Source: Odiellus spinosus (Eukaryota > Arthropoda > Arachnida > Opiliones > Phalangiidae). Taken from it: a stretch of DNA of 64,000 nucleotides. The notes beneath the pieces were generated by a model, which was not told the DNA's origin, did not search any database, and worked only from the letters and a program-made list of their open reading frames with translations. The translations under genes and the position numbers were made by a program. Positions 1-64,000 of the stretch are shown in pieces. The stretch is from assembly GCA_963920705.1 (NCBI GenBank), contig OY987230.1:7511185-7575184 (forward strand), in the 5' to 3' direction. Numbering within the stretch: position 1 is the first letter of the stretch; each line of letters starts with the position of its first letter.

Positions 1-150
1 GAACAACAAGAGCCCGCTGCTGACTATCTAGGCCACTAGCTCGCGCTGGACTTCTCAATGTCGCTACTCTAGTAAATGGTCTTTGTATAAACAAGACGGC
101 TCGATTTGTGTTTAGAACTTCCTGTCTCGGGAGTCAGGCTGTCTGTTAAA

Positions 151-631
151 ATGGAGTCGAAGGTTGACTTCAGCTCGCAAGTTCCGGAAGTGTACGTAGG
201 GAAATTTTAGTGAGGTTCAAAATGGTGTAACTATTTTTTGGGAGTAAAGCGGTGTGTCGATCCGCCGCGATTTACGCCGGGCACTTGTTGTTCGTCGATT
301 TTGCCTACCTTTCATACTTCCCCCCGAAGGGGGTTATTATATACCTCTGGTATTAGGAGTGTTGCGTGAAACTCTTCTACTAATCTACGCGTAGGTAAAT
401 ATATAGGTAGTTAAATTGCCTTAAAAATAAGTGTACTTTAAAAGGTTTATTTATTCACGCGGGACAAAGACACCGATATCATCTTCTACCCCGAACGAGC
501 ACGAATCAATGGAATTCACTATAGAGGAATTTCCCGCCAAAAAGCAACGTTATCTCGTTGCCTCGCTTGCCCCTAATACGATTGGTCAGAAGTTACGCAC
601 CATCCGTGAAATTAGATTGAATAAAGGGTAA
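151..631 (+). other. possible spliced coding segment, unrecognised
   Basis: Two protein-like pieces lie close together. An ATG at 151 in a good context (AAAATGG) opens 19 codons (MESKVDFSSQVPEV...) with a GTACGT donor-like site near 194. A second open frame runs from 431 to 628 and contains residues such as MEFTIEEFPAKKQRYLVAS. It meets a donor-like G|GTAAAG at 627/628 exactly where the frame would otherwise stop. Codon use in the second piece looks coding. I see no convincing acceptor between the two, no known domain and no repeat signature. It could be the 5' part of a gene or chance. Confidence 0.25.
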
Positions 632-1247
632 AGTCGCGGGGTAACGATAGAAGGGCGAAAAGGGAGATTATTGTTAACCAATTCCACTATAACGTTTGAA
701 TGTATCGCGACTTCGTACCAGGACGGAATCATAGCGATTTTGTAAAGGAAAGAACAGCTCTCTTTCTAACCTTTTTTCTTTTTCGCGCAACTTTCCCGGC
801 TTTCTTTTCCTCCCTACGTTATTCTGGGGTTAGAAAAAGCACTCAATAAGAGAGAATAGTGATTGGTCTGTCTTTCCCTTCCCAAAAACGTAGAGCTATA
901 ATTCAATATACGGAAAAAGAGATCCTATTGGTGCAGATCGTGCAGTTCGCGAATCTATACTTTTACTTATACATCATACGAGGGTTAACATTGCGCAACA
1001 AACCTACTTCGCTTTTCGCTAGGCTGCAACCTTTCCTTTGACAAAACTAGAAAAGAAAAAAAGCTAGAAAGTTGACCGACTAAATGAGACTTCATGACGT
1101 CATCGTCGTCGAGAGTCAAATCGAGAAATTCCGATATATCTAGAGCAAATCGATGAGACTCGATTAAATTAATTTATACTCTAGCTTTATCTCGAGTGAG
1201 TAGTGAAGAGATATTAGGTTTATATTTAAAACCTTATTTGGGGGTTA
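632..1247. other. no feature seen
   Basis: AT-rich sequence with only short open frames. I see no repeat relative, RNA gene or splice-bounded frame here. Confidence 0.4.
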
Positions 1248-1401
1248 TTCCCTTTTCGGACGAGACGTAACTAGCCGGTTTAATCAGATTTAACCATGGT
1301 TTATAGAAAATAAACCGAGGTTTATTGAACTGAAAAGGCTATGTAAACCTTGGTTAAATCTGATTAAACCATGGCTAATTACGCATCGTCTGAAGAGGGT
1401 A
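1248..1401. mobile_element. MITE with TTA target duplication, copy 1
   Basis: A 154-bp imperfect foldback. Its ends are inverted copies of T(A/T)CCCTTTTC(A/G)GACGA, followed inward by the inverted pair TTAATCAGATTTAACCATGG / CTGATTAAACCATGG. TTA flanks both ends (1245-1247 and 1402-1404). A second copy at 59448 has the same ends and also TTA on both sides. A 3-bp TTA duplication fits PIF/Harbinger elements; that assignment is inference because no transposase of this type is present. Confidence 0.75.
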
Positions 1402-2080
1402 TTAAGAAATGGTAAATAGTACGATAACTTAAAAGAAAGCCACCCAAATGTTCTGGGTGCATCCGTCTTGTAATGCAAGCCCGCTACGCATTCGCACAAA
1501 TTCCACGGAAAAAATGCGATACGTTGATTATTTCTTATCGATGTCGGTGAAGTTTCGACCTTTCCGGGAAGCTGAGTTGTCAACTCACTCCCATTTCAAG
1601 AGATAGCACGATTGTTACAAACTCACGCGAACTACGCGAATAACACAAAGACAAACGCCAAATGCAATATAAATAGATCACTCAAAGAAGTTAAATTGTG
1701 CGCACAACGCAATACCACTCGTCAACGTAAAGGTTGCTTCAGGTACATAGCTCTCGCACCCAGATCGGCGTTGCCTTAATTAGACTAAGCTAGATTTGGC
1801 CACAAATTACAATTAAATTTGAATTGATTTTTCACGAGTGAAAACAGTTGATTATTATTACCAAAGTTCTAAGCATTATTATAAAATTATAATTTCGTTG
1901 TTTTACGTCACGGTAGCATCTCATTCTCATTGGCTCCTAATTTAACCTGTTATATTTTATACCACGTAAGCTTGTGAAGCTCATAAAACGTGACGTATTC
2001 CCTGCCATAATCAACAGTCCTTAGTAACGTTTTTACAAAAAATACTCTATCAATGTTGCATATCATTTATTATTTCGATA
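1402..2080. other. no feature seen
   Basis: AT-rich. It contains ACGTCACG-like and CGTGACGT-like words about 85 bp apart (near 1905 and 1989) that may be remains of an old inverted element. Nothing else is supportable. Confidence 0.3.
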
Positions 2081-3005
2081 GATATATACTGAATTATAAT
2101 GCGATATTATCCGTTTGCTTAAAAATAGACTATTTATCAATCCAGTTAACTTATCCGAAGATAAAATAACCAAATAATACTCGTGTCTGTTTTTATCCGA
2201 AAATGCCAACTTATCCTTGGATATTATCCGAGTTATACGTACGAATAAGAAATTTTTAAAATCCATTTTCCTCAAAAATAGTAATCAAATTTAAACCTAA
2301 AAGCTTGCAGGGTGACCACTTTTCCCATATTTCCTATTTTTTCCTATATTTTCACCTCCTTCCTATTTTCTCCTATAATTTAATGGCAATTCCTATAATC
2401 TCCTATATTTCTACTCAAAATATCTAGTTAAGGGTAAAGTTATAAATCATACTGTCAGCTGTGGCTGTATAAGTTTATTTTAGCTTAACTGTACATTTTC
2501 CAGTTAAAATAGTCTGTAAAATTTCATACTATTTAAGCAATTTGATCATATTAATACCGTGTTTAAACCGGTGGCGAGAGTTGTGATGCAATAATAAACA
2601 TGGTTCCTACTTTTAATTAATTATTTTCCTATTTTATCCTATATTTTACACTTATTTCTTCCTATTTTATCCTATATTTTACATAAAATGCCTCCTATAT
2701 TTTCCTATAGTTTGCAAAGAAATTTCCTATATAGGATTTTCAAATTTTCAGTGGTCACCCTGCTTGATTTATTGTTTTAGTTATTTGTGAATTTGAATTA
2801 TATTCTTCATTTTACACAAATTCTAAGAAATGTGAAATTCCTTATCCAACGATATACGTTTTATACGAGTAACCTTTTAATAGGTAAAGCTTGAAACTTT
2901 AATCTTCGGATAAACCCAACATCCACTTAACTATTATCTGAATTTACGAATTAAGTTTGTTTATTCTCAAAGAAATCAATCTGAAAATTATCTGAAAAAA
3001 TATGA
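2081..3005 (+). mobile_element. ~450-bp AT-rich repeat, interrupted copy
   Basis: The two flanks 2081-2307 and 2763-3005 together match the reverse complement of 3880-4290 along its whole length. Shared words include AATAGACTATTTATC, AATAATACTCGT and TCTTCGGATAAACCCAACAT. The 4-kb neighbour lacks the 455-bp insert at 2308, so it is the empty form. A truncated relative lies at 61400-61531. Ends and superfamily are not resolved. Confidence 0.6.
2308..2762. mobile_element. inverted-repeat element with CAGGGTGACCACT ends
   Basis: Perfect terminal inverted repeats CAGGGTGACCACT / AGTGGTCACCCTG. CTTG occurs directly outside both ends (2304-2307 and 2763-2766), a short apparent target duplication. 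The interior consists almost entirely of irregular copies of TTCCTATTTTATCCTATATT. Comparison with the uninterrupted relative at 3880-4290 confirms it as an insertion. Terminal CAGGG resembles hAT elements, but the short duplication does not fit neatly. Confidence 0.7.
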
Positions 3006-3184
3006 ATAACGGAAGATGATGTTCATCTAGTCATCGTATTGCTTCGTTTGAAACGTCTCATTTCTTATAATAAGATTAAGATGAAGGATTTTTTATGGTT
3101 ATCACCTGTCCTTTAATGGACCTGAAGCGGTATCACGCTACAAGACTGGAAAAAAAAATCAGAAATCCTAAAGAGTAGCGATAG

Positions 3185-3522
3185 CAGAAGCCGATGAAAC
3201 CCTCCTTTGAAGTCTATTACTCCCTGGTCTTGTCTACTCCTCTCTGTATGGGTTAGTTTCAAAAATCGCGATTCCTACGCCTCCTAACGGTAGATATTTT
3301 CGGAGCGGGAGTTCGTCGAGCGAATATCTCTAGCAGCCTTGGAGTTCGTCAAAAAAACCTCGTCGTTTGTGGAGAGAGAGAATTTCCAATTTTCCGTAGA
3401 CAGGGGGGTATGTAGTAGGACCCCTCCGATCTCGTAAAATTGTGAATTTTACCCATACAGAGAGGAGCGCTATATCGAACATTAGAGTAGTAGACTTCAA
3501 AGGAGGGTTTCATCGGCTTCTG
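3185..3522. mobile_element. 338-bp MITE with 7-bp target duplication, copy 1
   Basis: Ends are long inverted repeats beginning CAGAAGCCGATGAAACCCTC. It is flanked by the exact 7-bp duplication GCGATAG (3178-3184 and 3523-3529). It lies in opposite orientation to near-identical copies at 45960 and 47815. The body has a second inverted arrangement around a GTATGGGT core. A short open frame recurs in the copies but is broken in one, so I do not call it coding. A 7-bp duplication with CA ends suggests a P-like, Dada-like or hAT-like source; unresolved. Confidence 0.85.
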
Positions 3523-3879
3523 GCGATAGGCATATATGGATGGCAAGAAAAGCGACACAATGATCAAATTAAGATATATCCTTGCTAAGGTCGATTGATG
3601 CGGAAAAAATCTTCAACAATAATACTCGTCCGAAAACTCCTTCGGCTAAAAGAGGAGCTATTCCAAATAAAAAAGGGTATTTTCTAGAGAAGAAACTATA
3701 GATGAAAGCGAAAAAAGTCTGCCCTACAGCTAGCCAATAGAGTATAGAGGCTAAGAGTGGGGATGAGATGAGAAAGAAAGATACGAAAATATCACAGCTA
3801 AAGGGATTATGAAATTATTTAGAAGAAATTTAAATACAATAATACATAGATCTCGCAATCGGATCTGTTATTCATATTT

Positions 3880-4290
3880 TTTCAGAAATTTTATTTTCTG
3901 ATTCATTATTTAACCTAATTCGGAGAAAGGTTAAATGGATGTTGGGTTTATCCGAAGATAAACGCTCGAAGCTTTATCTATTAACAAGTTACTCGAATTA
4001 AAACGTATAACGATGGATAAGAAAATTCACATTCTCAGAATTCATGAAAAATATAAGAAATATATTTCAAATTTACTTAGAATTCGAAGAAAATAAATAA
4101 AACAATAAAAAAAATTAAATTTTATTTAATATTTTTGGAGAAAATAGATTTTTAAATTGTTCTTATCTGAACGTATAACAATGATAATTTTCCAGGATAA
4201 GGCCGTTTTACGAGTATTATTTTGTTATTTCATTTTTGGATAAATAGTCTATTTTTAACCAAACGGATAATATCTGATCTATCCAATTAA
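3880..4290 (-). mobile_element. ~400-bp AT-rich repeat, uninterrupted copy
   Basis: Reverse-complement match to 2081-3005 without the 2308-2762 insertion. It carries the same TTATCCGAAGATAAAC, AAAACGTATAACGATGGATAAG and ACGAGTATTATTTTGTTATTTC words. No coding capacity. Confidence 0.6.
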
Positions 4291-4356
4291 TAAAAGTTAT
4301 TAAAATTCCGAGCTTGGATCTCTCCTTGAAATAAAGAACTTGAATTTAAAATTAAA

Positions 4357-4645
4357 CGCGCAACCTGCCACTCAATTCGGACCTTTTCAAATTGATCTCG
4401 CGCCAATCACGTGAATTTCAGTTTCAAGAATTGAAAAAAAAAAAAAAAAATTAACTCGGCTGTTTTTAAATACGTGTGACGTCGGTTTTACTTTTCATTT
4501 CAATATGCAACCATGGAATAACGAAAGAAATCGGCTTTCCCAATTAGGAAAAAATCTATGATGGTCAAAAATGGACCAAATTTAATCAGAATTCGACCAA
4601 AATAGACCAAATTAAAAAATTTAAATCTAACAAAAGTGGACCAAA
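4357..4645 (+). repeat. GACGTCGG repeat, one arm
   Basis: Begins with a CGCGCAACCTG word and TCAATTCGGACC, then a TGACGTCGGTTTTAC block, ATGGAATAACGAAAGAAATCG, and a run of short GACCAAA words. Related arms occur at 13845, 16985, 23965, 41490 and 58655, with reverse-orientation arms at about 22300, 42012 and 58960. Confidence 0.55.
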
Positions 4646-5447
4646 ATTATAAATTCATTTAAATAACATTGAACATTATTTTTTGAACATTTTCACCGAT
4701 TTCATTTGACCTTTTTAAGGATATTGGAATGGTGGTAAAGGGTATGATACAGTGTTGTATCTAAAAAAGAGCGGGCGCGCGCTAGTGCAGAGAGGGATAA
4801 AGAGAGAAGACGGGATAATTGGAGGCAGAAGCGGATAGAGAAGAAGAAAAAATATCTTAAATAAGAGGAACTAGCAACGATATCAGGGGGTAACCTCTCC
4901 CCATCCCTCCTCCGCAACTCTTTACTATAAAGATGCCACAGAGAGAAAAGAGAGCTCTCGATGAGACTTCTATCCGGCGGAGAAAACCGACGCGAAGGAG
5001 GTGGAATGAGCAAAGGCCTAGCTATAGATAATCTTATTTCAATGCAAAAACACGCTAACTCTTTTGGGCTACTAAATAATTTATGCTCGAGTAAAAAAAT
5101 TATATTATACTATGACCTGGAAGCAGGTTTTTGCCGCCTTACATTCTCGCTTGTTTCATGTACAGGTCGAGATTTTGACAAGATAATCCTGCACAAATTT
5201 TTGGTTAATCAGTTAACTATTATTAATTAATAAAATTAGTTAAATATACGCCAGAATACGCCATAATTACTCTATCAAACCCAGGGGGACATAGAATGTC
5301 AAAGCTACTTTGAAAATTGTATATTTATGTTGCTGTTATGGTAACATTTTATATGTATTATGTGTGCAGAAATTCATATTTTGAAAGGTTTTTTTTTTTC
5401 ACGATCTTTCTGAAAATGCTACTCAAATTTCATTGAGACACCAGAGC
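4646..5447. other. no gene seen; fragment of the 8-bp-TSD MITE
   Basis: Mostly unassigned. The stretch 5170-5225 (GATTTTGACAAGATAATC ... GGTTAATCAGTTAACTATTA) resembles one half of the element family at 29136. The rest has no recognisable content. Confidence 0.3.
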
Positions 5448-5664
5448 TGCTTTCATAGGCATTGGAATCGATTTAAACCATTTCAAAACGTTTCGCTTGA
5501 GTCGTGTGAACGGGAAACCGTCTTTTTTGAACTGGTTTCCGAAGCTTTTCGAGAATTCGGATCAAATCGATTCGAGAAAAGACGGTTTCCTGTTCACACG
5601 AGACTAGCGAAACTTTTTGAAACGGTTTAAATCGATTCCAAGGCCTAGTATGAACGCGGCTTTA
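5448..5664. mobile_element. compact foldback copy of the GCTGCGTTCATAC family
   Basis: Left end AGCTGCTTTCATAGGCATTGG and right end CCAAGGCCTAGTATGAACG are inverted copies of each other. The arms continue through GATTTAAACC and TTTCAAAACGTTTCGC. Here both halves are the same end of the family, so the element is nearly a pure palindrome, unlike the asymmetric full copies at 22473, 26909 and 61534. Confidence 0.7.
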
Positions 5665-6597
5665 GAAACACTACGTTACGACGTTATGCGTCTTAAAGCG
5701 AAGCGATAAGCTCAAGAGAACTGGGAGATTCCGCATCATGCGGAGCTGGCTGATGGAGCAGCGTTGAGAAACAAGGTATATAGTGAGTGGGAGATGAGAA
5801 GAGAAGGATAGAAAGACGAAAACGGGTCGATACGTAAGGTTCACGAAGCCTTTATCCTCCTCCTATCCGTCCAGCGTAACCGCCGAGTCAATCTGGCCTG
5901 ACAGAAAGGGGACCGTGGAGATTTTGGCTCGCGAAAAAGGGACCATCTCGGTTGCGACCGCGCTGACAAATGACCCCGGAGAATTTTAAGAAACTTCCTC
6001 GATTTTTAAACGAGGACAAAACTAGGGAAGTCTCCTTCGTGTTTGACGTAAACGTCAAAAGCTTTTTTTGTTGTCAACCCCCCTTCCCCTTGTTTTTACA
6101 TTTAAATAAAAAGCCATTTTCTTTTACGTACTCTTATTTTCCTCCTTTCTCAACAAATAAAATATGGCCTACTCGAATTTGTTCGAGTCTCGATCGATCG
6201 ACTAGCATTTTTTTCAGTTCCATTTGATCGACTCCCCTCGATAACAAAATCCCATTCGAAAAGAAGAGGGTTGTTTTGTTCTTATTACCATTTGATCAGC
6301 AAACGTTTTATTTTTATGTAAGGTTAAGTTATGGTTGCAGTGTTCAAGGGATGTTCAGGACAATTATTTGAAATTCTCGAAAAATAGATTCAAGACAATT
6401 ACGAAAGAATTCCAGGGATTAGAGTTCGGAATTCGTATAACTTTTGTTAATTGAATAAGACCATCGTGAATGTCAATCAGACATTATCCGGTTGCGAAAA
6501 ACATATCCATTTCTTATTCGAGTTAACGTATACCCAAATTTAAAGGCGAACTTTTTATTCATACTCATTGTTGTAGGAAATTGATACGAGTTATTCA
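5665..6597. other. no feature seen
   Basis: Moderately GC-rich at 5690-5960, then AT-rich. Short frames only; no repeat relative recognised inside the window. Confidence 0.35.
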
Positions 6598-6605
6598 TTC
6601 GCCGA

Positions 6606-6993
6606 CAGTAGCGGCGGACGGTTCTTATTTTGGGGGAGGACATTTTTCGTTAAAGAACTTGGAAACAAGTTGCTCAAGACCAATATACCTGATACCACGC
6701 TGAGTGAAGAGTATTGTTAGAAATTAAAAACGTCACCTAGTTTATGAATTGAAGAATTATGTGCCTTTTTTTTCTTGCTAAAGTTCAGCCTGGTAAGGTA
6801 TTGTAAGATAACTCCAAACAGGTTGAGATTATAGACTGATTTTTCTTATAATTCATTGAATTCAATTATATTCTGAGATTAATCAGAGTATTGACTGAAC
6901 AATTTGGGGAGGGACACGTATATTGGTTGTCCCCACCTGGTTTAATTGAGGGGGGACAATGTCCCCATGTCCCCACCCGTTCCGCCGCCACTG
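6606..6993. mobile_element. hAT-like non-autonomous element
   Basis: 388 bp with inverted ends CAGTAGCGGCGGACGG / CCGTTCCGCCGCCACTG and an exact 8-bp target duplication TTCGCCGA (6598-6605 and 6994-7001). CAGTGGCGGCG-type ends with 8-bp duplications are typical of hAT elements. No open frame of interest. Confidence 0.85.
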
Positions 6994-7001
6994 TTCGCCG
7001 A

Positions 7002-7807
7002 TAAGAAACATTCGAAACTCGAGTTTCTTCGCGGATTTTAACCCAAATTAAGATCTCGAAGCTAGAATGTAGTCATTTAGTCAGTTCCTTTCAATTTAGA
7101 TTCAAATATAATTATTATATTTCATTCTACACGAATTTCGAGAAATGTCGTATTTTTATCTAGACGTTATCCGTTAAAATAAATGCGTAATTTTATCTAG
7201 ACGTTATCCGTTGAAATAAATGCGTAAATTGTTTATTAATCGAGCTTAAAATTTTATCCACGGATAATTCGTATCCATTTGATACGCGTATGTTTATATA
7301 ATTTGTGGTTTTATATTAACTTGAACAATTTATCCAAGATTAAAATATCTGGAAAAAGCATTGATATCCGAAGTTATTCATTATCCGATTTCGAGCTCTA
7401 CAAAAATAAAAGCTGCAAAATTTCGCCGCCATAAGAATTCCCAGTGTAACTTCTATCATTTCTTGATATCAAAGCGCTGAAAGATTGAGAGATTTTGTAG
7501 TTTCGGCTTCCCTTTCAAATCTTGAAAACTATATTACCCGGGAATAACGTATATAGAACAAAGTAATTTCCTCGCACGCTTCAACGAAGCTTAATTTACT
7601 ACATACGGCCTTAAATTCTTAGAAAAACCGATTACTGTAATAACATTTACGGTAAGAAATATAATCAAATGGAGAAATTTCGACGTGTTAGCGTTGATAG
7701 GAAAAAAAGCTTGCGCTAAAAAAAAATGAAAAAAAGCCTTCGTAAGCGAGTTTAGATGTTTTCCAAAGAAGAAAGAAAAAAATAAAGCGATTCTGGAAGA
7801 TTTTTCG

Positions 7808-7845
<38 letters not shown>

Positions 7846-7884
7846 GGAGATATCTTCCACGTGTATTTGTCAAATCGAGGACCT
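7002..7884. repeat. AT-rich stretch with a small tandem duplication and poly-A
   Basis: TTATCTAGACGTTATCCGTT occurs twice about 38 bp apart (7157-7232). A homopolymer A run lies at 7813-7841. The short open frame across the poly-T is a homopolymer artefact. No gene recognised. Confidence 0.5.
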
Positions 7885-7888
7885 TTAA

Positions 7889-8182
7889 AGGGATAATGCA
7901 ACCTAACAAGTGATTTTTAACGATTCCTTATCTTTTAAATAGGCCACAATTAAATTTTTTACAAACAAATATTGAACTATAGAAATAAATTTAAATCTTA
8001 CTCGAAAAATAGAATTAGCTGGATTATCGACCAGTGACGTCGGTGGCTCTTATATGAGGAAGACCATGAATTAAAGTTTTAGATTTATTTCTAGTTTAAT
8101 ATTTGTTTGTGAATTACTCGTGGATTAAGCCAAACGATAAGGAATCGATAAAAATCACTTATTGTTAGGTTGCATTCTCCCT
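7889..8182. mobile_element. TTAA-flanked MITE, family A copy
   Basis: Ends AGGGATAATGCAACCTAACA and TGTTAGGTTGCATTCTCCCT are inverted. TTAA lies directly outside both ends (7885-7888 and 8183-8186). Inner sequences ATCGATTCCTTATCGTTTAA and AAATAGGCCTAAT are shared with copies at 21116, 40551 and 57192. TTAA duplications with AG ends fit Kolobok or piggyBac-type transposition; the choice between them is not resolved. Confidence 0.8.
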
Positions 8183-8463
8183 TTAAAGCGAGAACCAGTG
8201 CCCCTAAGCTTTCTGATTCGTTAGCCTTCAGCTGCGTCTTAATGCCTCTATGCTTTCTAATTGGCATAGAAGTTTTTTCCCCTAAGGGGATTTATAGGCT
8301 AGATTCCCGCCATTTTCGACAATATATGGTTTTGTCCTTAAATTACTTCGAAAGTTGTTTAAAAACGTGTTAACTCTGAATGTGTAAAATTTTTATTATA
8401 AGATTTTAATAGTAAGGAAAGGGGAAAAATACATGGAAAAAAAAAGATGGTATCGTCTTTTAA

Positions 8464-8884
8464 AGTGAGGCTGTATCATTAACGAGCCCGGCTATTCTCA
8501 ACCAGGCCTAAGCGAGACTATGAGCGTGCCCGCAATGCCCTACGACGCGCGCAAGGTGAAACGGAAAGCGGAAGCGCGACTAACATCGTACATTTCGGAC
8601 AACCCGAAATCTTTCTTCACGTACGTTGATAGTAAAAGGAAATTGGAGAAGATATTTCAGATTATTTTATCTCTATTCATAATTTGAAATTATCCGCGGG
8701 AAGTCTATGATAAATGAAAATGTAATTGCGAATATTTAACCGATTATTATTAATGATTAACTGATTAACCAAACAATTGTGGATCCCGACCTCTAAGGAA
8801 ATGTAATGATCATGAGGATAATCCTCGTACGAGCCAGTCCCCCTCGAGGGACTTGCGGACCAAAAAAATGGTGACAGCCTCACT
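8464..8884. mobile_element. TTAA-flanked MITE, family B copy
   Basis: Ends AGTGAGGCTGT... and ...GACAGCCTCACT are inverted, with TTAA outside both (8460-8463 and 8885-8888). The terminal word AGTGAG parallels the AGGGAG of families A, C and D. It carries the nested 8-bp-TSD element at 8644-8794. Confidence 0.75.
8644..8794. mobile_element. 8-bp-TSD MITE, decayed copy nested in family B
   Basis: Flanked by the exact 8-bp duplication AAGGAAAT (8636-8643 and 8795-8802). The right end CCCGACCTCT and interior (AATTTGAAATTATCCGCGGG, ATTAACTGATTAACC) match the family at 29136, 29836 and 41841. The left terminus has lost about 20 bp of the expected GGTCGGGGTTTGGACAA. Confidence 0.75.
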
Positions 8885-10073
8885 TTAAGGAAAACAGTTG
8901 GTTCTTGCTTGCTTGTGATGAAATTAAAAAAAGGCTTATTCTAAAATTGGATGAAAGTGGTATGGAAACTTTTACGCCGAATTGCTTATTTGTCTACCAG
9001 CCATAGTTCGCAATGCGCCAAACGAACTGCTTATTGTTTCTAATTTCTCGTTAACGGGTGCAATCTTTTCCCAACAGGCACAACTTTGTTTTCAAATACA
9101 TTAAAGTCTTTTTTATTTTTATGTATTTCTTAGGTAAACGAACGATGAAATAATGCCGAGTCATCCAACATCCAAGTGAAAGAGCCCGCAATCGAGTGGC
9201 TGACGTCGATGGAGCAAGTTCGAACGCGTCTGAAAGACCATTCGCTTAAAAGTATTCAGCCCCTACAATAATCCGAAATTAGGGCTCTAGTATACCTTGC
9301 AAAGGCAAGATGAGTGAGATGATTCACGTTCTGCGTGTGAATTTTTTCCGAATCGAGTGAAGTGTGAACATTCCTGACCAACGCGTTATTTTGGATATTA
9401 TAAACTTGAACAGGATTCATCATAGACCTTCAAAGTGGTAAGTTTTGTGTAAATTCCATATTTGTTTTCCTTTTCTTTTTTTTTTTTCGTGTGAAGACAT
9501 TAGTTTTATCTTGGTTCTTTACTCTCATATATTGAAATTGAATAATTTAATAGCAAAACTAAACAAAGGTTGATAATTAAGTGTAATATGAAGTAATTTG
9601 CGGGGTTCCTTTTACTTCCTTCGCATACATTTTTCTAGTTCGTAATTAATCCGAAGATATAATATTACCAAGTGAAGCCCCTTTTATTTGTATCTGAAAT
9701 TTCTTCTGTCCTAATATTACAATTGCGATACTTAGCACGATACTTTTGTAGAGTTGAACCTTGGATTTTTTCACGCGTAGGCTGATAACTTTTAGAGGTC
9801 TCAATTTTTTTTGGGTCGACAGAGACGATTTTGAAGCCTTATATTAAGTGGATTTTGGGGCCCCCTTTGAAATTTACAGGTAGGCTATAGCTTACTCAGC
9901 CTCCACCTGGCGCCGCCACTATTAATAGACTTCAAAGTAGGATTTCATCCGCATCTGGCTCGATATATTCAAACTGCTCTTCGTAAGTCTTGGGAAAAAC
10001 CACGAAAGTCAGAGTGTGGTGTATTTTCTTCTAGAGATCTTATATCGTAATTCCCCAAAACTTTCTTACGTAG
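8885..10073. other. no gene seen; solitary repeat ends near 9890-9965
   Basis: Mostly unassigned. Positions 9900-9919 (CACCTGGCGCCGCCACT) look like one hAT-like terminus with no partner found. Directly beyond it, TAGACTTCAAAGTAGGATTT is a right-end fragment of the 7-bp-TSD family. Confidence 0.35.
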
Positions 10074-10079
10074 TCTTAC

Positions 10080-10575
10080 CAGGGCTCCCACCAGGTCCCT
10101 AAAATACCTAAAACCCCCTACTTTTTTTTGAGGTTCCTAAACCACCATAAAATCGTGATTTGGTCCCTAAATCACCATAAAATCATGATTTTTTTTTTTT
10201 TTTTTTTTTTTTTGGTCCCTAAATCACCAAATTTCTAGTAAATTTGGTTAAAAGTACCGTCGTCCTATAATATTGAACAAAAATTTCATGCTAAGTCGAA
10301 AAACTGACAGCGAGTAAAACTGACTAAATCAGTATGATATAATATCACGAAAAAATGTGACAAAATTAAAGTCAGATTTGTGATAAAACGCTTTTACAGA
10401 AAAAAAGTACTTTAAAAGTCATTTTGTGAAAATTAAAGATGTAATTTCTTCTTAAATTGGTTCCTATTTGCTCCCTATTTTAAAAATTTTAGTTCCTATT
10501 TCACCCTATTTCTAGCCTGAAAAATCCCCTATTTTCCTATTTTTTTTTTTTTTTAAGATTTTGGTGGGAGCCCTG
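10080..10575. mobile_element. inverted-repeat element with CAGGGCTCCCACC ends
   Basis: Inverted ends CAGGGCTCCCACCA / TGGTGGGAGCCCTG, with TCTTAC immediately outside both (10074-10079 and 10576-10581), a 6-bp apparent duplication. The interior has repeated GGTCCCTAAATCACCAT and TTCCTATTTYRCCCTATTT words, plus a T-run at 10190-10213. It resembles the 2308 element in style (CAGGG ends, CCTAT-rich body) but differs in sequence. Confidence 0.75.
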
Positions 10576-10730
10576 TCTTACGTTTACTAAAATAGATTGT
10601 ATAACTCCTGAAGAGCCTGGGAAACCCGTAGCTAGCCACGCGCCAAAAGAAAAAAGTTCATTCTTTACGTGTTTGGAACAATTTATTCCTTCTGTAAATG
10701 TAGTACCAAAGGTTCATCACATTATTCCAT

Positions 10731-11054
10731 AAAAGTAAACAACGCACCTTAGCTTAATACTATCAGCAAAGGTCCAGGTTAATTTAGGAAACTCTAGCAG
10801 TTGCAGTAGGTGTATATACTGAAATGAAAGCGCCACTCTTTGGAGAAGTTCCGGAGTTGGGGGGAAGACAATATAGCCAAGCACGGCCGCCTAAATTCCA
10901 TCCCTCACTCCCGACTAAAATATCGAGGAAGAGTCTAAATCACTCGAGTCGGACAGGGGTGATGACTTTTTTGACTAGTTTTAAGTGATGGTCTACAGTA
11001 CGTTTACCTGGACCTTTGCTGATTGTATAAAGGTACGATGCGTTGTTTACTTTT
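10731..11054. mobile_element. foldback element, AAAAGTAAACAACGCA ends
   Basis: AAAAGTAAACAACGCACC at the left end is inverted in TGCGTTGTTTACTTTT at the right. A second inverted pair CAGCAAAGGTCCAGGT / ACCTGGACCTTTGCTG lies just inside. 324 bp, non-coding. Target duplication not clear; no other copy seen in the window. Confidence 0.65.
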
Positions 11055-11640
11055 AAAGAATAAATTGATTGACTTTTGGTAGTATCTGTGTATTGTAGAG
11101 TATGTAACACGTATAGTAAAAAATGATCACGATGCGTACTGGAACTTAGTACCGGTATCGTATATTTGCATCTTACACAAAATCCCGCGAGTGGGAAGAT
11201 CCAACGGAATTTTAAAATTGAAATTCCCTTCTTCCCCTTTTAAAAAACAAAATATCAAAGTCGCTTAGAAACCATTTTCTCCATTTCGCGTTCTTTGTCA
11301 GTGTTTATGTTCTCAGAAACATTTTCCTTCAAATTTAGAAATTCTTGGAAAGATCTTCCGTTAATAAATTCAATAGTTGATATTATAAAACTTCACTTTG
11401 TCCAATCTTAAAAAAAAAAGGCAACATCTACCCTAAAATCAGATTCTGCGTAAAAGCAGAATGCAACTTAACAACGAGTGATTTTTTTTTTATTGATTCT
11501 TTATCATTTAAATAGGTCTAATCCAACAGTAAAAAAAAATACAAACAAATATTAAAGTAGAAATCAATTTAAAACTTACCATCAAAATATTCATGGAGAT
11601 GTCCTGAACTCTCCATGACATTGTTCATTGAACAACCTTT
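11055..11640. repeat. unassigned, then family A left-arm fragment
   Basis: 11457-11620 matches the left arm of family A (GCAGAATGCAACTTAACAAC, TTTAAATAGGTCTAATCC, ATTCATGGAGATG). The matching right arm is absent. 11055-11456 has no recognisable content. Confidence 0.5.
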
Positions 11641-11644
11641 CGTT

Positions 11645-11756
11645 CTTTGGGCCGCGACAGGGTAATTTGAAATTTTTTTCGACCTTTCATTCTTTGGGCC
11701 GCGACAGGGTAATTTGAAATTTTTTTCGACCTTTCATTCTTTGGTCCGTGACGGGC
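11645..11756 (+). repeat. 47-bp tandem repeat, about 2.4 copies
   Basis: Unit starts CTTTGGGCCGCGACAGGGT at 11645, 11692 and 11739, exactly 47 bp apart, with the third copy diverged (TTTGGTCCGTGAC). It directly precedes the 38-bp satellite. Confidence 0.85.
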
Positions 11757-11761
11757 AAACC

Positions 11762-12630
11762 TAGGACCACCTATAGGAACCATAATAAACATGGGCTGGC
11801 GATGGACCACCTATCTAGGAACCATAATAAACATGGGCTGGCGATGTATGGACCACCTAGGAACCGTAATATGCATTGGCTTGCAATGGACCACCTAGGA
11901 ACTATAATAAACATTGGCTGGTGATGCACCACGTAGGAAACGAAATAAACATTGGCTGGCGATGGACCACCTAGGAACCATAATAAACATTGGCTGGTGA
12001 TAGACCACGTAGGAACCATAATAAACATTGGCTGGTGATGGACCACATAAGAAACGTAATAAACATTGGCTGATGATGGACCACATAGGAAACATAATAA
12101 ACATTGTCTGGTGATGGACCACGTAGGAGCCATAATAAACATTGGCTGGTGATGGACCACATAGGAAACGTAATAAACATTGGCCGGTGATGGACCACCT
12201 AGGAATCATAATAAACATTCGCTGGTGATAGACCACAAAAGAGACGTAGTAAACATTGGCTGGTGATGGACCACATAGGAAACATAATGAACATTGGCTG
12301 GTGATGGACCACATAGGAAACATAATGAACATTGGCTGGTGATGGACCACATAGGAAACATAATGAACATTGGCTGGTGATGGACCACATAGGAAACATA
12401 ATGAACATTGGCTGGTGATGGACCACATAGGAAAGATAATGAACATTGGCTGGTGATGGACCACATAGGAAACATAATGAACATTGGCTGGTGATGGACA
12501 GCATAGGAACCATAATAATGAACATTGGCTGGTGATGGACCACATAGGAACCATAATAATAAACATTGGGTGGTGATGAACCACATAGGAAACATAATAA
12601 ACATTGGCTGGTGATGAACCACATGATGAT
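11762..12630 (+). repeat. 38-bp minisatellite array, about 23 units
   Basis: Consensus unit GGACCACATAGGAAACATAA + (T/A)(G/A)AACATTGGCTGGTGAT, 38 bp. The left third has more diverged units (CACCTAGGAACCATAATAAACA). Units from about 12250 to 12480 are nearly identical, which points to recent local homogenisation. Two right-side units contain an extra 3 bp (ATAATAATG). The complementary strand is open in all three frames simply because the unit lacks stops; this is not evidence of coding. Confidence 0.95.
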
Positions 12631-13380
12631 TTCTAACTTGAAACTGGCATCTCCAGGTTTGACTTCGGTCATGAATTATAAATTAATATCAAGAATTTTA
12701 AATTCCTGCATATATTTAAAACAGAACCACGAGAACACTCGCATCGTCTAAGCTTGCATTTTGGTTTCCTTCAGGGCTCTCCCTCATTTGCGACGATATA
12801 ATACATTCCCCACATCCCGGCGTCTAGCTAGCTTCCTACGTCTTTTTATCCGTTCATGTCCCTTTTCCCCATTGGAAAGCCTCCTTATCATCCGGAAGTG
12901 TCGTCACTCGAGCGTTTCACGGTTTCAATCCAGGCGTGAAGTTGCGGAGTGCCCGTTTCGAATAAAGAAACGTCTATTTTAGGATTACGCGGGGTATTGC
13001 GGGGGGATGATGGTGATGCGTTCATCTCAGCTTTTCCTGATCCTTCGCTTCGCTCCTCAGCTTCTCTGAAGAAAATTTCATTTTAACAGAAATGCGCAGT
13101 TTAACAAGAAATCAGCTAGGGGAGCCGCATCATGCACTGTAGCCTTTCCTGTAGGAAAATCGTTCAATTAAACTGAGGCTATCACGGATTTTTCATGATC
13201 TCCAAATTGAATTGGAGTAGCATTTTCGGAAAGATCGTTAAAAAACGATTCATATATTAATATATAAATCTGAACGCTTCTATTTCTGAACACTGACGTT
13301 TTTAAAACAGCGTCTGCGTCAAAAGTACGCGCCATGGAATGACGAAAACTAGCCCAACAGGTCCGCAACTATTCAAACTT
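12631..13380. other. no feature seen except a family B-like fragment
   Basis: 13172-13250 (GAGGCTATCACGGATTTTTC, TTGGAGTAGCATTTTCGG) resembles 57636-57700, a family B derivative. The rest, including a moderately GC-rich part at 12765-12980, is unassigned. Confidence 0.35.
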
Positions 13381-13844
13381 GATATTAGATACTTAACCCG
13401 TGGATTATATGTTTAAACGATAAGAAATCGATAAAAAATCACTTGTTATTAGGTTGCATTCTCATTTTAAAGCAATTTTCGGAATTTGGAATTTCAATGT
13501 TAATTTCCTATAGAGAGAACGTTCAGAGATTTTTAATTTCGGGCGATTTGTAAGGAGTTTTGACCACCCTGTTAAAACTGGTCTGTCTGGTTTTTGCCAA
13601 CCCTGATTGCCTCAGAAAATTCTCCCGACTTATTTCTTATTTGATATTAGTTTCTGCTACAATGCTTTTCGTCGGTGCAAGACGTCTTTTCTCTCTCGCC
13701 TCTTAAAAAGGAATACTATGTAACCCTTCCTCTAATCTTCCTCCCTCGTCATCCATATGCAAAAGGTATAGGGAAAGGGGTTGAAACTGATGCCACCATT
13801 TTATCGTTTTATCCCGGAGAGTGTACCGCTATATGACCCTTTTA
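13381..13844. repeat. family A right-arm fragment, then unassigned
   Basis: 13381-13472 ends with ATAAGAAATCGATAAAAAAT and TTAGGTTGCATTCTCATTTT, the right arm of family A, without a left partner. 13473-13844 has no recognised content. Confidence 0.5.
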
Positions 13845-14135
13845 AAGAAGACGCGCAACCTGACTCGATTCGGGCCTTATTCAAATTTATCTCGAACCTA
13901 GCTCGCTAATTTTATCGCGAGAAATTTTGAAAAAATTGCCGAGGCTGTTTGTTACATACGCGTAACGTGACGTCGGTTTTACTTTTCATTTCCATATGCT
14001 CCCATAGAATAACTATAGAAATCGCGTTTTACAATCAGGAGCTAATAGCTTCAAAAATGGTCCAAATTGGATTACTTCTTCTTTATTCGACCAATTAAAA
14101 AAAAACCTGAATTCAACAAAATCAGACCAAAATAA
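13845..14135 (+). repeat. GACGTCGG repeat, one arm
   Basis: Contains GACGCGCAACCTGACTCGAT, TCGGGCC, CGTGACGTCGGTTTTAC, TTTCATTTCCATATGC and GAATAACTATAGAAATCGCG in the same order as the arm at 4357. Confidence 0.55.
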
Positions 14136-14186
14136 AATCCTGAAATATCGACAGATTTTTCTCGCGCTTTCGTTAAAAAATAACGA

Positions 14187-15060
14187 GGGGTCAGATACTC
14201 GCGAACTCGGGTATACCATGGATTAATCAGTAGCTTCGCTAGGGATACTTTACTCCTCGCCTTTCTCATGTATTTCTAGAGCGAGATACATGTTTCGAAT
14301 TTTTCCTTGATTCCCCTCTTTTTTTCCCCAAATTTTATCGGACCAACCGGATATAGAACTAGCGCCACCTCTTAATCAAAATAAATGTTTCGGGGGTTTT
14401 AAAAATGGCGGCGTCCAATTTAGGCTGGATGTATGAAGTGGAAGTTCCAGACTTGTTATGATTATTTTATGATGAAAATGAATTATTAACAAGTGATTAA
14501 ACATAAACAGTGAGTACAAATTAACATCATCATTATTCAAAACTTGTGAAGTACTAATAACTTTATTTCAGAAAATACGAACATAGCTAACAATCAGTGG
14601 ACGTTGTTACTCTGAGTTTGAATATATAATTAATTATTAATCCATGATTTAGCAATATTAATAAATTTGAGACTGTGAATCTTAACTAATTACGCATTTA
14701 ACCTCATTGCAGTTTTACAGTGCTTAGAATGAGAAAGAAACTTGTGTGTGTATAATGGTTGTAAAAGCAATTCGCTTCATAAAATTTTGAACTTTCGAGA
14801 TGTGACGTCAGAGGTCACGTGATAGTTGGTCCGATTTTCTAATGGTTTCCTGTTAGGGACGGTCGCTGACGCTAGGGCGCGATGGGAACAGGCAACCTTT
14901 ACCTTTTGGGACGAGTAAAGTATCCCTAGCGAAGCTACTGATTAATCCATGGGTATACAAAATTTTAGAACTCTTTGCACTATCAAAGCTGCACTCAGAG
15001 TTCAGTGTTCCAACTCAATGCACTGTCAAAGCTGAACTCATTCGTACAGTGTCTGACCCC
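14187..15060. mobile_element. MITE with GGGGTCAGAYACT ends, interrupted
   Basis: Ends GGGGTCAGATACT and AGTGTCTGACCCC are inverted. The body is split by the 735-bp element at 14217. Rejoined, its left part (GCGAACTCGGGTATAC) continues into AAAATTTTAGAACTCTTTGC, matching the uninterrupted relative at 16797, where the order is GAACTCGGGTGTAC then AAAATATTTGAACTC. Confidence 0.75.
14217..14951. mobile_element. 735-bp inverted-repeat element nested in 14187 MITE
   Basis: About 40-bp inverted ends starting CATGGATTAATCAGTAGC / GCTACTGATTAATCCATG and running through CTTCGCTAGGGATACTTTAC. GGTATAC is duplicated on both sides (14210-14216 and 14952-14958; 8 bp GGGTATAC if the ambiguous G is counted). 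A further inner pair ATCGGACCAAC / GTTGGTCCGAT lies at 14337 and 14824. No coding frame. The duplication length suggests hAT- or P-like insertion. Confidence 0.8.
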
Positions 15061-15285
15061 CGGAAAAACAATGTAATCTAGATTAGCGGGCGGAAGATAG
15101 AGCCAATTTCAGCGTGAGATTAAATGTGGTGCAAAAATGTGGCCACTTCCCTTTTAAAATTTAAATTTAAATAATAAAAAACAGGTATAAAAAGGCTGAA
15201 AATGTTTTAGTTAAAAAATTTTAGACGCTTTTTAGACCATCCTACACCCATTTGGACGTAATTTATTTTTACTGCGCGTCTCCTT
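15061..15285. other. no feature seen
   Basis: Unassigned AT-rich spacer. Confidence 0.3.
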
Positions 15286-15289
15286 TTAA

Positions 15290-15593
15290 AGAAGAGTAAA
15301 AATCAAATAACTTTTATGGATTTTACTTCGCGATTACGGCGAAAGAAATGATAAATATAACGCGCGGTGTAACAATCTTGGCGCGCGATATAGCATAGTA
15401 TTTTGTTCGCTGGAAGGCAGGGCGTTACGCGATTGGTTGGAGGGGGTCGATTTAAAAGAATAGTGAAATCTGGATCTATTTTGGTAATTAAAATCATTGG
15501 GATATATTGTCCCAAATGATTAATTACGCGGATATGTCTTACAAATAGAAAACGAATCGATAAAATCAGTTGATTTTCCTCTTCACCCTACCT
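15290..15593. mobile_element. TTAA-flanked MITE, family C, left-truncated
   Basis: The right end TTGATTTTCCTCTTCACCCT + ACCT is followed by TTAA (15594-15597). The interior TATTTTGTTCGCTGGAAGGC, GATTGGTTGGAGG and CAGTGAAATCTGGAT... is shared with 40996-41433 and 28979. The left end is shortened to AGAAGAGTAAAAATCAA after TTAA (15286-15289), so an internal deletion near the terminus is likely. Confidence 0.65.
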
Positions 15594-15597
15594 TTAA

Positions 15598-16796
15598 GGT
15601 CCTTTGTTATACGTTTTAGGGTTTCATAAATTAGTTCTAATATATATTTATATGAATATATTTATATTGAATCTTGGATTCGCTCAGAACCCTCCGCGCA
15701 AAATTAAAACAGGCCGGAAATACGCTTTACTAAATGGGTATCCTACGCTAACTCCGTGCACATCTATTATACTAGCTCGAGGGATTTTTCGAGCCTCGCG
15801 TGCTATATTACTTTATAGATCCGAGAGTTAGGTCGCGAACTAGGCCAAAGCTGATGCGGAATAACACGCAATGTTAAACTTCATAGGAATAAAAGTGTAT
15901 AGTTTTCCAACCCGCTCTTGACTCTTGAACCATAGACTAAGAAAGGGTTTCACCCTGGACACGTGACGTTCAGCTATCTATCTCTTCCAATGTGGTTTGC
16001 CAGCTTTTATTTTAAATATTTTGGGATCTTGGTGGGTCAGTTCGCTAGCGGTCATCAAGCCAATAATTGCTATCATAAAAAAGGAGGAGCTTACTTAGGG
16101 CATGTTGCCGACGACGTCATCAGCTACATCATAAATCTCTACCGCTCGTGAGCACCGAGCATTTCTTAAGCTTATTTTTTCTATATGTCAGCTCTCAAGG
16201 TCAGGTCTCTCCTGACTCGTCCTGAGTGACTTCTGAGCCCTCTGGCCCCTAGCGTTTTACGAAAACGGAAATAACTGCCCCGTATAACCTTAAAACCACG
16301 TGATTTCGTGACGTAGTTAGCAACAGTCGAACAAGATGTCGTACCCACAACTTCTTTTATAGTATCAACTATTATCTTAGCTGCGCAGGCGCGTTAGCAG
16401 TAGAGATGGTGGGAAGAGCGCACCACCGAAAAGTACTAGTACCGCCTCCATCGGCAATAACAGTTACTAATGACGTAGGGAGCACGTCGCGTGTCGAGGG
16501 TGAAACACTTTCTTAGTCTATGTTTGAACAAAGCTTAGAGAGCTATATGTCAGAGCCAGAAATATTCCCGAACTTATATATAGAGCCTCTAACTCCCTAG
16601 TTTCTCTATAGCTCCTCTTGGAGATGAACCCCCTATTTTCCCTCGTATGCCCCAGGCCCATCAAGAGGCTCCGGGCATTTAGAAGTTAAGAGCTAGAAGC
16701 GCCGGCTGCCATCCTTCTTAACCCTTATATTGTTGCGGACGAGAATCAAAGGATAAGCTACACCGCCAATTTCCAATTGGGCTAAATATTTTCCTA
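15598..16796. other. no feature seen
   Basis: No repeat relative found in the window. Short frames at 15604-15831 and 15963-16151 have no domain signature. 16300-16460 is locally GC-rich with CACGTG and TGACGTAG words. Confidence 0.3.
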
Positions 16797-16932
16797 GGGG
16801 TCAGACACTCAGAGAACTCGGGTGTACAAAATATTTGAACTCTTAACCCTACCAAACATGGACTCAGAGTTCACAAGAGTTCGAACTCTTTGCACAGTCA
16901 AAGCTGAATCAAGTGAACTCGGGTGTCCCCCT
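16797..16932. mobile_element. MITE with GGGGTCAGACACT ends, uninterrupted copy
   Basis: Starts GGGGTCAGACACTCAGAGAA, carries the same TTTGAACTC and GCACAGTCAAAGCTGAA words as 14187-15060, and ends near GTGTCCCCC. Useful as the empty form of the 14187 copy. Confidence 0.65.
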
Positions 16933-16984
16933 CGATGTTTTGAGTAGCGAAAAGCAGAATTCGAGAACTGTTTCACTAATCTTT

Positions 16985-17217
16985 TGGAAATTGTAACACG
17001 ACTCGATTCGGGCCTTGTCAAATTGATCTCGCCTCAAGCTCGCCTATTTAATCGCACGAAATTGAAAAAACTCCTTGGCTATTTCTACCTAATATGACGT
17101 TAGTTTTAATTTTCATTTCAATGTGTTTCCGTAGAATAACGAAAGAAATCGGCAAAGATAATGAGGAAAAATCTGATTTAGTTAAAAATCGTCCAAATTG
17201 GAAAATTTCAGCAGAAT
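16985..17217 (+). repeat. GACGTCGG repeat, one arm (diverged)
   Basis: CACGACTCGATTCGGGCCTT, then TATGACGTTAGTTTTA, TTTCATTTCAATGTG and GAATAACGAAAGAAATCGGC in the usual order. The GACGTCGG core has decayed to GACGTTAG. Confidence 0.5.
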
Positions 17218-17600
17218 TCCTCAAAAACCACTTAATAATCTGGAAAACCTTCACTCAAAAACCACTTAATTAACTGGAAAACATTTACTCAAAAACCACT
17301 TAATTAACTGGAAATTCTTTACTCCAAAACCACTTAACTGGAAAAACCTTTACTCAAAAACCACTTAACTGGAAAACCTTCCTCAAAAATCACTTAATAA
17401 TTTGGAAATCCTTCCTCGAAAACACTTAATAATCAGGAAATCCTTCACTTCAAAACCACTTAATTAACTGGAAAACATTTACTCAAAAACCACTTAATTA
17501 ACTGGAAAACCTTTACTCAAAAACCGCTTAATTAACTCGATACATTTGACTCGAAAACCTCTTAATTAACTCGAAACGTTTTACGCAAAACCCACTTTAA
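17218..17600 (+). repeat. 34-bp tandem repeat, about 11 units
   Basis: Unit approximately CAAAAACCACTTAATTAACT followed by GGAAAACCTTTACT. Several units lack the TTAATTAA piece or part of it, giving lengths between about 26 and 36 bp. Units decay at the right edge. Confidence 0.9.
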
Positions 17601-18600
17601 ATTGAATAATAAACTTAAAAATAACTTAATTTCGTCACGTTGCATAAATACCATGGCCCCTATTGTGGACCATCCTTTAATGATTTAATTGTTAAAAATA
17701 TATATTGTTTTTGATTTAATTCTCGATTTAAAATTGCGCATAGGTGACACTCTTCAAAAATCGTGCGACTAGCCCTTTAAGCAGCCGCTTCTCAAGCGTA
17801 GGCGTAGGGTGGTAGGAGGGACGGGCCTGTCTTACCCTTTATCGCGGTGCCCCTTTATCGATTATCATCGATCTCTTAATCGCACAATGAAAAGGGTTTG
17901 GGAGTAAAATCCCCCTTGGTATACTTGTACCAGCATTATACCACGCAGTAACGGGCATTCACGTCGTCCGGATTATGACGTAAATTTCGACGCTAGGGGC
18001 GCTTTAGATGGGAGGAGGATGTTGAGGATTGTTACTGATGGCGTGGAGGCTAAAATAAGCCTAATTTTGAACTATATACAGGGCAGCTTCTGCTTAGAAA
18101 CTGCGCTTCCACCTTATGTCATTCTCTATAAAGCCACAATTTTCTATCTTGAGTCGGCCAGGATTGACGGTCTTCCCTCAAATTATCAAGCTATTGTTTG
18201 TTGTCGTTTTAACGTTGGTAATTACCTTAGAAGTTCTCTAAAGCGTCTTAGATCGTCGAACGCTCGTCTTATTGGCTAGTCACACGACTTAGGCTTAGAT
18301 CTTAAGCTTGTGTAATTAGTTTAAAAATATTGAACGACGGTAAAAGCGAATATCTTTTTTTATATATACCTATATAATAAATTTATCTGCTCAAACTGTT
18401 AGGACCAAATTGGTTCAAATGAACCGTTAAATCTCTGTGAAATTAAAAATATCAATTAATATCAATGTTAAGCATCGCGTAGTTTAAAGTTTAATAATAT
18501 TACATATAAGGTTAATTTCATTACTTAAAATTAGGCCCGAATGAACGTGATAGAGTTTTAATTTTTGAAATTCGCATTAATTTACCGTCTCACGTAATTT
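17601..18600. other. no feature seen
   Basis: Unassigned. An 86-codon frame at 18019-18279 starts with ATG and is fairly balanced in composition, but shows no domain or flanking splice pattern that I recognise. Confidence 0.3.
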
Positions 18601-18619
18601 ACCGGTTCAAAATTTTGAT

Positions 18620-19385
18620 GATTTTCCCCGACTTTTACCGGTTTTCCCTGACAATTTCTAAATAATTTCCCTGAAACATTTCTTTTTCATGAATCTATTC
18701 TTATGAGCGAGCTCTTGGCAATTCCCACTTTTTGTTTGACATTGTTTTATAAATCAGGGTCGAGAAATCGAGATAGTATACTCAGAATATATGAAAAAAA
18801 TTGAATCTTTATCCCATTATTTTCAGTTTATAATACTTGTTACAATTAATTGGTCAACCAAACGAACAGTTGAAAGACATGTACCAAAATATTTTATTTC
18901 TCTGACCATTTGGGCTCATTTTGAAATTCCCTGTCTTTTCCCGGACCTTTTGGGCCAATTTTCAAATTTTCTTACTTTACCCTGACCCTTTGGACCAGTT
19001 TCCAAATTCCCTGACCTTTTGGGCCAGTTTTAAAATTTCCTGACTTTTCCCGGACCTTTTGGTTCAATTTACAAATTCACTGACTTTTCCCTGACCCTTT
19101 GGGCCAGTTTCCAGGGGCGTCGGAAGTTATTACTAAGTGGGTGGGCTGAACAAGTTGGCTAAGGTCAAATTATATGGGGCTCAGTTACCCCAGATCCGAC
19201 GGTCGAGGGGGCTTGAGCCCACCCTGCCCCCCCGCTTCCGACGCCCCTGCCAGTTTCCAAATTCCCTGACCTTTTGGGGCAATTTCCAAATTCCCTGACT
19301 CTTCTCTGACCTTTTGGGCCAATTTCCAAATTCCTTGACTTTTCCCTGACCTTTTGGAACAATTTCCAAATTCCCTGACCTTCCT
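18620..19385 (-). repeat. CCCTGACCTTTTGGGCCAATTT-type tandem repeat
   Basis: About 30- to 45-bp irregular units built from TTCCCTGACCTTTTGGGC and CAATTTCCAAA, clearest at 18905-19385. The reverse-complement wording (AAAAGTCAGGGAATTT, GGCCCAAAAGGTCAGG) recurs at 31921, 32940, 38405 and 60463. The array is split by the hAT-like element at 19112. Confidence 0.85.
19112..19249. mobile_element. 138-bp hAT-like MITE inside the tandem array
   Basis: Perfect 15-bp inverted ends CAGGGGCGTCGGAAG / CTTCCGACGCCCCTG, with an exact 8-bp duplication CCAGTTTC (19104-19111 and 19250-19257) copied from the array unit itself. End sequence and duplication length are both typical of hAT elements. Much more GC-rich than its surroundings. 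Confidence 0.92.
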
Positions 19386-20191
19386 AGGTCGTGTACGAAC
19401 CCTGTTATAATATAATGAAAAGTAGACTTATTGACGATTCATGGAGAACATGAATTTCTTCGCATTGATGGCTCATCTCCATGAAACCTCCAATAGCATT
19501 CGATAAAATTCAGGTTCTCCATGAATCCAGCTAAGCATATTTGGGGGGTTAATATGTGTTTGAATTTTTTTACTGGTGTATTAGGTATTTTTAACTATCA
19601 GTTGCATTCTCCCTTTAATATCTTGTCAGTTAAATAACCACTTAATTTTCATCTTCAACCTCCCTTTAATTAAATCGGTCATATTGTGTTTTTTAAGTTA
19701 CAGTTAAGCCTAATCTTCTGAATTTGTTTTTGCCACTTCTATTTCCCGCGCAATTTTGAAGTTTGGCATTCTCTTTCTACGCGCAAAAATACATATAACG
19801 TAAGAATATATATACTAAAGAGAGAGGGAATTGGTAACGTGAAAGTTGATACTGAATTTGACTTTGATAAACGACCTTCAACGTAGTCTTATTGAGAGCG
19901 CGCCGTCGTCTACGTGGCCGACGTTTTTATTATACTCGTACAATTTTCTTTCTTCCTTAAAGTTCCTCGAATCATTTTATCTCCGTTTCGATTAATTAAC
20001 GACCTTTAAAGTCTTATAATTCTAGTTGAATCCGAGTTTACCCTAGAAGACCGCTTAACGAGAGTAATAGAAAGAAATTATAGGTAATTGAAACTTCATT
20101 ACCAAACCTCCATATGTAGTTTTTTCTTTTAAAAGAAATTCACGAATCGATCAATTTAGTCGGTAAGGCTACTAAGTCCACGCGTATGTAC
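19386..20191. other. family A right-arm fragment, then unassigned
   Basis: 19440-19616 resembles the inner and right arm of family A, ending CAGTTGCATTCTCCCTTTAA. 19617-20191 has no recognised content other than lying upstream of the tRNA gene. Confidence 0.4.
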
Positions 20192-20264
20192 GCCTCCGTG
20201 GCCTAATGGATAAGGCATCGGTCTCCTAAACCGGGGATTGCGGGTTCGAGTCCCGCCGGAGGTA
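20192..20264 (+). tRNA. tRNA-Arg (anticodon CCT)
   Basis: A 73-nt cloverleaf without intron. The acceptor stem pairs GCCTCCG with CGGAGGT (G1-T72 wobble, as in other animal tRNA-Arg-CCT genes). The D arm is GGCCTAATGGATAAGGC. The anticodon loop CTCCTAA inside CGGT...ACCG gives CCT. The T arm is GCGGGTTCGAGTCCCGC, with discriminator A. The internal A box is TGGCCTAATGG (20199-20209) and the B box GGTTCGAGTCC (20243-20253). It reads AGG codons. It appears intact and functional, and is the best-supported non-transposon gene here. Confidence 0.97.
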
Positions 20265-20277
20265 TTACCGATGTTAA

Positions 20278-20284
20278 TTTTTTT
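20278..20284 (+). terminator. Pol III T-run terminator of tRNA-Arg
   Basis: Seven T residues beginning 14 nt after the mature tRNA 3' end, the usual RNA polymerase III stop signal. Confidence 0.85.
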
Positions 20285-21111
20285 AATCGGTTATCTCCGA
20301 AATTATCGTCGAATTAGTATCCAGTCCTTTAAACGACGAAATTTTGTTGTTTTTCCTTTTATTTGGCCTAGTTTCGTAAACTCGAGTTAAATCTCTTTTC
20401 TTAGTCAGGTATCGCCATCTATTTTGAGTGGTTTTATTGTCGCGTGGGCTTAGTTAAGTTTTTACAATATCAGAATTAATTACTTAAATTTAAAAAATAA
20501 ATATAATATTTAAGCTTGATTATAAACCGAATTGTTTTAAATAAATGTAATAAACATTTTTTAATAAAATAATTTTTGGAAATTTGCGTAGCCCCTATAT
20601 GATGATTGTCGAGGTAGACTTTGAAGTGCATCGATGCATACAACTTTACAGGGGAACTTTAATTGTTTAATTTATGTTTTTTTTTATGGGCTGTTTGCTG
20701 TAGCTTTGAGTGTACTAAAAAGTGATGAAGTAACTAATTACCTATTTAGCCTTACGAATTACGTAATCTGTGCATAGATTTTACAGAAGTCTTTAACAAT
20801 TAAGGGTTTTTTAATCGTTTTTGGTAGAACTTGAAATAAATTCAAAAAGCTATTCCATTTTTAGTTTCAAATTTCCCTTTAATAATTAAATGTCACAAGT
20901 TATTTATGGGGTTATATATTTAACATCATTGATTGTAAAAGTATTTCAAAGATAATTAACATTAAATCATCTTTTAAATTGAAATTTCAAATAATGATAT
21001 TAAATTTTAATAAAACTATATATATTATATTAGATGTTGCCGGAAGTTAGACTTGAACCATTGCTTGTATTCAAAGCTAAGGAAGGAAATGATAAATTGG
21101 ATGCGATCGAT
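20285..21111. other. no feature seen
   Basis: AT-rich, no repeat relative or coding frame recognised. Confidence 0.35.
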
Positions 21112-21115
21112 TTAA

Positions 21116-21480
21116 AGGGAGAATGCAACCTAACAAGTGATTTTTTTTTTAACCAGTAAAACAATTTGCAAATATTAGACTAGAAATCAGGCTTAACTGG
21201 ATTCATTGAGATTCTGAATTTCTTCGTATTGAAGGGTCATCGACCAATGAGCAAAGGCTCTTCGTTAAGGTTAGAATTCCCATAACATTCAATTGGTCTT
21301 TGACCCATCATCGCGAAGATAATTCAAGATCTGTATAAATCCAGCTAAGCCTATTTTCCGTGTAAGTTTTAAATTCATTTCTAGTTTATATATCTTTCTT
21401 AATTTTTTATTGGTGGACTAGGCCTATTTAAACGATAACAAATCGACAAAAAACACTCGTTGTTCGGTTGCATTATCCCT
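21116..21480. mobile_element. TTAA-flanked MITE, family A copy
   Basis: Left TTAA (21112-21115) then AGGGAGAATGCAACCTAACA. The right end GGTTGCATTATCCCT is followed by TTGA (21481-21484), a one-base decay of TTAA. The centre has the CCAATGAGCAAAGGC / TGGTCTTTG inner inverted segment typical of the family. Confidence 0.75.
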
Positions 21481-21484
21481 TTGA

Positions 21485-22295
21485 GCATTCAACAAAGCAT
21501 TTACTTAATAATGGTGTTAAGCCTCGCGAACATATGCGTGGAAATTTGTCCTTTACTGCTGCGCCATAATTATTCCCTTGTGCAAATAATTACCAGTTCC
21601 ATTCATTGTTAAGCCTATTTAGGGTTGCCATTTAGAAAGATTTAGAGCCGTTTTAGGTGTTTACTAGCTTTATTAGTGTTTTGTATATGCGAAGCCTTTT
21701 TGACTTTTGTCGCTGGACGTTTTAGGCTTAACTATAAAATTTGGTATACATGCTCGTTGGATAAAACGGGAATAAGGTGGATTGATGATTGGTTTCCTCT
21801 CTCTTACCTCGGGGTCGGCTTACATAAATGCAGATTTCGATGTATAGAGCTATTGCCACTAAATTTAGATAAACTATAACTTAAGGGAAGCGAGTAAGTT
21901 CCCGTTTAGACGACGCGTGACGTCCCTTAAAGACTCCCTAATGGTTTCGCCTTATCCTATGGATAGGACTCCCCTCTACGCCTTCAATATATTGCGGAAT
22001 AAACTAGGGGATCATACATAAATGACTAAATTCAAAGCTATTAATTATTATTGACATTCGCGAAATTACGTTCTTCTAAATTCTGAAATAAATATTTTTC
22101 CTCGACTTTGAAGATACTACGCAATAATTGACAAGGATCTTGTAATATGTAACACTTATATTCGCCAGTTTAATTACACCACAAATGCTAAAAACATTAT
22201 TAGTTTCTACACTTTCTGTTGGCGTAAGCTTTTCAGTTTTAATTTGTTGAATTCAGGTTACTTCATTTGGTCTCTATTTGATCGAATTCTGTAGT
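21485..22295. other. no feature seen
   Basis: Unassigned AT-rich sequence. The 67-codon frame at 21676-21879 has no domain signature. Confidence 0.3.
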
Positions 22296-22470
22296 ATTTT
22301 TTTTTTATTTGGAACGTTTTTGATGAAATTAGAAAAATTTTCCTCATTGCGAAAGCATATTTCTTTGGAGCATATTTAAATGAAAAGATAAACCGACGTC
22401 ACGTGTATGTAAAACAACTTCGGGATTCTTTTAGATTTATCGTGATTGCGAGCTTGGTGTGAGATCAATA
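22296..22470 (-). repeat. GACGTCGG repeat, reverse-orientation arm
   Basis: Contains ATGAAAAGATAAACCGACGT then CACGTGTATGTAAAACA, the reverse complement of the arm seen at 4357 and 13845. Confidence 0.5.
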
Positions 22471-22472
22471 TA

Positions 22473-22761
22473 GCTGCGTTCATACTAGGCCTTGAAATCG
22501 ATTTAAACCGTTTCAAAACGTTTCGCTAGAGTCGTGTGAACAGGAAACCGTCTTTTCTGGAATAGATTTGATTCGATTTCCGCTTCGGGAAGCAGTTTCA
22601 TACCGATTCGGTTTCAACAACCGCGAAAGATGAAGCTACGATAAATCGATTTATAAAGATAAAGAGTGAACACGCGAGGCTTAAAATGATTCCTGGAGAT
22701 TCGAATACCGTTTTGATTTTACCGTTTTAAACCGATTAAGAAATGCTAGTGTGACCGTAGC
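22473..22761 (+). mobile_element. GCTGCGTTCATAC family element, full copy
   Basis: 289 bp from GCTGCGTTCATACTAGGCCT to GCTAGTGTGACCGTAGC. The two ends are imperfect inverted repeats of each other. Interior landmarks are CAGGAAACCGTCTTTTC, CGGTTTCAACAACCG and TTTATAAAGATAAAGAGTGA. Similar full copies lie at 26909 and 61534. TA flanks only the 61534 copy on both sides, so a 2-bp target duplication is possible but unproven. Confidence 0.75.
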
Positions 22762-23155
22762 TCAGGAAATCGTCTTTTCTCGAATCAATTTGTCGAAACG
22801 GCTTTGGGAACCAGTTTCATAACGATTCGGTTTCAACAACCGATAGACGGAGCTACAATAAAACGATTTATAAAGAGAACGAGTGAACACATGACGGTTA
22901 AAACGATTAGTGGCGATTTTAATATCGGTTTCATTTTACCGTTTCAAATCGATTACGAAATGCTAGTGTGACCGTAGCTCTATTGTAGCTTCGTCTATCG
23001 GTTGTTGAAACCGAATCGGTATGAAACTGGTTCCCGAAGCAGTTTTGAGAAATCGAATCAAATCGATTCGAGAAAAGATGGTTTCCCGTTCACACGAGAC
23101 TAGCGGAACGTTTTGAAACGGTTTAAATCGATTCCTTGGACTAGTATGAACGCAC
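22762..23155. mobile_element. two truncated GCTGCGTTCATAC family copies
   Basis: 22764-22978 repeats the internal and right part of the family (from CAGGAAATCGTCTTTTCTCG to GACCGTAGC). 22979-23155 is an opposite-orientation piece ending CTAGTATGAACGCACC. Together with 22473 they make a local cluster. Confidence 0.7.
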
Positions 23156-23960
23156 CTGTAGCAATTGTTTAAAATTAAGAAGGGGATGGAAATGAGCTTT
23201 TGATAGCTGATTATGTATTCTTGGTATCGCTGGAAAGCCTGAATCTTAATATATTTCTACCTTAAGCCTTGTTTATATATGTTTATTAATCTATTTTTCT
23301 GCTCTAGCTTTTGAACATAAAATATCGGTTTTTTAATGTGTTTTTTTCTTCGATCTGGCCGCGTGTCATCCTTTAAAATAAGATTGAAATATAATTAATT
23401 TTTCCTTCTCTCCTCCATTAATAATTAATGTATTCAACTAGGATGATAGTAAAGAATGCCGCTGTCCAACTTCTCTATCTTTTTTCAACCCTATAACACT
23501 TTCTCTCCTTTTATATAATAAGAAAGAAAAATGCACCCTGCAGGTCGTAAAAAATAATCTAGCCCTCGGCTATTTCCGCGGCAGTCTATCCTCGAGAGAG
23601 AGCGTGTGCAATCCCACTTTTCCTATTTTTCTCATCCAACGTATATAACAGAGCCTAGGAGATGGGCGATTCCGTTCTCTAGCGAGGCGTTGGCGACTAT
23701 TATCTCGAAGACATATTTCCTTTTGTTAGGAGAAGTAAAGGGGGTAGGTTGTTGGCCCCTTTTATATATCGTGACCAAGGCTTAGCGCGAAATAAAAAAA
23801 ATATATAAGGATTGAGCGGAAAAACGAGGATTTTTCCAAAGAAAAGTAGCGGAAAAACTGGACGCCCTTCATCTTTTGTACGTAATTGAAGATGTATTTC
23901 ATACGTCGAGAACGAACGAATTGAATTAAATCTTATATAGGTCATAACGAAGCTTATAAA
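23156..23960. other. no feature seen
   Basis: Unassigned AT-rich sequence without a repeat relative in the window. Confidence 0.3.
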
Positions 23961-23964
23961 TTAA

Positions 23965-24065
23965 AAAGTAGGCACGGAATTTGCCACTCAATTCGGGCTT
24001 CTTCAAATTCATCTCGCGCCAAAAACTTGAATTTAATTTTTTGCATTCGTGACGTCGGTTTTTTG
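23965..24065 (+). repeat. GACGTCGG repeat fragment
   Basis: GCCACTCAATTCGGGCTTCT, ATCTCGCGCC and GTGACGTCGGTTTTTT in family order, without the distal half. Confidence 0.5.
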
Positions 24066-24124
24066 TTTGATTAGGTTAACTTGGGGGAGGGCTGTCTCCA
24101 TTGTATATTGGAGGATTTTGCATT

Positions 24125-24346
24125 TGAAACTGTGGGCGGGGCCTTTTGACTTCTGCTACAAGTCGGTATTCGCAAAATGCGAAATTCCTTTTTCAAACGC
24201 TTAAATTCTTGTTTCTGACTCAAAAAAGAAGACAGCAAAGACCCAAGGGGGCAAGAAAGCCTGACGTGATGGAACCCCCTTACTGGGGGAGCGCTTGTAA
24301 GGGCAAATCCTGTAACTCCCGCACTAACTGGATGACACCGAGGTGA
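24125..24346 (+). promoter_or_regulatory. possible promoter and 5' exon with GC box
   Basis: GTGGGCGGGGCC (about 24129-24140) is an Sp1-type GC box. Downstream, an open frame with many basic residues ends in CKGKSCNSRTNWMTPR, just where a strong donor GAG|GTGAGA occurs (about 24341). This fits a transcribed first exon, but I recognise no protein domain and no initiation context that decides a start. Confidence 0.25.
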
Positions 24347-25140
24347 GAGAAACCTCTGTCGTGTCAATGTCTCCCTTGCTGACTTCCTATACACTCGGGA
24401 AAAATTCAATGTTTTTATGATATGCTTGGCCATTTCTAAATTATTGTAAATTTCCAGAGCAAACCGTAAAGTATCATTACCCTACTAATTTACCGAGTAA
24501 ATTACCAGTTTTAATTTACTCTTCGTGTAAAATAATAGAAACATAATTCAAATTCACTCGCAATTCAAAGAAAATAAATAAATCAGCAACAAGAAAAGGT
24601 TAAATTAGGTTTAAATTTTATTTATTAAAAGAGACAGTTGATAATGAACAGTTTGCAAAATAGCGAAATCTAAAGCGAACCAATTCGTAATATTAATAAG
24701 TAAAAATTTTTGATGAGGAAGAAGCTTTTTTCTGGGAAAAAGAAAGAAAGAAAAAAAAAAAATGATAGCCTTTGGAAGGAAATATTTTCTTGAGAGGTGT
24801 CATCTCAAATACCACCTTTCTTCTTTTCTCTTGGCGGGGGCGTCCAGCGTTGAAAGTCACGTGATTAAACCTCTCACTTCCTGTACAGTTTAGTCTTCTC
24901 TTTTCCGGAGAGAAAGATACGGAAGAAAATATAAATCTGTTCAAAATGAGTTGGCAAAATGGAGAAGAACTAACGCGAATTGATACGCGATGAAGAAAAA
25001 CAGTCGTTACCAACTCACTTTGAATCACGAGTATATTATTGACTATTTTAACTGGGTAGGTAGCTACTTGTTATATCTTTTATTTGTTAGAAATAAATAG
25101 AACCCAGCTTTGCGTTTACTACCAACTTAATATGTCACGA
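24347..25140. other. unassigned; promoter-like words near 24855-24915
   Basis: Within about 60 bp there is a GTCACGTGAT E-box, an ACTTCCTGT ETS-type site and a TTTTCCGGA word. A short ATG frame follows at 24943 on the + strand. Suggestive of a promoter but not sufficient to call a gene. Confidence 0.25.
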
Positions 25141-25178
25141 AATATAGTAACACCTTGAAACGGAAACTCGCGGCGCCT

Positions 25179-25236
25179 ACGTTACCATGGATACGGTAAA
25201 CGATTCTACGCGCGCCTCTCCGTTGCCATGGTTACC
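25179..25236. promoter_or_regulatory. pair of RFX X-box-like sites
   Basis: GTTACCATGGATAC (25179-25192) and GTTGCCATGGTTAC (25223-25236) both match the imperfect inverted X-box pattern bound by RFX factors, 44 bp apart in a locally GC-rich stretch. Such sites mark promoters of ciliary genes in animals. No ciliary protein frame is recognisable nearby, so target and direction are unknown. Confidence 0.35.
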
Positions 25237-25496
25237 CAAGACCTTACTGCATGCTCCGAATGTTTTCTTATCCGCGTTGATTGTGGGAAAAACGCTAGGT
25301 TGGGTCTCCTTTTTGATGGTGCACTTTTTTTTAACTGTTCGTGGAAGATAATGGTTGGGTTATTTGGATATACTTCCGTACGATTAAAGAGTAAATTTAT
25401 AAGAAGTAAGGTTCTCATGGTCTAAAATTACAATTAAATTTGAATTTTATGCCTTGTACTTTCAATGTTAACTGCATAATAACAATTTTGATGTCA

Positions 25497-25640
25497 ATGG
25501 ACCACTTAAATACATAATACACATTTGCTGGCGATGGACCAACTAGAATCTTAGTAAACATTTTGCTGGCGATGGACCACCTAGAAACATAATAACCATT
25601 TTGCTGGCGATGGACCACCTAGATACATAATAGGTGGAGT
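25497..25640 (+). repeat. second locus of the 38-bp satellite, about 4 units
   Basis: GATGGACCACCTAGAAACAT, AATAACCATTTTGCTGGC and related units align with the 11762-12630 array unit but are more diverged from each other. The two loci are about 13 kb apart. Confidence 0.85.
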
Positions 25641-26685
25641 GTTAAAATATACTTAAAATTCATTAAAACTCAAAGGTTTCACGGTAATTTACAGTTAATT
25701 ATCAAAGTCGCGAACTAGATTCGCTAAGCCTAAATCCGTCTATAAGACATTTTAAACTGGGAAGATTTTCAGAAAAACTTTGATTAGCCGCGTTGTGTGA
25801 ACCGGAAATCAATTTTCTTGAATAGATTTGAATTGAACCGATTGCGCTTCAACAATCGACAGATGAAGCTACAATCGATTTATGAAGATCAAATGTGAAC
25901 AGTTTCAAACCGGAAAATTTCATTGGCGTCAGCAATAAATCTGAAATTTCTTTGAGCCTAATTAATTGTGCAATTTTAATTATTAACCGCTAATTACCAG
26001 GAAACCTTTGACCTAGTTGCGGTTATTTTTAGGGATTTTTACCAGTCTAAAACGATTAAAAATTATTTTTTCCAGAGTGTATAGTATCTCTTTATACAAC
26101 AGTCGTTTATTTCTCCTTTTTATCCTAGTAAATAGTCATATAATAAGCTCGGATTTTTGCAAACAAGAGGTTTTCCCGGAGATATTTGTGGGAGGGGTCA
26201 CGCTTAGTCGCTTCCATGGATTATAATTCAAAATTATGTTCTACAAACAGCTGATAAATACGCGCGGCTGATAAAATCTTCAGAATTGCCAGCGAATACG
26301 ACGCTCGAACTATAGTTAGGAGGGTGTAAAAAAGTATGATAAGAGTCCGCGGGTATACGGGTAAAGGGAAAAACAAAAGATTAATGGACGAATAGAAAAC
26401 CTCGGTGGCCTACATCGGCTTCAGACTGCAGTTTGGAGAGTCCCCTTCGCCCGATTAGCCATACATTATCTTCTCTCCTTACATTCGGAATTTGAATGCT
26501 TAATTCTCATTAATTAAGGCTGCCAACTGGACGCCCAGCCGCTTGTTATAATTACGCGAGATTTATTTACTCTTCTTAAAGGCTCGAATACCGAGGGATT
26601 GCTAGAACCGCTTAATCTCCAAACTAAAAGATTAAAGGGATACTAGACTCACGAAAAAAACAAGTTTTTTTTAATCGATTTAGAC
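25641..26685. other. no gene; diverged GCTGCGTT-family piece at 25785-25915
   Basis: 25785-25915 (GCCGCGTTGTGTGAACCGGA, GATGAAGCTACAATCGATTT) is a decayed member of the GCTGCGTTCATAC family. The remainder is unassigned. Confidence 0.4.
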
Positions 26686-26689
26686 GTAA

Positions 26690-26906
26690 GCTACGGTCAC
26701 AATTTTAATCGGATAAAATCAAACCGATATTCAAATGGCAGGAATCGTTTTAAGTGGTATCTGTTGACGTATCATCGTCGTAAACCGATTTATTATAGTT
26801 TCAACTGTAGGTTGTTGAAGCCGAATCGGTTTTATACTGGTTCCCGAAGCAGTTTCGAGCAATCGATTCAAATTGATTCGAGAAAAACGGTCTCCCCTTC
26901 ACACTA
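26690..26906 (-). mobile_element. GCTGCGTTCATAC family, truncated copy
   Basis: Begins GCTACGGTCACA and ends near CTCCCCTTCACACTA, lacking the opposite terminus, immediately followed by the full copy at 26909 in opposite orientation. Confidence 0.65.
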
Positions 26907-26908
26907 AA

Positions 26909-27198
26909 GCTGCGTTCATACTAGGCCTTGGAATCGATTTAAAACGTTTCAAAACGTTTCCCTAGAGTCGTGAGAACAGGAAACCGTCTTTTCTCGAATC
27001 GATTGGATTCGATTTCTCGAAACTGCTTCGGGAACCAGTTTCATACCGATTCGGTTTCAACAATCGATAGATGAAGCTACGATAAATCGATTTATAAAGA
27101 TAAAGAACACATGAGGCTTAAAACAATTCCTGGCGATTTGTATATCGGTTTAATTTTACCTTTTCAAATCGGTTAAGAAATGCTAGTGTGACCGTAGC
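26909..27198 (+). mobile_element. GCTGCGTTCATAC family element, full copy
   Basis: 290 bp from GCTGCGTTCATACTAGGCCT to CTAGTGTGACCGTAGC, colinear with 22473-22761. Confidence 0.75.
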
Positions 27199-28178
27199 TT
27201 TAAGGAATCGTCAAATCGAACTCAATATCAATTGTAAATTTGATTTCCCGAAACCACAATTTTCTAACTTTAGTTTTGTCCTTAACAAGTTCGCAAAAAC
27301 ACCGTGATTTCAGAATTAACCACTCACTTCCCCCTTCATACATTCGTTAATTAATATAGGAAAGGTTTTTTGTGCGTGTTTTTTTAATTACTAAAATCAT
27401 AGTGTATCTTCGAAAAAGAATATTTATTTTTACTTAAAAGTTCTAAGTCGTGAAAAATATAAATCTAGTGATTGGATTTTGTTTGCTTGGAAAATAAAAA
27501 AGAAAACCAGCTGTCCTATGTTTACTCGGCTAGAATTATAGGATTTCGATAAATTGAAACTTTAGTGCATCCAGGGTAAATATAAATTAACTTGATTGAG
27601 CACATTGAATAGGGTATGATTTGATAAGAATTTTGAGAAATGCTTTTATCCCAAGCAGGCTTTTCCAATTGATGGTAAAATAAGTCACAAAATCAAAGTT
27701 TATTTAAGTTTGGAAATCGAAATAACACAATTTTTTTTATCCAATCCAATCTCCCGCGATTTCCATACATCTGATTTACATTCTCTCACTAATTTATCAA
27801 CGTACGAACGTGCATATATTATCGAATCATTAGCCTTTCTAACATTTGTTTCAGGCCTATCGGAACGCGGTACTTGGTCACGTTTTGTGGTCAAACAAAA
27901 TTTGTAAGTTTGAGTACTAAAGTTTTCGGTTGAATTCGAATATTTCCGTTTAAATGATTAACATTGTACCAATTAAGCGAGTTAAAATTACAGAAGACTT
28001 ATCTTAAACTCTTCAACAGAGAATGCAGCCTAATCCACCAGTAAAAAAATTACTAACAAAGATTAAACTGTAGAAATAAATTTAAAAGTTATCCTGATAA
28101 TAGGCTTAACTGGATTCATGGAGATACTGCATTTCTTCGCGTTGGTGGGTCGCGACCATTGGGCAAAGGCCCGTGAAA
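27199..28178. other. unassigned; family A left-arm fragment at 28018-28175
   Basis: 28018-28175 has GAGAATGCAGCCTAATCCAC, AGGCTTAACTGGATTCATGG and GGTCGCGACCATTGGG, as in the left half of family A. Upstream is unassigned. Confidence 0.4.
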
Positions 28179-28275
28179 TTTCGACAAAGACGGTTTCCAG
28201 TTCACACTACTCCAGCGAAACGTTTGCAATCGGTTTGAATCGATTCGAAGGACTAGTGGACTAGTGTGACCGCGA
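28179..28275 (-). repeat. GCTGCGTTCATAC family fragment
   Basis: GACGGTTTCCAGTTCACACT, CGAAACG and GACTAGTGTGACCGCGACT mark one end region of the family. Confidence 0.55.
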
Positions 28276-28974
28276 CTTAAGTATGTCATTAGTATCCCTC
28301 TAGGCGCCTCCCAGTAACGACTACACCGACTCAACAAATACAAGAGCTACACTACATCATTTGGGGGGATGGGACGAGGTGTGGCTTAAAAACAGCTCGC
28401 TATATATTTAGTTTTAGATATTAGAATCTCCGTGGGCGTTTTCATTCTCTGAACCTTTTTTCAAACATTTTCCTTTGAATAGATTTTTGCGCACGCAGTA
28501 CCTATATATAAATTTATTACAGTCTTGTAGACTTTGCATTTTTAATGTAAGATATATACTATCCTTGATGCATCCCTTTATTTTAAATATTTACGCACTT
28601 TCTTTCATCGACTCGGAAAGCTTTTTCTGAAAGTTTTTCCTCCTTGGAGGAACTATCTAAGGAGTTACCGATTGCTGGAGTGTTAAGTCTAAGTTGGCGT
28701 AAACCATATTCGTACTCTTGAGTTCCATCGCCACAATTTGGTGGAGATTGATAACATGGCTTCACTTAATAGTTAAAAAAAGTTTACCATAGAAAAATAT
28801 TATGCTAGAATTTAAAATAGGGCTCTAGCCTTTTTTGTATAGTTTTTTCTAGCACAAAATAAAGCGGGTTATAATAAAAAAAGCCACACTTTGCCTTCCT
28901 AAAATATATTAAGATAAAAACTACGTTTTTGATCTATTAAAACCGACCGGAAAAGCAGAATGTTTAATTATTGG
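28276..28974. other. no feature seen
   Basis: Unassigned; short frames only. Confidence 0.3.
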
Positions 28975-28978
28975 TTAA

Positions 28979-29365
28979 ATTGAGGGTGAAGAGGAAAATC
29001 AAGTGATTTTTTTTAATCAATTCTTCTACTAATTATAAGACTTACCCGCGTAGTTAATTAATAGAGAAATATATTCCAATGATTTTAAAAATCAAAATAT
29101 ATTTCACTGTTCTTTTAAATCGACCCCCTCTAACCTAGAGATCGGGGTTTGGACAAGAAAATTTCTGATTATTTTATCTTTATTCATAACTTAAATTTTT
29201 TCGAGGAAAGTCTATGATAAATCCAATGTAATCGCGAATAATTTTCCGATTATTTTTTTATGATTAACTTATTAACTGATAGTTGTGGATTATTTTGTCC
29301 AAACCCCGATCTCTACTCTAACCAATCGCGTAACGTCCTGCCTTCCAGCGAACAAAATACTCGTG
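28979..29365. mobile_element. TTAA-flanked family C copy, interrupted, right end lost
   Basis: After TTAA (28975-28978) comes ATTGAGGGTGAAGAGGAAAA then CTAATTATAAGACTTACC, as in 40996. The element is split at CTCTAACC by the 8-bp-TSD element (29136-29315) and resumes with AATCGCGTAACGTCCTGCCT. The right arm stops after CAAAATACTCGTGGG. Confidence 0.7.
29136..29315. mobile_element. hAT-like MITE with 8-bp duplication, nested in family C
   Basis: 180 bp, inverted ends TAGAGATCGGGGTTTGGACA / TGTCCAAACCCCGATCTCTA, exact 8-bp duplication CTCTAACC (29128-29135 and 29316-29323). Nearly identical to the inverted copy at 29836. Confidence 0.92.
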
Positions 29366-29519
29366 GGGGTGTATTTCAAATAGACCCCCTCCCACGCAGA
29401 ATTTCGCATAATCCATATTTAAATACTTCAAAATAACCCTATTCTAATTATTTATTTTAAACACTCAACTTGTGTTAAATATTTTTCTCATTTATGTCCA
29501 TATTCTCTTTTCATTGCAG

Positions 29520-29604
29520 ATGTCCAGTGAAGCATTTTCATCAAACTTCATTGATCATCAAAGCTTTCACGTGCAAATTCCAATTTGGAGCTTGAGCTTA
29601 ACAT
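29520..29604 (+). other. possible internal exon (splice-bounded)
   Basis: A polypyrimidine tract and TTTTCATTGCAG end at 29519, and GTGAGT begins at 29605. The 85 nt between start with ATG and are open, encoding MSSEAFSSNFIDHQSFHVQI and then PIWSLSLT. Splice signals on both sides are unusually good, but no family is recognised and no partner exon is identified. Confidence 0.25.
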
Positions 29605-29835
29605 GTGAGTGTTTTTCTAAATTTATCCTAAGAGTGTTTGATCAACTTACGCTCGAATTCGCTCAGATTCGATCTTTACAATATAAATTCCATTCAAAAA
29701 GTTGTAAGGGTGACCTTTCAGAAATATTATGAGATTTTGATAGACACACCCAGTTCCTTTATTTTTTTTTAATATTTCTCGCGTGCTAGCACAATTCTAA
29801 AGCTAGTTTTTTAAAACTGTTTTATTTAACAGTAT

Positions 29836-30014
29836 TAGAGATCGGGGTTTGGACAAAATAATCCACAATTATCAGTTAATCAGTTAATCATAAAAAAATA
29901 ATCGGAAAATTATTCGCGATTACATTGGATTTATCATAGACTTTCCTCGGAAAATTTTAAGTTGTGAATAAAGATAAAATAATCAGAAATTTCTTGTCCA
30001 AACCCCGATCTCTA
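29836..30014. mobile_element. hAT-like MITE with 8-bp duplication
   Basis: 179 bp with the same TAGAGATCGGGGTTTGGACA ends and exact duplication AACAGTAT (29828-29835 and 30015-30022). It differs from the 29136 copy at only a few positions and lies in opposite orientation. Confidence 0.92.
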
Positions 30015-30022
30015 AACAGTAT

Positions 30023-30546
30023 TTTTTACGTGTCTTATGCAAGTTTCCCTTTATAGTAAGTTTCAACAGGGTTTTTTATATTTTAACCTTCCTAATCGAT
30101 TAAAAATAACGTGATCTTCATCTTAATAATACTTTTAAATGAAAAAGCAGACATTAGAAAAAAGTTAACGAATATTTTATTATAGGCCTTTGTTTAATGA
30201 TAATTAAATTTTCACTCTATAAAAATATCGTGTAATCGACACTTTAAAAAGAAAAAGCCAGTGTTTCGAGCAGATGCAGACACAAATTTTGTTTTCCTCT
30301 AGAAATAGGCCAAAACTAGATCAAACTAAAACTCGGGGGAGATTATAAAAAATACTAGGTTAGTCCTTATTTCGTTGGATGCAAATCTATACCAGTTCTA
30401 AAGCCTAAGTACTCTAGATAAATTTGCGTATATTTTGATTCAAAGAAAAAACCAAAATATCCATTAGGCTGTGTTTATTTAAAAATCTATTCAAATCCGA
30501 CATTTTCTCAGTCTCTGGCGTCTGCCATTTTTTAAAGATTTTATAA
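30023..30546. other. no feature seen
   Basis: Unassigned AT-rich sequence. Confidence 0.3.
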
Positions 30547-30553
30547 GCCTTGT

Positions 30554-30591
30554 CAGAAGCCACGATGAAACCCTCTTTTCATTGCCTTCTG
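30554..30591. mobile_element. 38-bp collapsed derivative of the 7-bp-TSD MITE
   Basis: Only CAGAAGCCACGATGAAACCC and a short ...CATTGCCTTCTG right end remain, flanked by GCCTTGT (30547-30553) and GCCTTGA (30592-30598), a 6-of-7 target duplication. The interior was deleted while both termini and the duplication survived. Confidence 0.65.
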
Positions 30592-31190
30592 GCCTTGATC
30601 ATACTTAAAGGCAAAATCGGTTCCGAAACTGGTTCAAACCGTTTTCCAAATGTCCCTGGTTCACACGCCGACGAGTCTGTTCGTCCTTAGCCAAGGGTTA
30701 AAAATGCCTGAAATTTAAAAATTATAAAAATCTAATTATTTCAAATTAATTAGTTAATAATGTTTGTTACTCGTTGCTTAATTATTTTTCACATAATTTT
30801 ATGTTATATTGGAAAAATGGATTACGTATATTTTTTTACTTTTTCATTTTAAAGTTTCTTAAGAACGCTTCAATACACAGAGGTATTATTTTTTTGTCGA
30901 AATAATGAGCAATTACTTTGCAATCGTTCCAATTCATTCTTTAAGCGACTATTCATTTTGTACATCTGAGTTCGCGAGTGCCTTCCCCCTCCGCACTAAT
31001 ACATGTCCATAGGCATTCAAACTTAATGGTGACAGCTTCACTTTAAACGGGGCGCGCAATTGGCCCAGAGGTCAATGCTATTATCTTCATATGACCACAC
31101 TAACGCGCGAATACGGAACCGACATGATCTGGTGATATTTTTGTATAGTCTGAACGGGGCTTCAAGGAGGTAAGTGTTAGAAAATACCCC
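30592..31190. repeat. decayed pieces of two MITE families
   Basis: GATCATACTTAAAGGCAAAA and TCTGAACGGGGCTTCAAGG at the two sides resemble the ends of the 31191 element. 31024-31048 (ATGGTGACAGCTTCACTTTA) is a family B right end. The middle is unassigned. Confidence 0.4.
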
Positions 31191-31590
31191 TTAAAGCCTC
31201 GTTCATACATACACCTAAAAGCGCTTCTATTTTTATATAACTGGTTTATCAAATCAAATGTGAGAAATCAGTTCGTGTTGGTTCGGGAACCTATTTGCGG
31301 GTCTAGTCGCTTCGCAGTTCAAACCGGGCCGAGACATATTCGCTTAATTAAAATAACACGATTCAAATTATAATTTCTGTCAAAAACATGAAGCAACGAG
31401 ATACAAACACGATTAACTAATTGAGATTAATTTATAAATTTTGGGAATGTCTTGGATTTTTTAAAATCGATGTTAAGCCTTGGCTATGGATGAACCGGAG
31501 CTAAAAGTCTTGTCAGCGTGTGAACCAGGAACAACTGGAGTATACCGGTTACGGAACCGATTTTTCCCTCAAATATGAACGGGGCTTAAA
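31191..31590. mobile_element. inverted-repeat element, GCCTCGTTCATAC ends
   Basis: Left TTAAAGCCTCGTTCATAC and right ATATGAACGGGGCTTAA are inverted and both adjoin TTAA. About 400 bp, non-coding. Target duplication may be TTAA, though the innermost base differs between ends. Confidence 0.55.
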
Positions 31591-31920
31591 TTCCGCCAAA
31601 TAAGATTGACATCGATTAGGCATTTTATAGTCCTCTTATCTCGATTCTTACCTTTCGCCTTTCTTGTAATACTATAATGTACTACGAGGACCTATATAAC
31701 CGCGCGGCAAAATAAATTTAACTCGTCATCTATATAGCTTTCGCTTCCGAATGAAATGTTTCTCCCAGCGTGCACTTTGTTAGATCCTCGGGCGAATCAG
31801 ATAAAAACCCATCAAGAATTCTATAAAATGGCGGGCCGAGCTAGCCCATTTCGATATCCGATAACGTCATAAGTTTTTCATTTTAATATCCTCATAAGTA
31901 GTAATTTTCAGTTAAAGTAG

Positions 31921-32400
31921 ACACGACCTGAAAAAACCTGGAAAAGTCAGGGTATTTTAAAATTGGCCCAAAAGGTCAGGGAAAAGTCGGGAAATTTGAA
32001 AATTGGCCCAAAAGGTCAAGGGAAAGTCGGGGAATTTGAAAATGGGCCCAAAAGGTCAGGGGAAAGTCGGGGAATTTGAAAATTTCTCCAAAAGGTCAGG
32101 GAAAAGTCGGGGAATTTGAAAATTGGCCCAAAAGGTCAGGGAAAAGTCAAGGAAATTAAATATTTTGGTACGTGTCAAGGAACTGTTTATGATTGGTTGA
32201 CCAATTAATTGTAACGTAATTATTATAAACTGAAAAAATTTGATTAAATATTAATGTTTTCTCATATTCCGAGTAAACTATCAACTCTGATTGATAAATT
32301 AAGTCAAATAAAAAGTTGGAATTGTCAGGGAAATTATTTAGAAATGGTCAGGGAAACCTGGAAAAGTCAGGGAAATTAACTTCCAAAATCGCTGATAATA
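31921..32400 (+). repeat. GGTCAGGGAAAAGTCGGG tandem repeat
   Basis: About six units near 38 bp built from GAATTTGAAAATTGGCCCAA and AAGGTCAGGGAAAAGTCGGG at 31921-32165, then an AT-rich gap and one further GGAAAACCTGGAAAAGTCAG-type unit at 32340-32375. Reverse orientation relative to 18905. Confidence 0.85.
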
Positions 32401-33034
32401 TTTTTTCGGCTTTATAATAGAAGAGTTTTATCTTCCTATAGGCATAGCTTTTGTGGATAAAAAATAGCATTATGTAAAAAAACACTTTCTTTAAGCAGCT
32501 TATGATAGCGTTTGAATCATTTTGCTTCTTCTTACGTAGCGGCGCCTTTAGGAACGGAATTTAAATTGACGTTTAAACTCTAATATCATATTTGTGACTC
32601 GCGGGAGAATAAAACGGCTTGCCTATATATGTTTAGATCGATAAAATAGGATTGAATCGCGCCAATTTCTATCTCGGTATCTCTTCCCCCCCCCCCCCCC
32701 CCCCCCCCAAGTTCCATATAGACCTATAGCTTTTCGGCTTTTGAAGCTATAGATCCGATCAGATTTATTTTTCTACCCCGACCAAGCTACAGTCCTTAAA
32801 AGTGCAGCTTTACATCTGGGAAAAACATACGAGTTTTGAAATATCTTCTTCCAAATATTTGGATGAAATCAGTAGGGAAATTCTGCAGGGCAAAATGCAA
32901 GCCTCATCCCTGTTGAATCTACAGGGTTGCCACATGCAGACCTGTAAAACCTGGAAAAGTCAGGGAATTTCAAAATTGGTCTAAAAAGTCAGGGAATTTT
33001 AAAATTGTTCAAAGGTCAGGGACTTTTCATATTA
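32401..33034. repeat. unassigned, with poly-C tract and GTCAGGGAATTT units
   Basis: A C homopolymer of about 22 lies at 32687-32708. At 32940-33020 there are two to three CTGGAAAAGTCAGGGAATTT-type units, which the Helitron-like element then interrupts or abuts. The 60-codon frame at 32802 has no known domain. Confidence 0.55.
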
Positions 33035-33639
33035 TCTTATATATAAAAACCACGACGTTCGTTCGTTCGTTCGTCGTTCGTTGGTTGGTTTTTTCGCGGG
33101 GGAATTTATTCCGAGCCGTTCCGGCCCCCCACGAGTTCGCTAATTTTATTGCTCTTGGAGAAACACGCCGTCTACGGAACAAAATTTAATCTGGGTTCGT
33201 AGTTCGTTTTAAATTAAAATTAGAATTAATTGAAAAATTAAATCTTCGATTTGGTATCGTTACAAACGTTTCAGTGTTTCGTTAATTTTCTTCCTGTTAG
33301 GCCTCCGCTCAGTTTAAATTATAAAATTTAATCGGGGTTCGTACCGCTTTTTACTCTTTTTAAATTAAAATTAAAGTTAAAAATTCCAGTTCGATAAAGG
33401 CTTCCGTTCGTTAACACGATAATCTGTCGTTTCAGGAGGATCCCGTTGCGGGATGCCTCGCCTTAACGCCGGCCTCCCATTGGTTGATAATGATTTGTAT
33501 AGTGTAGGGTCTTTTTTTTTCCCCACGGAGGATTGTTAGACGCGGAGTAGTAGTCTTATATATTAAAACCCGGCTTAGCATTACAGGGAGCATTTAAAAA
33601 TGGAGTGGTAATAAATTTTAAACGGAACCTTTTAAACTA

Positions 33640-34215
33640 ACGGAAAAAGATGAACATCAAGATGGCCGCCTGCAAAAAGATGAGAGTTAGATGGACGCCT
33701 GAAAAAAGATGAAAAGCAAGATGGCCGCCTGAAAAAAAAGATGAAAATTAGGTGTGTTCCCATTTCACCCAAATATTTCGCCCAAAATTATCTATTCCCA
33801 TTTCGCCCAATTGTTTGGTTAGGTAGGGTTAGGTTAGATTATTTGAGATTGGGCGAAATGGGAATTGGGTCAAATGTTTTGGGCGAAATGGGGGTAAACC
33901 AAAAATTAAGATGGAAGCATGAAAAAAGATGAAAAACGAGATGGCCGCCTTAAAAAAGATGAAAATTAAGATGGAAGCATGAAAATAGATGAAAAGCAAG
34001 ATGGCCGCCTTAAAAAAGATGAAAAGTAAGATGGCCGCCTTAAAAAAGATGAAAAGTAAGATGGCCGCCTTAAAAAAGATGAAAAGTAAGATGGCCGCAT
34101 GAAAAAAGATGAAAAGTAAGATGGCCGCATGAAAAAAAAAGATGAAAAGTAAGATGGCCGCATGAAAAGCAAGATGGCCGCCGAAAAAAAGGTGGAAAGG
34201 AAGAGGACCGCCCTT
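33640..34215 (+). repeat. 30-bp tandem repeat inside Helitron-like element
   Basis: Unit GATGAAAAGTAAGATGGCCG plus CCTTAAAAAA, about 14 units in two blocks separated by 33753-33897. Because 30 is a multiple of three, the complementary strand shows an in-frame peptide repeat, which I regard as incidental. Confidence 0.9.
33753..33897. mobile_element. small hairpin element inside the 30-bp array
   Basis: TTCCCATTTCACCCAAATAT and TCTATTCCCATTTCGCCCAA on the left are inverted in TTGGGCGAAATGGGAATTGG and TTTGGGCGAAATGGGGG on the right. AAAATTAG and AAAATTAAG border it, a possible imperfect duplication. It splits an otherwise continuous array, so it is younger than the array. Confidence 0.65.
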
Positions 34216-34488
34216 AAAAAGATGAAAATAAAAATTAGAATTAAGTGAAAAATTAAATCTTCTTAAAATTAGAATTAAGTGAAAAATTAAATCTTCTTAA
34301 AATTAGAATTAAGTGAAAAATTAAATCTTCGATTTGGTATCGTTACATGCTGTTACTAATTATAACACTGTTCAATCCTTTTCACCTCTTTTCATATGGC
34401 AGGCGCGTGGAAACTCAGATTTTAATACAATTTCATTACGTCCGAAGCAACTGGATGAAACCCGCCCGTAGGGCGGGCTTTCAGCTAG

Positions 34489-34793
34489 TCCAAAAATAAA
34501 ATTATGGAATCTCGTAGTATGGATTCAATTAGACCAGGGAAGCTTCCATAAATATGTGTAAAAATTTATTATATTGGATCAGAGCCTTCAAAACATTTAT
34601 GGAAAGTCCCTATTGAGAAAAGCACGTTTTTTTATGAATACTTTCTTACAGTAAACAGTCTAATCAGAAGTGATTCACACAAGTAAAAGCTTCCACGCGA
34701 ATCTCTAGCAACCTTGGACTTCCCATACAACACAATAAGGGTTTATTTGGACAGTTATTGAAGAATAAAAAATGTTTTACACTTGAAATAGCG
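34489..34793. other. no feature seen
   Basis: Unassigned AT-rich sequence between the Helitron-like element and the next MITE. Confidence 0.35.
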
Positions 34794-34798
34794 TATTA

Positions 34799-35116
34799 CC
34801 AAGAATCCATTCAGGTACCATAAGAATATGGGAGCGTAGCTTTAGCCTCTGATACCATCCTCCCAAACTTTACAACAAAAGTTCGTCCACAATTTTCGCA
34901 ACATTTGTACGCTTTGATCTTTTTTCGGTCGGCTCCATTTTTATTACCCAAAATATTAAGTCAAGGTCGTTAGTGGCGCGGGTTAATAATAGATATCAGG
35001 AACGATTTACTTGAAAAATCGATTTGAAGCAGACGAACTTTTGCTACAAAGTTTGGGAGGATGGTTTTTGAATCGCGGCCCTCCCATATTCTTATGGAAC
35101 CTGAATGAATTCTTGG
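34799..35116 (+). mobile_element. CCAAGAATCC MITE, 5-6 bp duplication, copy 1
   Basis: Ends CCAAGAATCCATTCAGGTAC and CCTGAATGAATTCTTGG are inverted. TATTA(C) lies on both sides (34794-34798 and 35117-35121). Interior words CATCCTCCCAAACTT / AAGTTTGGGAGGATGG form a second inverted pair. Near-identical to 62787 and to the inverted copy at 44924. Confidence 0.85.
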
Positions 35117-35456
35117 TATTACTACTAATTTAAACCTTTAAATTGTTCAGGGAAAAACCGAGGAAAAACAGTGTAGATGGTCAGGAAAACCTGGAAAAGT
35201 CAGGAAATTTTGTTATGAAAAATCTGCGCCAACCCTGATCTAGATTCATGGAGATCCTGCATTCCTCATATAAGGGCCATGAGTCGCTAGTGCTTATATG
35301 GGAGTTCAGAATCTTCATGAATCCAGTTAAGCCTATTTTCTGAGTAAGTTTTCAATTTATTTCTAGTTTAATATTTATTTTTACTGTTGGATTAGGTCCA
35401 TTTAATCTTTGTATCTTATCTGATATTTTTCAAATTCCTTGATTTTTCTGGATTAA
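35117..35456. repeat. GTCAGGAAA unit and family A core fragment
   Basis: 35175-35205 has one CTGGAAAAGTCAGGAAATTT unit. 35238-35400 matches the centre and right arm of family A (TTCATGGAGATCCTGCATTC, AAGCCTATTTTCTGAGTAAG) without its terminus. Confidence 0.55.
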
Positions 35457-35855
35457 AGTGAGGCTGTCACCGTTTTTTCAAAAGGCGCCCAATGAATTAA
35501 TTTTCGTACTATTTAAAATCCATATTTATTATTTTGCGCCTATGGGTTGACCCGCTTTTAAGAAACTTCCATATTATTGATGACGTAATTTGATTCTGGA
35601 ACGTATAATTAAAGACACTTTTCGTATGAAAGGTGGGACTCTTTGGATTATGTACTTGCACGCGAAAGATCGCGAGAATCAACTGTAGGCTATAAGAAAC
35701 GTAGCCATGATGACGTAGTATTGCGGAAAAATTTGATTACTTTTTACTGTAACGGTAAAATTTTCCATGATATTTGAATCGTATTTTTAACGTTCTTTCC
35801 GCAAATGCTATTAAATTTTATTTGTAGCTCCTGAAAAATCTATGACAACCTCACT
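35457..35855. mobile_element. TTAA-flanked MITE, family B copy
   Basis: AGTGAGGCTGTCACCGTTTT at the left and TCTATGACAACCTCACT at the right are inverted, with TTAA at 35453-35456 and 35856-35859. 399 bp, no coding. Confidence 0.8.
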
Positions 35856-35859
35856 TTAA

Positions 35860-36459
35860 TAACTATATCGCCATCTATTGGTTTTTGGTTCTGAAACCTC
35901 CGGGAATTTCTATTGATTCACTGGTCGTTTTTGAAAAAAAATAATCCAATAGTTTCAAGCATTTTCCGCAATTTAGTCTTCAAATCCGCAAAAAATATCC
36001 CTTAATTTAAGGATCTTTCGGAATATCTCTTAATTGATTCTGAAATCCACGTATAATGGAATTTCTAAAACTTCAGTTAATCTCCCTTCGTAGTAAACCT
36101 AATTATAATCAGGGTTTTGAATCTAATTAGTTCATGACCTATTAAACATTAATTTCGTAAGACTCTTGGCGATAATCAATCAAATTCCAATTCGGTCCAA
36201 TATTATGTAAATTTATTTATTTTATTTCCACGGCGATACAACTTCATTATCAGACCCTTGTAGAAAAATAATTTTTCGTAATGACTAATGCCCGCAATAT
36301 TATTAGGATTATAAAAATAATCGGTCTAATATCGCGATTTAATTACGTCAACAATAATTTTCCAAGATTTAATAGGCGCAAGTCGGTGTCTTTTTCATTT
36401 TTTTCATACCGGAAAATAGGCCTAATACGTGAATATGAAAATAGAAGTTCTCATCACCC
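35860..36459. other. no feature seen
   Basis: AT-rich, no repeat relative recognised; lies upstream of the CpG-rich block. Confidence 0.35.
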
Positions 36460-37150
36460 AATCGGAGGTGGGGAAAGTTGGCGTTAGGGGGAGTTATTTG
36501 GCGGGAGAGGAAACTACGGAAAGGGCGAGCGGATACCTCCAGATTCCCGCGGGCTAGTAGTCGGAGAGAGAGAGAAGCGCGGGCTCGCGGACTGGCGCGA
36601 TCGACGAGAAATAAAAAAGAAGATTCGCGATATCCCCGCCTCGGTCATGCACCTCAAACGCCATCTTTGACAACGAGAAGGAGACTCGAGAGAGCCGAGC
36701 CAGAAAGAGGAAGCCGAAGAGCCCCGGTGACTAAAACTTTTGGCGGAGGACGGAGCCGAGGGCTAGAGAAACGCGCCGCGTTCTCTCTAGATGCTAGCGG
36801 CTACTGGTGGGCAGCGTCGGCGGTAGGGCACGGGTATAGTCGGGCAACGATCGAAGTGTCACTGCTATGGTTCGGAAATATGCCATGCTCACGTAGAAAA
36901 TGCGTTTCATCTATTTAGTGGCTTTATTCTTTTGCTATGGTGCTTCTTATCGAGGACTCGGATTAATCAAACGAAGACGAGGTACGTCCCTTTTTACTAT
37001 ATTTCGGGCGAGTACGGTAGCGAGCCTAGCGACGCGTCGAGTTAAGCCTAACCGCCGTTCGAAAACCGCGAGGGGCCGCGTCTGCACGAATAAAGACGCA
37101 GCGCCTCCTCGAGTTAAGCCTCGCCGCCTCGTACGTTAATATACGCGGGA
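36460..37150 (+). promoter_or_regulatory. CpG-rich promoter / 5' UTR candidate
   Basis: An abrupt GC- and CpG-rich island in otherwise AT-rich DNA, with many CGCG, GCGCG and TCGCGG words and purine-rich GAGAGAGAGAGAAG. It surrounds the signal-peptide exon at 36900. A 146-codon frame across it (36478-36918) is rich in Arg, Glu and Ser, consistent with GC-rich 5' UTR rather than a protein. No TATA box seen. Confidence 0.5.
36900..36981 (+). CDS. possible first coding exon with signal peptide (partial gene)
   Basis: ATG in a good context (GAAAATGC) starts MRFIYLVALFFCYGASYRGL and then GLIKRRR, after which a consensus donor AG|GTACGT occurs (36981/36982; phase 1). The first 17 residues are a textbook signal peptide: basic residue, hydrophobic core LVALFF, small residues GAS before the likely cleavage. 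The KRRR could be a processing site or incidental. Downstream exons were not found, and the next several kilobases are repeat-filled, so the intron would be long. Receptor or secreted product is inference. Confidence 0.45.
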
Positions 37151-38404
37151 ACTGGATGGATAGGGATGTTGGATAGTGCTAAATTTCAAGGCTTAAGTAA
37201 TCCACCGTATTTCGCTTCCCTCCGTTCCTCGTTTTATCGCCATTAAATTTGCCTTTAATTAACGATGTTTTAAATTATACGACGAGATAATTATTCCAAA
37301 AATCGATTAACTTCCCCCTTTTGGCGACAATTCGTTTAACCCTAAGCCTAACTGTCTGGGAAACGAATGATACTTAAAATTGCTCATTAGAATGCGTATA
37401 TTTATCAAAATTTCATCGTTTCGTTTTATTTTTTATCCTGTGAATATATTAGGCATAACACTTAACCTTTAAAACGGGATTTTTTTATAAGGAGGAAAAT
37501 TTTAGAGTTTATTTTGGGAACGAACTTGAATGATGATGGGAATATTATTTTTTTTTTTCTCCTTTGTTTGGTAGGTAACGGTTTGGGCATGGGGGTACGC
37601 CAGCTGCTTTATTTCACTGCCATTTCTTTCTCAGTGGGCGAATCCAATGCGGAAATTAGATAATACCCACATTGATAGTACAACTTGGAATTTGTATATA
37701 AGGCTAGAAATGTATAAAAAAACAATCTTTTTGTTTGGGAAAGAACCGCGCGCCACACCCCCGTATCAGTGGGAGACCCGTATTTTTTCCAATATTTCTT
37801 ATAATTTCGCACCCACAAGCTCCTGATATATATTTATTATTTAAAATACCAGGCTTTACTCTATTATTAAGTTTCAAAACAACGCGTACACCCACTTGCG
37901 AGAAATCCCTCAAGAAAAAAATGGTAATAATGAGTATTAGTATTTATGTACGTGTACTCTAGCAGTCTAATTACGTTAGTGTGAAATATACAAAAATAAT
38001 GATTACATTTATTATGGATAAATTATTTTGTAACCTTTCAAAAGGTAATACATTTTAGACCTGTAAAAGTTATCCAAGTTTAAAATTGGTGTTAAAAATT
38101 GGCGAATTTGAAAGTCGGGGAATCTATAGTATTCTTAGGTTATACCAGGAGGGGGTCTTCTATAAATGTATCGAAAGTTCTTAAGATCTGATGGCCAGAT
38201 CTTTCGGAAAATTTAGGGATTCACCATCCATGTAGATTACACTTTTACCATTACTATTTTCAACTCTGGAGGATTTTAACTGAAATGTGATCAGGGAATT
38301 TGAAAAATAAAAACCAAAGGAATCCTATCAGGGCTGTTATAATGTATCAAATATGTCGGCTAATTTTGAAATTGGGTTGGAATGTCAGCTATAGGTATAT
38401 GTAA
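37151..38404. other. no feature seen (possible intron)
   Basis: AT-rich. If 36900-36981 is a first exon, this is intronic. No exon-like segment with both splice signals stood out. Confidence 0.3.
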
Positions 38405-39520
38405 ACCTAACTAAAATGTCTGGGAATTTTAAAGTTTATCCAAAAGGTCAGGGAATTTTAAAGTTTATCCAAAAGGTCAGGGAATATTAAAGTTTATCCA
38501 AAAGGTCAGGGAATTTTAAAGTTTATCCAAAAGGTCAGGGAATTTTAAAGTTTGACAAAAAAGTCGGGGAATTTTAAGGTTAGGTAAAAAAGATTAGGGA
38601 CTTTAAAAGTTTGGCCAAAAGATTAGGGACTTCAGAAGTTTGGCCAAAAGATTAGGGACTTTAGAAGTTTGGCCAAAAGATTAGGGACTTTAGAAGTTTG
38701 GCCAAAAGATTAGGGACTTTAGAAGTTTGGCCAAAAGATTAGGGACTTTAGAAGTTTGGCCAAAAGATTAGGGACTTTAGAAGTTTGGCCAAAAGATTAG
38801 GGACTTTAGAAGTTTGGCCAAAAGATTAGGGACTTTAGAAGTTTGGCCAAAAAAAGATTAGGGACTTTAGAAGTTTGGCCAAAAAAAGATTAGGGACTTT
38901 AGAAGTTTGGCCAAAAAAAGATTAGGGACTTTAGAAGTTTGGCCAAAAAAAGATTAGGGACTTTAGAAGTTTGGCCAAAAAAAGATTAGGGACTTTAGAA
39001 GTTTGGCCAAAAAAAGATTAGGGACTTTAGAAGTTTGGCCAAAAAAAGATTAGGGACTTTAAAAGTTTGGCCAAAAAAAGATTAGGGACTTTAAAAGTTT
39101 GGCCAAAAAAAGATTAGGGACTTTAAAAGTTTGGCCAAAAAAAGATTAGGGACTTTAAAAGTTTGGCCAAAAAAAGATTAGGGACTTTAAAAGTTTGGCC
39201 AAAAAAAGATTAGGGACTTTAAAAGTTTGGCCAAAAAAAGATTAAGGACTTTAAAAGTTTGGCCAAAAAAAGATTAGGGACTTTAAAAGTTTGGCCAAAA
39301 AAAGATTAGGGACTTTAAAAGTTTGGCCAAAAAAAGATTAGGGACTTTAAAAGTTTGGCCAAAAAAAGATTAAGGACTTTAAAAGTTTGGCCAAAAAAAG
39401 ATTACGGACTTTAAAAGTTTAGCCAAAAAAAGATTAGGGACTTTTAAGTTTGGCCAAAAGGTCAGGATATAAATAAACCTGACTAAAAGATCAGGGAATT
39501 TTAAAGTTTGACAAGAAGGT
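38405..39520 (+). repeat. 29-bp / 32-bp tandem array, about 35 units
   Basis: It starts with about six GGTCAGGGAATTTTAAAGTT-type units. Then come 29-bp units GATTAGGGACTTTAGAAGTT + TGGCCAAAA (38622-38850), then 19 units at exactly 32 bp, where the A-run is A7 instead of A4 (38857-39433). Within the 32-bp block the word AGAAG changes to AAAAG at about 39050 and stays so. The array ends in older GTCAGGG units. TTAGGG occurs in each unit but is not telomeric. Confidence 0.95.
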
Positions 39521-40546
39521 CAGGGTTCAAGAGAGTTGGGGCGTGTATTCGCAAATGATACAGCGATTAAAAAATCGGCCCTGTCAGTGAAAAGCGAGGG
39601 TTTAATCACATCCCTAAAATCTGTACACCGTTACGCGATTACGTAACTGGCTACAGCCTTTGGGAATGTTAAAAGTGTAGTTGGGCGGCTTATTAGTTGG
39701 CTTAAATTAAGTTATTAAATTTTAGCATTTAAAATGGAAGTAACCATTCAAAATAAAAAAAGCCTTGGCTACAATTGCGCTATTAAGTTTTCTTAAAACC
39801 AAAAATATATTCAAACAGTAAAAAGATGAGTATTTGCGCGAAGCCCTAATTATTTATGCGCTAAATACGTCGCTTTCCTATTAGTCACTTTGAAAGTAGA
39901 CAAAAATTGTACAGCAGAAATCGGTCTATGGTGCGATAAAAATCGCAATGTTGAATCAGCAAAAGTTGTATAACTTTCGCTTTCACATTTCGCGATTAGT
40001 TGTACAACAAAACTTGTAACCCAAGCTTTTCTGCAAAAATCCTATATTCTGAATGGGCCTTTACTTGGCACCGGAAGTAGCGATACCCCCATTTTGAGCT
40101 CGACTAAAACCGTCCCCAAAAAAATTGTACATTCAATTCTGAAGCTTCTATTCCTTTTACTAAATTTTTTATGGTGGCAGGGAAAACGTGGGAAAGTCGA
40201 GAAAAGTAGGGCAATTTAAAATTTAAAATTTTGACGCTATATGTACCCTTATATCACTCTTTAACCTCTCTTTTCACGGTATATTGATTTCGTAGCTTTG
40301 AAAAGATTTCCCCAATGAGTAATTTATCCTAATATTAGGCAAGGTAAAATTTCGACGGCGCGGTGACTCAAAATAGTCTGGACTACTAAATGATTGTCGA
40401 GGAACCGTCAAGTCGCGGTCGATTACGTTTATTACCTGCATGGGAACTAGAGCTACGTTTACGCATAGAAACACTATGAAACCAGTTTCAAACGTTATTT
40501 CAAACTTTTTTGAATCAACTTTCCAAACTAATTATGACATTTTTTG
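39521..40546. other. no feature seen
   Basis: Unassigned; the short frame at 40274-40474 (- strand) has no domain signature. Confidence 0.3.
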
Positions 40547-40550
40547 TTAA

Positions 40551-40991
40551 AGGGAGAATGCAACCTAACAACAAGTGATTTTTTTTTTATCGATTCCTTA
40601 TCGTTTAAATAAGCCTAATCGACCAATAAAAAGTTTACAAAACAAATATTAAACTAGAAATAATTTTTAAACTTACCCGGAAAATAGGCTTAGCGAGATT
40701 TATGGAGATCTTGCATTGACTCCGTGTAAGGTCTAGTGACCAATGAGCGAAGACCTGTCGTTCAGGCGAGATCTAAACGAGACTTACGATCGAGTTCGAT
40801 TGGTCATCGCTGGACCTTATACGCGAAGAAATCAGGATCTCCACGAATCCCGCTAAGCCTATTTTCTGGGTAAGTTTTAAATTTATTTCTAGTTTAATAT
40901 TTGTACGTAAATTTTTTAACTGTTGTATTAGGCCTATTTAAACATTAAGGAATCCATTAAAAATCTTCTGTTGTTAGGTTGCATTCTCCCT
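40551..40991. mobile_element. TTAA-flanked MITE, family A, full copy
   Basis: 441 bp from AGGGAGAATGCAACCTAACA to GTTGCATTCTCCCT, with TTAA at 40547-40550 and 40992-40995. The centre carries a second inverted structure around TCTAGTGACCAATGAGCGAA. Its right TTAA is also the left TTAA of the next element. Confidence 0.88.
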
Positions 40992-40995
40992 TTAA

Positions 40996-41433
40996 AGGGA
41001 GGCTGAAGAGGAAAATCAAGTAAAAATTATACTAATTATAAGACCTATCGCGTAGTTTAATCATTCGGGACAATATACCCCAATGATTTTAGAAATCAAA
41101 ATAGATTTCATTGTTTTTTTAAATTGACCCCCCCCCCCCCCTCCAACCAATCGCGGAACGCCCTGCCTTCCAGAGAAATAAATACTCGTGACACGGGCTA
41201 TGTCATTCGCGATTATAGGGTGAGATGTGATAAACGGCGTGCATCGAGTATTTTGTTCGCTGGAAGGTAGGACGTTACGCTTTTGGTTGGAGGGATCAAT
41301 TTAAAAGAACAGTGAAATCTGGATGTATTTTTATTTTTAAAATGATTGGGATACATTTAACTTAATGATTAGCTACGCGGATAGGTCTTCTAATTAGTCG
41401 AAGAATCGCTTGATTTTCCTCTTCATCCTCCCT
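40996..41433. mobile_element. TTAA-flanked MITE, family C, full copy
   Basis: Ends AGGGAGGCTGAAGAGGAAAA and TTTTCCTCTTCATCCTCCCT are inverted; TTAA at 40992-40995 and 41434-41437. The inner arms carry CCTGCCTTCCAG / CTGGAAGGTAGG and contain a poly-C tract (41129-41141). Confidence 0.88.
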
Positions 41434-41489
41434 TTAAAGTAGATCGTCAAACGGAAATACACCGTGTTTATGAATTTGTCTCTAAATCT

Positions 41490-42115
41490 TTAGAAATTGT
41501 AAAAAATTCTCAAGGCTGTTTTTCCATACGCATGACGTCGGTTTTCCTTTTCATTTCTTTGTGCTCCCATAGAATAGCCAAAGAAATCTTATTACTCAAT
41601 GAGGAACGACTCTTCTAATTTGGTCAAAAATCGTCCAAATTGGAAACAATTTCTATAAAATTCGAGCAAATGAAGTAATTTGAATTTAACAAAAGTGGAC
41701 CAAAAATTAAAATGACTTTGATCTTCTTTTGTTGAATTAGGGTTTCCCATTTAGTTTATTTGATCGGATTCAGAACGAATTTTCACAAATTTGATTTTAC
41801 CTCAAAGTTCCGTTGTTCTATATGGGAGGATGTTGAATTGAAGAGGTCGGAGTTTGGACAATATCTCTCAGATTATTTATCTTTATTCATAATTTGAAAT
41901 TATCCGCGGGAACTATGATAAATCTGGAATGTAATTGCGAATATTGAAGTGAATATTAATAATTAATATTTGTGGATTATCTTGTCCAAACCCCGACCTA
42001 TATTGAATTGAAAAGTAAAACCGACGTCACGCTTATGTAAAAACAGATTTGAATTTTTTTCAATTTTCTAAAAATTGACGCGAGATCAATTAGACAAGGC
42101 CCGAATCGAATCAGG
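41490..42115. mobile_element. GACGTCGG foldback, interrupted
   Basis: The left arm (CATGACGTCGGTTTTCCTTT, 41527 onward) is inverted in AAGTAAAACCGACGTCACGC (42010 onward), with GGCCCGAATCGAATCAGG near the right edge. The 162-bp element at 41841 sits between the arms. This shows that the solitary arms elsewhere are halves of a foldback. Confidence 0.65.
41841..42002. mobile_element. hAT-like MITE with 8-bp duplication, nested
   Basis: Ends AAGAGGTCGGAGTTTGGACA and GTCCAAACCCCGACCTATA; exact duplication TTGAATTG (41833-41840 and 42003-42010). A more diverged member of the 29136 family. Confidence 0.85.
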
Positions 42116-42640
42116 GTGCGTGTGACGACATTAGGCCTAACTAAATACAATTAACGGGAAACTTTACGATTTGACCTTTGAATATACGGTTCAAAACGGG
42201 TTTGAAATGTCTATAGTGTGCACGTAGCTTTTGAGAAGGCGAATAGAAAAGTAACCTATTAAGCCTTTGCTAGTACTCTTAGTTCGCAGTGAAATATAGA
42301 AAAATGAGAATTCTTATATAAATAAAGTAGGCGAGCCGCTGTGCCATGACGATCAGAGTCGCGGGAACGATTGGTGGAAACTATACCGTTTTCCCGCCAA
42401 TTTTATAATACACGTATAGAGGAGCAAAGCGTAAATGCTTCTTATTACCGGTTTCTAGGTACAGACACAATCAGAAGTGTATATCGAGAAAGAAGTGTTC
42501 CAAGTTTCTAAAAAATTGTAGGCCAAACTCGCGTCTTTTCGATCAACATACGAAAACGGGGGGAAAATTGGCCACGCGTTACAAGTAGGACTATTAAGTA
42601 TGGACACATATCTTAATAGATAAAGATGGATAACAAACGT
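42116..42640. other. no feature seen
   Basis: Unassigned. Confidence 0.3.
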
Positions 42641-42647
42641 AGTGTTT

Positions 42648-42785
42648 ATAAGCGTCCTCTAACGAACAAGAGTGGCGAAAGTATAGTTAACAAAACCACT
42701 TACGCTGATGGATAGATTAGGCAGACGCACACGAGCTTTTGATACTTACTACTTTGTTCTCCCTCTTCCGTTAGAGGATGCTTAT
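42648..42785. mobile_element. ATAAGCGTCCTCTAACG MITE, copy 1
   Basis: 138 bp with inverted ends ATAAGCGTCCTCTAACG / CGTTAGAGGATGCTTAT; a second copy lies at 61901. Interior ACAAAACC near the left is shared. Target duplication unclear. Confidence 0.75.
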
Positions 42786-43327
42786 GAACGCCAGGTTTAG
42801 TTATTAAGATAGTGGGCTATATAGATACCCAAGACTTAAAACGAGTGGCTGACCACTCTCCGTAATCGATGGACATTCTTGTAGATTTGATTGTACTAAA
42901 GTGATTACGTTAACTTTAGCACTATACCAAAGGCTGTAATCATTTCTGTAATCCACTTAATCGGTGTACAGATTTTAGGGAAGTGGTTAGCCCCTCGTAA
43001 TACGATATTTTAAAATAGAGATTTGAAAGTTTCAAATACGTTTTTCTTACACTTCTTCTGGTCCTACATTTTTTTAAGTGTTTTTTTCTGAACTTCCCAG
43101 GTCCTAATTAGTCTACAACCGTCGTTATTTAGTGGGATGGGTCTCAATGTCGAAATTTTCCCAGATAGTTAACTATAAGTCAGTCTTCTAACAGCGTGAT
43201 AAAACCAATCCTTTGCTCCCAAGAATATAGGAATAAATTTGTTGGGGTGTATAAGCAGACGACGTGAATATCAGTTCTCGTGTGAGCTTTATTGACATAT
43301 ACTTACATTTAATGGCAAGGTTTCTGA
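42786..43327. repeat. unassigned; half copy of the 43328 foldback
   Basis: 43080-43150 (CTGAACTTCCCAGGTCCTAA, CAACCGTCGTTATTTAGTGG) matches the right arm of the following foldback. Confidence 0.45.
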
Positions 43328-43623
43328 TAACCGACCCCCCACCAAATAACGATGGTTTTGACCTAATTAGGACCCGGGGCCGAGTTCAGTAAAAATACTG
43401 AAAAGAATCTTCAACCATCGGAAGTTTGAGAAAAACTCATTTCAAAATTTGTATGTTAAATCCTATAGATTCCAACCTAACCCATTCTATGGGAATTTCA
43501 AATTTTCAAATACGTTTTTCTCAAACCTCCGCTGGTCGGAGATTTTTTTATTATTTTTTTCTGAACTCCTCGGGTCCTAAGTAGTCTATAACCATTGTTA
43601 TTTAGGGGGGGGGGGGTCGGTTA
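43328..43623. mobile_element. foldback element, TAACCGACCCCCC ends
   Basis: ATAACCGACCCCCCACCAAA at the left is inverted in a G-run ending GGGGGGTCGGTTAAC at the right. The arms continue through CCTAATTAGGACCC / GGGTCCTAAGTAG and AGTTTGAGAAAAACTC / GTTTTTCTCAAACCT. Non-coding. Confidence 0.7.
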
Positions 43624-44715
43624 ACGGAAATCTCTCCCATTTAATTATTGTACTTATGGTAGACTGATACTATTTCAATTTTCTACAGAATATGATAAAC
43701 TAAGCCTAGTCTCTAAATTTCTCTAAATCGTATAGTAAATTAATTAATCGGCGTTTGAAAAACTCTTGACCTCACGAAATTCAAACGCCTCGTGTGTTTT
43801 TGAAATAAAAACTCAAGCCTTGTTTGCAATGACGTTTAACATAATGGATCTAGCTTTGCGTGTACCGTTTAACGTTCCATACAGACAGACAGACCTAGAG
43901 AATTCTATATTTTGATTCCTTCCGGTTTTACTACAACTAGGTGGCGCCCTTCTCCTAATATCGCCTTCTGTTAGAATACGATAAAGTCCGTCTACTGGCT
44001 TAGATGCAATATAGCGCGATGATAAAACGTATCATGATAATAGAAACCAGGATTTTCTCTCTCTCCCTGCCTTTGATTATATTTCGTCAATTTCTATGAA
44101 CGAAATACGCATCCCATTCTTTCTTTCCTAAATTGTCAGAGAGCTCTCTTTATCGATTTAAAGCTTTTTCAGTCCGACGTTTCTGTAATAAGTTCCCCAT
44201 CCGTTCCTCTATGCTCGTGGTTTATTTAAAAAAAAAAAAAAAACATACCGTGCTTCCATTTTCGGAAATATATTTTAAAAGTTATATGTCTATATATTTT
44301 GTGGTTCAAGAAAGGTTTACAACATGAAACAAAATTGGGCGGAATAATATATAATGTTATATAACGTATAGTATAAAAGTAGTCTTAGCAAACTAGTTTT
44401 GACCACGCCTTCGCGAGTGTAAGGATAAAACTGTACAGGCTGTGTCAAATTTTTGACTTTTTTTATTTAGGAGCCCCTTATATATCTAGCCCATCATGCA
44501 GTGAGGCTCTGGAGAAGAGATTTAGGGGTAATAAGGTGGGGGTAGGGTGTTTAAATTGACGCATTACGGTATATGTTACGTAACTGATCGGTTTTACATT
44601 CGTTTATTGAAAATTAATTGGCTTTAATTAAAAGCAAAGATTTTTTTCCCTTCCTTTTGTGGATTGTATATATATTTGATTAAAGGCAGAATGCAAACCT
44701 AACAACACTAGCCTT
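43624..44715. other. no feature seen
   Basis: Unassigned, with a small ACAGACAGACAGACC tract at 43878 and an A-run near 44230. Confidence 0.3.
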
Positions 44716-45250
44716 TCTTAATCGATTTGAAACGTTAAAATCAAACCGATATCAAAATCGCTTGGAATCGTTTTAAGCGCCACGTGAGCTGCGTTCATAC
44801 TTGGTATTGGAATCGATTTAAACCGTTTCAAAACGTTTCGCTACAGTCGTGCGAACGGGAAACCATCTTTTCTCGAATCGATTTGATTCGATTTCTCGAA
44901 ACTACTTCGGGAACCAGTTTCATCATGGGAGGGCCGCGATTCAATAACCATCCTCCCAAACTTTGTAGCAAAAGTTCGTCCGCTTCGAATCGATTTTTCT
45001 AGTAAATCGCTCCTGAAATCTATTATTAACCCGCGCCACTAACGACCTTGACATAATATTTTGGGTAAAAAAAATGGAGCCGACCGAAAAAAGATCTAAG
45101 CGTACAAATGTTGGGAAAATTGCAGACGAACTTTTGTTACAAAGTTTGGGAGGATGGTACTAGAGGCTAAAGCTATGCTCACATATTCTTATGGAACCTG
45201 AATGGATTCTTGGTTTCATACTATGAAATAGGAAAATAGGCCAAAAGGTT
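44716..45250 (+). mobile_element. GCTGCGTTCATAC family pieces, interrupted
   Basis: 44716-44785 is a partial copy (TTAATCGATTTGAAACG). A second starts AGCTGCGTTCATACTTGG at 44789 and runs to GGGAACCAGTTTCAT, where the CCAAGAATCC element (44924) interrupts it. In intact relatives this word continues as ACCGATTCGG; here only ACTATG follows the insertion. Confidence 0.6.
44924..45213 (-). mobile_element. CCAAGAATCC MITE, inverted copy nested in GCTGCGTT element
   Basis: Reverse orientation relative to 34799. Exact TTTCAT lies on both sides (44918-44923 and 45214-45219), taken from the host element. The 5' side lacks about 25 bp of terminus, beginning at CATGGGAGGGCCGCGATTC. Confidence 0.8.
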
Positions 45251-45959
45251 TAGGATTGAAATAATGGAGTTGCAAAAATAGGCTAAATTGTTAGGTTTAA
45301 AAGATATGGAATGGAAAAAGAAATGGAGTGGGCTTAATTGTTTGAAATAAAAATTATGAAATTTAAAAATTGCTACGATGTTATTGAGGAAATTTTGTAA
45401 TAGAAAAATAATAGACTATCATGTTGGGGAGGAAAGTTATAACCTGGAAAAATCAGCAAAAAATGGTTATCCTAATGTTGTTTCGAATCTCTCATTTGTA
45501 GCTTTCATAACTAAAATATTCCATTATAGTAATTAAGTTTGAATCTATTCATTTTTATAAACTATTATTATCACGAAATACACGCGCGGCATATTAACAA
45601 CTCTTTGGCGTCAGGTTTTTGATCACGGAATAACTAGGCATAAAAAATTTCATTTTAGATAGATTATAGTTAAGTTAGAATCTATTAATTTTTCATAAAC
45701 TATTATTATCACGAAATACACGGGCTGCATATTAACAACTCGCTTTGGCGTCGGGTTTTTGATCGCGTCTAGACATTCATTATAATGCATTCCATATTGA
45801 ATACGGGACTTACAAAGTTATTCTAATTTATATCTTTAATCAAGAACTAATTTATTAACCCCGAGAACGTACTAGATCTTATTTTTTCGTAAAGTCGCTC
45901 TAACTAAAGCGACATCTGACCTTTCCTATCAAACTACCGAAAATGTTTTTTCTTAACAT
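45251..45959. repeat. unassigned; local ~110-bp duplication
   Basis: GAATCTATTCATTTTTATAA and CTATTATTATCACGAAATAC near 45541 and again near 45679 make an imperfect direct duplication of about 120 bp, each ending TTTGGCGTC(A/G)GGTTTTTGATC. Otherwise nothing recognised. Confidence 0.55.
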
Positions 45960-46300
45960 CAGAAGACGATGAAACCCTCCTTTGAAGTCTACTACTCTAA
46001 TGTTCCATATAGCGCTCCTCTCTGTATGGGTAAAATTCCCAATTTTACGAGATCGGAGGGGTCCTACTTCATAACCCCCCTGTCTACGGAAAATTGGAAA
46101 TTCTCTCTCTCCACAAACGACGACGTTTTTTTGACGAACTCCAAGGCTCTGCTAGAGATGTTCGCTGGACGAACTCCCGCTCAGAAAATATCTACCGTTA
46201 GGAGGCGTACGAATCGCGCTTTTTGAAACTAACCCATATAGAGAGGGGTAGACAAGACCCGGGAGTAATAGACTTCAAAGGAGGGTTTCATCGGCTTCTG
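45960..46300. mobile_element. 7-bp-TSD MITE, copy 2
   Basis: 341 bp with CAGAAGACGATGAAACCCTC and GAGGGTTTCATCGGCTTCTG ends. Flanks are TTAACAT on the left and TTATAACAT on the right, a target duplication modified by a 2-bp difference. An 85-codon open frame on the + strand is broken in the sister copies. Confidence 0.8.
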
Positions 46301-46388
46301 TTATAACATTAAAAAATTCAACTATATACAGGGTGTTTCGAAAATGGTAGTAGGACCGAGCTATAGTGGGTTCTATGGGTCATTTTAA

Positions 46389-46882
46389 AGGGAGAATGAA
46401 AGGCCAAAACAACCTATTTTTAATCGATTAAGAATGCTAAAATAATGAGAAAACAATAATATAACTCGCCAAAAATATATCGTTATTTTATAATCAATTT
46501 CCAAAGTTCCGAAACTTGCAGATGCTAAGCCTTGGCTGCCTAGCTCGGCGAACTAGGCGAGCTCGAGCCGTATTTTTTTTTTTTTTTTTTTTTTATAATA
46601 TTCCCGTCTGATCTAGTCGCCAATCACGAGCGAGTACGCGTATTTTTAATATTCGCGTACTCGCTCGTGATTGGCGACAAGAACAGCCGCAAATATTAAA
46701 AAAAAAGTACAGGTCGTGCTAGCCTAGTTCACCGAGCTAGGCAGCCTAGGCTAAGCATCGGAACTTTGGAAATTGATTATAAAATAACGAAATGTTTTTG
46801 GTGAGTTATATTATTGTTTTTCTCATTATTTTAGCATTCTTAATCGATTAAAAATAGCTTGTTTCGGCCTTTCATTCTCCCT
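46389..46882. mobile_element. TTAA-flanked MITE, family D, full palindrome
   Basis: Ends AGGGAGAATGAAAGGCCAAA and GGCCTTTCATTCTCCCT are inverted, with TTAA at 46385-46388 and 46883-46886. The arms remain inverted for about 200 bp each side. At the centre is a perfect 25-bp stem (46616-46640 / 46654-46678) with a 13-nt loop, rich in CG. A poly-T tract (46573-46594) interrupts the left arm. Confidence 0.88.
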
Positions 46883-46886
46883 TTAA

Positions 46887-47807
46887 GACGAAAATGTGCT
46901 CTGACGTTATGTCGTACGGGGCGCCGTTTAAGAGTTACGAAATTAATCATGTGCGGATGACCCCTTATCCGTACATTAATAAACGATAGCAGAATTCGGA
47001 CCAGGAGTGTTCGAGTAACAATAACAAAAGTCTTACGTTTAACCATTAGCATTTTAGTTTACGTTTAGAATTTGGGATTAAACAACTCATTAATGACATA
47101 TACTTCAATTATCCTAGTTTTAATTAGTGAAACCCGTTAATTTTATCTTGCGTTAGTTTTTCCGTAACAAGTTTACAAAAACACCATGATTTCTGAATTA
47201 ACCGCTCACTTAACACCCAATAGTTTAGTTCATAAGGGAGAAATTAATTTATTTTCCTTGATTAATTTATTTTACCTTTATTTAATTTGTTACAAAATTA
47301 TATTGAAATTCCCTTTTCGTGATATGAAAAAGAAAAAATAAACCTTCCCTCTTTAATTTGACTCGTATACGGGCCAGGGATATAGTTTCGAAATTTTTAA
47401 ATAACACTCTTGATGGCTTGTAAAGTTATTAAGTCCGTGTTCTCTGGTACGAATAACGGAACCTCGATTCCTTTGATCCGTATCGCATTTGGTCTTTCAC
47501 GAGAAATAAACCGCGTTTGATGTATGAAGAGCGAACAGAGTTGCCTGTCTAAATTTCTAAAGTTAATGAAACGCGCCCATCACTTCAAAGTCTTTAGTTT
47601 CTCTCTAATTAGCGGCAAATAAATTAATACCCTATTGATTTAGTACAGAATACGTCAGATACAGCAAAATCTCAAAGAACGAAGTTAAAATGAATACGTT
47701 TTGTCCGTATTTAGTTATAAATTGGAATTTATTTATGTACACTAAGCAGGAATTTTTAAGCGAAATGCAACCAATTTACCATGTTCTCGAATAGACGTCC
47801 CACGCGA
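46887..47807. other. no feature seen
   Basis: Unassigned AT-rich sequence. Confidence 0.3.
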
Positions 47808-47814
47808 GTGTTAC

Positions 47815-48151
47815 CAAAAGCCGATGAAACCCTCCTTTGAAGTCTACTACTCTAATGTTACATATAGCGCGCCTCACTGTATGGGTAAAATTCACGATTT
47901 TACGAGATCGGAGGGGTCCTACTTCATACCCCCTGTCTACGCAAAATTGGAAATTCTCTCTCTCCACAAACGACGACGTTTTTTTGACGAACTCCAAGGC
48001 TGCTAGAGATATTCGCTCGACGAACTCTCGCTCCGAAAATATCTACCGTTAGGAGGCGTACGAATCGCGCTTTTCGAAACTAACCCATACATAGAGGGAT
48101 AGACAAGACCCGGGAGTAATAGACTTCAAAGGAGGGTTTCATCGGCTTCTG
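47815..48151. mobile_element. 7-bp-TSD MITE, copy 3
   Basis: 337 bp, ends CAAAAGCCGATGAAACCCTC / GAGGGTTTCATCGGCTTCTG, exact duplication GTGTTAC (47808-47814 and 48152-48158). Same orientation as 45960 and very similar in sequence. Confidence 0.92.
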
Positions 48152-48296
48152 GTGTTACGTAACGAGCAAAAGCGAAGAAAATGACGTAGTCTGGACGTAC
48201 AGTCGTATACAATATGGGCTACGTTCAGTAACTCTCAACGGGAAGAATCCGGTTTTTTGAAAATTAGTTTTCCGTTGAGTATTTTTACGGGTTCCA

Positions 48297-48464
48297 GATA
48301 ATTTTTAAATTAATTATGAACTTCTTTAAATATTGAAAAGATAGGGTCACTTAGGCAGGATTTATTCCAAAACGAAAAAAATCTTTGTTTTCGAAAAAAT
48401 CCTGTATAAGTGACCCTATCTTTTCACTATTTAAAGAAATTTAAAGTTAATTTAAAAATTATCT
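48297..48464. repeat. 168-bp palindrome
   Basis: GATAATTTTTAAATTAATTA ... GATAGGGTCACTTAGGCAGG is inverted in CCTGTATAAGTGACCCTATC ... TTAATTTAAAAATTATC, giving arms of about 75 bp around a short AAAACGAAAAA-type loop. No target duplication or second copy seen. Confidence 0.75.
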
Positions 48465-49358
48465 ATAAATTTACAGAAGATAAATAAATATAATATAATA
48501 ATTTTATTATAAATTTTACTCGGGGAAGTTACTTGGAATTTTCTCTAGTTTCATTATCAAGTAAGGAAATAGTTCTGATAGCCCTAGAAGCCAAGACAAA
48601 CGTGTCGAAAGTATGGTCCTGAAAGAAAAAGAACAGACGTATCTCGAGAAATTCATTTTACGAATTCGAAATTACCTTCCTTGTAATTCGAGCCATTTTT
48701 AATACTTGAAGTTAGGCCAGCCCCTTTTTTATTTTGGAATGCCTATGGATTAAATTTTTGGTTTAATCATGCTATTAAAACGTCATATTCCAAATTTTAT
48801 GCCTCTGCCGGTTGACGCAAAGACATATAGATAATTTTTGTACGCTATATAAAGTTAAATTTCCAGGAAACATGGCTTTACTATCTCTGGTATCGACTGG
48901 CAAGTTCGTGACGACACATATACCTTATTTATAAATAAATATGTAGAATTTTATGTATGGCAATCATACGTTTTTCTCGGTCCTCTAAGTGTCCCCTTAA
49001 GTTAACACGCAACTATCCATTTAGTTGGAAAATATCTGCTACTATATAGAGAAATACACATAGACCTACGTTCTATATGCCTATGGCATTACACCCTATA
49101 TAAGACTTCCAGGAAATTGCTTTTAATATTTTATTAGATAGATCTTAAAACCTTTTTCGCTGAAACCCAAGAGGCGTTTGGGAAATATCGTTAAGCTATC
49201 AGCACACTGAACACTTTCTACGCATTAATTTTCAATGCCGAAAAAGCATTATCCGCTGATACTAGACCCCAAGGCTTTTCTTAATACAGCTTTAGACCAA
49301 TCAATGTTTCACTGAAATAGTTTAGCTCTACAGAACTCCTTGAAAAGGTGTTTAAACT
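48465..49358. other. no feature seen
   Basis: Unassigned AT-rich sequence. Confidence 0.3.
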
Positions 49359-49362
49359 TTAA

Positions 49363-49562
49363 AGGGAGAATGAAAGGCCAAAACAACCTATTTTTAATCG
49401 ATTGAGAATGCTAAAATAATGAGTAAAACAATAATATAACTCACCAAAAATATTACATTATTTTATAATTTTGTTCGTAATTTTCTTTATTGATGGATTA
49501 GATCTATTTAATCGAGAAGGAATCGATACAAAAATCACTTGGTGTTAGGTTGCAATCTTCCT
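49363..49562. mobile_element. chimeric TTAA MITE: family D left arm, family A right arm
   Basis: Left: TTAA (49359-49362) then AGGGAGAATGAAAGGCCAAA and ATCGATTGAGAATGCTAAAA as in family D. Right: TCGAGAAGGAATCGATACAA, GTTAGGTTGCAATCTTCCT and TTAA (49563-49566) as in family A. The junction is near 49465. Both terminal TTAAs are intact, so the hybrid may have transposed as a unit. Confidence 0.8.
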
Positions 49563-49577
49563 TTAACGTGGTTGAAA

Positions 49578-49829
49578 CAACGGCTAAGAAACGATAAATC
49601 CAGGACATGACTCTTCCCTGTTTGAGGGAATAAAATTCTCGGTGGGCCATACTAACAGCCTTCGTACAGCGTGTGACGTCATATGATGTCACTTTGCTCC
49701 CAAAACGCAATAGCTTTGACTGTACAAACTTGACCTTAAAAAACGCGTCATCACGGTACGGTGATGACGTAGCCTGTTTCTTTTAGTAGACGCTAGAGTC
49801 ATGTCCTGGATTTATCGTTTCTTGGCCCA
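49578..49829. mobile_element. 252-bp MITE with 9-bp target duplication
   Basis: Inverted ends run through AAGAAACGATAAATCCAGGA and CATGACTCT; TGGTTGAAA is exactly duplicated at 49569-49577 and 49830-49838. A 9-bp duplication fits Mutator-like or Merlin-like elements. Single copy in the window. Confidence 0.85.
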
Positions 49830-49838
49830 TGGTTGAAA

Positions 49839-50336
49839 TAGAATAATTCCGGAAAATGTTAGGGCTGAAAGGTGGGGAGAATGATGGAATCATGGGAAAA
49901 GTTGGTCTATGAGTAATTCACAATAGTAGGCTAGGTTGCATTCTCCCTTTAATCCGAAAATAAAATATCTGAAAAATAATATAATGGTTATACGATTCCG
50001 TGCACTACATACCAGACCGTGGGAGTACATCATTAGTCTCGTGTATGTTATAGATCCAAGTGATCGACTTCCAAATGATCGCGATTGTTAAAGTAAGGTT
50101 ATGTTAGCTTTTATTTTTAACTCAATTCAATTTCCGTCGATCACTTTGACCTAAATCCTCGCTTTTATGTAGCAAAATGGGTAACATTTTCCTTTCACGT
50201 TGTTATATATTTTCATGTTTTATTTAAAATATATTTAAAACGTTGAATGAAAAACGAAAATATATATATGGGGGTCGATTTAAAAAAAAAAATGGACGAT
50301 TTTTTTTATCTATTCGTGGATGAAATATAAATATCA
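49839..50336. repeat. unassigned; short family A terminus at 49935
   Basis: GGTTGCATTCTCCCTTTAA near 49935-49953 is a lone family A right end. The remainder is unassigned. Confidence 0.4.
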
Positions 50337-50690
50337 GTGGTGAAACTCTCTCCTATGTCTCTCATTGGCAAAATCTGGAGACCATCTCCTTTCACTAAGG
50401 CTTGTTTAAGTTCGAGCGGGATCTATTTGATGTTTTATTCAAAAGAGAGGGAGGAAAACCAATGCAAACCCTGCCAAAAGGTTCGCTTCTCCGCAAGAGT
50501 CCGATTCGGTTGGAATATATTTCTGTACCTTAAAGTGCAACTCTCATTTAAATTCACGATTTTGTTGATTAAGGGGAAACTAGGAGATAAAATGGAACAG
50601 CTTTTGAATTTGTTTTCGGAATCACCGGATGCCAAAAAAGTTATTCAAGAAGTTTCAAATCAATTTTTAGACACGTTTTTTGGTGTTTAA
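50337..50690 (+). other. 117-codon open frame, unrecognised
   Basis: The C-terminal part from Met at 50592 (MEQLLNLFSESPDAKKVIQE, then VSNQFLDTFFGV and stop) looks like a short amphipathic helical protein end. The upstream part is less convincing, and its ORF starts at a GTG. No domain recognised. It ends 30 bp before the transposase palindrome, so it might be a flanking host exon or chance. Confidence 0.2.
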
Positions 50691-51284
50691 ATTAACTTCT
50701 AAAGTTTGGTGAAAGTATAAAGAACAACAGCAACTCCCCATAAGAGTCTGGGTCCACGTAATGTTAAAAATTTTCGTCTCTTTTATGATAAATTCGTATT
50801 ATATTATTAAAATAGGGTAGTTGGGGGATAATTTAAAGCTAAAATTCGAGCTCACAACTGTAAATTTTGGGAATTACAACTAATGGAAGGTTTCTTCCAT
50901 AATGTAAAGAATAGGAAGAATCTATGACTTCCGTGCCGGATATGAAAGCCTTCCCCCACACGAAAATCTTGAACGGTTATTATTTTAGATTCATAATTAT
51001 GTTAGGAAAATATTAGGAAAGAATTATTTTGTAACTGCCACGGGTATAGTGCTGGCGGCAAAATGAAATTCGTATATTTTTGGTCTACTATGCCTCGAAA
51101 TCCTCGAAAACGCCTGTAGAAGTGTTCCACTTGTCAAGCATTCATGCAGTAGGCTTTTGCTAGCTTTACAGGGGCCGTGCAAAGACTATATAGCTTACTT
51201 GAATAGTCTTTGGTGTATAAGAAACTCGAAAAATAAATAGAGAAATCATACCAATTAGAAGATACTGGAGTAGTATCTTTAATT

Positions 51285-51290
51285 TTTATT
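51285..51290 (-). promoter_or_regulatory. polyadenylation signal, left arm
   Basis: AATAAA on the minus strand, 69 bp after the stop of the truncated transposase; exact mirror of 54764-54769. Confidence 0.55.
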
Positions 51291-51358
51291 TCATATTAAA
51301 CAAAACACACTTGTATAAAACGGACAAATTATTCATTTAACGCTAAGGTTTTCTACGT

Positions 51359-52276
51359 TTAACGTATGTCTGGTAGTTCAAGCTCAGTGGCATCTTCACA
51401 CACTACACGCAATTTTGACTGGTACCAACTGCCTCGATCTTCATGGCGACGATAACCAAGATACCAGATTACGCTGCTAACGTGAACACAAGTACCTATC
51501 GTCAAACTACCACCTTTGCAATTGCAATACCAGCCTTTAATGGCATTTGCACCTGTCCCGTTCGGTACATAACGAATTAGAGCTTGGTGAACAGCTGAGG
51601 TGGAAAATTGACCAGGCACGCGTATACGAATTAAGTCATGTTCAACTTTGGTCACTTCGACGCTGAAAGAGCCGGATTTCTCTATAGTCAACGCCACATA
51701 AGATTCAGCGCGTTTCGTTTTAAAGTCGCTCATTACCACCTCACGTACATCACTTTCACGAAGTACAGGGAAGTCTTGAAATTCACTATCCTCAATTCGT
51801 TGCCATTTAGACGGTTTGCGAAGCAGATTATCGCGCTCAACTACTTCCTTAAGAGGATTTTCTTTCGTAGAGACTGCCAGCATTTTTTCGACGGAGTCTT
51901 CCCAGGAACCTTTAAGATGTAACTCCGGGTGGTAGGCGTTCAACAGCGCAGCAGCAATTTGAAGAAGTTCCGGAACTAATGGTAACATATGCACAGGTAT
52001 ACGGTTTTGAAAAAAACGATACACCGTCTGCAAATGCCCATTCCTAACTTCAACCGGCCACCTGAGGTACGTTACTTGTCGGGAACGATTAACTTCTTGC
52101 GTGTTTACTTGCTTCTCGCCTTTAGACAAGAACGAAGGCATTTGTAAATCCACACCCAGTTCAGTCAGTACGCTGTTGGAGTCTCGAAAACCGCGGTCTG
52201 CCAGTACAACGTCACCAACTTGAAAGAAAGACTGGAGTTCTTCTCTCTTTTTGATCATGGTTCTTCTTAAGATCAT
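51359..52276 (-). pseudogene. truncated DDE transposase (left arm)
   Basis: A 305-codon frame. Its first seven codons come from the palindrome core and a junction insert; the rest equals residues 453-750 of the intact protein. It keeps the second Asp (DRGF), the Glu (PVEVRNGHL) and the C-terminal CxC...CxH finger, but lacks the zinc-finger/HTH part and the first catalytic Asp. It cannot be a working transposase. It could compete with the full protein if made. Confidence 0.88.
52253..52263 (-). other. 11-bp templated junction insert
   Basis: On the minus strand GAACCATGATC repeats the sequence 13 bases upstream (GAACCATGATCTTAAGAA) before joining AAAAAGAGAG. It marks the breakpoint of the left-arm deletion and looks like a template-switch footprint. 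Confidence 0.7.
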
Positions 52277-52442
52277 GGTTCAAACCAGATATTACAATTT
52301 TTTTAATGTTTATAAAAGCAGGTTTAATTATTTTTCGCCAACCTGGCTGGCATCTTTAATATTTTTTGCCAGCCAGGTTGGCGAAAAATAATTAAACCTG
52401 CTTTTATAAACATTAAAAAAATTGTAATATCTGGTTTGAACC

Positions 52443-54695
52443 ATGATCTTAAGAACTTTCCTTATCAATAACATCAATGTGAGAGTCACTTGGAATTTGG
52501 AGATGGCTCCAAATACATGTTACGCGTGCAATCGGAAAGTTACCAATAGTACAAGTAGAGGTATAGGCACTCACGTAAAGGCTGGCTTTGCTCGTTTTCT
52601 TCGTTTTAGTAAAGGGTTATTACCACTTGTAATTAATAGCAAAACAACGAAGATTTGTTTAAAGTGCTCGGGTCTGTCACGAAAGTTTCAAACGTTCTTA
52701 AATGCTAGCAAATCGTCCTTCAGTAGTGATCATGGCTCTTCAACGTCATCGTCTTCACCACAAAAACGAAGACAAATGACGCAAGTATCTAATCCATCAA
52801 CGTCAACAGTACCTGAGCCATCAACGTCCACAGTACCTGAACCAACAAAGTCCGCAGTATCTAATCCATCACCGTCACCAATACCTCAGCCATCAACGTC
52901 GCAATTACCACGAAAGCGTACGTCATCAAACACTATTGCCATAAAGCACAGTTGTGTTCGGCCCCTGCCAAAGACTTGCTTCATTTGCGGTGTTAGTACA
53001 CGAACCAGGGTAAAAGCCGAAGTGAGAACAAGTATATTTGTGGAAAGAGCCATATTTATTCATCGGGACAACCGAATGTGCTCCACGCATCTCGTTAACG
53101 GAGAGCTTCCCACCGAAATAATTTCTGGAATTCAGGTTTCCGCTAGATCAACCATTATGACTGCCACGGACATTGAGCAACTATTACAGGACCTCAGGAA
53201 ATGTGTTAACGACCTACGGACGCCGAGCTTTGACAATTTCATACAAAGTGATGAAGACTGTAAAGTATTAACTTCATTGTCCCTGCACGAGTTCCTAGAG
53301 TTGCATTCGACTATTGAGGACATTATTCGTACCATCAGATGCTGTTCGTCGAAGACAGCTCTAGCAGTATTATTGGTGAAATTACGATTGGGTATCTCCA
53401 ATAAGGTGTTGTCAACTTTATTTCATTTAACTGAAAGATCGGTATCAAACACGGTAAAAGCGGTTATTATGGCTTTATCGGAGCATTTCGTGCCACATCA
53501 TTTTGGCCTGCAACACTTATCACGTGACAATCTGATAACAAACCATCAATCTGGAGCAGCAGTAAAACTCTTTGCTAACAACAAGCCTAATTGTCTTATT
53601 ACCATTGTAGATGGCACCTATATCAAGGTTGGAAGATCCAAGGACTATACCGTTCTTCACAAATCCTTCTGTGTGCACAAAGGCCAGCATATCCTCAAGC
53701 CAATGTTAATGGTAACAACTACGGGTTACATAATAGATATAATCGGACCCTACTTTGCTAATGGCCGCAATAACGACGCGCGCATTTTAAACCATTCTAT
53801 CAAAAAGAGAGAAGAACTCCAGTCTTTCTTTCAAGTTGGTGACGTTGTACTGGCAGACCGCGGTTTTCGAGACTCCAACAGCGTACTGACTGAACTGGGT
53901 GTGGATTTACAAATGCCTTCGTTCTTGTCTAAAGGCGAGAAGCAAGTAAACACGCAAGAAGTTAATCGTTCCCGACAAGTAACGTACCTCAGGTGGCCGG
54001 TTGAAGTTAGGAATGGGCATTTGCAGACGGTGTATCGTTTTTTTCAAAACCGTATACCTGTGCATATGTTACCATTAGTTCCGGAACTTCTTCAAATTGC
54101 TGCTGCGCTGTTGAACGCCTACCACCCGGAGTTACATCTTAAAGGTTCCTGGGAAGACTCCGTCGAAAAAATGCTGGCAGTCTCTACGAAAGAAAATCCT
54201 CTTAAGGAAGTAGTTGAGCGCGATAATCTGCTTCGCAAACCGTCTAAATGGCAACGAATTGAGGATAGTGAATTTCAAGACTTCCCTGTACTTCGTGAAA
54301 GTGATGTACGTGAGGTGGTAATGAGCGACTTTAAAACGAAACGCGCTGAATCTTATGTGGCGTTGACTATAGAGAAATCCGGCTCTTTCAGCGTCGAAGT
54401 GACCAAAGTTGAACATGACTTAATTCGTATACGCGTGCCTGGTCAATTTTCCACCTCAGCTGTTCACCAAGCTCTAATTCGTTATGTACCGAACGGGACA
54501 GGTGCAAATGCCATTAAAGGCTGGTATTGCAATTGCAAAGGTGGTAGTTTGACGATAGGTACTTGTGTTCACGTTAGCAGCGTAATCTGGTATCTTGGTT
54601 ATCGTCGCCATGAAGATCGAGGCAGTTGGTACCAGTCAAAATTGCGTGTAGTGTGTGAAGATGCCACTGAGCTTGAACTACCAGACATACGTTAA
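52443..54695 (+). CDS. DDE-superfamily transposase (DDE_Tnp_4 type), intact
   Basis: 750 codons, no intron. Residues 26-75 have two CxxC pairs (C26/C29, C72/C75). 90-160 is a Ser/Pro/Thr-rich linker with TVPEP repeats. 179-216 has a second C2CH-like cluster (C179, C182, C213, H216). 295-345 matches the helix-turn-helix that precedes DDE_Tnp_4. The nuclease core shows VDGTY (D390), NNDARIL (D445), VLADRGF (D472) and LRWPVEVRNGHL (E521). 696-710 is a SWIM-like CxC...CxH finger. Met21 (52503) has a better start context and opens directly onto the first finger, so the true protein may be 730 residues. Role: cut-and-paste transposition. IS5/Harbinger-like, possibly ISL2EU; superfamily not proven. 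Intact catalytic residues suggest recent activity. Confidence 0.92.
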   Translation: MILRTFLINNINVRVTWNLEMAPNTCYACNRKVTNSTSRGIGTHVKAGFARFLRFSKGLLPLVINSKTTKICLKCSGLSRKFQTFLNASKSSFSSDHGSSTSSSSPQKRRQMTQVSNPSTSTVPEPSTSTVPEPTKSAVSNPSPSPIPQPSTSQLPRKRTSSNTIAIKHSCVRPLPKTCFICGVSTRTRVKAEVRTSIFVERAIFIHRDNRMCSTHLVNGELPTEIISGIQVSARSTIMTATDIEQLLQDLRKCVNDLRTPSFDNFIQSDEDCKVLTSLSLHEFLELHSTIEDIIRTIRCCSSKTALAVLLVKLRLGISNKVLSTLFHLTERSVSNTVKAVIMALSEHFVPHHFGLQHLSRDNLITNHQSGAAVKLFANNKPNCLITIVDGTYIKVGRSKDYTVLHKSFCVHKGQHILKPMLMVTTTGYIIDIIGPYFANGRNNDARILNHSIKKREELQSFFQVGDVVLADRGFRDSNSVLTELGVDLQMPSFLSKGEKQVNTQEVNRSRQVTYLRWPVEVRNGHLQTVYRFFQNRIPVHMLPLVPELLQIAAALLNAYHPELHLKGSWEDSVEKMLAVSTKENPLKEVVERDNLLRKPSKWQRIEDSEFQDFPVLRESDVREVVMSDFKTKRAESYVALTIEKSGSFSVEVTKVEHDLIRIRVPGQFSTSAVHQALIRYVPNGTGANAIKGWYCNCKGGSLTIGTCVHVSSVIWYLGYRRHEDRGSWYQSKLRVVCEDATELELPDIR

Positions 54696-54763
54696 ACGTA
54701 GAAAACCTTAGCGTTAAATGAATAATTTGTCCGTTTTATACAAGTGTGTTTTGTTTAATATGA

Positions 54764-54769
54764 AATAAA
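54764..54769 (+). promoter_or_regulatory. polyadenylation signal of transposase
   Basis: AATAAA 68 bp beyond the stop codon, followed by a small hairpin (AAGATACTACTCCAGTATCTT) and AT-rich sequence. Confidence 0.6.
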
Positions 54770-55334
54770 AATTAAAGATACTACTCCAGTATCTTCTAAT
54801 TGGTATGATTTCTCTATTTATTTTTCGAGTTTCTTATACACCAAAGACTATTCAAGTAAGCTATATAGTCTTTGCACGGCCCCTGTAAAGCTAGCAAAAG
54901 CCTACTGCATGAATGCTTGACAAGTGGAACACTTCTACAGGCGTTTTCGAGGATTTCGAGGCATAGTAGACCAAAAATATACGAATTTCATTTTGCCACC
55001 AGCACTATACCCGTGGCAGTTACAAAATAATTCTTTCCTAATATTTTCCTAACATAATTATGAATCTAAAATAATAACCGTTCAAGATTTTCGTGTGGGG
55101 GAAGGCTTTCATATCCGGCACGGAAGTCATAGATTCTTCCTATTCTTTACATTATGGAAGAAACCTTCCATTCGTTGTAATTCCCAAAATTTACAGTTGT
55201 GAGCTCGAATTTTAGCTTTAAATTATCCCCCAACTACCCTATTTTAATAATATAATACGAATTTATCATAAAAGAGACGAAAATTTTTAACATTACGTGG
55301 ACCCAGACTCTTATGGGGAGTTGCTGTTGTTCTT

Positions 55335-55472
55335 CGGGCCAATCAAATTATTTCAGCCTTCAACAGCGCTTGTAATGTCCTAACATTAAAAGGAAAGGCG
55401 CGAGTTTGATGCCTAAGAATGTTAGTACATTACAAGCGCTGTTGGAAGTTGAAATATTATGTGATTGGCCCG
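55335..55472. mobile_element. 138-bp hairpin MITE at the edge of the palindrome
   Basis: CGGGCCAATCA at the left and TGATTGGCCCG at the right are inverted, with arms of about 53 bp including CAACAGCGCTTGTAATGT / ACATTACAAGCGCTGTTG around a GGCGCG-containing loop. It begins at the first base after the right arm ends. No duplicated flank identified. Confidence 0.75.
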
Positions 55473-57158
55473 AATTTATATTCTATTTTATTCAAACTAA
55501 AGCGAAACTTTAGAAATTAATTGGCATAGTTATTCCGAATATATATTCAAGAGGTATTCCATTTTTACCTCGAAGTTTGCATTTAATAAGATAGTCGAAT
55601 TGATTTTAAAGGGAGACGGTAAATTTTTTTAGATCAAACATCGTATACCCTTTACCTAATGTCTTTATGCAAGTTTAAAAAAATCTCGACTAGTGCCATG
55701 AATACAACAGTTACAACTTCGGAACTTCTACTTCAGATCTTATTTCTTAGCTCAAATGAATATTTTTCAAGGGTTAGGTTTTAAAACCCGGCTTTTATTG
55801 GAATACCCTACTCAATAGTCCTGGTCGATTTCCAAAACCGGAAGTCTAGAGACCCTCGCGAAAATTTTGGCGGGAAAACTTTTGTCACGTGTTCGTCCGC
55901 CATCTTTTTGTAGTGTGAAATTTTCGTCTGCTCGAGTGATCTGTTCTAGTGGAGAGCGACAGGCTAACAACTTGAATTAGGTTTGTGGGAAATAAAATTA
56001 GAAATAGTAATAATAATTTAGCGCGGCTATGAGACAAGCGCCCATTTCCGGCAAAATCGACCAGGACTATACAACACTGGTATCCCCGAGATACCGGGTT
56101 GGGGTCCTTTCGTTTTAGTAAATCTATACGTTCAAATAAGAACTTGTTTTTATATTTAACTCTATAACTTCGTGTTAGAATTTTACTGAGACATTGCCTT
56201 TAAGAATCGCTATGCACTGCATTCTCGGTTATATAGGCTTTATATGAGAAAAGGGAGGAGTGGAATCCCATAGATAAGCTTTATACAAAAGCTTGTATGG
56301 AACGAAGCGCCCGGCGCTATCTCTCGAAATATTATAAAGTGGGAATTCCGTCTAGATAAGCGGAAAACTTCAAAGACCTTAACGCGCGAAGCGAAGGGCC
56401 TCGGATCCGGGTGTTAATGTATATATATATATATATAAATAAATATATACGAAACTGTAAAAGAGAAACGACCATTGCTAGGGTATATTCATGGTGTCTT
56501 AATAATTAACGCTTTGCTAGTATTACCGGGGTTAAATTGTATAATTAAACGTATTTGTCAATAGCGTATATTTTGGGACTGTCTGTCCGAATTAAGAGAG
56601 GCTAGTTTTCGAAGTATTACGCCTGGTTTCGACATCAAACGTGATGAGTTTACTTGCCGAGTTGTGTTTGTTTTAGACAATTATGTCACCAGAATTTAAT
56701 GAAAGGGCCTGGGAAGTTTACACTATTCCCAGCTGTAGTTTACACTAGATCCAGAAATCAAAATTTTGGGCTTTCTAGCGGTAACTTTTTTTTTTTCGTA
56801 GTGTCTAGCCAGAAATATCCCAATATGGAAATATGATAATGGGGGTGGAGCGTCTTACTTGACTAACCAATAATATTAGGGCGTTTTGTCAGAGGCTCAG
56901 CTTCGAACCGCCTTCAAAACTACAAGGCGGTAAGATACATTTGCTCATAATCTTAAAACATTGCGAATAAAATTTTGTAGTGAACACGAATATTTGAGTA
57001 TTTTGGAAAAGACACCCGTAATTGGATACAATTTGAAAATACTCCTAAGCCAAAATAGATCTAACTTTTCCTTTTGTTTTCCCTTTTTCCGCCAAATGGA
57101 AAAACTAGCTCGAGTCTTACTTTTATAATTTCTACGTATATTCACGGTGGGTCCTAAA

Positions 57159-57187
<29 letters not shown>
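55473..57187. other. no gene seen; TA microsatellite at 56419-56450
   Basis: Mostly unassigned. It includes a TATATA tract at 56419-56450, a short GC-rich interval at 55855-55960 and a T-run at 57161-57189 just before the next MITE. Confidence 0.35.
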
Positions 57188-57191
<4 letters not shown>

Positions 57192-57192
<1 letters not shown>

Positions 57193-57626
57193 GGAGAATG
57201 CAACCTAATTACAAGTGATTTTTTTTTATCGATTCCTTATCGTTTAAATAGGCCTAATCCATCGATAAAAAGTTTAAAATACAAATATTAAACTAGAAAT
57301 AAATTTAAAACTTGCCCTGAAAATAGGCTTAGCGGGATTCATGGAGATCCGGAATTGCGTCCGTGTAAGGTCTAGCGACCAATGAGTAAAGGCCCGTCGT
57401 TCGCGCGAGATATCCACGAGACTTACGTCGCGTGCGATTGGTCGCTAGACCTTACACGCGAGGAAAACAGGACCTCCATGAATCCCACTAAGCCTATTTT
57501 CAGAGTAAGTTTTAAATTTATTTCTAGTTTAATAATTGTTTGTAAATATTTTCAGTAGTGGATTAGGCCTATTTAAACAATAAGGAATCGATAAAAAATC
57601 ACTTGTTGTTAGGTTGCATTCTCCCT
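57192..57626. mobile_element. TTAA-flanked MITE, family A, full copy
   Basis: GGGAGAATGCAACCTAATTA to GTTAGGTTGCATTCTCCCT, TTAA at 57188-57191 and 57627-57630; the left end has lost one A. Its inner core (TCTAGCGACCAATGAGTAAA / CGATTGGTCGCTAGACC) is very similar to 40551. Confidence 0.85.
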
Positions 57627-57630
57627 TTAA

Positions 57631-58654
57631 AGTGAGATATCACAGATTTTTCACAACTCCAAATGGAAATTGAGTAGCATTTTTTGAAAGATCTAAAAAA
57701 AAAATATAGAGATTACAGTTGATTCTCGCGCGTTTTGGCACGTAATAAGGTAGCTTTCGCGCGGTATGTTTCGTAAAAATACTTAATCTAGAAAGTCGGA
57801 AATTATCGTTCTAAATAAACTACGTCATATATCGGAAAATAATGAACGCCGCCACCGGCAGAGGCGTTTTAATAGTATTATGAAACTAAAAATGTAATCC
57901 ATAGGCATTCGAAAAACATGTCAGACTTTGCGAAATTTGACGAGTTGCTAAGCCTATTTATATTTATTCGTTGTTATGACCTATTTAGATTTCAAACGAT
58001 AGTTGTTATTACCAGAGTTTGTTTTGTAGAGTTTTCATTCTCTAAAAAAACCCTGCTATTACTGTAAGCACAGTAGGTTGAAACCTTTTTCTAATCCCTT
58101 TCGCAGGAACCTCTCTAATAGTCCAAAGACGGTCTGGTCATAAGAAAAACTATGACAAAGCATTTTTTTTTTTTTTGATCCAATATGTCTACAGATGTTT
58201 ACCTAAAATTTGCATTTCGTGCGAAAACAAGTATTTTTCTCGTATATAGTTCGAATCGGTTTGAAGTTCGCGCTCGTTCAAAACTAGTCTCACTCTTCTT
58301 TTCTAAGGAACTAAAGCATTAGGATGAAAAGGCGGCCTCGCTTTATACGTTCTGAATATTCAGTCGAGATATTTTATTTTCTTTTCATATATAACCCTCG
58401 CTCTCACCCTGCTCTCACCTTTCTCCAAAGAGAAGAGATCGAAATGGATTTTTTCCCCCTTATACTATTTTTAAAGAGTAATTGGTTATAACTACTTTTT
58501 ATCCTATGACAATTAACATTGCGTATCAGTTCGCCTCAGTTTTCCCTCATATTGCCAACTCCTTTTGAAAAATATGGAATATATTGCGGAAAATATGACA
58601 GAAGGTTTTAAAGGAGAAGTCTCATTTAAAATAGCTTTTTCTGCTTTTAAAAGT
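57631..58654. repeat. family B left end, then unassigned
   Basis: 57631 onward reads AGTGAGATATCACAGATTTT and TTGAGTAGCATTTTTTGAAA, a family B relative that shares the TTAA of the preceding element. A right terminus was not found. 57730-57850 has words also found in the 35457 copy (AACTACGTCATA). The remainder is unassigned. Confidence 0.45.
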
Positions 58655-58995
58655 TGACACGCAATCTGAATCGATTCGGACCATGTTAAATTAATCTCTC
58701 GCCAAACTCGCGAATTTAATTACAAGGAATTAGAAAAACTTCCTGAGTCTGTTTTTACATTCGTGTGACGTCGGTTTTCATTTTAATTTCATTGTCTCCC
58801 ACTTAGTAACGAATGAAATCGCCTTTCTCTATGATGAAAATCTTCTAATTTATTAAAATATGGTACAAATTGGTTGAATTTTCCAATTTGAATCCTTTTT
58901 TAGACAAAATTACAATTTTCGTCATTGTGTAAGCCGTTTTCTATCGTTATTCTATCGGAGCATATTGAAGTGAAAAGTAAAACCGACGTCTCGCC
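58655..58995. mobile_element. GACGTCGG foldback copy
   Basis: TTGACACGCAATCTGAATCG, GTGTGACGTCGGTTTTCA and TCCCACTTAGTAACGAATGA on the left arm; ATCGTTATTCTATCGGAGCA and AAAAGTAAAACCGACGTC on the right arm. Confidence 0.6.
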
Positions 58996-59444
58996 TCGCA
59001 AATTATTATATTTCGAGGTTTTGCGAATATTGAGATTTCAAACGAGGTTTTGAAGAGATACCCTCGGATTAAGTCACAAGTAAATCATACTTCAAGTTTA
59101 CACCAAGATATATTATGATTGGTATGTGGTTCTGAAAGTTCTCTCGTCAGAGCTTTCGTCCGAGAAGAGAGAGAGAAAAAAATTAAAAAACTCTAAACGG
59201 TCGAGATACAGAATTCGAAATTGCCCTCTCTAGCGGTTGAGATTGGAACTAAGTAGGCTATTCTAATATTGTTCAGAGCTTTCTAGACGTTACGGGGGTG
59301 AAAATGTTTCGACGGAAAACGACTCTCCCCTCTTTCTCGTGAAACGAAGGAGCGTGTCTCGCCCGACCGTCGCGATTTCGAGTCTGATTTACTCTAGAAA
59401 GAATATACTGGACTTGGCCGCCTTTCTGTACAATTTCCGAAGAG
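58996..59444. other. no feature seen
   Basis: Unassigned; moderately GC-rich near 59290-59400. Confidence 0.3.
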
Positions 59445-59447
59445 TTA

Positions 59448-59603
59448 TACCCTTTTCAGACGAGGCGTTAACTAGCCGGTTTAATCTGATTTAACCACGG
59501 TTTAATCACGATTAACCTTGGGTTTATTGAACTGAGAAGGCAACGTAAACCTCGGTTAAATCTGATTAAACCACGGCTAATTACGCCTCGTCTGAAGAGA
59601 GTA
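59448..59603. mobile_element. MITE with TTA target duplication, copy 2
   Basis: 156 bp, ends TACCCTTTTCAGACGAGGCG / CGCCTCGTCTGAAGAGAGTA inverted, with TTA at 59445-59447 and 59604-59606. Colinear with the copy at 1248, better preserved. Confidence 0.85.
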
Positions 59604-59606
59604 TTA

Positions 59607-60060
59607 GGGTGAAACTATGAACTGAGAAAGTTGGATTTACTTCATTGTAACCCGCAGTATGTCGTCTTATAAACTTGAAGGATGATATACTTATGATTAT
59701 GTTTAAGAAATGACATTTGAGACTTGTCTTCGGAGTGGACTTAGAACTTTTTATTTATTTTGAACGGAACTTAAAAGATATGTATTCGAAAAGGGATACC
59801 CGCTTTGTTTGTCTTTTCGATTATTCTGTAGAACAACAAAGTCGGCTTTATTTCAAAATTCAAAGAACTTTTTTGCTGACGGTATAAATAGAAATTCCTA
59901 TTGTCTTAATGGTGTATATATAGTCATTTTTTTTTATACTCGTGGGGATGGATTAAATTTAGTCCTCAGGTTTGCTTCAAAATAAGAATATTTTTCGCTG
60001 ACATAATTGACGAATTCGAAATATCCATACTCATAAACCAACTTCCAGGGGCTACGCTAT
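59607..60060. other. no feature seen
   Basis: Unassigned AT-rich sequence. Confidence 0.3.
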
Positions 60061-60074
60061 TGGGATAGAAATAT

Positions 60075-60345
60075 AATAATGAATTATCACAATAGATGGC
60101 GCGCCTACGCCTCACTATCTCTCGCTTTCGTACCTATCCACATATTACACCCGTTACTATGGGAAACTCGTCGAGTCTCGAAGCGCGAGGGGAGGGGTTA
60201 CCGCCTAGAAGATTGTCTCTCTCGACATAGCCTAGCCAATCAGAATGGGAACTACGCGATAGCGACATCTCTTAACAGATCGCCGCGTAACGAGTGTATC
60301 CCAATGGGGCTGCCCCTGGAATTCGTCAATAGCTTTGTGTAAATT
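60075..60345. promoter_or_regulatory. GC-rich promoter-like block
   Basis: A short GC-rich island containing AGATGGCGCGCC (YY1-like ATGGCG), AGCCAATCAG (a CCAAT box, 60234-60243) and several CGCG words. An 87-codon frame crosses it but shows no domain. Promoter of an unseen gene, or simply GC-rich sequence. Confidence 0.25.
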
Positions 60346-60462
60346 AGACATTAATCTTTTCTCTTGCTTAATTAAGAAACCCTAAAAAAATAATTTCTTC
60401 GATAATTTTAAACGTCTCTTCCACTGAAAATATATTTTTTAAATGGCCGATCAGTGTTAGTA

Positions 60463-60640
60463 CATGACCTGGAAAACCTAGGGAATTTGAAAATTGGCCC
60501 AAAAGGTCAGGGAAAGTCAGGGAATTTGGCAATAAAATGTGGGAATTACCAAGAGCTCGCCCGTAAGAATAAACTCTTGAAAAAAATTGTCAGGGTAATT
60601 ATTTAGAAATGAACATGGAAAAGTCTGGGAAAATAACTCC
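60463..60640 (+). repeat. GTCAGGGAATTT motif, two to three units
   Basis: ACCTGGAAAACCTAGGGAAT, TTGGCCCAAAAGGTCAGGGA and GTCAGGGAATTTGGC match the 31921 array; too few units to be a long array. Confidence 0.7.
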
Positions 60641-61395
60641 CAAAATTTTGTACGAATCTTGGCAGTGGAAAACCACCTTAAAAAGGCTTAGGGAAAAAAG
60701 GAAGCCAGCCTCACTTTAAGTATACGTAATTCTTAAAAAAAAAAAAAAAAAAAAAGTTAATGATAATTAAGTAAGGTTATTTCAAAGTTATGTAAAGATA
60801 TAAATCGAAAGGTCAGTAAAAAAACCTTTTAAAGAAAAGTCCGGAAATTTTCCTTTTTGAATAAGTTCTTGAAACCTTTCAGACGAATTATATTACATAT
60901 TATTAAAAGGGTCGTGTAGAGCTTTGAAATGTCACGTAATTATTAATTCCTTTCCACGCAATTATTCACGAGACAGGCAATCTCTTGGGAGTAACTTCTG
61001 TTTAATGCGTATCTTGCGTGGCACCAACCTTAAACTCCATCTAAGACAGCCTAGCAACCCATTAATATTATTAACTTTTAAGTGCGGATTAAAACCGCCT
61101 ACTAAAACTCAACTGGATATTTTGAACTTTCACCAAATATAATATATATTTGGCTAGAAAATCTTGTGCTTTGAAGATATGTAATAATCCTATTTTCCGC
61201 GTCGTGAATCAGAATACCGTGTTATGGATTAAAAGTTAACGCTGTCGCCGATTTCTTTTGAAAACCAAATTTGAGATATCATTTTCAGAAACAACGTTTA
61301 AAACCAATACGAATAATATCGAAGAGTATATTATTCGTAAAAAGTAATTAACGATCCGTAGCGTAACTTGGCGCGAGATTAATTTAACTAGACCT
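60641..61395. other. no gene seen; family B terminus at 60707-60722
   Basis: GCCAGCCTCACTTTAAG is a lone family B right end. An A-run lies at 60738-60756. The rest is unassigned. Confidence 0.35.
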
Positions 61396-61399
61396 CTCA

Positions 61400-61531
61400 A
61401 TTTGTATAATTTTTGTTAATTGGATAGATCTACTAAATTAAATTCTGATATTATTAGTTTGGTTAAAGTAGACTATTTATTAATCCAGTTAATCTATCCA
61501 AAGATAAAATAAAGCAATACTCGTATCTCTT
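61400..61531 (+). repeat. fragment of the 2081/3880 AT-rich repeat
   Basis: AAAGTAGACTATTTATTAAT, CCAGTTAATCTATCCAAAGA and AGCAATACTCGTATCT parallel 2125-2190. It is cut off by the 61534 element. Confidence 0.55.
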
Positions 61532-61533
61532 TA

Positions 61534-61807
61534 GCTACGGTTACACTGGCATTTCTTAATCGGTTTGAAACGGTAAAATCAAACCAATATTCGAATCGCC
61601 AGGAATCGTTTTAAGCGTCACTCGTTCACGCATTATCTTAATAAATCGATTTATTATAGTTGTTGAAACCGAATGGGTATGAAACTGGTTCCCGAAGCAG
61701 TTTCGACAAATCTAACCGAATCGATTCGTGAAAAGACCGTTCACACGGCCCCTGCGAAACGTTTTGAAACGGTTTAAATCGATGCCAAGGTCTAGTATGA
61801 ACGCAGC
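61534..61807 (-). mobile_element. GCTGCGTTCATAC family element, full copy
   Basis: From GCTACGGTTACACTGGCATT to CTAGTATGAACGCAGC, colinear with 26909-27198 in reverse. TA lies directly outside both ends (61532-61533 and 61808-61809). Confidence 0.75.
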
Positions 61808-61900
61808 TAAAATACATGCCTCATTCCCATGTCCAAATCACTAAAGCGTAACACTTTTGGTAGATAAACCTAAGATTATTAATATTAATGGTCACTCTTC

Positions 61901-62050
61901 ATAAGCGTCCTCTAACGGTAAACAGTGGCAAAAGTTGGTACTAACAAAACCTCTTGCTCGTCTGCCTATTCACTATCCATGGCCTCCACGCACGAGGTTT
62001 TGTTTTTTCCATTCTTTTGCATGCATTGTTTGTCGTTAGAGGACGCTTAT
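61901..62050. mobile_element. ATAAGCGTCCTCTAACG MITE, copy 2
   Basis: 150 bp with perfect inverted ends ATAAGCGTCCTCTAACG / CGTTAGAGGACGCTTAT. A third, single end lies at about 62087 (ATAAGCGTCC). Confidence 0.8.
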
Positions 62051-62781
62051 GAAGACCAGGTTATGTTATTCCACGTTATATAATAAGATAAGCGTCCTTT
62101 CCTAGGTTATCCGTCATAAAAAGACCACAAAAAAGTAATTTATAATCGATCTTTAAGAATATTTTGTATCTTAAAATTCTCATCCTTTGACTCAGGTTTT
62201 CAAAATAGCCGGCTCAAATCGTATTTTCTTTTCTAATTAACTTTAAATTAACGAGAAATCTAACTAATTGAAAAGTAGATTTCCATTCGATTTAAAATGT
62301 TTAACTTTGACCTCTTCTAGTAATTTATTCACTTTGAATCCATAAATTTTTAAATTTTAAATAATTAATTTATAGAAATTTTTAAAATCTAACCGTAAAT
62401 TACCATTACTCTGGTAATTTAAATCAAATTACCGTAATAAACTACTTATTTAGAACTTCAAACTTTTAACGATATTTTTTCATATATTTTTAAACTTTTC
62501 TAATCTGTTTTAACTCTTCCTATCTGTCTTCATTATCCCTTGAAACATAAACGCGGGCGCTTGAAGCTGTAAAGGTCTTATTATTCAATTAGTCGGCGAA
62601 TCGCGCGTTAAGAACAATAAAATCCGGCTCTTACTAATTAGGGGAAGTTGCCCCGGGAGTAAATTTAAGGGGACAGTTTCTGTTGGTGACGGGCCGCGAG
62701 GTAGCTTGATTTCCCAAACTAGGGCTTAACTTTGTTGGCCCTGTAAGCTTTATGTCTAGATACATTTCAACACGTATACCA
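62051..62781. other. no feature seen
   Basis: Unassigned AT-rich sequence. Confidence 0.3.
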
Positions 62782-62786
62782 TATTA

Positions 62787-63104
62787 CCAAGAATCCATTC
62801 AGGTTCCATAAGAATATGGGAGCATAGCTTTAGCCTCTGGTACCATCCTCCCAAACTTTGTAACAAAAGTTCGTCCGCAATTTTCGCAACATTTGTACGC
62901 TTAGATCTTTTTTCGGTCGGCTCCATTTTTATTACCCAAAATATTATGTCAAGGTCGTTAGTGGCGCGGGTTAATAATAGATGTCAGGAGCGATTTACTT
63001 GAAAAATCGATTCGAAGCGGACGAACTTTTGCTTCAAAGTTTGGGAGGATGGATATTGAATCGTGGCCCTCCCATATTCTTATGGAACCTGAATGAATTC
63101 TTGA
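62787..63104 (+). mobile_element. CCAAGAATCC MITE, copy 3
   Basis: 318 bp, same length and orientation as 34799-35116 and very similar. TATTA(C) flanks both ends (62782-62786 and 63105-63109). Confidence 0.85.
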
Positions 63105-64000
63105 TATTACATAAAGTGAGGCTGTCACCACTGTTTTAGAAGTCTGTATAACTGTAATATTTTTAGTTTTGAGTCACTATAGCGATTATGTTATTCAAGA
63201 AAGCGGGCATTCCAACTTGCACGTTGTGTTATACGTCGCTCTTTCACAATTCATTCTTTCCGAGTAGCTAGGTTGCCAAATTCAGTCAAATGCTAGTCAA
63301 ATTCCATTTGTAACGCTGGGATTGTTCAATATTTATTTTACAAGGGCGCGAGCTTAATTGGTTATTTGGATAGGCTAATTTTAAAACGAGGAGGTGTGGA
63401 ATTTAAACATTTGAGAAGCGTAAACCGCTGTTTTTAGGCACACCCCTCAATAAGAGGATGGTGTTAGGCTCTTATATTCGTTGTGTCGGCGTAATCGTAG
63501 TCGTCACGTAGTTAATTATCGTCATACAGCGGGGAAATACTAAGGATCTATTCCACTTTTTTTGAGACTGAGAAGAATTAACTGAACCTTGTTCAGGGAC
63601 GAATTTCCACTGGAATGGATTATAGGACTTTGAGCGAATGACGGGATTAGACTTAAGGACATACTTAAAGTGAAAATGCAGCCCCACGAAACGTAATTAA
63701 TGGATTAATGCAGCCTGATCATTTTATTTGGAGCTTAAGTAGAGATTTAAAATTAATTTTAAAGAGTGGATGAGGCGTGAGAATACTGGTCGACGAAATA
63801 TACTAAGATAGAGAATGAAGACGAATAATTTCATTTGTAACTTAAGTTCGTTAAGATTTGAAATTAACTAATTTTAATAGAGAATGGGCACGAGAAGTGG
63901 CTCTTGAGCTAAGCATTCCCTGATAATTTACCGCCGAAAATATTAGGATAAATAACTGATTTTGAACTCCAGATAATCACTGTAATATACTAGCCAAGTC
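63105..64000. other. family B left end, then unassigned
   Basis: TAAAGTGAGGCTGTCACCAC at 63113 is a family B left terminus; no right terminus is seen before the window ends. The rest is unassigned. Confidence 0.35.

Follow-up and report, generated by a model that had tools for sequence, protein, structure and literature searches.

A transposase inverted duplication in Odiellus spinosus is probably an asymmetric copy of a palindromic Spy-type transposon

The closest described systems for the locus analyzed here are the Spy transposons, the Galileo elements and the maize locus Mu killer. According to the portions of the publications available, Spy elements are 1165-5910 bp long, encode a DDE transposase in one uninterrupted open reading frame (ORF) and insert between AAA and TTT without a target site duplication (PMC4482050, PMC11304231). 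Their terminal inverted repeats (TIRs) were reported to comprise 5-691 nt, which is a range and not a definition, as far as the accessible text goes (PMC11304231). For Galileo, the part of the source at hand gives TIRs of up to about 1.26 kb, the copies with the longest TIRs being devoid of transposase (PMC3573991). In the available sections on Mu killer, both of its ends are traced to the same original end and the promoter-bearing TIRA lies at both outer ends; its hairpin RNA was first proposed to result from read-through from a flanking gene, and short antisense transcripts starting within Mu killer occur in silenced plants (PMC3440606).

The window, a stretch of 64,000 nt from the genome of Odiellus spinosus, harbors an inverted transposase duplication at 50720-55334. 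These coordinates are the ends of a 4615-bp transposon, and the same ends are present in the 36 two-ended copies read. From its sequence, the element is best read as belonging to a palindromic transposon of the Spy type (PHIS superfamily), the window copy being asymmetric through a deletion at its centre; the Spy assignment is based on target and transposase domain. It is very probable that the copy belongs to a young family whose palindromic form of 6 kb moves as a unit, decays at its centre and undergoes conversion between its arms. In the strict sense, the element extends from GAAC to GTTC (50722-55332) and is flanked by AAA (50719-50721) and TTC (55333-55335). The left outer arm (50720-52255, minus strand), which repeats half-unit positions H1447-2982, the 3′ half of the transposase unit, in inverted orientation, and its partner on the right (53799-55334, plus strand), which spans the gene's 3′ half together with the 3′ end, differ at two of 1536 nt (99.87% identity), as expected from the near-perfect duplication noted in the initial annotation. 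An inverted match of 1.5 kb is far above chance expectation. The two arms are 1543 nt apart, thus a hairpin would be paired over 1.5 kb and enclose a large loop. The 16-base spacer assigned to the duplication has a counterpart in a small spacer of 14 nt, but this separates only inner arms of 105 nt (52248-52352 and 52367-52471).

The second copy, thought to be simply 5′-deleted, proved to be internally deleted. Its inner left arm (52264-52352, minus strand) is the retained promoter-side end, 89 nt (H15-103) that include a TATAAA-like site and the ATG. One arm of the window copy lacks about 1.3 kb from the middle of the unit, and at the dyad the spacer, which measures 32 nt when intact, has lost 16 nt in what is left of the centre (52353-52367). 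The left-arm deletion junction (52253-52278, minus strand) contains the 8-nt motif GATCATGG twice (52253-52260 and 52271-52278) and looks like templated filler; its pattern occurs once in the genome (≤2 mismatches).

The complete right half-unit (52368-55334, plus strand) comprises the gene, 3′ UTR and terminus. Its transposase gene is indeed intact, consisting of a single ORF of 750 aa (52443-54695, plus strand) that matches DDE_Tnp_4 (PF13359, E=2.6e-19), as in Spy; Pfam assigned no P-element family, unlike the P-superfamily transposase of Galileo. A TATAAA-like site (52405-52410, plus strand, H53) is located 38 nt upstream of the ATG and directed outward from the dyad, and an AATAAA (54764-54769, plus strand, H2412) follows the stop codon within the element. 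The TATAAA-like site of the second copy was mapped by hand to 52309-52314 in the inner left arm (minus strand). Both sites may be promoters. Since TATAAA-like site and ATG adjoin the dyad and AATAAA is situated toward each outer end, the element by itself is expected to produce two sense mRNAs. The deleted copy still contains an ORF of 305 aa (51359-52276, minus strand; DDE_Tnp_4 profile positions 64-158), whose start codon is fused in frame to the C-terminal part. KP acts as a repressor for P elements, and by analogy the truncated transposase might do the same, the in-frame start codon being compatible with this role. Such a function is highly improbable, however, since an in-frame fusion is obtained by chance in about one of three cases, the junction is present once in the genome and in no other deleted arm does the longest ORF begin with these codons, save the full second gene of copy L013.

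A check for related elements elsewhere in the genome had been suggested. Such elements are abundant: the 32-nt element end yielded 459 forward and 457 reverse matches in the 443-Mb genome (≤2 mismatches; control, 0), implying roughly 458 elements, and an inverted pair of one half-unit was present in 36/36 two-ended copies read. The locus is not a one-off. Among the first 100 of the 916 end matches were 42 convergent pairs, of which 41 did not exceed 5965 bp; the remaining 16 matches were singles. The lists from two DNA searches comprise 40 scored candidates of 876 and 40 of 896. L014 and L019 were omitted from all arm counts because one end was missing in the fetched stretch; L019, in which one half is complete and the left flank shows no homology, is most simply a truncation. 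No single-gene copy with its own 5′ end was found among the fetched copies. In the complete form, two half-units that are nearly identical and each carry an entire transposase gene meet head to head at a GAC|GTC dyad, and by this arrangement both mobile ends are the same sequence. L013 is a complete palindrome of 5965 bp whose dyad has no spacer and whose arms each contain an intact 750-aa transposase ORF, though it is not flawless because it has 11 one-arm differences.

The palindrome would insert as a whole into AAA|TTT without target duplication. The arrangement AAA|GAAC...GTTC|TTT was counted by eye in 34/36 copies; flanking direct repeats of 5-8 nt were absent from all 36 copies, and one copy had a repeat of 4 nt. 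Uninserted homologues were found for four insertions (L011, L024, L033 and the window copy), that of the window copy residing in L024, being 79% identical and reading AAA^TTCG. A further spanning homologue, of the L010 site in L023, is 76% identical with a junction alignment that is not clean. A separate insertion beside the right end (CGGGCC flank) was ruled out, since the uninserted homologue shows AAA^TTCG to be part of the target repeat. In its single-ORF DDE transposase and its AAA/TTT insertion without target site duplication, the family is similar to Spy, but within the available descriptions (PMC4482050, PMC11304231) it differs by a palindromic complete form that contains two ORFs and an inverted repeat of 2982 nt, and by having the 3′ end of the gene at both ends. 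The length shared by the arms was 384-2982 nt across the 36 copies and mostly exceeded 691 nt, which, like the two ORFs of L013, departs from the TIRs of 5-691 nt and the one ORF per element given in the part of the Spy report available (PMC11304231). No palindromic two-gene Spy is named in the titles and abstract beginnings of the literature searched, and the string 'palindrom' is absent from the main text of both PMC4482050 and PMC11304231. Long inverted repeats that vary widely in length among copies and make up much of the element are shared with Galileo and Foldback-like elements, for which sequence exchange between copies was proposed; contrary to Galileo, as far as the accessible text describes it, the arms hold transposase sequence up to the length of the whole gene (PMC3573991).

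Long palindromes are unstable at their centre, and 35/36 two-ended copies read were damaged near the dyad, with sequence lost or rearranged there. The exact inner pattern identified 26 centres, 25 of which have a 32-nt spacer at the same dyad position, the window copy being the only one with a short spacer (16 nt). Many asymmetric copies retain scraps of the left half-centre. Under random placement, deletions touching the centre had a probability of 0.003-0.02, calculated with a limit of 107 nt, which is the largest distance seen and was set after seeing the data, and with multi-deletion elements counted as a single deletion; they are thus only moderately unlikely. It is likely that the deletions were caused by centre breakage and end joining.

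L009 and L010, which occupy different sites, show no difference across 4651 bp, and structures in common were detected in L015/L016/L018, L029/L030, L036/L037 and L023/L028. Identical copies at separate sites indicate that the family moved recently, and it is probably mobile at present. Sequencing and assembly errors are frequent at long palindromes, and a contig in which a segment was misjoined or duplicated in error could mimic such a structure. The probability of this is close to negligible in view of asymmetric structures that recur unchanged at separate sites between different flanks, of the uninserted sites and of the 42 convergent pairs among the first 100 of 916 end matches.

Variants mirrored between the arms numbered 39 in 35 elements, compared to 0.19 expected; 26 of them were private, and they were distributed over 15 elements (totals without L039 and positions H<100). 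Comparisons of copies of the same structure gave three and four mirrored pairs, the chance value for L036/L037 having been computed with 11 differences where 18 were found, and none in the comparisons L015/L016/L018 and L023/L028. Mirrored variants, including those between copies of identical structure, point to arm-to-arm conversion. One deletion, in L031, is identical in both arms. The initial annotation took the arms to be young or held uniform by gene conversion. Both appear to apply, since copies of the same structure reside at separate sites and variants are mirrored, although the means in this evidence are inflated by the left arm of L021; the arms would be near-identical because the copies are young and the arms convert each other. 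The arms of sex-chromosome palindromes are likewise homogenised by gene conversion, but those palindromes are fixed on a chromosome while the family described here is mobile and dispersed, with a length of up to 6 kb.

Each palindrome could also have originated independently when a gap in a single-gene element was repaired aberrantly, with no palindromic founder. The wide variation in arm length would fit this, as would the different dyad of a second subfamily, and private mirrored variants could also result from copying of one arm into the other as the palindrome formed. Such an independent origin is nevertheless quite unlikely: one dyad position is shared by 25 of the 26 centres found; the scraps of the left half-centre are as expected after deletion from a full palindrome, and identical asymmetric structures occur at different sites with mirrored changes post-dating their split. 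As to the second subfamily, its dyad suggests that palindromes may have formed twice or that the centre was remodelled.

A palindromic transposon family also bears on the silencer proposed for this locus. The parallel to Mu killer holds for the inverted duplication, the partly deleted transposase gene and the derivation of both ends from one original end, but not for polarity or for the family-wide shape: in the available description Mu killer occupies one locus and has its promoter ends outside, whereas here the family is abundant and the promoter sides meet at the dyad (PMC3440606). Instead of promoter-bearing outer ends, TATAAA-like site and ATG lie on the dyad side, promoter activity being presumed. 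Read-through of the inverted copy in the window could produce a hairpin RNA that, once cleaved by Dicer, would silence the family, in line with the near-identical 1.5-kb arms, with Piwi-domain, RdRP and Dicer-dimer matches in the host genome and, as far as the source is available, with an equally one-end-derived Mu killer whose hairpin was first ascribed to a flanking gene (PMC3440606). This role is unlikely, since all 36 two-ended copies share the architecture, by which the window copy is singled out by its private junction alone, since apparent outward dyad promoters and an AATAAA inside the complete half would yield no hairpin from the element's own promoters, and since identical copies at separate sites mark a recently mobile family. 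With an architecture that is family-wide (36/36 two-ended copies read; 459 and 457 end matches) and apparent promoters facing outward, we infer no dedicated silencing role for the window copy. Silencing via read-through from flanking DNA, by analogy with the route first proposed for Mu killer, is possible. The host's Piwi-match frames are, by their motif, presumably similar to animal PIWI. An inverted transposase duplication alone is not evidence for a Mu-killer-type silencer; such a claim requires knowing whether the shape is family-wide and how the promoters are placed with respect to the dyad.

Long perfect palindromes usually vanish quickly from genomes. Tentatively, the palindrome may be a propagating and self-correcting form of the transposon, in which the arms template mutual repair, the dyad is the site of decay and the family is perhaps self-limiting. 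If so, a palindrome of 6 kb in which two transposase genes diverge would have spread widely, mutual arm repair would be visible in the mirrored mutations and the re-symmetrised deletion of L031, and decay at the dyad would generate one-gene and no-gene derivatives. As any copy read through from outside would become a source of long hairpin RNA, the presence of RdRP, Dicer and PIWI genes in the host may make the family self-limiting. A mobile family that spread in the form of a zero-spacer palindrome provides many natural replicates of palindrome breakage, deletion and re-copying in animal cells.

The transposon copy at 50720-55334 of the window is genuine and well resolved. As claimed in the initial annotation, it contains an almost perfect inverted duplication, whose outer arms (50720-52255 and 53799-55334; 1536 nt) differ by two mismatches (99.87% identity). 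Within them, an inner inverted pair (52248-52352 and 52367-52471) has a 14-nt spacer. The right half harbors a 750-aa ORF encoding a DDE_Tnp_4 domain. The left half, previously described as 5'-deleted, is instead internally deleted, since its 305-aa ORF retains the start codon, fused in frame to the C-terminal part. The deletion junction, at which GATCATGG is present as a repeat, is private to this copy. In the transposase ORF, 24-nt repeats (52784-52909), located outside the outer arms, encode a Ser/Pro/Thr-rich linker.

The 32-nt transposon end gave 459 forward and 457 reverse matches (up to two mismatches) in the 443-Mb genome, its reversed control none. Among the first 100 end places listed, 16 are single and 84 form 42 convergent pairs spanning 2290-8907 bp (41 of them at most 5965 bp). 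Twenty loci were fetched by similarity to the window and 17 more from listed end pairs on contig C1; in total, the copies read cover 19 of those 42 pairs (L013 and L016 included), a sample biased to shorter elements. L014 and L019 were excluded since one end was missing from the fetched stretch. All 36 two-ended copies (35 loci and the window copy) proved to be inverted pairs of one common half-unit, with 384-2982 bp of inverted sequence shared between the arms; in L020 (6431 bp), additional unmatched sequence separates the half-unit pieces.

Counted by eye, 34 of the 36 copies have AAA|GAAC...GTTC|TTT at their ends; L034 deviates by a G on its left side and the window copy by a C on its right. 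Homologous sites lacking the insertion and joined at AAA^TTT were found for L011 (in L017, 97.6% identical), L033 (window 10211-10304, 94.7%) and L024 (14 spanning alignments, nine with AAATTT itself, by eye). For the window copy, the uninserted site (in L024, 79%) is joined at AAA^TTCG, and for L010 the alignment to such a site (in L023, 76%) is not clean at the junction. Flanking direct repeats of 5-8 nt occurred in none of the 36 copies, and one copy showed a 4-nt repeat. The family thereby resembles Spy, whose reported hallmark (PMC4482050 and PMC11304231) is insertion into AAATTT without target duplication. By contrast, Spy elements as described there carry a single ORF and have TIRs 5-691 nt long, while the complete form here has two ORFs and arms of up to 2982 bp. 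The palindrome moves as a palindrome; L009 and L010 occupy differently flanked sites yet match across 4651 bp without a difference, and deletion structures are common to L015/L016/L018, L029/L030, L036/L037 and L023/L028, each at different sites. A short dispersed repeat of the window (40555-40987, 57195-57622, 21330-21474, 11458-11590; two inverted pairs and two singles) is kin to the AAATTT-bearing repeat hit by L024. Overlapping open frames at 11771-12682, whose translation is a repeated SPANVYYVSYVVHHQPMF-type motif, probably represent a minisatellite.

The complete palindromic form, L013 (5965 bp), consists of two halves of 2982-2983 nt joined at GAC|GTC with a spacer of 0. It has a 750-aa ORF on both strands, one per arm, and 11 polarised sites distinguish the two arms. 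Among 19 elements checked, this ORF was present in L013 (both arms), L015, L018, L026, L028 and the window copy; L029, from the C1 sample, has it too. An exact pattern search with both inner 15-mers (gap 10-40 nt) matched 26 centres, two of which, 94 nt apart on contig C8, probably lie within a single element. The window copy is the only one with a 16-nt spacer; the other 25 have a 32-nt spacer, a few point differences and one dyad (palindrome centre) position in common, which argues for a single founder palindrome of this first subfamily.

A second, young and palindromic subfamily (L039, L049-L056 and further places) has arms about 10% diverged and a different dyad with a one-base spacer. The two L039 arms disagree with each other in three aligned columns, and with the first subfamily in 67 of 665. 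A search with one L039 arm revealed at least 40 full-length places at 99-100%, which are arms rather than elements and include both arms of L039. Probing four elements with two 251-nt pieces each detected the centre GGCAAAA-C-TTTTGC in two (L052, L056), a cut centre in L049 and no centre in one (L053, L054); L039 has GCAAAA-G-TTTTGCC, in reverse orientation. Either palindromes arose on two occasions at almost the same point, or the centre underwent symmetric trimming. Along L039, divergence varies from 1 to 39 differences per 200 columns, which suggests sequence exchange between the subfamilies.

Leaving out L039 and positions below H100 (H, half-unit position counted from the dyad side), 35 elements contained 257 one-arm variants and 39 variants mirrored in both arms, versus 0.19 mirrored variants expected by chance; 26 of the 39 are private to one element, spread over 15 elements. 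Of the 18 differences between L029 and L030, three pairs are mirrored (0.06 expected), as are four pairs among the 18 between L036 and L037. As these pairs separate copies of the same structure, they show that conversion postdates the formation of these structures. Conversion is, however, sporadic, since no mirrored pairs were found within L015/L016/L018 or L023/L028, and L009 and L010 show zero differences. At one centre site, scored by eye in 25 centres, five were symmetric A/T, seven mixed and six symmetric G/C; the remaining seven had differences elsewhere or a third state. L031 (G000:C1:2065060-2067450) is a symmetric 2290-bp palindrome with an identical deletion from H58 to H1893 in each arm, three arm mismatches and an additional inverted segment at its centre.

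Judged by eye, sequence near the dyad is lost or rearranged in 35 of 36 elements, the exception being L013. If single deletions with the same total sizes were placed at random in the C1 sample's 16 distinct structures, the joint probability of their reaching within 107 nt of the dyad, a limit set after seeing the data, would be 0.003-0.02. There is thus moderate support for a concentration of deletions at the dyad beyond random placement. Many junctions have segment ends overlapping by 1-7 nt or short fillers (by eye, without a statistic). Breakage at the palindrome centre followed by end joining would produce centre deletions, and the overlaps, fillers and GATCATGG repeat at junctions fit this mechanism.

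Each complete half carries, outward from the dyad, TATAAA (H53), ATG (H91), stop (H2341) and AATAAA (H2412), and ends at H2982. If the promoter lies near TATAAA, each arm would give an outward sense mRNA and no double strand; since both arms would then be driven outward, a hairpin RNA would need transcription entering from flanking DNA. Such read-through entry is conceivable here as in Mu killer, the maize MuDR-derived silencer locus, for which flanking-gene read-through was at first proposed as the source of the hairpin (PMC3440606). That 2012 paper instead detected short antisense transcripts in silencing plants, and sense read-through in non-silencing ones. A promoter-bearing TIRA end supplies both ends of Mu killer. 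Mu killer thus has promoters at both ends, whereas the TATAAA and ATG of this family lie on the dyad side.

Since the host genome has exon-level matches to Piwi-domain (21), RdRP (47) and Dicer-dimer (3) proteins, silencing of the family via read-through products is possible. Strong RdRP-family matches lie at nine separate places on contigs C1, C2, C5, C11 and C17, two of them neighbouring on C2, and a weak one on C6; nine are many for an animal. The parallel to Mu killer drawn initially holds for the inverted, partly deleted transposase duplication, but a unique silencer locus is not supported, as this architecture occurs in all 36 two-ended copies read. What makes the feature interesting is the palindromic family, with its conversion and decay, and not a unique silencer.
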